Of a DNA stretch of 34,023 nucleotides, positions 1 through 34,023 are shown piece after piece (the first letter of the stretch is position 1; each line of letters begins with the position of its first letter). A program made the translations under genes and the position numbers. Location: positions 1 to 34,023 of the forward strand of contig CALMKO010000029.1 of NCBI GenBank assembly GCA_937867415.1, written 5' to 3'. The notes beneath the pieces are model-generated. The model saw only the letters and a program-made list of their open reading frames with translations, searched no databases and had not been told where the DNA came from. The DNA comes from an uncultured Verrucomicrobiota bacterium. Lineage in GTDB: Bacteria > Verrucomicrobiota > Verrucomicrobiia > Verrucomicrobiales > Akkermansiaceae.

Positions 1-104
1 GGTTGGGGGCATGGGCATCGAAGGATGAGAAGGGAGCGGGGGGAAAAAGTGCCCCGGATGATTCCGCGCTCGCTTATTGATGCTCGAGAGGTCTCGCTAG
101 GGCG

Positions 105-2789
105 GTGGACGCGATTCGAATCCGTGGCGCACGGCAGCATCATTTGAAGAACATCGACGTGGATGTTCCGAGGGGGAAGCTCGTGGTCATCACCGGGCCA
201 AGCGGATCGGGAAAGTCGTCTCTGGCCTTTCACACCCTGTATGCGGAAGGGCAGCGGCGGTATGTGGAATCGCTATCGGTTTATGCGCGGCAGTTTCTGG
301 ATCAGTTAGAAAAACCGGATGTGGATTCCATCGAAGGGCTGAGTCCGGCGATCGCCATTGAACAGCGTGCTGGCGGGCTGAATCCGCGCTCGACGGTGGC
401 GACGGCGACGGAGATCCATGACTACCTGCGTGTCCTGTGGGCGGCGGCCGGGGTGCCGCATGATCCCGAGACCGGGGAACGGCTGGAGCGGATGAGCGCG
501 GCGGACATCGTGAATGCTTTGGTGTCGCTGGAGGAGGGGAGCAAGGTGGTGCTGTTGGCACCGGTCCCTCGTGAGGAGTTGGGGGATCCGGCAAGGTTGT
601 TAGGTGATTTGCAGCGCCAGGGATACATCCGGGTGCGCTTGGATGGTGAGGTGTTGGAGATCGAGGAGGCGGGAGCAAAGTGGCCCGGGCAACCAACGGC
701 GGTGGAGATTGTGGTGGATCGGTTTGTGATTCGTCCGGGAGTGGAGTCGCGGCTTGCGGACTCGGTGGAGACGGCGTTGCGCTTGTGTGGGGCGGAGGCG
801 CGGGCGGCCATTCAAGAGCCGGGTGAGGATGGGTGGCGAGACATGGCATTTCAAACATCCTATCGAAATCCGCGGACTGGCTGGGTGATGGAGGAGCTGT
901 CGCCCAAGCATTTTTCTTTCAATTCCCATCGAGGTGCCTGTCCGGCTTGTGAGGGTCTGGGGACTGAGTTGTTTTGTGATCCTGGCTTGTTAGGGGAAGG
1001 TGAGGATGCGGAGAAGACCTTGCTGAGATACCGCGAGGCGAAGTCGGAGATCACGCGCCGCAAGTTGGCGAAATTCATGGCGCACCGCCCGTGTCAGGCA
1101 TGCGGGGGGAGGCGGCTTAAACCGGAGTGGTTGGCGGTGAAGATTCAAGGAGGGGGGGCTGCGGGTGTTGAGTGTCCGGTTTTCAGCGAAAACGAGCCAT
1201 CCGTGCTGAAAGCCCCGGAGGCGTCGTGCTGGCTGGGGATTCAGGATTTTTGTGCGCTCGGGGTGGCGGATGCCTTGCACTGGATCCGGGGATTCCAGCC
1301 TGAGGCATCGAAGGCGGAGGTTTGCAAGCGGTTGGCGGCGGATGTGGAAAAGCGGCTGGCGTTTTTGGAGGAGGTGGGCTTGGACTACCTCAGCTTGAAC
1401 CGAGCCAGCGGCACGCTCTCAGGGGGGGAGGCGCAGCGGATCCGGCTGGCCACCCAGCTGGGTGCGGGTCTTTCCGGGGTGATCTATGTCCTGGACGAGC
1501 CGAGCATCGGGCTTCATGCGGCGGATACGGGGCGCCTCATCCGCGCGCTACTCAGGCTGCGAGATTTGGGAAACACCGTGGTCGTGGTGGAGCATGATGA
1601 GGAGATCATCCGTGCGGCGGATTGGTTGATCGATCTCGGGCCGGGAGCGGGCGCTGCGGGCGGTGAGGTGATCGGGGCTGGGGTGCCAGCGACCCTGGCC
1701 TCGCCCACAGGCGAGTGGTTACGGAAGAGGTTTGAGGGTTTTCAGGCTTCCGGTTTCTCCCAAGATGAGGAGCGCGGGCGATTGGTGATACGTGGGGCAC
1801 GGGAACATAATTTGAAGAACCTGGACGTCGTGATTCCGTTAGGCCGCCTGGTTTGTCTGAGCGGACCGAGCGGTAGTGGGAAATCGACCCTCGCGGATTC
1901 GATTTTGCGTCGCGCCATGGCCCGGCACTTCCATGGCTCAGGTGAGGTGCCGGGAGCGCATGATGGAATCGACGGCTTGGAGCGGATCGAAAAATGGGTG
2001 GTGGCGGATCAATCGCCGATCGGCCGCAGTCCACGCTCCAATCCGGCTACGTTCACGGGAGTTTTCGACTTGGTGCGGGATTTGTTCACCAAGCTCAATC
2101 TTTCCAAACAAAGAGGTTATGGTCCCGGGCGGTTCAGTTTCAATGCGGCGGGCGGGCGTTGTGAGCGATGCCAGGGAAACGGGCGCTTGAAAGTGGAAAT
2201 GCATTTTCTCCCTGATGCCTGGGTCGTCTGTCCCGCTTGTGGAGGAAAACGTTTCAATCGCGAAACGCTGGAGGTGACATACAAAGGGAAGTCGATCGCG
2301 GATGTCCTGGCCTTGTCGGTGAGCGAGGCTCGGCAGTTCTTTCGGCCGATACCGAAGATCCATCGGATTTTGCAAACGCTGGAGGATTTGGGCCTGGGTT
2401 ACCTCGAGCTCGGCCAGGCGGCAAACACCCTGTCCGGTGGCGAGGCGCAACGCTTGAAATTGGCGGTGGAGCTGGCGAAACCCCAGGCACCACACACGTT
2501 TTATCTTTTTGACGAGCCGACGACGGGCTTGCACTTCGGCGATGTGGAGAAATTGTTAGCCGCATTTTTTCAGCTGCGTGATGCGGGGCACAGCGTTCTG
2601 GTGGTGGAGCATCAACTGGATGTGATTGCCGCCGCCGACTGGTTGATCGAACTCGGGCCTGGCGGGGGATCTCACGGGGGGAATCTCGTGGCAGAAGGTC
2701 CGCCTGCCTTGATCCAGGGGGACGCGAAGTCACCCACCGGGCAGGCGCTCGCACGCCATACGGCGGTTCATGGCCCGCTTGGAAAATGA
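105..2789 (+). CDS. uvrA: UvrA-family excinuclease ABC subunit A (divergent paralog)
   Basis: GTG start; GPSGSGKSSLAFHTLYAEGQRRYVESLSVYARQFL, two LSGGEAQR signatures, VLDEPSIGLH / LFDEPTTGLH Walker B, C-terminal zinc module CERCQGNGRLKVEMHFLPDAWVVCPACGGKRFN. Confidence 0.93.
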   Translation: MDAIRIRGARQHHLKNIDVDVPRGKLVVITGPSGSGKSSLAFHTLYAEGQRRYVESLSVYARQFLDQLEKPDVDSIEGLSPAIAIEQRAGGLNPRSTVATATEIHDYLRVLWAAAGVPHDPETGERLERMSAADIVNALVSLEEGSKVVLLAPVPREELGDPARLLGDLQRQGYIRVRLDGEVLEIEEAGAKWPGQPTAVEIVVDRFVIRPGVESRLADSVETALRLCGAEARAAIQEPGEDGWRDMAFQTSYRNPRTGWVMEELSPKHFSFNSHRGACPACEGLGTELFCDPGLLGEGEDAEKTLLRYREAKSEITRRKLAKFMAHRPCQACGGRRLKPEWLAVKIQGGGAAGVECPVFSENEPSVLKAPEASCWLGIQDFCALGVADALHWIRGFQPEASKAEVCKRLAADVEKRLAFLEEVGLDYLSLNRASGTLSGGEAQRIRLATQLGAGLSGVIYVLDEPSIGLHAADTGRLIRALLRLRDLGNTVVVVEHDEEIIRAADWLIDLGPGAGAAGGEVIGAGVPATLASPTGEWLRKRFEGFQASGFSQDEERGRLVIRGAREHNLKNLDVVIPLGRLVCLSGPSGSGKSTLADSILRRAMARHFHGSGEVPGAHDGIDGLERIEKWVVADQSPIGRSPRSNPATFTGVFDLVRDLFTKLNLSKQRGYGPGRFSFNAAGGRCERCQGNGRLKVEMHFLPDAWVVCPACGGKRFNRETLEVTYKGKSIADVLALSVSEARQFFRPIPKIHRILQTLEDLGLGYLELGQAANTLSGGEAQRLKLAVELAKPQAPHTFYLFDEPTTGLHFGDVEKLLAAFFQLRDAGHSVLVVEHQLDVIAAADWLIELGPGGGSHGGNLVAEGPPALIQGDAKSPTGQALARHTAVHGPLGK

Positions 2790-2828
2790 AGGAGTCGGAT
2801 TCGAGCGGCGTGATTGAGATCCCGCCTC

Positions 2829-2862
2829 TAGCGGTGGGAGGGCTGCGACCTCCCAGCCCGCA
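2829..2862. repeat. Intergenic hairpin (REP-like)
   Basis: AGCGG-TGGGAGG-GCTGCGA-CCTCCCA-GCCCGC, 7-bp perfect core stem. Confidence 0.5.
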
Positions 2863-2928
2863 GCCATCTCCATCGAAAGAAATTCCTCATATCCTTGTCA
2901 AAGTAACCCCGGCTTGCTAGAGGAGGCC

Positions 2929-3558
2929 ATGCTCGGAAAATTATTGATCAGTTTTTTCATGATTGGAGCCTCCCTGGACGCTGCCGAAATCATCCAATTG
3001 TTCAATGGCAAGGACCTCCAAGGCTGGACTTTCGACATCATCGACCCCGCCGTGAAGCCAGATACCGTCTGGTCCGTCAGCGACGGAGTTCTCATTTGCA
3101 AAGGCCGCCCGCCCGGAGTGATCCGTACGGAAAAGGAATACTCAAACTACGAACTTACCGTCGAGTGGCGCTGGCCCGCGGCCTCCAAGCCGGGGAATAG
3201 CGGTGTCCTCATCCATGCGTCCAAGCCCCGGGAGATGTTTGCCTGGCCGAAATCCATCGAAGTCCAACTCGCCCACGAAAACGCCGGGGATTTCTGGATG
3301 ATCGGCGAGAAACTCACCGTCACCAACACCCAGCCCCAAGGCCGCCGCTGGTGGAAAAAAGGCGATCACAACGAGAACCCACCCGGCGAGTGGAACCTTG
3401 CCCGCATCCGTTGCGAGGGCGACAAGGTCACCGTCTGGATCAACGGCCAACTCATGAACGAAGGCACAGGCCTGAGCGCCACCGAGGGGGGCATCTGCCT
3501 CCAAAGCGAGGGCGCGGAGATTCATTATCGCAAAATCGAGCTTTCCAGGATCGACTAA
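2929..3558 (+). CDS. DUF1080 / 3-keto-disaccharide hydrolase-like secreted protein
   Basis: AGGAGG just upstream of ATG 2929; signal peptide MLGKLLISFFMIGASLDAAE; LFNGKDLQGWTF...WSVSDGVLICKGRPPGVIRTEKEYSNYELTVEWRWP typical of DUF1080. Confidence 0.88.
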   Translation: MLGKLLISFFMIGASLDAAEIIQLFNGKDLQGWTFDIIDPAVKPDTVWSVSDGVLICKGRPPGVIRTEKEYSNYELTVEWRWPAASKPGNSGVLIHASKPREMFAWPKSIEVQLAHENAGDFWMIGEKLTVTNTQPQGRRWWKKGDHNENPPGEWNLARIRCEGDKVTVWINGQLMNEGTGLSATEGGICLQSEGAEIHYRKIELSRID

Positions 3559-3622
3559 TCTACCGCCCTCGCGAAGATTCGCGTTGATTCTCCACCCCAT
3601 TGCCCGTGAGAGTCTCGCCGCC

Positions 3623-4903
3623 ATGCTCGACATCCGCGTTATCCGCGAAAACTCCGCCGCCGTTCAAGACCGCCTGAAAACACGAGGCGGTGACCACTGG
3701 AAACTCGTCGCCGACGTGCTCGCCTGCGACGAGACCCGCCGCGCTGCGGAGACTTCCAAGCAGCTACTTCAGAATTCCCGGAAAACCATTTCCAAGCAAA
3801 TTGGCATGCTCAAGGCGCAGGGACAGGACACCGCCGCCATCGAGGCTGAGGTCCGTGGCATCAACGACCAGATCACCGCGCTCGACGCCGCCGTGGAGAC
3901 GGCCGCCAGCCGCCAGTCCGAGCTGCTTCTCAACATCCCCAATCTCACCCATGAAGCCTGCCCCATCGGCAGCGACGAGACCGCCAACCCTGTGGTCCGC
4001 GAGTGGGGATCCAAGCCCGCGCTCCCCGACCCCAAGGACCATGTCGAGCTCGCCCTCAAGCATGGCCTGGTCAATTGGGATGATGGCATCCGCACCGCCG
4101 GCTCTGGGTTCGTCGTCTATCGCGGAAATGGTGCCCGCCTCGAACGTGCCCTCATCAACTTCCTGCTAGATACCCAGACGGCCAACGGCTACGAGGAGGT
4201 CAACGTGCCCCATCTCGTTAAGCGCGAGTGCATGGAAGGCACCGGCCAGCTCCCCAAGTTCGAGGACGACATGTATGGCACGGATGCCGATGAAAATGGC
4301 ATCAACAGCCTGTTCCTCGCCCCCACCGCCGAGGTCCCGGTCACCAATCTCTATCGCGACACCCTGCTGGCTGAAGCGGAACTGCCGATTCAAATGGTGG
4401 CCTATACCCCGTGCTTCCGCCGCGAGGCTGGCTCTGCCGGCCGGGATAACAAGGGCATCATCCGCATGCATCAGTTCGATAAAGTCGAGCTCGTGCAAAT
4501 CGTCCATCCCGACCTTGGTTTCGAGGTGCTTGAGCAGCTCACCGCCCACGCCGAGTCGGTCCTGCAGAAGCTCGGCCTCCACTACCGCACCATCGAGCTC
4601 TGCACCGGCGACATCGGTTTCTCTTCCGCCAAGACCTATGACATCGAAGTCTGGGCCCCGGGTCATGGCAAATATCTCGAAGTGTCCAGCTGCTCCTGCT
4701 TCGGCGACTACCAGGCCCGCCGCATGAAACTCCGCTTCAAGGATGCTGAGGGGAAAAACCGTTTTCCCTACACGCTCAACGGCTCGGGGACAGCCCTGCC
4801 GAGACTTTATGTCGCATTGTTAGAGCAGTGCCAGCAGCCGGACGGCAGCATCCGCATCCCGGAAGCGCTCGTCCCCTATTTCGGCTCGACCGAGATCGCA
4901 TGA
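3623..4903 (+). CDS. serS: Seryl-tRNA synthetase
   Basis: MLDIRVIRENSAAVQDRLKTRGG N-terminus; class II motifs PCFRREAGSAGRDNKGIIRMHQFDKVELV and LNGSGTALPR. Start trimmed from ORF start 3584 to ATG 3623. Confidence 0.96.
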   Translation: MLDIRVIRENSAAVQDRLKTRGGDHWKLVADVLACDETRRAAETSKQLLQNSRKTISKQIGMLKAQGQDTAAIEAEVRGINDQITALDAAVETAASRQSELLLNIPNLTHEACPIGSDETANPVVREWGSKPALPDPKDHVELALKHGLVNWDDGIRTAGSGFVVYRGNGARLERALINFLLDTQTANGYEEVNVPHLVKRECMEGTGQLPKFEDDMYGTDADENGINSLFLAPTAEVPVTNLYRDTLLAEAELPIQMVAYTPCFRREAGSAGRDNKGIIRMHQFDKVELVQIVHPDLGFEVLEQLTAHAESVLQKLGLHYRTIELCTGDIGFSSAKTYDIEVWAPGHGKYLEVSSCSCFGDYQARRMKLRFKDAEGKNRFPYTLNGSGTALPRLYVALLEQCQQPDGSIRIPEALVPYFGSTEIA

Positions 4904-4943
4904 CGGGCAGGGGCCATTCGTCCCGTTCCTCCTCCCCGCTTCC

Positions 4944-6065
4944 ATGGAGCCCTTTAAGAACGAACTGTCCTTCCCCAACGCCTGCCGCATCGCCAAGGCG
5001 CTCAAGCGCGCGGAACCCAGGTTCTCCATCCCGCGCTTCAGCAAGTTGTTAGATGTCGAGTTGCAGCCGCTGGAGTTGAAGCAGCGGGTGAAACTCATCG
5101 CGCAACGCATCGCCGTCCAGCTCCCGCCGAGCCCTGCGGAGATGTTTCCCGTCCTGGTCAAGGCGCTCGCTGTGGATCCGGATGACAAGCACGGCCTGCG
5201 TGGATTCCTTGTTTGGCCTCTTACGGAAATCGTTGCCACCCACGGCTTGGCGGATTTTGAAGCATCCATGGCCGCCTTGAGCGAGATGACCTCCCGCTTC
5301 ACCGGCGAGTTTGCCATCCGGCCGTTTCTGCTTCATGACTCCAAGCGCACGCTCAAGCGCTTGCACGACTGGTGCGCCCACCCGGACCCCCACGTGCGGC
5401 GCTTGGTTTCCGAGGGGAGCCGCCCGCTCCTGCCATGGGGAGGAAATCTGCCGCATCTGCTGAGCCCTCCTCACCCGACTCTGGACCTTCTGGAAAAACT
5501 CTATCAGGACCCCAGCGACTACGTCCGCCTTTCCGTATCGAACCACCTTAACGACTTCAGCAAGCATCACCCGGCTCTGGTCATCGGCATCCTCAAGCGC
5601 TGGACCTCGCTGCATCCCGACGATCCAGCGCTCCAGAAGCTCGCCCGCCACGCCTGTCGCACCTTGCTGAAGGCGGGCGATCCGGGAGCGCTGGAACTTC
5701 ATGGATACGGCTCCGCCAAGGCTCTGGAACTGACCGGTTTCCAGCTATCAGAATCCCTGGTCAAATTGGGGGATTCTCTCGGGTACCGCCTCCTCGTGCG
5801 TAATACGTCCAGCCACCCGGTCAAGGTGATGTTCGACTACGCGTTGTTTCACCGCAAGGCAAACGGCAGTCTCGCGCCCAAGGTCTTCAAGGGGCGGAAC
5901 CGCATTCTTCCTGCTGGCGAGGTGTGGGAGATCACCGGGCGCCATCCGCTCAAGCCCGTCACCACCCGGGTCTATCACCCCGGGATCCACCGCTTCGAGC
6001 CGAGGCTGAATGGAAAGCCGTTCCCCATGTTGGAGTTCGTCCTGGACATGGCACCTTCCCATTGA
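4944..6065 (+). CDS. AlkC/AlkD-type HEAT-repeat DNA alkylation repair glycosylase-like protein with C-terminal Ig-like extension
   Basis: HEAT-like helical repeats with WCAHPDPHVRRLVSEGSRPLLPWG and DPSDYVRLSVSNHLNDFSKHHP; beta-rich C-terminal ~120 aa. Confidence 0.75.
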   Translation: MEPFKNELSFPNACRIAKALKRAEPRFSIPRFSKLLDVELQPLELKQRVKLIAQRIAVQLPPSPAEMFPVLVKALAVDPDDKHGLRGFLVWPLTEIVATHGLADFEASMAALSEMTSRFTGEFAIRPFLLHDSKRTLKRLHDWCAHPDPHVRRLVSEGSRPLLPWGGNLPHLLSPPHPTLDLLEKLYQDPSDYVRLSVSNHLNDFSKHHPALVIGILKRWTSLHPDDPALQKLARHACRTLLKAGDPGALELHGYGSAKALELTGFQLSESLVKLGDSLGYRLLVRNTSSHPVKVMFDYALFHRKANGSLAPKVFKGRNRILPAGEVWEITGRHPLKPVTTRVYHPGIHRFEPRLNGKPFPMLEFVLDMAPSH

Positions 6066-6250
6066 GGCGCAGTGGCATTCACCCAGAAATCCGCAGTTGA
6101 AGCTGGATTTCAAGCGGCTTTTCGTAATTTGTTAGAAATTGTTAGGAGGGGGCTCGTCTTGCACCCGCTGGGTCAATCCCGCGAGGCACTCAATGTCCGG
6201 CCGCCCACGCCGGGGAGATGAGGAGCGGTGGGGGATGCCATGCCGCAGGC

Positions 6251-7336
6251 TCAGACAAGTTCCGCGGCGATGGGATCGACGAGCGCCCTGCCGTGGTGGA
6301 TGAGGATGAATCGCCCGCCGGTGATGGAAGCGAGTCCTTCGTTGGCCAGGTGGCTGGCATGCTGGCGGGACTCCGGGCTGAGGAGAGTGAGCGGGATACC
6401 CTCGGTGGTGCGCAGCCCGAGCGCGATACGTTCCAGACGGCGGGCTTCCGGGTCGAGGGTCTCTGACTCGGCAAGGGCATGTCCCATGGCCACCACCTGC
6501 GCGACGTAGCCGGCGGTGTCGGGGAGGTTCTTCCAGCGGGTGTTGCCGAGTGTGGAGATGGCGGATGGCCCCAAGCCTAGGTAGTCCTCGCCCTGCCAGT
6601 AGCCCTGATTGTGGGTGGAGTGGTGGCCGGCCCGGGCGTAGTTGGAGGTCTCGTAGTGATGAAATCCACTGCTTGTGAGGAGCTCGTCGGCAAGATGGAA
6701 AAACTCGGCGTCATGATCCTCGTTCTCGCGCATTTCCCCACGCCGCAGGGAGTCGAAAAAGGCGGTGTCCTCCTCGTAGGTGAGATTGTAGGCGGAGATG
6801 TGGTCGGGCTTCAGGGAAATGGCATGTTCCAGAGTGGCTTGCCAATCGGCCTTGGACTGGCCGGGGATGGAGAACATGAGGTCGATGTTGATGGAAGGCA
6901 TGCCGGCCTGGCGGAGGAGGTGCACCGCTTCGCTGGCCTGGGCGGGGCTGTGCTCGCGACCGAGGGTTTCCAGGACGTGGGGGGTGAATGACTGGATGCC
7001 GAGCGAGACCCGGGTGACGCCAAGGTCGCGGAAGAGGCGGGCTTTACCGAGGTCGAAGGTCGCGGGATTGGCCTCGAGCGTGACTTCGGCGAGTTTTGAG
7101 AAGTCGATGATTCCGTGGAGCGCCGTGAACAATCGCGTGAGGTGGCCCGGGGAAAGCATACTCGGGGTGCCGCCGCCGAGATAGAGGGTGCGGGGCGGGC
7201 TCTGGATCCGGGACCGCGCCTCGGTGGTGAGGGCGTCGATGAACTTTCCGATCGGGGTGTCGCCCGGCGTGTGTTTGTAAAATGAACAGTAGGGGCAGAC
7301 CCGATGACAAAAAGGAATGTGCAGGTAGAGAAGCAT
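6251..7336 (-). CDS. hemW: HemW / coproporphyrinogen III oxidase-like radical SAM protein
   Basis: LYLHIPFCHRVCPYCSFYK (CX3CX2C), YLGGGTPSML, VSLGIQSF, INIDLMFSIPGQ. Confidence 0.92.
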   Translation of the reverse strand: MLLYLHIPFCHRVCPYCSFYKHTPGDTPIGKFIDALTTEARSRIQSPPRTLYLGGGTPSMLSPGHLTRLFTALHGIIDFSKLAEVTLEANPATFDLGKARLFRDLGVTRVSLGIQSFTPHVLETLGREHSPAQASEAVHLLRQAGMPSINIDLMFSIPGQSKADWQATLEHAISLKPDHISAYNLTYEEDTAFFDSLRRGEMRENEDHDAEFFHLADELLTSSGFHHYETSNYARAGHHSTHNQGYWQGEDYLGLGPSAISTLGNTRWKNLPDTAGYVAQVVAMGHALAESETLDPEARRLERIALGLRTTEGIPLTLLSPESRQHASHLANEGLASITGGRFILIHHGRALVDPIAAELV

Positions 7337-7356
7337 GGCGATTCACCCGCAGCGGG

Positions 7357-8124
7357 CTAGCAGGCGGTGACCCGGGCGACGTAGCGGGCCACCGCGTCGC
7401 GCGTGACTGTGGCGACGTCTGCTTCCGGCTTGGCAAAGGGAGGCACGAACCATGGGTATGAGCCTAACAGATCGGTAAGAACCGCGATTTCTCCGTCACA
7501 ATTCCGCAGCCCGCAGCCGATGCCGATGGTGGGCACGGAGATGGAGTTGGAGAGCAGGCGCGCCGTTTCGGGAACGATGGACTCGAACACGATTGCGAAA
7601 ACCCCGGCGTCGATGATGGCCTCGGCACCTTCGCGGATGGCTTCGATCTGCGCGGGGGTTTTGCCTTTTTTATGGTAGCCGCCTTCTTCGAGCACGCGCT
7701 GGGGAAGCATCCCGAGGTGGCCCATCACCGGGATGCCTGCCTGGGTGATCGCCCGGATTTTTTCCGCTTGGCGGATGCCGCCTTCGAGCTTCACCGCCTC
7801 CGCTCCGGCGGCGACGAGGCTTCGTGCGGTCGCGAGGGCCTGGGCGGGGGTGTCGTAGGTGTGGATGGGAAGATCCCCGACGATCAGGGCGCGTGGTTGG
7901 GCGCGGGCGACAGCCGCCACATGATGCAGCATGTGCGCCAGGGTGACGTGGGTGGTGTCTGGAAAGCCGAGTACGACCATGCCGAGTGAATCGCCGACCA
8001 GCAGGAGATCCACGCCGCTGTCGTCGAGCAGGCGGGCGCTGGGGTAATCGTAGGCGGTGAGTGCGGCGATCGGGCGGGAGCCTTTGCGGAGCTGCAAGGC
8101 ATGGGCTTTTTGGTGGGCAGTCAC
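7357..8124 (-). CDS. panB: 3-methyl-2-oxobutanoate hydroxymethyltransferase
   Basis: ALTAYDYPSARLLDDSGVDLLLVGDSLGMVVLGF; VKLEGG; GIPVMGHLGMLPQ; IGIGCG. Confidence 0.95.
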   Translation of the reverse strand: MTAHQKAHALQLRKGSRPIAALTAYDYPSARLLDDSGVDLLLVGDSLGMVVLGFPDTTHVTLAHMLHHVAAVARAQPRALIVGDLPIHTYDTPAQALATARSLVAAGAEAVKLEGGIRQAEKIRAITQAGIPVMGHLGMLPQRVLEEGGYHKKGKTPAQIEAIREGAEAIIDAGVFAIVFESIVPETARLLSNSISVPTIGIGCGLRNCDGEIAVLTDLLGSYPWFVPPFAKPEADVATVTRDAVARYVARVTAC

Positions 8125-8157
8125 TTTGGGCGAAAATGAAGGTGCGAGCGGGACATA

Positions 8158-8186
8158 AACTAAAAAGCCCCCGCGGGGCGGAGGCT
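8158..8186 (-). terminator. Rho-independent terminator downstream of tRNA-Glu
   Basis: On minus strand AGCCTCCGC-CCC-GCGGGGGCT (9-bp stem with one G-T pair) followed by TTTTAGTTT. Confidence 0.85.
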
Positions 8187-8194
8187 GATTTAAT

Positions 8195-8269
8195 TGGCGA
8201 CCCGTAAGGGAGTCGAACCCTTCTTGCCAGGATGAAAACCTGGAGTCCTAACCGATAGACGAACGGGTC
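8195..8269 (-). tRNA. tRNA-Glu (anticodon TTC), CCA encoded
   Basis: Minus strand GACCCGTTCGTCTATCGGTTAGGAC...CCAGG-TTTTCAT-CCTGG...AGGGTTCGACTCCCTTACGGGTCGCCA; acceptor, anticodon and T stems pair. Confidence 0.95.
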
Positions 8270-8481
8270 GTGTGTCGCGGAGCGGGCGGAAAAGAAACTC
8301 ACCCGCCGGGGTATTGCAAGGTTTTTTCGCTAATTTTTTTTCAAGCGCCGGAATCATGCCGAAAATGAGGGGGATTCGTGATGATCCGGGAATTTTCGCG
8401 AATGCCGACTTGTCAATGGGAGGGGGGATTTCTAGGGTTCGGCACTCCGCCTCGCATCATGATGGCGGAACCCTCCTTTCC

Positions 8482-10458
8482 ATGAATACGACAATACTTG
8501 CCCAAGCCGCCAATGAAGCCCGTGGTCTCGCCATGGATGCCGTCCATGCCTGTAATTCCGGCCACCTCGGCCTGCCGCTCGGCTGCGCTGAGATCGGCGC
8601 GGTGTTGTTCGGGGAATCCATGAGCTACTACCCGGATGCGCCCAAGTGGTTGAACCGTGACCGCTTCGTGCTTTCCGCGGGCCACGGATCGATGTTTCTC
8701 TACGGCTGGTTGCATCTTGCGGGTTATGCGGTCTCGCGTGACGATGTGAGAAAGTTCCGGGCGCTGCACTCGATCACTCCGGGGCACCCCGAATATCACG
8801 AGACGCCGGGTGTGGAGGCGACAACGGGCCCGCTCGGTCAAGGCGTTGGAAATGCGGTGGGTTACGCCCTTTCGGGGAAACGGGCCGCAGCGCGCTTCAA
8901 TACGCCGGAGCACACGATTTTCGATCAACACGTCTTCGCCATCATGGGCGATGGCTGCCTTCAAGAGGGCGTTGCGAAGGAGGCGATCGCCTTTGCGGGG
9001 CATAGCGGCTTGGACAACTTGATCCTGATTTATGATTCCAATGATGTCACGCTCGACGCCATGGCGGAGGTGACCCAAGGTGAGGATGCGGAGCAGTATT
9101 TCCAGTCGCAGTGCTGGGATGCGGTGACCATCGACGGTCATGATCTGGAAGCGATCGCCGCCGCCATCGCCGCTGCCAAGGCTGCGAAAAACGGCCGGCC
9201 CAAGGTGATCATCGCCAAGACTCTCATCGGCAAGGGGATTCCTGAAGTCGCAGGAACTGCCAAGGGCCATGGTGAAGGCGGCGCGAAGTTTATCGAAGGT
9301 GCTCGTGCCGGGCTGGGGCTCCCTGCGGATGAGCATTTCTACGTTTCTCCCCAAACGCTTGAGTTCTTTGCGGCAAAGAAGGCGGCGTCGAAGCTGGCCT
9401 TCGAGGCCTGGCAGGCGAGCTATGATGCTTGGTCTGCCGCGAATCCGGCGCTTGCTGCGGAACTGACTGCGAGTGTGGCACAGTCTGTGCCAAGTGATTT
9501 GAGTGCCCATATCCCGGCCTTTGCGGCGGATTACAAGGATGCGACCCGTTCCGCCGGGGCCACGGTGATCAATGCGGTGGCCAAGGCGGTTCCGCAGTTC
9601 CTTACCGGCAGTGCGGACCTTTTCGGATCCACCAAGAACTACCTCAAGGACGGCGGTGATTTTTCTGCCAAAAATCCCCTTGGGCGCAACATCTGGTTCG
9701 GCATTCGCGAACACGCCATGGGCGCGATCTGCAATGGCATTGCCTACGACGGCCTGTTCCGTGCGAGCGGTGCGACTTTCCTGGTCTTCGCGGATTATCT
9801 GCGTGGGTCGATCCGGCTTGCGGCTCTTTCCAATCTTCCCGTTACCTACATTTTCACCCATGACTCCGTAGGTGTCGGTGAAGACGGCCCGACTCACCAA
9901 CCGGTGGAAACGGTCAGCGGCCTGAGGGTGATCCCCAACCTGGACGTCATCCGCCCGGGCGATGCCGAGGAGACGGCCGGGGCCTTCGTCGCGGCCATGT
10001 TACGCACGGACGGGCCTACGGCTTTGATTTTGACCCGTCAGGCGATCCCGCTGATGAATGAGCTTTCCGTTGAGGAGCGTCGCGATGGAGTTTTGCGCGG
10101 GGGCTACATTGCCCGCAAGGAGACGGGGTCCTTGACGACCATTCTTCTGGCAAGCGGTTCCGAGTTGCAGCACGCGATGGCTGCGGCCGGCGAGCTCGGC
10201 GATGGCGTGCGTGTGGTGTCCATGCCCTGCTTCGAGCGCTTCGAGCGTCAGAGTGCTGCGTATCGTGAAAGCGTGCTGCCGAAGGCTTGCACCAAGCGCG
10301 TCTCGATCGAGGCGGGCGTCACCGACCTCTGGTGGAAGTATGTTGGTACCGAGGGCAAGGCTCTGGGGATCGACCGCTTCGGAATGAGTGCTCCCGGGGA
10401 TGTGGTGTTCAAGGAACTCGGCATCACCAAGGATCACGTCGTGGCAGCGGCCAAGTGA
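8482..10458 (+). CDS. tkt: Transketolase
   Basis: ATG 8482 ([34 protein letters not shown]); TPP motif [56 protein letters not shown]. Confidence 0.95.
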
Positions 10459-10483
10459 ACGGTCCTTGTGTTTCAGAAGAGTC

Positions 10484-10525
10484 GTGAAGTGCGATCGTTG
10501 CCTCTGGCAACGGCGCACGATTCAC
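10484..10525. repeat. Long imperfect inverted repeat
   Basis: GTGAAGTGCGATCGTTGCC-TCT-GGCAACGGCGCACGATTCAC. Confidence 0.7.
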
Positions 10526-10629
10526 AACTCACGCAAGTAAGGGCGGACCCAGCTTCGTCCGAGCGGATGAGGGGCCGATGGGGGGGAGCGAAGCTCTCTT
10601 ACCCAGCGGCCTCTTCGTTTGCCGGCCTT

Positions 10630-12630
10630 TTACCAGAAGACCACATAGAGGAGCAGCGTGGCGATGACCACTCCGACTCCACCCCACTTGGCGACTTTTG
10701 AGGACTCGAGGGCGATCAGGTCGGTGGTGGGTAGCACGACTGGCTTAGCGAGCGGCTTGACGAGGGTGATGCCCATCATCACCACAAAAACCACCCCGAA
10801 GCAAATGGCCATGCGGTTGAGGAAGGGAATGTCTCCTTGGAACAGATAGAGGTAGCCGTAGAGAAGGACATTCACCAGAATCCCCAGCCAGCCGAGGAAG
10901 CGCGGCGCGCGCGGCACCAAGAAGCCGAACAGGAAAACCATCAGGACTCCGGGGCTGATGAAGCCCTGGAATTCCTGGATGAAGGTGAAGATGCCGCCGA
11001 AGCCGGGATTGCCGAGGTTGGGGGCGATCACGCAGGAAATCAGCACAAACAGGACCGTGAAAAACTTGCCGACATTCACCAATTGATCCTGGGAGCTTTT
11101 CGGCTTCAGCTTCTGATAGATATCGATGGTGGCAATGGTCGATGCCGAGTTTAGCATCGAGGCGAGGGACGAGACGACGGCTCCAAAGATGGCGGCCAGC
11201 ACGAACCAGGTGATTCCCGGCGTGAGCAGTTTGCGCAAGAGCATCGGGAATGCCGCATCGTAATCATAGCCGATGAGCTTGGTGCCTTCAGGGATTTTGG
11301 CGGCCTTTGCCGCGTCCAGCATCAGGGTGTTGGCGGCGAGCATCTCCTTCGGGCTCGCGGTGGCTGCGATCTCGGCAGTGGATGAGACGATTTTCGCGTT
11401 GTGCGCCATCACCTCGCGGGCTTGGGCTGGATTGGTAAGCGCGAAATTCTCCGTGATCGGATAGACTTTGTTGCCACCCTTCTGCATCTCCCCGAAGGTG
11501 ACCTTGTTCTTCTTGATGGCTTCCGCGTGGAGATCCTTGCTGTAGAGATTAAAGCACAGAATCCCGGGAATCACCACCACGAAGGGGATGATCAACTTGA
11601 GCGCTGCGGCGAATACGATCCCTTTCTGGCCCTCCGCGAGAGATTTGGAGCCCAAGGTCCGTTGAACGATGTATTGATTGAGACCCCAGTAGAAAAAGTT
11701 AGGGATCCAGAGCCCCAGAACGAGGGCTGTCCAAGGGATCGCTGGATCGCTTTTCGGACGCACCATGTGCAGCTTGCCTCCGGCCATGTTTTCGCCCTCT
11801 ACAGCCACCGCTTCGCCATCTTTGCCGCCATTGAGTAGGGTGAAACGCTTCCAGCCACTTGCGTTTTCAAGATCGGCGACCGTGGCCGAGGAGTTTGCCA
11901 CCTTGGTGGCGATGAGGTCGTTGGGGTCGGCCTTTTTCATCGCGCCCAAAGCGAGCCACATCACGACTGCTCCGCCAGCGATGAGCGCGGCACCCCAGAT
12001 CAGGTCGGTCCATGCGCACGCTTTCAAGCCACCTACAAAAACGTAAGCGGCAGCGGAGAGTCCGATGATCCAGCAGCCCACCGTGATCGATCCAAGATCC
12101 AAGCCGAACAAGTGCTGCCCTGCGAAAAACACCGATACGACCTTGGCTCCCGAGTAAATGACTGATGCGGTGGGGACGCCCACGAGAATCACCAGCGTGG
12201 AAATGGCCATGACCGTGCGGGAGACAACCCCGTAGCGGTATTCCAGGAATTCCGGGATGGTATAGATTCCACAGCGGAGAAGCTTGGGGAGGAACACGAA
12301 TGCCACAACGACCAAGGTGATCGCCGCCATCCATTCATAAGACGCGATCGCCATTCCCAGCCAGTCCGCAGCCTGGCCGGACATTCCGACAAATTGCTCC
12401 GTAGAGATATTCGCGGCGATGAGTGAAAAGCCAACGAGCCACCAGGTGAGTCCGCGGCCGGCGAGGAAGTATCCCGCTGCGCCACCCGACTCGGCTTCGT
12501 CTTTACTTTCCTTGTTGCCTTGGCGGATGCCAAATCCAATGACGCCGACGACAGCGACGAGGAAAAGAATCATATCCAAGGTGCTCATGGCACCGGTTTC
12601 GGCAACTGCTAGGTAGGGCATTGATATCAT
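10630..12630 (-). CDS. Sodium/solute symporter (SSS/SGLT family)
   Basis: Multi-TM protein; IGFGIRQGNKES...GYFLAGRGLTWWLVGFSLIAANISTEQFVGMSGQA; IPEFLEYRYG; NQYIVQRTLGSKSLAEGQKG. True start may be internal (MSTLDM, about 12588). Confidence 0.9.
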   Translation of the reverse strand: MISMPYLAVAETGAMSTLDMILFLVAVVGVIGFGIRQGNKESKDEAESGGAAGYFLAGRGLTWWLVGFSLIAANISTEQFVGMSGQAADWLGMAIASYEWMAAITLVVVAFVFLPKLLRCGIYTIPEFLEYRYGVVSRTVMAISTLVILVGVPTASVIYSGAKVVSVFFAGQHLFGLDLGSITVGCWIIGLSAAAYVFVGGLKACAWTDLIWGAALIAGGAVVMWLALGAMKKADPNDLIATKVANSSATVADLENASGWKRFTLLNGGKDGEAVAVEGENMAGGKLHMVRPKSDPAIPWTALVLGLWIPNFFYWGLNQYIVQRTLGSKSLAEGQKGIVFAAALKLIIPFVVVIPGILCFNLYSKDLHAEAIKKNKVTFGEMQKGGNKVYPITENFALTNPAQAREVMAHNAKIVSSTAEIAATASPKEMLAANTLMLDAAKAAKIPEGTKLIGYDYDAAFPMLLRKLLTPGITWFVLAAIFGAVVSSLASMLNSASTIATIDIYQKLKPKSSQDQLVNVGKFFTVLFVLISCVIAPNLGNPGFGGIFTFIQEFQGFISPGVLMVFLFGFLVPRAPRFLGWLGILVNVLLYGYLYLFQGDIPFLNRMAICFGVVFVVMMGITLVKPLAKPVVLPTTDLIALESSKVAKWGGVGVVIATLLLYVVFW

Positions 12631-12658
12631 GGTCTGCTGGGTTATTTGTGGCTGAATT

Positions 12659-13801
12659 TTACTTGGTCGAGAACTGATGAATCATCGTGTGGCGGTAGGT
12701 TTCACCGGGGCGAAGGACCGCTGAGGGGAAGGACGGGTGATTCGGCGCGTCCGGGAAGCCCTCGGTCTCAAGGCACAGCGCGGTGCGCTTGGCGTAGGCG
12801 ACTCCGCCTTTGCCGGTGGTGGTGCCATCCAGGAAATTGCCGCCGTAGAACTGAATGGCCGGCTGGTCGGAGAGCACTTCCATGACGCGGCCTGATTTGG
12901 GATCCTCCAGACGCGCGGCGAGTCGGACACCTTTCCCATCCGCGAGCACCCAGGCATGATCGTAGCCGCCACCGAACTTGAGGGCCTCGAAATCCTCATC
13001 GATCCGCGCGCCGATTGCGGTGGGTTTGGTGAAATCCAGCGGGGTGCCGGCGACCGGATCGATCTTCCCTGTGGGGATCAGCCCGATGTTCGTCGGGAGA
13101 TATTTCCCGGCATTCAGCGTGAGAACATGGTCGTTGATGAGAGTCGTGGGATCGCCCGAAAGATTCCAATACGAGTGATGGACCAGGTTGACGATGGTGG
13201 GAGCGTCGGTGGTCGCCTTGGCTTCCCACTTCAATTCATTGTTCGCGGTGAGCGTATAGGTGACGTTGACCGTGAGGGTCCCCGGGTAGCCCTCTTCTCC
13301 GTCTTTGGAGATATAGGTAAACTCAACCCCATTTTCCGGGGTGATTTTTCCGGACCAGAGCACCTTGTCGAATCCCTTGACGCCGCCGTGGAGGTGGCAG
13401 GGGATGCCGCCCGGATCGTTGTTGGTGGCGAGTGAGTATTCTTTTCCGTCGAGGGTGAACTTTCCGTCCTTGATCCGGTTTCCGAAACGCCCGACCGTGG
13501 CACCCAGATAGGAATCATTGGTCAGCCAGCCTGCGAGCGTGTCGTAACCATGGGTCAGGTCGGCGGTTTTGCCTGATTTGTCAGGGGTCTCCATGGAGAC
13601 CAGGATGGCGCCGTATTCGGTCACCCTTGCCCGGAGCCCATTGCTGTTGGTGAGGGTGAAAATCTTCACCTCTCGACCGTCTGGCATCTTGCCGTAGATC
13701 TCTTCCGTCGGTTTTTGTAATTCATTCGCCATCGCGGGAGTGTGATGACCGATCCAAATACCCATTGCGAGCGCAGAAACTAAACAGACATGGTTTTTCA
13801 T
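12659..13801 (-). CDS. Aldose 1-epimerase (mutarotase), secreted
   Basis: Signal peptide MKNHVCLVSALAMGIWIGHHTPAMA; GATVGRFGNRIKDGKFTLDGKEY; NLVHHSYWNLSG; VLSDQPAIQFYGGNFLDGT. Confidence 0.93.
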   Translation of the reverse strand: MKNHVCLVSALAMGIWIGHHTPAMANELQKPTEEIYGKMPDGREVKIFTLTNSNGLRARVTEYGAILVSMETPDKSGKTADLTHGYDTLAGWLTNDSYLGATVGRFGNRIKDGKFTLDGKEYSLATNNDPGGIPCHLHGGVKGFDKVLWSGKITPENGVEFTYISKDGEEGYPGTLTVNVTYTLTANNELKWEAKATTDAPTIVNLVHHSYWNLSGDPTTLINDHVLTLNAGKYLPTNIGLIPTGKIDPVAGTPLDFTKPTAIGARIDEDFEALKFGGGYDHAWVLADGKGVRLAARLEDPKSGRVMEVLSDQPAIQFYGGNFLDGTTTGKGGVAYAKRTALCLETEGFPDAPNHPSFPSAVLRPGETYRHTMIHQFSTK

Positions 13802-13899
13802 ACCCCCAAGGGTTTGCGGCTATTCCCCGGCTCTGCCAAGCGTGAATTTTTGGAAATTAGGGGTGTGACTTGGCGGGCTCACCTGATAATCCCTCTCCC

Positions 13900-14352
13900 A
13901 TGGCTATCCCTGATTCATTGACTCACATGCTTGTTTCCATTCTTGAGGAGTTTGGCTGCCAGACGGGAACGATCCACCAGACGGGGGAATCCGGAAATGA
14001 GCTGCACCTAGTCGCGCAGATCGGATTGCCCGAATTCCTGCTCGAAAAGGTCTCCATCATCCCATTCGGCAAGGGCATCGCTGGCGCAGCCGCCGAGCGC
14101 AGGGAACCGGTCGAGCTTTGTAATCTCCAACAGGACCTCGGTGGCATTGCCAAACCCGACGCCCAGAAAACCGGAGTCTCCGGCTCGATCGCGGTGCCGG
14201 TGATCCAGCCGCTCACCGGTAAGGTCATCGGAACCCTCGGAATCGGAAAAACCACCGCTCATGAGTTCACCCCGGCGGAAAAACGGCGCTTGGCGGAGCA
14301 CGCCACCGCCATCGTCGGGATTTTTCAGCACAAAAGAATTGGACATGATTGA
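13900..14352 (+). CDS. GAF domain protein
   Basis: ATG 13900; LVAQIGLPEFLLEKVSIIPFGKGIAGAAAERREPVELCNL...SIAVPVIQPLTGKVIGTLGIGK GAF pattern. Confidence 0.8.
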   Translation: MAIPDSLTHMLVSILEEFGCQTGTIHQTGESGNELHLVAQIGLPEFLLEKVSIIPFGKGIAGAAAERREPVELCNLQQDLGGIAKPDAQKTGVSGSIAVPVIQPLTGKVIGTLGIGKTTAHEFTPAEKRRLAEHATAIVGIFQHKRIGHD

Positions 14353-14382
14353 CCACGCCGTGGTTGTGACTAGACTGCCTCC

Positions 14383-14853
14383 ATGACAACGGTGGAATCA
14401 GCAAGCAAGATCCTCGATACGATGCTCGGGCACCTCGGGTTCACAGCGACCATCGAGCCTCAGGAAACCCACGACGGACCCTGCCTTCAAATTCATTCCA
14501 GCGAGAACGCCACCCTCATCGGCAACGATGGAGACCGCCTCGATGACCTGCAATATCTGGTCAACCGCATCCTCCGCAGGCACCAGCCCAAGGCGGAACG
14601 CATCAAGGTGGACTGCGCCCACTTCCGCTCCATGCAGGAGGACCAACTGGCCGAGGAGGTGCGTGGAATCGCCGAGCGGGTCAAGGCCACCGGCAAGGCT
14701 TTCCAAATGCGGCCCCTCAACGCCTACTATCGCCGCTTGGTGCATAACTCACTGATCGACGACTCCGAAATCTCGTCGCACTCTCCGCAGGGCGAGGAGC
14801 GCTTGAAGCGAATCACCATTTCCCTCAAGAAATCCTCAGGATCACCCTCATGA
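14383..14853 (+). CDS. KH-R3H (Jag/SpoIIIJ-associated-like) RNA-binding protein lacking the Jag-N domain
   Basis: KH-like LIGNDGDRLDDLQYLVNRIL; R3H-like MRPLNAYYRRLVHNSLIDDSEISSHSPQGEERLKRITIS. Confidence 0.8.
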   Translation: MTTVESASKILDTMLGHLGFTATIEPQETHDGPCLQIHSSENATLIGNDGDRLDDLQYLVNRILRRHQPKAERIKVDCAHFRSMQEDQLAEEVRGIAERVKATGKAFQMRPLNAYYRRLVHNSLIDDSEISSHSPQGEERLKRITISLKKSSGSPS

Positions 14854-15323
14854 AAAAATTCTTCTTCGACTGCGGAACCCGCGATGCCACCGCCTCGTTG
14901 GGCATCCTCGCCCTCCGCGTGATGACCGGCTTGATGATGCTGATCGGCCACGGGATTCCCAAGATCCAGAACTTTGCCACCCGCAAGGACTTCTTTTATG
15001 TGCCCGATCTTTTTCCCCTCAGCCTGATGCCTCCCTCGGCCAGCCTGCTGGCGTGCATCGGCGCGGAAGTGGTGGCGGCCGCGCTGCTTATCATCGGCTT
15101 GGCGGCACGCCCCGCCGCATTTGTGTTAGGGTTGTGCATGACGGTGGCTGCCTTCGGGGCGCTGGGGGCGGCACCCTGGTTCCTCAAGTCGCCCACCTTG
15201 GTGGAGACCAAGGAGCTGGCCGTGATGTATCTCATCCCGATGGTCGCCATGATCCTCACGGGTGCTGGTGCCTACTCGCTCGATGCCGCCATTTGTAAGG
15301 ATAGCAAACGCCGCCGCTGGTGA
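14850..15323 (+). CDS. DoxX family membrane protein
   Basis: ATGA overlap with the upstream gene; LGILALRVMTGLMMLIGHGIPKIQNFATRKDFF...EVVAAALLIIGLAARPAAFVLGLCMTVAAF. Confidence 0.85.
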   Translation: MKKFFFDCGTRDATASLGILALRVMTGLMMLIGHGIPKIQNFATRKDFFYVPDLFPLSLMPPSASLLACIGAEVVAAALLIIGLAARPAAFVLGLCMTVAAFGALGAAPWFLKSPTLVETKELAVMYLIPMVAMILTGAGAYSLDAAICKDSKRRRW

Positions 15324-15327
15324 ACCC

Positions 15328-15675
15328 ATGGAAACCCACCGTCTCGTTCTTCCTAGCGATCTGAATCACTACGGATTTCTTTTCGGAGGCCGCCTGCTCG
15401 CCTGGGTGGATGAGGCGTCATGGATCGCTGCGAGCCTGGACTACCCGCACTGCCAGTTCGTCACGGTGGCGATGGATACCGTGGAGTTCCATCATAGCGT
15501 GCGGGACGGCACGGTGCTGAGGATCTCCTGCATCCGCGAGCGCGAGGGAAACACGAGTGTTGCCTATCAGGTCAGTGTCTTCGACGAACGCGCCGGCCAG
15601 CGTGCGATCTTCTCAACCCGTGTGACCTTCGTCAGTGTCGATGACGAGGGTAAAAAACGCAGCATCCGTGTCTGA
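15328..15675 (+). CDS. Acyl-CoA thioesterase (hotdog fold)
   Basis: METHRLVLPSDLNHYGFLFGGRLLAWVDEASWIAAS...FVTVAMDTVEFHHSVRDGTVLRI. Trimmed from ORF start 15262. Confidence 0.88.
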   Translation: METHRLVLPSDLNHYGFLFGGRLLAWVDEASWIAASLDYPHCQFVTVAMDTVEFHHSVRDGTVLRISCIREREGNTSVAYQVSVFDERAGQRAIFSTRVTFVSVDDEGKKRSIRV

Positions 15676-15679
15676 TTCA

Positions 15680-17260
15680 ATGGTGGATATTCTGATAGAG
15701 ACTGTCGATGTCGTGCTCCCGCTTGAACAGTCGGAGGACGATCAAGCGCGGCGAAATGCGGCGGCGGTCAAGCTTGGCATCCCTGCCGCGCGGATCGGCG
15801 GGCTGAAGCTGCGCAAGCACTCGATCGATGCGCGCCAGCGGGCGGTGAAGGTGCAGCTGCGGCTGGATGTGGCGCTGGATGGCCCGCTGCCGCCTGACGC
15901 CGCCCCCGGGTGGTCGGTTCCGCCGCTCGCGGCGAGTGCCAGGCCGGTGATCATCGTCGGCTGCGGACCTGCCGGCCTGTTTGCGGCGTTGCGAACGCTT
16001 GAAAACGGCCAACGTCCTATCTTGTTAGAGCGTGGCAAGGATGCCAGCGCGCGCCGCTTTGATCTGGCACCGCTGCTGCGTGAAGGTCGCGTGATCGAGG
16101 AGTCGAACTACTGCTTCGGCGAGGGAGGGGCGGGCACCTTTTCGGATGGAAAGCTCTACACCCGCGCGACCAAACGTGGGCCTGTGGCCAAGGTTTACGA
16201 AGTGCTCGTGGCCCATGGAGCTCCGGAACAAATCCTTACCGACGCGCACCCACACATCGGTTCCAATCTGCTGCCGAACGTGGTCAAGGCGATCCGCAAC
16301 TCGATCATCGCCGCCGGGGGAGAAGTCCGCTTCCAGACGAAGGTCACGGATTTCCTCACCAGCGGAAATCGCATCCGCGGCGTGCTGACCGGGGCCGGCG
16401 AGGAGATTCTGGCAGACTCGGTGATTCTCGCTACCGGTCATTCCGCCCGTGATATCTACCGGCTGCTTGCGGCGAGGAATATTTTGTTAGAGTCGAAGCC
16501 GTTCGCCGTGGGCTTCCGCATCGAGCATCCGCAGCCATTTATCGATCGCACTCAATACCACCTGAACCCGGGTCAGGAGCGGCCACGGCTGCTCCCCGCC
16601 GCCCGCTACCGCCTGGCGACCAAGATCCGCGGGCGGGGGGTGCATTCGTTCTGCATGTGCCCGGGTGGCTGGATCGTCCCGGCTTCCACGGAGAATGACG
16701 AGGTGGTGGTCAATGGCATGAGCCTCTCGCGCCGTGATTCCCCGTTTGCAAACTCGGGCATGGTGGCCACGGTCGAGCCTGAGGACGTCAAGAACCTCGT
16801 CAAGGAGCACGGGGTTCTCGCAGGTCTGGTGTTCCAGAAAGAACTCGAACGCGCCGCCAAGCGGGCGGGGGGCGGGGGGCAGGTCGCGCCGGGCCAGCGG
16901 GCCACCGACTTCCTAACGGGAAAAATTTCCTCAACGCTGCCGGAGACGAGCTACTTTCCCGGGCTCAATTCCGCGCCACTCCACGAGTTGCTGCCGCCGT
17001 GGATCACCAGCCGGATGCGCGAGGGTTTCAAGCTGTTTGGACGGCAGATGCACGGCTACATTTCCGAGGAGGCCTTGTTGTTAGGATTTGAAACGCGCAC
17101 CAGCTCGCCTGTTAGGATTCCGCGGCGCGAGGATACGCTGGAACATCCCGGAATCCAGGGACTCTTCCCCTGCGGCGAAGGCGCGGGCTACGCGGGTGGC
17201 ATCGTCAGCGCCGCCATGGACGGCTTGCGCATCGCGGATGCGGCTTGTCTGTCCCGTTGA
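15680..17260 (+). CDS. FAD-dependent dehydrogenase/oxidoreductase (COG2509-like)
   Basis: PVIIVGCGPAGLFAALRTLENGQRPILLERGKDASARR; NYCFGEGGAGTFSDGKLYTRATKRG; LFPCGEGAGYAGGIVSAAMDGL. Confidence 0.9.
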   Translation: MVDILIETVDVVLPLEQSEDDQARRNAAAVKLGIPAARIGGLKLRKHSIDARQRAVKVQLRLDVALDGPLPPDAAPGWSVPPLAASARPVIIVGCGPAGLFAALRTLENGQRPILLERGKDASARRFDLAPLLREGRVIEESNYCFGEGGAGTFSDGKLYTRATKRGPVAKVYEVLVAHGAPEQILTDAHPHIGSNLLPNVVKAIRNSIIAAGGEVRFQTKVTDFLTSGNRIRGVLTGAGEEILADSVILATGHSARDIYRLLAARNILLESKPFAVGFRIEHPQPFIDRTQYHLNPGQERPRLLPAARYRLATKIRGRGVHSFCMCPGGWIVPASTENDEVVVNGMSLSRRDSPFANSGMVATVEPEDVKNLVKEHGVLAGLVFQKELERAAKRAGGGGQVAPGQRATDFLTGKISSTLPETSYFPGLNSAPLHELLPPWITSRMREGFKLFGRQMHGYISEEALLLGFETRTSSPVRIPRREDTLEHPGIQGLFPCGEGAGYAGGIVSAAMDGLRIADAACLSR

Positions 17261-17279
17261 AACATTCCATCCCTCAACC

Positions 17280-18050
17280 ATGACTCGATTTCGCCCCTGC
17301 ATCGACCTGCACCAAGGTAAAGTAAAACAAATCGTCGGCGGCACCCTGCGCGACGAGGGAGCTGGCCCGATCGAGAATTTTGTTTCGGATCGCCCGCCGG
17401 CGTGGTTTGCAGAGCAGTTCCGCAAGGACGCTCTCACCGGTGGCCATGTCATCAAACTTGGACCCGGAAATGATCTGGCCGCACGCGAGGCACTCGCCGC
17501 ATGGCCCGGAGGCCTGCAAGTCGGCGGGGGCATCGATGAACATCACGCGGCGGATTGGCTGGATGCCGGAGCCAGCCACGTCATCGTCACATCCGCTTTG
17601 TTCGACGCGCAAGGATGCTTTCTTGACGCGGTCCTGGAGTCACTGGTGCGAAAAATCGGCAAGGACAAACTGGTGATCGATTTGTCATGCCGCCGCACCG
17701 CCGAGGGCTGGACGGTGGCCATGAATCGGTGGCAGACGCTCACCGATCTCCACGTCACCCATGCAACGCTCGACCGGCTGGCCCCGAGTTGTGACGAGTT
17801 CCTGATCCACGCTGCCGATGTGGAAGGCCTGTGCGGGGGAATCGATGCCGACCTGGTCACGCTGCTTGGCTCCTGGGGGAAGTGTCCCGTCACCTACGCC
17901 GGCGGTGCGGCGTCGATGGCAGATCTGTTACTCGTGGACCACGCGGGACGCGGCGCGGTGGATGTGACGGTGGGTAGCGCTTTGGATCTTTTTGGAGGTA
18001 ATGGCCTTATTTACAATGACTTGGTATCATGGAATCGCCGCGAATCATGA
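17280..18050 (+). CDS. hisA: Phosphoribosylformimino-5-aminoimidazole carboxamide ribotide isomerase, eukaryotic (HIS6) type
   Basis: RPCIDLHQGKVKQIVGGTLRDEG, GHVIKLGPGNDLAAREAL, LQVGGGI, VIDLSCRRTAEGWTVAMNRWQTLTDL, EFLIHAADVEGLCGGID, VDVTVGSALDLFGGN. Trimmed to ATG 17280. Confidence 0.88.
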   Translation: MTRFRPCIDLHQGKVKQIVGGTLRDEGAGPIENFVSDRPPAWFAEQFRKDALTGGHVIKLGPGNDLAAREALAAWPGGLQVGGGIDEHHAADWLDAGASHVIVTSALFDAQGCFLDAVLESLVRKIGKDKLVIDLSCRRTAEGWTVAMNRWQTLTDLHVTHATLDRLAPSCDEFLIHAADVEGLCGGIDADLVTLLGSWGKCPVTYAGGAASMADLLLVDHAGRGAVDVTVGSALDLFGGNGLIYNDLVSWNRRES

Positions 18051-18102
18051 CTTTGCTGGAAAGCGGTTGCAGGTTGCCTATCCCCTGTCTTAGGCTTGAG
18101 CC

Positions 18103-19140
18103 GTGCCGCACTTGGATATGAAACCTTACTCCGATGGAACGGTGATGAACCGCGATTTTTTGCGCTCGGCATTCCGGTCGATGCTGCTTGCCAGGATCTT
18201 GGAAAACAAACTTTCCAGCCTCTACAAGGCCGGAAAAATCGTCGGCGGAGTTTATCTGGGACGTGGTCAGGAAGCGGTGAGTGCCTGCCTCGGCACCTCG
18301 CTCATCCAGGGCACCGATTTCTTCGCCCCCTTGATCCGGGATCAAGCGGGCCGCACTGCCTTTGGCGAGCCTTTGATCGACTGCACCCGGACCTATCTCG
18401 GCTCGGTGGAGGGCCCCATGCGCGGACGGGACGGGAACATCCACCGCGGTCGCCCGAGCATGGGCATGCCAGCGATGATTTCCCACCTCGGCGCCCAGGT
18501 CCCCGTCGTGGCTGGAATGCTCTTTGCAAAGCGCCTGCAAGGGACGCTTGCCGGGCGCGTCGGGGCCACCTGCATCGGTGATGGCGCCACTTCCACCGGT
18601 GCCTTCCACGAGGGCTTGAATCTGGCAGCCATCGAAGGCCTGCCGCTGGTCATCGTCATCGGCAACAACCAGTTCGCCTACTCCACGCCCAATCACCGCC
18701 AGTTCGCCTGTAAGGACCTGGTGGAAAAGGCCAAGGGCTACGGCGTCGGAGGATTCTCGGTCGATGGAACGGACCTGTTAGCCTGCGCCTCCGTCATCGG
18801 TGAGGCGGTCAAGCGCGCGCGCGAGGGCGGCGGACCGCAAATGGTGGTAGCCCGCTTGCTGCGACTCTCCGGCCATGGCGAGCATGACGATGGATCCTAC
18901 GTCCCTTCGGAAATCCGCAACGGCCACTACGGGCGTGACTGCATCGAGGTGGCGATGCGGCAGTTGGTCGAAAACCAACTGGCCACGGTGGATGAAATTT
19001 TCGCGTGGCAGGATGAATTCGGCGATGACGTCCAGCGCGCGGTCGCCCAAGCCCAGCAAGAAGCCGTGCCGGATCCCTATCAGGAGGACTGGACCGCCCT
19101 CGCCACCCGGTTTCCCATTCCCCAACCCATCTTTCCGTGA
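18103..19140 (+). CDS. pdhA: Pyruvate/2-oxoacid dehydrogenase E1 component alpha subunit
   Basis: GVYLGRGQEAVSACLGTSL, GRPSMGMPAMISHLGAQVPVVAGMLFAKRL, TPP motif GDGATSTGAFHEGLNLAAIEGLPLVIVIGNNQFAYSTP; GTG start (ATG 18118 also possible). Confidence 0.92.
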   Translation: MPHLDMKPYSDGTVMNRDFLRSAFRSMLLARILENKLSSLYKAGKIVGGVYLGRGQEAVSACLGTSLIQGTDFFAPLIRDQAGRTAFGEPLIDCTRTYLGSVEGPMRGRDGNIHRGRPSMGMPAMISHLGAQVPVVAGMLFAKRLQGTLAGRVGATCIGDGATSTGAFHEGLNLAAIEGLPLVIVIGNNQFAYSTPNHRQFACKDLVEKAKGYGVGGFSVDGTDLLACASVIGEAVKRAREGGGPQMVVARLLRLSGHGEHDDGSYVPSEIRNGHYGRDCIEVAMRQLVENQLATVDEIFAWQDEFGDDVQRAVAQAQQEAVPDPYQEDWTALATRFPIPQPIFP

Positions 19141-20102
19141 GTGTGACCTATATCGATGCGATTCGTGAAGCGCAGGAAAAGCTCCTGCGCGAGGATGACC
19201 GTGTGTTTCTCTATGGCCAGGACATCGCGACCTTCGGCGGTGCGTTCAAGGCCACCAAGGGACTCGCCGAGCAGTTTCCCAACCGCGTGTTCGACGCGCC
19301 CATCTCGGAAGACGCGATGATCGGCATGGCTGTCGGTGCGGCGATCGAAGGGATGCGGCCGATCGTCGAGATGCAGTTCGCGGACTTCTCGTCGCTGGCG
19401 TTCAACCAACTCGTTAATCAAGCGGCTACCCATTTCTACCGGACTGGGGTGCCGATCCCGATCACCGTGCGCCTGCCCTCGGGCGGAACTCCCGGCTCCG
19501 GGCCTTTCCACAGCCAGAGCATGGAAGGAATCTACGCTCAATACCCGGGCCTGGTCGTTCTCACACCGGCCACGGTTTCAGACGCCTATCACATGTTGTT
19601 AGATGGGGTGGCGCTGGATGATCCGGTCATTTTCTGTGAGCACAAGTTCCTCTACCGCTGGCTCAAGGCCAAGTCCATTAACGGTGATCACCTCCCGATC
19701 GGTCAGGCCCGCATCACCCGCCCCGGCAAGCACGCCACGGTGGTGGCCTACAGCGCCATGGTCCACGAGGCCGTGCGTGCGGCGGACCGCCTCGCGCAGG
19801 ATGGCTGGGAAATCGAAGTGGTGGACCTGCGCTCGGTCAAGCCCCTCGATCTCGACACGATTCTTGCCTCGGTCGCCCGGACCGGGCGCTTGCTTGCGGT
19901 CGGTGAGGCGTTTCCCTGGGGCGGCGTCACGGCAGAGGTGATTGCACGGGTATCGGAAGAAGGCTTCCACCTGCTGGATGCCCCGCCACAGCGCTTGAAT
20001 GCCCGTGACACTCCCGTCCCATATCACCCCAAGCTCTGGGCGGCGCACCGGCCGACTCCCGAGTCCATTTGCGAAGCTCTCCGGAAACTGCTCTCCTTCT
20101 AG
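19137..20102 (+). CDS. pdhB: Pyruvate/2-oxoacid dehydrogenase E1 component beta subunit
   Basis: Overlaps E1alpha by 4 nt (GTGA); VTYIDAIREAQEKLLREDDRVFLYGQDIATFGGAFKATKGL; FDAPISEDAMIGMAVGAAIEGMRPIVEMQFADF; HSQSMEGIYAQYPGL. Confidence 0.93.
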   Translation: MSVTYIDAIREAQEKLLREDDRVFLYGQDIATFGGAFKATKGLAEQFPNRVFDAPISEDAMIGMAVGAAIEGMRPIVEMQFADFSSLAFNQLVNQAATHFYRTGVPIPITVRLPSGGTPGSGPFHSQSMEGIYAQYPGLVVLTPATVSDAYHMLLDGVALDDPVIFCEHKFLYRWLKAKSINGDHLPIGQARITRPGKHATVVAYSAMVHEAVRAADRLAQDGWEIEVVDLRSVKPLDLDTILASVARTGRLLAVGEAFPWGGVTAEVIARVSEEGFHLLDAPPQRLNARDTPVPYHPKLWAAHRPTPESICEALRKLLSF

Positions 20103-20130
20103 TCATCCCCGCATTTCAGCTTTCACCAAA

Positions 20131-21369
20131 ATGCCAACCGTCCCCATTTTAATGCCACAGCTCGGCGAGTCCATCGCCGAGGCCACCGTCATCCGCCTCG
20201 GCATCGCCGTGGGGGATGCTGTCCGCACGGACCAGGAAATCATCGAGGTGGAAACCAACAAGGCGGTGATGGGGGTGACCACGCTCTGCGATGGAGTCGT
20301 CTCGGAATTGCGGGCCCAGGAAGGCGTTTCCTATTCCGTCGGAACGTTGTTAGGCCTGCTTGAGGTGACAGATGCGGAAGTGGCGCGAACCGGCGTGGAA
20401 TCGCTCGAATCGATCGAAACCAAGCGGATCGCCTCGCAGCAGGCCTCCAACCCGACGCAGGCGGAGGCGAACCTGCACTTCGCCCTGGATGATGACGCTT
20501 ACGAAGAAGCACCCGCCGTGGTGCCAAGCGTCAAAGGTCTGCCCGTGCCCACCGGAGTTCTGGGTGCTCATTACATTTCCCCGAGGATGAGGGCGCGCAT
20601 GGATGATCTCGGAATCCGCGAGGCAGACATCTCTGCCATCGTCGGCACCGGCGCGGGTGGCCGGGTCACGGTGGAGGACCTGGAGCGCTTCCTCGACTAT
20701 CTCGATGCCTGGCCGAGTTCCCCGGCGTCTCCCATGCGTCTGGCCGTGGCGGACGCCATGCGCCGCAGTTGGACCCGCCCGCTGGCGACGGTGGGCCTGC
20801 CGCTGCTTCTGGACCGGGCGCTCGATCACCGCCGCGGGCAGAATCCCAAGCCGGGCCTGACACTCTATCTGCTCCGGGCCTTCGCGCTAGCCCTCACGGA
20901 AAGCCCAGCCACCGCCGGATACCTCATCGGTGACAAGGTCGTGCACCCCCGGTCCTTCGACATCGGCGTGGCCGTCCAGGTGGAAGACGGGGTGCTTGTT
21001 CCGGTGGTGCGAAAGGTGGACCAGAAGCCTCTGGCGGAACTCGTCGCCGAGTATGATGATCTGGTGGATCGCGCGCGCCGGCGCCGCCTGACGGAACAGG
21101 ATTGCAGCGGCGGCATCGCCACCGTGACGAATTTCGGAACCTTCGGCCTCACCACCGGAACGCCGATTCCGCTGCCTAACGAAACCTTGATCCTCGGGAT
21201 CGGTGCCGGGGCGAAGCGGCCGGTGTGGAGCGCGCAGATCGAGGCGTTCGTCCCGGCGACCGAGGCGGACCTGCTCCTCACCTTCGACCACCGGGTAGTT
21301 GACGGCGGCGGCGCGGGTGTCCTGCTCAACCGCGTGGCGGCCCTTCTTCAAAAACCCGCCGATCTCTAA
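20131..21369 (+). CDS. Dihydrolipoamide acyltransferase E2 component
   Basis: Lipoyl domain LMPQLGESIAEATVIRLGIAVGDAVRTDQEIIEVETNKAVM; peripheral subunit-binding domain ISPRMRARMDDLGIREADISAIVGTGAGGRVTVEDLE; catalytic FDHRVVDGGGAG. Trimmed to ATG 20131. Confidence 0.93.
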   Translation: MPTVPILMPQLGESIAEATVIRLGIAVGDAVRTDQEIIEVETNKAVMGVTTLCDGVVSELRAQEGVSYSVGTLLGLLEVTDAEVARTGVESLESIETKRIASQQASNPTQAEANLHFALDDDAYEEAPAVVPSVKGLPVPTGVLGAHYISPRMRARMDDLGIREADISAIVGTGAGGRVTVEDLERFLDYLDAWPSSPASPMRLAVADAMRRSWTRPLATVGLPLLLDRALDHRRGQNPKPGLTLYLLRAFALALTESPATAGYLIGDKVVHPRSFDIGVAVQVEDGVLVPVVRKVDQKPLAELVAEYDDLVDRARRRRLTEQDCSGGIATVTNFGTFGLTTGTPIPLPNETLILGIGAGAKRPVWSAQIEAFVPATEADLLLTFDHRVVDGGGAGVLLNRVAALLQKPADL

Positions 21370-21389
21370 CCCCTGCTCCCGACTCCATT

Positions 21390-22028
21390 TTGGAACCTGT
21401 TGAAAAAATTGGTAAGATCGACATCCCGAAGAAGGCAATCTATCGGTTGTCGATCTATTACCGCTGCCTTCAGAAGTTGAGCTCCAACGAATTGGACACC
21501 GTAAGTTCCACCACCCTCGCGCGTGCGGCCGGAGTGAAGCCCGCGCAGCTGCGCAAGGACTTGGCTTACTTCGGTCAATTCGGCACACGGGGTCTTGGCT
21601 ATCCGGTGGAGATCCTGGCCGCGACGATTCGTGAAGCTCTGGGACGGGAGCACCTCCAGCCGGTCATCCTGGTCGGGGCCGGTAATCTGGGCTCGGCCTT
21701 GCTGCGCTACCACGGATTTGAAAAAGAAGGCTTCGAGGTCATCGCCGCGTTCGATGCGAATCCGGAAGCCACCCGTGCCCGTGGGGTAACCATTCCGGTG
21801 TTCGCTGACTCGGAGTTGGAGTCGTTTATCAAATCGGAGTCCGTGAAGCTCGCCATCCTCTGCGTGCCGGTCGAGTTTGCGCAGGCCGTGGTCAATCGAC
21901 TGGTGGCGGCGGGCATTCAAGGCGTGCTCAATTTCTCGCCGATCGTGCTTGAGGTAGGCCCGGAAGTCACCGTCAACAACGTGGATCTGGCGCTGGAACT
22001 CGAACACCTCAGCTACTTCATCCGATAA
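21390..22028 (+). CDS. rex: Redox-sensing transcriptional repressor Rex
   Basis: IPKKAIYRLSIYYRCL...VSSTTLARAAGVKPAQLRKDLAYFGQFGTRGLGYPV; Rossmann VILVGAGNLGSALLRYHGF; TTG start. Confidence 0.95.
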   Translation: MEPVEKIGKIDIPKKAIYRLSIYYRCLQKLSSNELDTVSSTTLARAAGVKPAQLRKDLAYFGQFGTRGLGYPVEILAATIREALGREHLQPVILVGAGNLGSALLRYHGFEKEGFEVIAAFDANPEATRARGVTIPVFADSELESFIKSESVKLAILCVPVEFAQAVVNRLVAAGIQGVLNFSPIVLEVGPEVTVNNVDLALELEHLSYFIR

Positions 22029-22029
22029 A

Positions 22030-22632
22030 ATGCCAGAGATACCGGAAAATCATTCTAAAGTTTCCGGTGGATCATCCGTTACTTTGGAAGTGCCATCTCC
22101 AGAACTTGATGATTCCTCCGGCAGCTCCAGTCGCGAGCGGTTCATCGAGCAGGCGCTGCACGATTACGAATCACCACTCATCGGCTATGCATTCACCCTG
22201 CTCAATGACATCGACAGCGCCCGGGACGTGGTTCAGGATACCTTCCTGCGGCTCTGTCGTCAGGATCCCGCAAAGGTCCAGGATCAGCTCAAGGCCTGGC
22301 TTTTTACGGTTTGCCGGAATCGTGCTTTCGATGTGCTGCGCAAAGAAAAGCGCACGGAACCTCTCGAAGAAATCCACTGGCAAAAGGTCGCCGGTCCCGG
22401 CCTCCAACCCGATGAACGCCTCGATCTCCAGGAACGGCTTGCCCAGCTGCGCTCCCTCTTGAGTCATCTCACACCCAATCAACGCGAAGTGATCATCCTC
22501 AAGTTCCAACAAGGCCTGACCTATCAGGAAATCCATCAGGTCACCAGTCTCAGCACCAGCAACATCGGATTCCTGATCCACGCCGGATTGAGGCGCCTGC
22601 GGGACTCCCTGCCTGACGATCTGCTTTCTTAA
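22030..22632 (+). CDS. ECF-type RNA polymerase sigma-70 family factor
   Basis: Region 2: LIGYAFTLLNDIDSARDVVQDTFLRLCRQ...LKAWLFTVCRNRAFDVLRKEKR; region 4: LSHLTPNQREVIILKFQQGLTYQEIHQVTSLSTSNIGFLIHAGLRRLRDSL. Confidence 0.92.
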   Translation: MPEIPENHSKVSGGSSVTLEVPSPELDDSSGSSSRERFIEQALHDYESPLIGYAFTLLNDIDSARDVVQDTFLRLCRQDPAKVQDQLKAWLFTVCRNRAFDVLRKEKRTEPLEEIHWQKVAGPGLQPDERLDLQERLAQLRSLLSHLTPNQREVIILKFQQGLTYQEIHQVTSLSTSNIGFLIHAGLRRLRDSLPDDLLS

Positions 22633-22653
22633 ATCAAGCCATTCCAAGAATTC

Positions 22654-23874
22654 ATGAGACTCTATCCAGAAGACCCCCGGCTCAGCGCCTACGCCTTGGG
22701 TGAGCTTGATGCGGAAGAAGCTGCCGCAGTCGAAAGCGCTGCCGCCGCCGATCCTTCACTTCAACAGGTCATCGACGATTCCGCTGCGATGCAAGGCCTG
22801 CTGGAAAAGCGGCTTGCGATCCGCCCGGTGAGCATGCTTCCCAAGCAGCGTGAGAATGTGCTGCGGGCATCCCAAGGAGAGTTACGCCTGGAAAGGCCAG
22901 CTGCCTTCGCCTCCTTCTGTGAAATCATGAAGCCCCGGCTCATCCCTGCGGCGGCGGTGCTCGTACTCAGTGCGGCAACCCTGATCCTGCTTCAGATGCC
23001 CGACGATGAAGCCCCGCCACTCGCCCAGAAATCACCGCCCACCCAAGCGCCTGTCGCTGCGGCGGAGCCTCCACCACCCCTCAAGCCGACTCCGCCGTGG
23101 TCTCCCCACCGCGGCTCGGTGAAGGTCGCTGATTTTCCAACCTTCCAAGTCCCCATCCAAGTCGGCTCGGGAAACCTGGATCTGATCCGGAAATCCATCC
23201 TCGACGAAGAAAAGCTGCCCGCCGTCAAACAGGTCAGGCTTGAGGAGATTTTAAACGCATTCCCACTCCGGCTCAACGGCGTGACCGCGCTTGCGAAGCG
23301 ACCCGCGGGGAATTGGCATCCTGACAATCGCGACAGCGGAATCACCTCACACCTCGCGACGCTTTCCACGGAAATGATCGCGTGCCCCTGGAAGCCTTCC
23401 GCAACGTTGTTGTTGGTTTCCCTGCGGGGAAATGCGCAGGCGGATTGCGAGGCCAAGTTGGTGTTCCGCCCGAATCCATCCACCGTTCTCCGCTACCGGC
23501 TTCTCGGGTCCACCTCGGACACGGGCGAGCCGGCCGCCAGTAGCTCCAGTCGCCTCGCTGCCAAGGCGGCTACCACGCTCGCCATCGAGATCGAGCCATC
23601 CGGTGCGGACCTTGACTTCGGCGCGCTCGAGTGGTTCATCAACTCCGCCCAGGCCCCGTCCATCTCCCTCATGCGCAACGACGAGGCGGAACCCTCAAAC
23701 GACGCCCGTTTCGCGGTCCTCGCCTGCACCTACGCCCAGTGGCTCGCAGGCGAGCAAGTCGGCTTCATCGACGCGGACATCGTCGCCGCCCTCGCACGCG
23801 AAGTCGCCTCGGGAAAACTCGAAGCGGACCGCGTGGAATTCCTGTCGATCATCGACAAGTCATTGCACTTGTGA
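22654..23874 (+). CDS. Putative membrane anti-sigma factor with YfbK-like flanking domains but no vWA domain
   Basis: 21 nt after the ECF sigma; N-terminal DPRLSAYALGELDAEEAAAVESAAAADPSLQ; TM LIPAAAVLVLSAATLILL; YfbK-like LIRKSILDEEKLPAVKQVRLEEILNAFP...CPWKPSATLLLVSLRG then AKLVFRPNPSTVLRYRLLG...FAVLACTYAQWLAG...DADIVAALAREVASGKLEADRVEFLSIIDKSL. Confidence 0.65.
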   Translation: MRLYPEDPRLSAYALGELDAEEAAAVESAAAADPSLQQVIDDSAAMQGLLEKRLAIRPVSMLPKQRENVLRASQGELRLERPAAFASFCEIMKPRLIPAAAVLVLSAATLILLQMPDDEAPPLAQKSPPTQAPVAAAEPPPPLKPTPPWSPHRGSVKVADFPTFQVPIQVGSGNLDLIRKSILDEEKLPAVKQVRLEEILNAFPLRLNGVTALAKRPAGNWHPDNRDSGITSHLATLSTEMIACPWKPSATLLLVSLRGNAQADCEAKLVFRPNPSTVLRYRLLGSTSDTGEPAASSSSRLAAKAATTLAIEIEPSGADLDFGALEWFINSAQAPSISLMRNDEAEPSNDARFAVLACTYAQWLAGEQVGFIDADIVAALAREVASGKLEADRVEFLSIIDKSLHL

Positions 23875-24076
23875 GGTGCTGCATCTCATCACCATCGCAT
23901 GGTTGAGCCCATCAGTGGCCGGACTTTCGGGGGGGCGCTCAATCCCCGCCCCTGACGATCTAACTTGATCTGCTGACAGTTTGAATTCGCCGGTTTGAAA
24001 GAGCACCTGGAACACCAACCCGGACACTGAGCGGATTTCAGCCAAGTGATCCGAAAAAGCGGGTGGGTGATTCCTA

Positions 24077-25090
24077 TCAATCTCCGAGGCAGAATAAAGC
24101 CTCCGCGCCTTTGCGCTCGATGAGAACAGCGGAGCCCACGGGTAACTTCCCAGTCACAGGCTCTCCATTGCCGACGCAGATCCATTGGTTGCCCGTGGTG
24201 AGGTAGTAGGTGGAAAATCCTCCGGAGATGCCATCCGTCACCCAGACTTTATCCGCTTCCACGGAGCTGTCGCTTTTTTGTAGGTCGTTTTCCAAACCGA
24301 GCGACTGGAGATCGGAGCAGGCGGGATAAGGGGTCGCGACGAGATTAAGGCCGGGCTTGACAACGTGGCGGGTCGGCCCGGTCTTGATTTCGCCGGTCGT
24401 GGTGATTTTTACGGCGGTTTTTCCCTTACGCTGAACGATTAGCCCGTCCACATGAACCAAAGGCACATCGCCGACAGGCTCGAGGGTGGCGGCGTCCACC
24501 CAGCCAGCGCTGCCATCCGGGTGTTGGAGGATGAAACAGCGACGGAAATCGCCGAACGTGGCGCCCTGCGGGATCAAGACGATGTCCGCACGATCTGGAT
24601 TCCCGCCGGAAAGAAGTCCGGTGAACCGCGGATTGAAAACCGAATTCAGGGTGGCGGCCGGGCGAAGACTGAACCGATCGCCCGGTTTCACGCCACTGGC
24701 GGCGAGATCATCGGACAAGGTGAGCCGGATACCTTGCCAACAGGTGATTTCCTGAATCACGCCGGCCTTGTCGCCGCTTGTGATTTCGAGGATGTAGGTC
24801 TTTCCAGCCGTGAGCGGGAGTTCGGATAGGACCTTGTCTTTGCCATTTAAAATGGAGAGTTCGGCGAAGTCTTTGCCAATGGACCCAATGCGGCCTTGGG
24901 TGACGACGTTGTGGTGGAGGCGAAGACCGACCAGGTTCATGCCCGGTTGCACCCCCCCGGAATCGAAGCCGTCTAATGCTGGGGAACCTCCAAGCGTAGC
25001 GAAACCTACGGGGGTGGTGAAGGCGGCTTCCACGGCGAATGCGGAGGTGCCGAGGCAAAGAAAAAGAGCGCAGCTAAGATTTCTTTTCAC
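24077..25090 (-). CDS. Secreted protein resembling the TIGR02597 family
   Basis: GTG start at 25090; signal peptide MKRNLSCALFLCLGTSAFAVEA; TTPVGFATLGG...GVQPGMNLVGLRLHHNVVTQGRIGSI...TYILEITSGDKAGVIQEITCWQGIRLTLSDDL. Confidence 0.6.
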   Translation of the reverse strand: MKRNLSCALFLCLGTSAFAVEAAFTTPVGFATLGGSPALDGFDSGGVQPGMNLVGLRLHHNVVTQGRIGSIGKDFAELSILNGKDKVLSELPLTAGKTYILEITSGDKAGVIQEITCWQGIRLTLSDDLAASGVKPGDRFSLRPAATLNSVFNPRFTGLLSGGNPDRADIVLIPQGATFGDFRRCFILQHPDGSAGWVDAATLEPVGDVPLVHVDGLIVQRKGKTAVKITTTGEIKTGPTRHVVKPGLNLVATPYPACSDLQSLGLENDLQKSDSSVEADKVWVTDGISGGFSTYYLTTGNQWICVGNGEPVTGKLPVGSAVLIERKGAEALFCLGD

Positions 25091-25505
25091 AAAAGAAAGG
25101 GAATCATTTCTGTTGGGTGACACAAGGTATTTCCGCCACCCTGTTCCGTCATGGCGCAAGATTGAAGTTACGACTCTGCCGAAGTCCCGATCCGATGCGG
25201 TCCACCGCATCCATCTTCCAAATGTTTGGACTTTCGGCGCGTTGAGGTGGCTAGGTGCGTCTTCAAGTCTCTCGTCATTGATGGCGCTGCGGAGCGACGA
25301 TCTTCAAGGACGGGTTTTGCGAGTGGAGCGATGGTGAGGGGATCGCTGAAAGAAAGCATGGCTTGTTGAATTCTCAACGGCTAAACCGGCGCATCACTCG
25401 GAGCTTGGTTAATGAACGAGTAAAACGGAATTCAGAGACAAACACCTTTTGGCGGCGCAAATCTTGATTTCTTGTCTTTCGTTACTGCCAGATGCCCCAA
25501 GGAGC

Positions 25506-25523
25506 GGCGGTCTCCGCACCGCC
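25506..25523. repeat. REP-like hairpin
   Basis: GGCGGT-CTCCGC-ACCGCC preceded by AGC; resembles the AGCGGCG hairpin at 33926. Confidence 0.5.
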
Positions 25524-25602
25524 GAAGCGCATGACGTGCCGATGAAGGAGAGCTTACGCGCTTTTTCATCGACCTGACATGCGCCCGGGCGAAGCGGATG
25601 GA

Positions 25603-26910
25603 TCAGCTTTGCTTCCAATCGCCGCGCACCGGGTGGCTCATGCGCCCGTTGAGTGCTTGCGGGGTGACGATGCGGTAAGCCTTCGGATCCCAAACGACCT
25701 CGTTGCCGGATTGGATGGCGAGCACCGAGAGGTGGCTGAGCGCGTCCGAGCGCACGGCATCCCCGATGGGCCCGATGGAGGGTGTATGGTCGCGCACGGC
25801 ATCCACGAAGGCTTTGTAATAGTTATTCTGATAGGGAACCCTCTTGGCATCCGGGCCTTGTTGTAAGCGGAACCACTCCATATTGCTGGCGGCGTAACCT
25901 CCGCGGCTGAGGCTGATCCAGCCCTTGCTGCCGAAGAAGGTGGTGCCGTCGTCACACCAATTCTGCCGGTAAGTATCAATCAATGGCTTCGCGATATTCG
26001 AGCTCATGAAATGCGACTTGATTCCGCCAGCAAACTCCATGTGGACGTCCCATGAGCTGATCGTGTTGAACAACGCATCGGGGGTCTCGACGGTTCCGGT
26101 CCCGCGGATCTTGAAGGGTCCTTGCTGATCATAGTCGAGCCCCCAAATGGAGATATCTAACGGATGCGCACCCCAACCGGCGATGAAGCCGATGGCGTAG
26201 TCCGAGCAATACCACGAACCTGAACCGGTGATGCGGTCCTTGGTGCAGGGTTTCATGGGTGCCGGGCCGAGGTAGAGATCGTAGTCGAGACCTTCCGGCA
26301 CGGGGATTTCCTCCAGCGATCCGCCGCCACTTCCTTTGGGGGCCCAGATATCGATGCGTTCGATATCGCCGATGGCTCCGTTGATCACGAGTTCGATGCC
26401 GCGGCGGAGAATTTCCTGGCTGCGCTGCTGGGTGCCGTATTGGAAAATGCGATCGTGTTTCACGCAAGCGTCGAGCATCGCCTTGTTCTGGGCCAGCGTG
26501 TGACCGAGCGGTTTCTCGACATAGACATCCTTGCCGGCACGGACGGCAGCGAGGCCGATGGGGACATGCCAGTGATCTGGCGTGGCAATGATGACGGCGT
26601 CGATTTCAGGATCGGCCAGCATCTCGCGGAAGTCGTTGAAGAGCTTGGGATCGTGGCCTTGGATTTCCTTCACCTTCTGTCCGGCAGCCTCGCGGCGCTG
26701 GCGGAAGGGATCGGCAATGGCGACCGACTTGGCTCCGGGCACGGACAGGAAATTATTCAACAATCCGGATCCTTGCCCGCCCACGCCAATGTGGCCGAGG
26801 CGGATGGTGCGACCGGATGCCTCCGCCGCTGCCGCGCGACGGGAGGAAAGAATGAATGGCGCGGCGAAGGCAGCGCTGGATGTGGTGAGAAAACGGCGAC
26901 GGGTAGTCAT
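25603..26910 (-). CDS. Gfo/Idh/MocA family oxidoreductase with twin-arginine signal
   Basis: MTTRRRFLTTSSAAFAAPFILSSRRAAAA; IRLGHIGVGGQGSGLLNNFL; AVIIATPDHWHVPIGLAAVRAGKDVYVEKPLGHTLAQNKAML. Confidence 0.93.
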   Translation of the reverse strand: MTTRRRFLTTSSAAFAAPFILSSRRAAAAEASGRTIRLGHIGVGGQGSGLLNNFLSVPGAKSVAIADPFRQRREAAGQKVKEIQGHDPKLFNDFREMLADPEIDAVIIATPDHWHVPIGLAAVRAGKDVYVEKPLGHTLAQNKAMLDACVKHDRIFQYGTQQRSQEILRRGIELVINGAIGDIERIDIWAPKGSGGGSLEEIPVPEGLDYDLYLGPAPMKPCTKDRITGSGSWYCSDYAIGFIAGWGAHPLDISIWGLDYDQQGPFKIRGTGTVETPDALFNTISSWDVHMEFAGGIKSHFMSSNIAKPLIDTYRQNWCDDGTTFFGSKGWISLSRGGYAASNMEWFRLQQGPDAKRVPYQNNYYKAFVDAVRDHTPSIGPIGDAVRSDALSHLSVLAIQSGNEVVWDPKAYRIVTPQALNGRMSHPVRGDWKQS

Positions 26911-26959
26911 GAGATTTGAGATTTGAGATTTGAGATTTGAGATTTGAGAATTGAGAATT
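26911..26959. repeat. Heptanucleotide tandem repeat (GAGATTT x5 + GAGAATT x2)
   Basis: Read directly: gagatttgagatttgagatttgagatttgagatttgagaattgagaatt, abutting the start codon of the oxidoreductase on the minus strand. Confidence 0.97.
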
Positions 26960-26960
26960 T

Positions 26961-27803
26961 TCAGACCGCCCATTGGCGGAGGCGTTCGGCGGAGACTTTG
27001 ACGGCTTCTTCGCCGGCGATTTCCAAGGTGGTGGGTCCATCGAAGCCGGTGGCGAGCAACTCCTTGACGATGGCTTCAATGCCGACGATGCCTGCACCGA
27101 GGGGGATGAGCCCCATGCCGCAGCCGAACTGGGTGCCTCGCTTGGGCAGCCATTCTTCCGGCATGTCTTTCCAGTGTACGTGCTTGATGCGCGGACCGAA
27201 GGTTTTCACGAACTCCAGCGGATCGCCACCGCCGAGCCAGGAGTTGCCGGTGTCCAGATTGATACCCACGGTGTCCTCATGGCCGAGTGCTTCGAGGATG
27301 CGGGACATGCCGTCCACGGTGTCGGTGAGGATGCCGTGGGGCTCTAACAAAAGCTCGATGCCGAAGGTTTCCGCCCAGCGGATCGGCTCGTGGAGTTTCT
27401 CGCGGATGCTGAAGAGCCGTTGCTCATCGCTGAGATGATGGCCGAAGTCGGTCTTGGGGTCGCCCTCGGTGGTGATGACTTGTTTGACGCCGAGGAAATG
27501 CGCGAGCTTGATCGCCTTGATGATTTCCGCCGTGGCGTAGCGGTCGGGCGAAGTCGGGTCTAACAAGTTTGCGTGGGCGCAGACGCTGGTGAGTGTGAGG
27601 TCGAATTCGCTGACCATGTCGAGGATGGTCGCCGGGTGGGAGTCCAGGCTGAAGGATGCGGAAAACCCGTATTCCGTGCCGAGCGTGGCACCGTCGTGGT
27701 TGTCGGTCAGATCCGCGTAGTCGAAGCCGAGCTCGCGGATGAGTTCGAATTGCCGCCGCATGGGCGAGAAGGGTTGGATGAGGGCGAAGCAGCCGATTTT
27801 CAT
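26961..27803 (-). CDS. Sugar phosphate isomerase/epimerase (TIM-barrel, AP endonuclease 2-like)
   Basis: MKIGCFALIQPFSPMRRQFELIRELGFDYADLTDNHDGA; LLLEPHGILTDTVDGMSRILEALGHEDTVGINLDTGNSWLGGGDPLEFVKTFGPRIKHVHWKD. Confidence 0.9.
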   Translation of the reverse strand: MKIGCFALIQPFSPMRRQFELIRELGFDYADLTDNHDGATLGTEYGFSASFSLDSHPATILDMVSEFDLTLTSVCAHANLLDPTSPDRYATAEIIKAIKLAHFLGVKQVITTEGDPKTDFGHHLSDEQRLFSIREKLHEPIRWAETFGIELLLEPHGILTDTVDGMSRILEALGHEDTVGINLDTGNSWLGGGDPLEFVKTFGPRIKHVHWKDMPEEWLPKRGTQFGCGMGLIPLGAGIVGIEAIVKELLATGFDGPTTLEIAGEEAVKVSAERLRQWAV

Positions 27804-27833
27804 AAGTTTTGTTGTGGTTTGTTAGGTAAAATT

Positions 27834-28628
27834 TCAGCGCGCCATGCGTTCGGCGTCCTCTTTGGTGGATGGCCAATCCGTCGCGGGCGGGAGGGTGACC
27901 TCGCCGGTGGCAGCCCACTCGGTGCCACGCTGCAGCAGGGTCTTCCAAGCGGTGTTTTTCATGGTGGTGGTGTCATGGCCGAGGAAGAGCGCAAAGCCGC
28001 GGCCGCCGCCGGACTCGGCGGTGAAGAGGATGTTCTCCGGGATGCCGCTGCCCGCGAATGCCGGGTCCGGTGTAACGCTGGCCAGGGCTTTGGCACCGGG
28101 TGCGACGAGGATTTTCTGCCAGAATTCATCCCGGATCCAGAAGGGCGCGAGGCCTCGGGTGATGGGGGACTCCTGCGAAGTGAAGGTGACTTGATTCACA
28201 TGGATCTGGCCGTGGCCGGTGCCGTCTTTCCACGTCCCGCAGGCGAGCTTCTGAAATTCCGGCCAATCGTAAAAAACCGAGCTGCCGGCATGAATGATGA
28301 CCAGCCCGCGGCCCTTGGCGATGTGGTCCAGGAACGCCTTTCTCGTTTCGGCAGACCAGGTTTCCTGAGGAGCGCCTTCGCCGTAGGTGTTATAATTGCC
28401 GAGGATCGCCGCATAGGGGGCGAAGGCCTCGGGTTTCATGGCTCCGACGTTTTCCTCAACATCCACCTCAAAGCGCCCGGTCTCCTCCAGAGCGGCGCGG
28501 ATGGCGGGGGTGGTTTGTTTCCAGTCGTGGTTGTTCGCGCCGCTCAGGATGAGAACGCGGGCTCTCCCCGCAGCGGTGGCCATGCAGGACAGGGTGACGA
28601 TGATCAAACAGGCACGAAATGAGTTCAT
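27834..28628 (-). CDS. ThuA-like domain protein, secreted
   Basis: MNSFRACLIIVTLSCMATAAGRARVLILSGANNHDWKQTTPAIRAALEETGRFEVDV; FLDHIAKGRGLVIIHAGSSVFYDWPEFQKLACGTWKDGTGHGQ. Confidence 0.88.
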   Translation of the reverse strand: MNSFRACLIIVTLSCMATAAGRARVLILSGANNHDWKQTTPAIRAALEETGRFEVDVEENVGAMKPEAFAPYAAILGNYNTYGEGAPQETWSAETRKAFLDHIAKGRGLVIIHAGSSVFYDWPEFQKLACGTWKDGTGHGQIHVNQVTFTSQESPITRGLAPFWIRDEFWQKILVAPGAKALASVTPDPAFAGSGIPENILFTAESGGGRGFALFLGHDTTTMKNTAWKTLLQRGTEWAATGEVTLPPATDWPSTKEDAERMAR

Positions 28629-28808
28629 GAATCTCCAAAACCCTACGACATCGGACAAGGGATTGCGTGCAAGTTCGGCCATTGGTAAATATTACACACC
28701 GAGAGGGGGCAAGCACCCGGAGATTTTGGGCTTAGACCTTGAGTCCGATGGCGCTTACCTCCGCTGGTGCTAGGGGAGGATTTCAAGCGTTCCCTCGGTC
28801 GATTTTCC

Positions 28809-29489
28809 TCAATTTGTCGGGGTGCCAGAAGACACTTCGCGGTTCTTGGCGCGGATGATTCTCACGGGGATGGGTTCTGCCGAGTCTTCCAGCAAGCGTC
28901 GCCGGGCCAGCAAACCGAAGCGCGCGTTCTGAGGCGGGGACCAGTCGCCACCCGCCGCCACCGCTTCAGTGGGGGTGAGTAGGGCCGCTGCGGAATGCTC
29001 AACCCATGCCGCCAGGTTCTTGAGGTCGGCTGCATTGAACCGCTGGAAAACGGGCTCCTTAAAAGTGACGATCAGGTCGCCCTCGGTGGTCGGCTCGGAA
29101 ATGAATCGGGCGTCGGACTCGGCGCACGTGGCGAGTTTTTTCCGCGCTTCTGCCAGCGGATTTTGGCAGGGCTCATCGATGATCACGCAGCTTCCTCGCT
29201 GGAAAATTACAAAACTGCGCTTTTCAGTCACATTTTCCGAACAAAATTTCACCAGATCCGCTGCCGAGGGCGCCGGGGTGGTCCCCGAAAAGGAATCGGC
29301 TCGAATGACTGACGCTGCTTCACCCGCATTCCCGGCGATCACGGCTGCCCGATGGTTGGTCTTTTTGAAGTTGCCAACCGGCAGCACAATCGTAGCCACC
29401 AGGCCGAACGCTCCCGCAAGTAGCAGGCCTGTCAGCAACGCGATCCTCGATGAAAGCGGTGTTTGAGATGCACTCTTCGGATTAATCAT
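28809..29489 (-). CDS. Hypothetical membrane-anchored protein
   Basis: Single N-terminal TM (IALLTGLLLAGAFGLVATIVLPV); no recognised family; start ATG 29489 (MINPKSASQ). Confidence 0.6.
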   Translation of the reverse strand: MINPKSASQTPLSSRIALLTGLLLAGAFGLVATIVLPVGNFKKTNHRAAVIAGNAGEAASVIRADSFSGTTPAPSAADLVKFCSENVTEKRSFVIFQRGSCVIIDEPCQNPLAEARKKLATCAESDARFISEPTTEGDLIVTFKEPVFQRFNAADLKNLAAWVEHSAAALLTPTEAVAAGGDWSPPQNARFGLLARRRLLEDSAEPIPVRIIRAKNREVSSGTPTN

Positions 29490-29601
29490 GAACAAATGAT
29501 CGTGTTTACTTAATCATAAAGCAATATTAAATTTATGGATTTCGGGATCAAATCTAAAATTTCAGCCGTTTTTGACGCCTTCTGAATCCGTAAGCGCGAA
29601 A

Positions 29602-29632
29602 ATGTTCAAAAATAATTGACGTTTCTTTAAAA
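29602..29632 (+). promoter_or_regulatory. Shared leader element, copy 1 (ATGTTCAAAAATA-N11-TTTAAAAT)
   Basis: 13-mer plus 8-mer, same order and 11-nt spacing as upstream of the paralogous gene at 30704. Confidence 0.5.
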
Positions 29633-29666
29633 TTTATCATTAATAAAGCCGTAGAAAGTCATCTCC

Positions 29667-30503
29667 ATGAGTCATCCAGCAATCACCGAGCAGTCAAGAT
29701 TCTCCTTCTGGGGTGGTTTTTTGCGGCTGATCTTGCTGTGGGTGCTGCTCGCTTTGCCACAATCCACCCGGGCCGTGGCGGTGGACCGGGAGTTGGTCTT
29801 GCTGGTGGATGTCAGTAACTCAGGAGTCAGCAAATCCCAGTTCGACTCGCTGCTGGCGGGTTACTCCTCCGCCATGTCGAGCTCGCAGGTCCTGGCATCC
29901 ATCCAAGCGGGAACCCACGGCCGGATTGCGGTCTCCCTGATGCTTTACGGCGGGGCGGGTTTCCAGCAAGTCGGTATTCCTTGGATGTCGGTTGCCAATG
30001 CGGCGGATGCAGCTCAATTCACAAGTCTCGCCACCTCACTGAACAAGCCAAACGGCACGGGAAAAGCCGGGGTGGGGCAGGCCATCACGGCTGCCAGGAA
30101 CAGTTTTGGCACAGAGACCGGCGGCGTTTCCAACGGTTTCGAGAGCACGCTTCAGATCATCGACATCGCTGCGGCGGTTGAGCCCTCCCCGGGAAATGCG
30201 GCGGCTGATCTCGCTGCGCGGAACGGGGCGCTCCTTTCGGGGGTCGATCTCATCAATGTCCTCGCACTCGGAAACAAAGCTGCGGACATCGCCGCCTATT
30301 ATTCAGCCCATGTGATCGGGACCACTCTCCCTGGAGTGGTGCCTTCCTCGACGACTTCTCCTGTATTCAGCGGATCACTGAACACCGTTCTCAACAGTCA
30401 GCTGGGAAGTTCGATCACGGCGGTTCCCGAGCCTCACGCGGCGACCGGGTTCATGCTCGCTGTTTGTCTCGGGCTGTTCTGCCGCCAAAGGCGCAAATCG
30501 TGA
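29667..30503 (+). CDS. DUF1194 (vWA-like) protein with PEP-CTERM sorting signal
   Basis: VDRELVLLVDVSNSGVSKSQF...GRIAVSLMLYGGAGFQQVGIPWMSV...NGFESTLQIIDI; C-terminus VPEPHAATGFMLAVCLGLFCRQRRKS. Confidence 0.82.
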   Translation: MSHPAITEQSRFSFWGGFLRLILLWVLLALPQSTRAVAVDRELVLLVDVSNSGVSKSQFDSLLAGYSSAMSSSQVLASIQAGTHGRIAVSLMLYGGAGFQQVGIPWMSVANAADAAQFTSLATSLNKPNGTGKAGVGQAITAARNSFGTETGGVSNGFESTLQIIDIAAAVEPSPGNAAADLAARNGALLSGVDLINVLALGNKAADIAAYYSAHVIGTTLPGVVPSSTTSPVFSGSLNTVLNSQLGSSITAVPEPHAATGFMLAVCLGLFCRQRRKS

Positions 30504-30616
30504 GCTTGCAGAAGCGGATTCGATCGCGCGCGCGGATTTCTCGCCACCTTCGCTCGATCGGACGTTTTTGAAAAAAATCATCATCTGAAAGTCGATTAGA
30601 TTTCCAATCTTTAAGA

Positions 30617-30648
30617 ATGTTCAAAAATATTTTGGAAAAGTTTAAAAT
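30617..30648 (+). promoter_or_regulatory. Shared leader element, copy 2 (ATGTTCAAAAATA-N11-TTTAAAAT)
   Basis: Same 13-mer, 11-nt gap and TTTAAAAT as upstream of 29667. Confidence 0.5.
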
Positions 30649-30703
30649 AATATTGACCATTAACCCATCTTAATCTTTTATCAGTTCGTAACGATTCGCC
30701 TCC

Positions 30704-31543
30704 ATGAAAACTGCATCCCCAATGTCCCCGAGTCAGCCTTCTTTCCTGCCACGCAGGGCAAGGGTGCTGCTGTGCGCCTTGTTGATGGGATTCGCACCAC
30801 AAGCCCGCGCTGAGAGGGTGGATACGGAACTGGTCCTTCTTGTTGACATTAGCCGCTCCGGATCGAACCAGACGCAGTTCAGTACCTTGATGAGCGCCTA
30901 CGCCTCGTCATTCACCAGTGCGGAGGTCTTGAATTCGATTCAATCCGGCCAATACGGCCGCATCGCCGTCTCGCTCCAGTTCTATGGAGGAGCATCGCTT
31001 CAACGGGTCGGGATTCCTTGGATGTCCATTGGAAATGCCACGGAGGCTGCGAATTTCGCGGCGCTGACCCAATCTGTCGTGAGACCGGTTTCCTCCGGAG
31101 CCTCGGCGGTGGCGCCTGCCCTCGCCGCAGCCACTCGTTCGTTCGGCACGGAAACGGGGGGCGCTTCCAACGGGTTCGAGAGCAATTTGCAGATCATCGA
31201 CGTGGTGGCCACCACGGTGCCTAACAACCGCACCACCGCCGCAGTCCGTGCAGCGGGAGACGCTGCCATCGCCTCGGGAGTCGATGTCATCAACGCCATC
31301 GCTCTGGGTGGGAGAGCCACCAGCATCGCGAACTATTTCAGAGCTAACGTGGTTGATAGCACGGTGGACGGCATTGCCCCCACGGTGGCGTCTTCCTTGA
31401 TCAACCGCACCCTGGCCCCGACCCTGACGAGCGCCATGGTTACCACCATGGAAGCTCCGCTCGCGGCGATTCCTGAGCCAGGCGTGGGACTTGGATTGAT
31501 CGTCACCACGTGTCTTGTCGTGCTCCGCCGCCGCAGAAACTAA
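30704..31543 (+). CDS. DUF1194 (vWA-like) protein with PEP-CTERM sorting signal (paralog of 29667)
   Basis: VDTELVLLVDISRSGSNQTQF...GRIAVSLQFYGGASLQRVGIPWMSI...SFGTETGGASNGFESNLQIIDV; C-terminus IPEPGVGLGLIVTTCLVVLRRRRN. Confidence 0.82.
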   Translation: MKTASPMSPSQPSFLPRRARVLLCALLMGFAPQARAERVDTELVLLVDISRSGSNQTQFSTLMSAYASSFTSAEVLNSIQSGQYGRIAVSLQFYGGASLQRVGIPWMSIGNATEAANFAALTQSVVRPVSSGASAVAPALAAATRSFGTETGGASNGFESNLQIIDVVATTVPNNRTTAAVRAAGDAAIASGVDVINAIALGGRATSIANYFRANVVDSTVDGIAPTVASSLINRTLAPTLTSAMVTTMEAPLAAIPEPGVGLGLIVTTCLVVLRRRRN

Positions 31544-31567
31544 CAAATTCTCAACGTCATCACTACC

Positions 31568-32302
31568 ATGCAAGCGAGAACCCAAGCCCGCCCGATCGAA
31601 AAACTCATGACCTATGAGCCAACTGTAGATGCTGAAGTGACGACCCAGGTCGGCCAGGAAATCCTCGAGAACCGCCTCGACCCGGGGACATGGGCCAGCG
31701 CGCTTTCGTCCAGTCAGGGGAAGCGGCAGGAAGCGCTCGCGACTTACGCCCGGCTTCGCATCCAGCAGCTCAGCGCCCACCGCCGGGTCCAGTATAAAAA
31801 GGCGAAATCCTTCGAGTCACGCCGCTTGATGAAATGCTTCGGCGTCAAAACCGTCCAGGATCTGCTGGATCGCTCGAACCCGTCCAAACAGCTGAATTAC
31901 CTGAAGCCACGCCTGTCGCTGGTATCCCTCATCACCCTCTGCATCGGTTCGGCGGGTGGAGTGGGGGCGGCGGGGCGCTTGTTCGGGGAAGATCTTCCCG
32001 CTTCGTTGGTGCCGATCCTTCCGGGCATCGCCATCGTAGCGGGCCTTCTCATGGTCGCCTTCGCCCTGATGCTTCGATTCACGCTGCCCAAACGTTGGAT
32101 CATGTTGGGGTGGAACACCGGCCTGACCTGCGCCTGCACCATGGTTTGTTTCAGCTCCCTGCTCTGCGGGGTCAAGCTCATCGCCCGGGCCGCACCGCTC
32201 GCGCCTGCTGAGGAATCGAAGCCTGCAGTGGCATTAATGGTTGCACCCGCGGCTCCGGCTCCTCAACAGTCTGCCCCAGCGCTCGCGGTCAGCAACCCGT
32301 GA
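31568..32302 (+). CDS. Hypothetical membrane protein with cytosolic N-terminal domain and about 3 TM segments
   Basis: Hydrophobic runs LSLVSLITLCIGSAGGVGAAG, LVPILPGIAIVAGLLMVAFALML and NTGLTCACTMVCFSSLLCGVKLIA; Ala/Pro-rich tail. Confidence 0.65.
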   Translation: MQARTQARPIEKLMTYEPTVDAEVTTQVGQEILENRLDPGTWASALSSSQGKRQEALATYARLRIQQLSAHRRVQYKKAKSFESRRLMKCFGVKTVQDLLDRSNPSKQLNYLKPRLSLVSLITLCIGSAGGVGAAGRLFGEDLPASLVPILPGIAIVAGLLMVAFALMLRFTLPKRWIMLGWNTGLTCACTMVCFSSLLCGVKLIARAAPLAPAEESKPAVALMVAPAAPAPQQSAPALAVSNP

Positions 32303-32559
32303 GTCCCTTCGGAATGAATTTACCTGTTCTCTACATCAAACGCGGTTGCCCCTGGTGCGACGAGGTTGTGGCTTATTTGAAAAAGCACCGGATCGAGGTG
32401 CGGACGCTCGTAGTCTCGGGGGATCGCGAGGCGATGCAGGAAATGGTCAACCTTTCGGGGCAGTCCAAGGCTCCGACGATGGATTGGCATGGTCATGTGC
32501 TTGCTGATTTCGGGGTGGATGAGCTGGTGCCCTTTCTCAAAAAGCACGGCATCGGCTGA
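32299..32559 (+). CDS. Glutaredoxin-like protein
   Basis: LPVLYIKRGCPWCDEVVAYLKKHRIEVRTLVVSGD...SKAPTMDWHGHVLADFGVDELVPFLKKHG; GTGA overlap with the upstream stop (ATG 32314 also possible). Confidence 0.82.
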   Translation: MSPFGMNLPVLYIKRGCPWCDEVVAYLKKHRIEVRTLVVSGDREAMQEMVNLSGQSKAPTMDWHGHVLADFGVDELVPFLKKHGIG

Positions 32560-32754
32560 GCCCCGGTGCGCTCACTGCCGGAAAGGCACTTGCCCAGGAC
32601 GCTGCTGGAGATTTCTCCATGGGTGGAAGCTCGGCTGGATCGTCAAGGGCTGGAAATCGGGTAGCACATCCTTGACCTAGTGGTATGCATGTGGCAGAAA
32701 CCCCGTGTCCTGCAATCCCGCAGTGCGCATCCTGTTTTCCAATCCCGTCATTTC

Positions 32755-33414
32755 ATGAAAACCACAACCCGCCTTGGTCTGATCCTCTCCTCGCTTTCGG
32801 TCATCTGCATTTCCTCGTGTGCTCCGGGAGGGAAGTCGCCATCAGGGTTCTTCTCGAACTATGCGCAGCTGAATGCGGGTTATGGGACGGCGGACGCGGT
32901 GTCGTCCTATGTGAAACCGGGCGTGGATCTCAAGAAGTATGACAGTGTCATCATCGATCCGGTGAGCACCGTGGTTGCCGACCCTGAGGTCAGTCCGGCG
33001 GTGAGCGCCCAGCTGGCTTCCTACCTTGCGGGGTCATTGAGCGATTCCGCCGTGACTTCCTTGAGGGTTGTCAGCGTCCCCGGGCCCACGACCATGCGAA
33101 TCCGCACCAATCTCACCGATGTGATCGAGGGCAAGGAATCCGGCAGGCCCGTGAAAACGATCCATACCGCGCCTGTTGCGACCTTGACCGGGAACTTGGG
33201 TTCGGCGGCTCTGGCTAATTTCATCTCGAATGTTTCGTTTGAGGGCGAGGTTGTGGACTCGCTCACGGGTGAGCGCCTGCTCGCACTCATGGATCATCGG
33301 CTCGGGCATAAGCGCGAGGCGACTCCGGCAACGAGTTGGGCTGGCGTCCGCAGCGCAGTGAATCAAGGGGTGCTGAAGCTGCGGGGACGATTTACCGCGC
33401 TTCAGAACCGGTAA
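32755..33414 (+). CDS. DUF3313-like lipoprotein
   Basis: Lipobox-type signal MKTTTRLGLILSSLSVICISSCAPGG; SGFFSNYAQL...YVKPGVDLKKYDSVIIDPVSTV. Trimmed to ATG 32755. Confidence 0.75.
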   Translation: MKTTTRLGLILSSLSVICISSCAPGGKSPSGFFSNYAQLNAGYGTADAVSSYVKPGVDLKKYDSVIIDPVSTVVADPEVSPAVSAQLASYLAGSLSDSAVTSLRVVSVPGPTTMRIRTNLTDVIEGKESGRPVKTIHTAPVATLTGNLGSAALANFISNVSFEGEVVDSLTGERLLALMDHRLGHKREATPATSWAGVRSAVNQGVLKLRGRFTALQNR

Positions 33415-33486
33415 GAACCCGAATGATGCGGTCGCCCGCGTAATGACTTGTTGCGTTGTGCGTTTCTCTCCGTAAGTTCCACGGCG

Positions 33487-33840
33487 ATGAAACAGCAGTC
33501 GCGCGAGGTCTTGATTGAGTTGCTCTTCCTGGTCGTGTATCAGGACCACCACTTGTCGGAAGAGGAGGATGATCTGATCAATCATGCGGTGAACATCCTG
33601 GGTTGGGAATCTGCCGAGCCCAGGGATCTTTGGATTTCCAAGGCGTTCGCAGCCGCTCGCGAGGCTTCCACTTGCGAATCACAGACGAACCTGTTCCTGG
33701 AGTCCCGTCTGGCCGTCATCGAGCAAAATGGGGAACAGGCTGCGGCTTTGACCTGGCTTTCCAGAGCGTTGGGGTCGGACGGCATCACCCCTGCCGAGAC
33801 GAACTTCCTTCACAGAATCGAGGCGAGATTGTTCCCATAG
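33487..33840 (+). CDS. TerB-like protein
   Basis: VLIELLFLVVYQDHHLSEEEDDLINHAVNILGW...LTWLSRALGSDGITPAETNFLHRI, acidic helical TerB/DjlA-like pattern; ATG 33487. Confidence 0.6.
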   Translation: MKQQSREVLIELLFLVVYQDHHLSEEEDDLINHAVNILGWESAEPRDLWISKAFAAAREASTCESQTNLFLESRLAVIEQNGEQAAALTWLSRALGSDGITPAETNFLHRIEARLFP

Positions 33841-33842
33841 AA

Positions 33843-33907
33843 CCTCTTTGTTCCTTCGCTCGGGCGCTCACAGAGACGCCCCGACAAGCAGCTCAAGCGC
33901 GGTAGGC
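33843..33907. repeat. Intergenic direct repeat, copy 1
   Basis: cctctttgttcct...gcgctcacagagacgccccgacaagcagctcaagcgcggtaggc. Confidence 0.85.
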
Positions 33908-33966
33908 AAATGGAAAAGCCTGTAGCGGCGTGTCTATGACCGCCGATGCGACTGAAGAAGCGTTTT

Positions 33967-34023
33967 CCTCTTCGTTCATGCGCTCACAAAGACGCCCCTA
34001 CAAGCAACCCAAGCGCGGTAGGC
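33967..34023. repeat. Intergenic direct repeat, copy 2 (runs to the window edge)
   Basis: cctcttcgttcatgcgctcacaaagacgcccctacaagcaacccaagcgcggtaggc. Confidence 0.85.

Follow-up and report, generated by a model that had tools for sequence, protein, structure and literature searches.

The window analysed here, a stretch of 34,023 nucleotides from an uncultured Verrucomicrobiota bacterium of the Akkermansiaceae (contig CALMKO010000029.1 of an assembly in 470 contigs), encodes an anti-sigma-like membrane protein (Table 1). Its gene starts only 21 nucleotides behind that of an ECF sigma factor on the same strand, and just 5' of the sigma gene lies the gene of a Rex-type repressor, which is in turn preceded by genes of a 2-oxoacid (pyruvate-type) dehydrogenase, namely those of its components E1 and E2. 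The order E1a-E1b-E2-Rex-sigma-anti-sigma (18103-23874, forward strand) is kept within the genus, in the related loci L003-L006 as far as their contigs extend, with the exception that no sigma gene follows Rex in L005. Compared with the window, the dehydrogenase and Rex genes of these loci are 85-98% identical whereas sigma and anti-sigma genes reach only 46-72%. Downstream, on the opposite strand (24077-25210), a protein of 377 amino acids without a Pfam match is encoded.

Table 1. Coordinates of the vWA-less gene, its parts and its two 5' neighbours in the window
Feature	Position (nt)	Strand	Basis
Rex-type redox-sensing repressor	21390-22028	+	Pfam CoA_binding and Put_DNA-bind_N; synteny
ECF sigma factor, presumed partner	22030-22632	+	Pfam Sigma70_r2 2e-11, Sigma70_r4_2 4e-10
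vWA-less YfbK-type anti-sigma-like membrane protein, 406 aa	22654-23874	+	ATG start; Pfam, profiles
Anti-sigma-like helical N-terminal segment, residues 1-80	22654-22893	+	NCBIfam antisigma 7e-5 (below the curated cut-off); homologous segment in ECF-linked YfbKs of full length
Single TM helix, about residues 96-114	22939-22995	+	Hydropathy window 2.24; AlphaFold helix 86-113 in low-confidence part
YfbK N-flank (vWF_A, PF12450-like), residues 158-259	23125-23430	+	Pfam, profiles
Junction, vWA site of full-length relatives, residues 260-264	23431-23445	+	5-residue turn between two predicted strands
YfbK C-flank (YfbK_C, PF12034-like), residues 265-406	23446-23871	+	Pfam, profiles

The protein begins with DPRLSAYALGELDAEEAAAVE and contains no HxxxCxxC zinc motif, which is equally absent from the vWA-less relatives (0/50) and from the full-length ones (0/27). 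NCBIfam anti-sigma matches are weak and extend over residues 10-121, and the Pfam family zf-HC2 reaches 0.002. In the AlphaFold model of the whole protein (mean pLDDT 68, pTM 0.56) helices are predicted at residues 8-14, 20-32 and 34-54 of the N-terminal segment. Behind the TM helix the window protein alone gives Pfam matches under the gathering score for both flanks, i.e., vWF_A at residues 165-252 (E 6e-4) and YfbK_C at residues 340-403 (E 0.007), and no VWA family matches it at E<=10. At the position of the junction full-length relatives carry a vWA of about 163 amino acids plus linkers. Since no VWA/MIDAS domain is found between the flanks, the protein is to be regarded as YfbK-derived and not as a canonical YfbK. 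An earlier note, made from the letters of the DNA, had described an intact frame at this place, an anti-sigma-like N-terminus free of the zinc motif, one TM helix and a vWA missing at a junction near nt 23430-23451; all of this is borne out, the junction falls within that range and the architecture is shared by relatives. Two cysteines of the predicted periplasmic domain, C244 and C358, are conserved in the genus set (invariant and at least 90%) and possibly have redox relevance beside Rex. About 6-7 kb downstream of the gene the window encodes two adjacent DUF1194 proteins (29667-30503 and about 30818-31357, forward strand), the first of which has the motif DVSNS and also a tail of PEP-CTERM-like type. 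We take DUF1194 proteins to be vWA-like from their clan membership; supply of a vWA in trans by this pair was rejected since the genus genomes searched show nothing comparable linked to the anti-sigma locus.

As judged from profile searches, the assignment of the flanks is marginal from the window protein alone and it is the matches of its relatives that decide it. Pfam finds YfbK_C in L007 (1.2e-7), both vWF_A (9e-16) and YfbK_C (5e-7) in L060, and vWF_A (1e-30) together with YfbK_C (3e-63) but no VWA in protein P0001 from L118. When the C-terminal domain of 18 genus-level vWA-less sequences is compared as a profile with 55 vWA-bearing YfbKs whose flanks were joined, a colinear match over 226 columns is obtained (prob 99.7, E 1.1e-26), which becomes stronger with a wider family set (E 1.2e-37) and vanishes in the reversed-sequence control (prob 0.3). 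The C-flank tested alone by hhalign gives prob 97, and the N-terminal 110 residues, comprising the anti-sigma and TM part, match full-length YfbKs with prob 99.8 and E 9e-29. The similarity to the regions before and after vWA that the earlier note had pointed out is thus found on both sides, and its suggestion of a reduced architecture is supported by these profiles and by the full-length homologues adjoining ECF sigmas, whose shared N-terminus also speaks against a fold borrowed from an unrelated family where no vWA is expected.

In the AlphaFold2 model, built from five sequences, the C-terminal domain taken alone is predicted with pLDDT 79 and pTM 0.81, and both flanks form one Ig-like domain, which answers the question, posed with the first description, of whether they fold together. 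Within this domain, strand 102-110 from the N-flank is adjacent to strand 116-124 from the C-flank, and the five residues between them lie exactly at the junction. With the flanks predicted as a single domain and the junction as a turn of five residues, the vWA looks like a removable insertion, and this explains how it could leave without breaking the domain; going by the alignment, it would sit in the hairpin of residues 260-264 in full-length proteins. The best PDB matches in Foldseek are Ig-like sandwiches of adaptin ears (E 3.5e-4, TM about 0.5-0.6 on the target). A PDB sequence search with a full-length protein returns matches to the vWA region only, and with the vWA-less set nothing convincing; no solved structure of YfbK flanks was found by sequence, and the family is seldom mentioned in the literature searched.

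Homologues are present in 111 of 290 genomes in an order-wide search, and the genome of the window itself has a single copy, a second YfbK_C having been looked for without success. More than 100 loci were extracted and scanned with three profiles (N-flank, vWA and C-flank) built from seven full-length proteins. Both kinds of protein, whose occurrence beside ECF sigmas had been proposed as a check, are found. Full-length relatives (about 560-1,075 amino acids in complete reading frames) show N-flank, vWA and C-flank in that order; the ones that a search by the common N-terminus brought up adjoin ECF sigmas in Verrucomicrobiota. About 50 relatives, several of them from single-contig genomes, give no match to the custom vWA profile, and a separate sigma gene lies immediately 5' on the same strand in 45 of 49 vWA-less loci. 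All homologues recovered with the window query that belong to its own family (f1) are without vWA, and some f1 genomes hold an additional, separate full-length YfbK (L106-L111, L113). Further vWA-less copies occur in f2 (L054, L064), f4 (L071), f9 (L118, L120, L124) and f18 (L123), and all of them adjoin an ECF sigma gene. Among the YfbKs retrieved, the vWA is present in all those without a detected neighbouring sigma (L112, L114, L116_2301, L117, L119, L122, L126, L127), in some of which a divergent sigma may have escaped the profile. In L135 (2451-4282, reverse strand) a YfbK seems to be broken up, as if by a frameshift, into two reading frames that overlap, the break lying between vWA and most of YfbK_C. 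Viral contigs scanned with the vWA-less alignment and with full-length YfbK contain no relatives.

In relatives both parts of the protein evolve under constraint. Close pairs have an omega of 0.11 and 0.05 in the flanks, i.e., purifying selection, while the N-terminal segment gives 0.10 and 0.15. Columns conserved to at least 90% in vWA-bearing proteins (numbering of L039) were compared with 11 vWA-less groups. N364, R617, G620 and E652 persist in nearly every case, E361, P390, W391 and L397 mostly, and the motifs PW, EExxN and YRLxG are largely retained. By contrast, from the motif STFxxDVDTASY, whose DxD varies little or not at all among YfbKs with a vWA, D332 is absent in 10 and D334 in 8 of the 11 vWA-less groups; from this pattern DxD is likely a contact to the vWA.

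With the segment homology, the absence of vWA, the gene adjacency, the selection on close relatives and the predicted single-domain fold computed, we consider it probable that the window protein is a reduced membrane anti-sigma factor for the upstream ECF sigma, in which the bare YfbK flank domain acts as periplasmic sensor. The denomination anti-sigma factor follows from homology and gene order. As in a class-I-like anti-sigma factor anchored in the membrane, the cytoplasmic N-terminal helices would hold the sigma factor and one TM helix would span the membrane. The periplasmic part would consist of a single Ig-like beta-sandwich plus helices, assembled from the halves on either side of the vWA in YfbK. 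The vWA itself, an insertion in one hairpin, would have been lost in the ancestor of the copies of the window family, leaving a domain that can still fold. A signal perceived at the flank domain could then release the sigma factor by a change of shape or by proteolysis, without the contribution of the vWA.

Four relatives from the genus complicate this picture. They have no separate sigma gene (L005, mentioned above, L132, which has neither Rex nor sigma after E2, L133 and L134) but still possess the TM helix and flank domain, so sigma control is maybe not the sole or main job; two of these genomes are drafts. In the single-contig genomes of L133 (3342-4850) and L134 (3333-4835) a degenerate remnant of ECF sigma region 2 is apparently fused to TM and YfbK flanks, with uncertain start codons, and sigma region 4 as well as the anti-sigma segment are gone. 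Nevertheless their flank domain is the best kept part (omega about 0.20; 74% identity versus 48-59% elsewhere in the protein), which suggests a role beyond sigma control. Where the sigma gene is missing, the best other ECF sigma of the genome (40-41% identity) is not an obvious replacement, as it comes with a separate partner of 326 amino acids that has no YfbK flanks. A broader proposal can be put forward tentatively: the YfbK flanks may be one split periplasmic signalling domain with a dispensable, repeatedly excised vWA, and in the genus the bare domain may have a function separate from sigma control and therefore outlive both the sigma factor and the anti-sigma segment. An independent task of the flank domain, structural or in binding to the envelope, with sigma control secondary or decaying in the genus, appears rather unlikely to us. 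The four sigma-less loci and the fused remnants speak for it, but the separate adjoining sigma in 45 of 49 vWA-less loci and the constraint on the N-terminal segment in close pairs speak against it.

The reading as a reduced anti-sigma factor is also supported by the history of the vWA. A tree of 97 flank sequences requires four changes of vWA state (bootstrap 4-5), at least three of which are forced by strongly supported (starred) branches. The long vWA-less branches f1, f2 and f4 might attract each other artificially, so that four is a conservative count. The vWA-less L118 is nested next to the vWA-bearing L090, with which it shares the genus code and 77% identity (supports 100/82), and compared with L136, a longer fetch of L090, it misses about 180 codons in frame between ...RIGLKGRE and GGTLVTIAKD. 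This is a clean loss, which leaves 514 amino acids as compared to 693 in the vWA-bearing sister. A second vWA-less pair, L120 and L124, lies inside vWA-bearing f9. Judging from these sequences, vWA loss is widespread in the family of the window and recurrent elsewhere in the phylum. The opposite direction, with an ancestral vWA-less form into which vWA was inserted later, is improbable. The tree is unrooted and does not by itself root the f1 clade, its midpoint root separates two sets that each include vWA-less proteins, and according to the model the flanks can fold without vWA. However, the position of L118 and of L120/L124 within vWA-bearing clades means that loss does occur, vWA-bearing YfbKs are spread across the phylum with YfbK_C carried by E. 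coli, and the vWA-less forms fetched are tied to ECF sigma loci. Chance resemblance, with an anti-sigma factor carrying some unrelated periplasmic domain of Ig-like fold, to which the weak single-protein E-values and the commonness of beta-sandwiches could point, is highly improbable and is refuted by the profile comparison with its colinear two-flank match, failing reversed control and N-terminus shared with full-length YfbKs. That the gene is a pseudogene or an artefact of assembly or annotation, suspected at most from the fragmented assembly, can be discarded with near certainty, as homologues with the same architecture in dozens of genomes, single-contig ones included, and the omega of closely related pairs, well under 1, refute it.

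It is natural to see the vWA as the functional part of a YfbK-type protein, and little has been learnt about the flanks. Repeated loss of the vWA, with flanks remaining under selection, suggests that the flanks represent the signalling core, and L118 and L136 offer a natural pair without and with vWA for asking after the role of each part. In the literature searched no paper treats YfbK together with anti-sigma factors and none deals with DUF3520, and vWA is unmentioned in the ECF papers examined. The closest known systems are full-length ECF-linked YfbKs of Verrucomicrobiota (L039, L044, L136), which have in common with the window protein the zinc-free anti-sigma-like N-terminus, the TM helix, the PF12450/PF12034 flanks and the ECF sigma directly upstream, but differ by their own VWA of about 163 amino acids between the flanks and by the conserved DxD motif that the window protein has lost. 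YfbKs without adjoining ECF sigma (L122, L126, L127) possess the same flanks and have kept vWA in all cases checked; E. coli YfbK is presumably a family member of this kind, without an adjacent ECF sigma. Integrin beta, where the vWA-like beta-I domain is inserted in the Ig-like sandwich of the hybrid domain, provides an analogy only, with a single weak integrin-type match in Foldseek (5e6v, rank 34, prob 0.47) and no vWA in the window protein. With class I anti-sigma factors (ASDI) such as RseA, RskA, RsiW and ChrR the window protein shares the order of sigma and anti-sigma genes; its predicted N-terminal helices may correspond to their helical segment, and a TM helix is common among them. 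In this class the zinc motif is optional (PMC7406223). In contrast with them, its periplasmic part would be the YfbK flank domain, and its sigma binding is presumed. The window protein is best described as a YfbK-derived anti-sigma-like protein with the bare flank domain as its presumed sensor.
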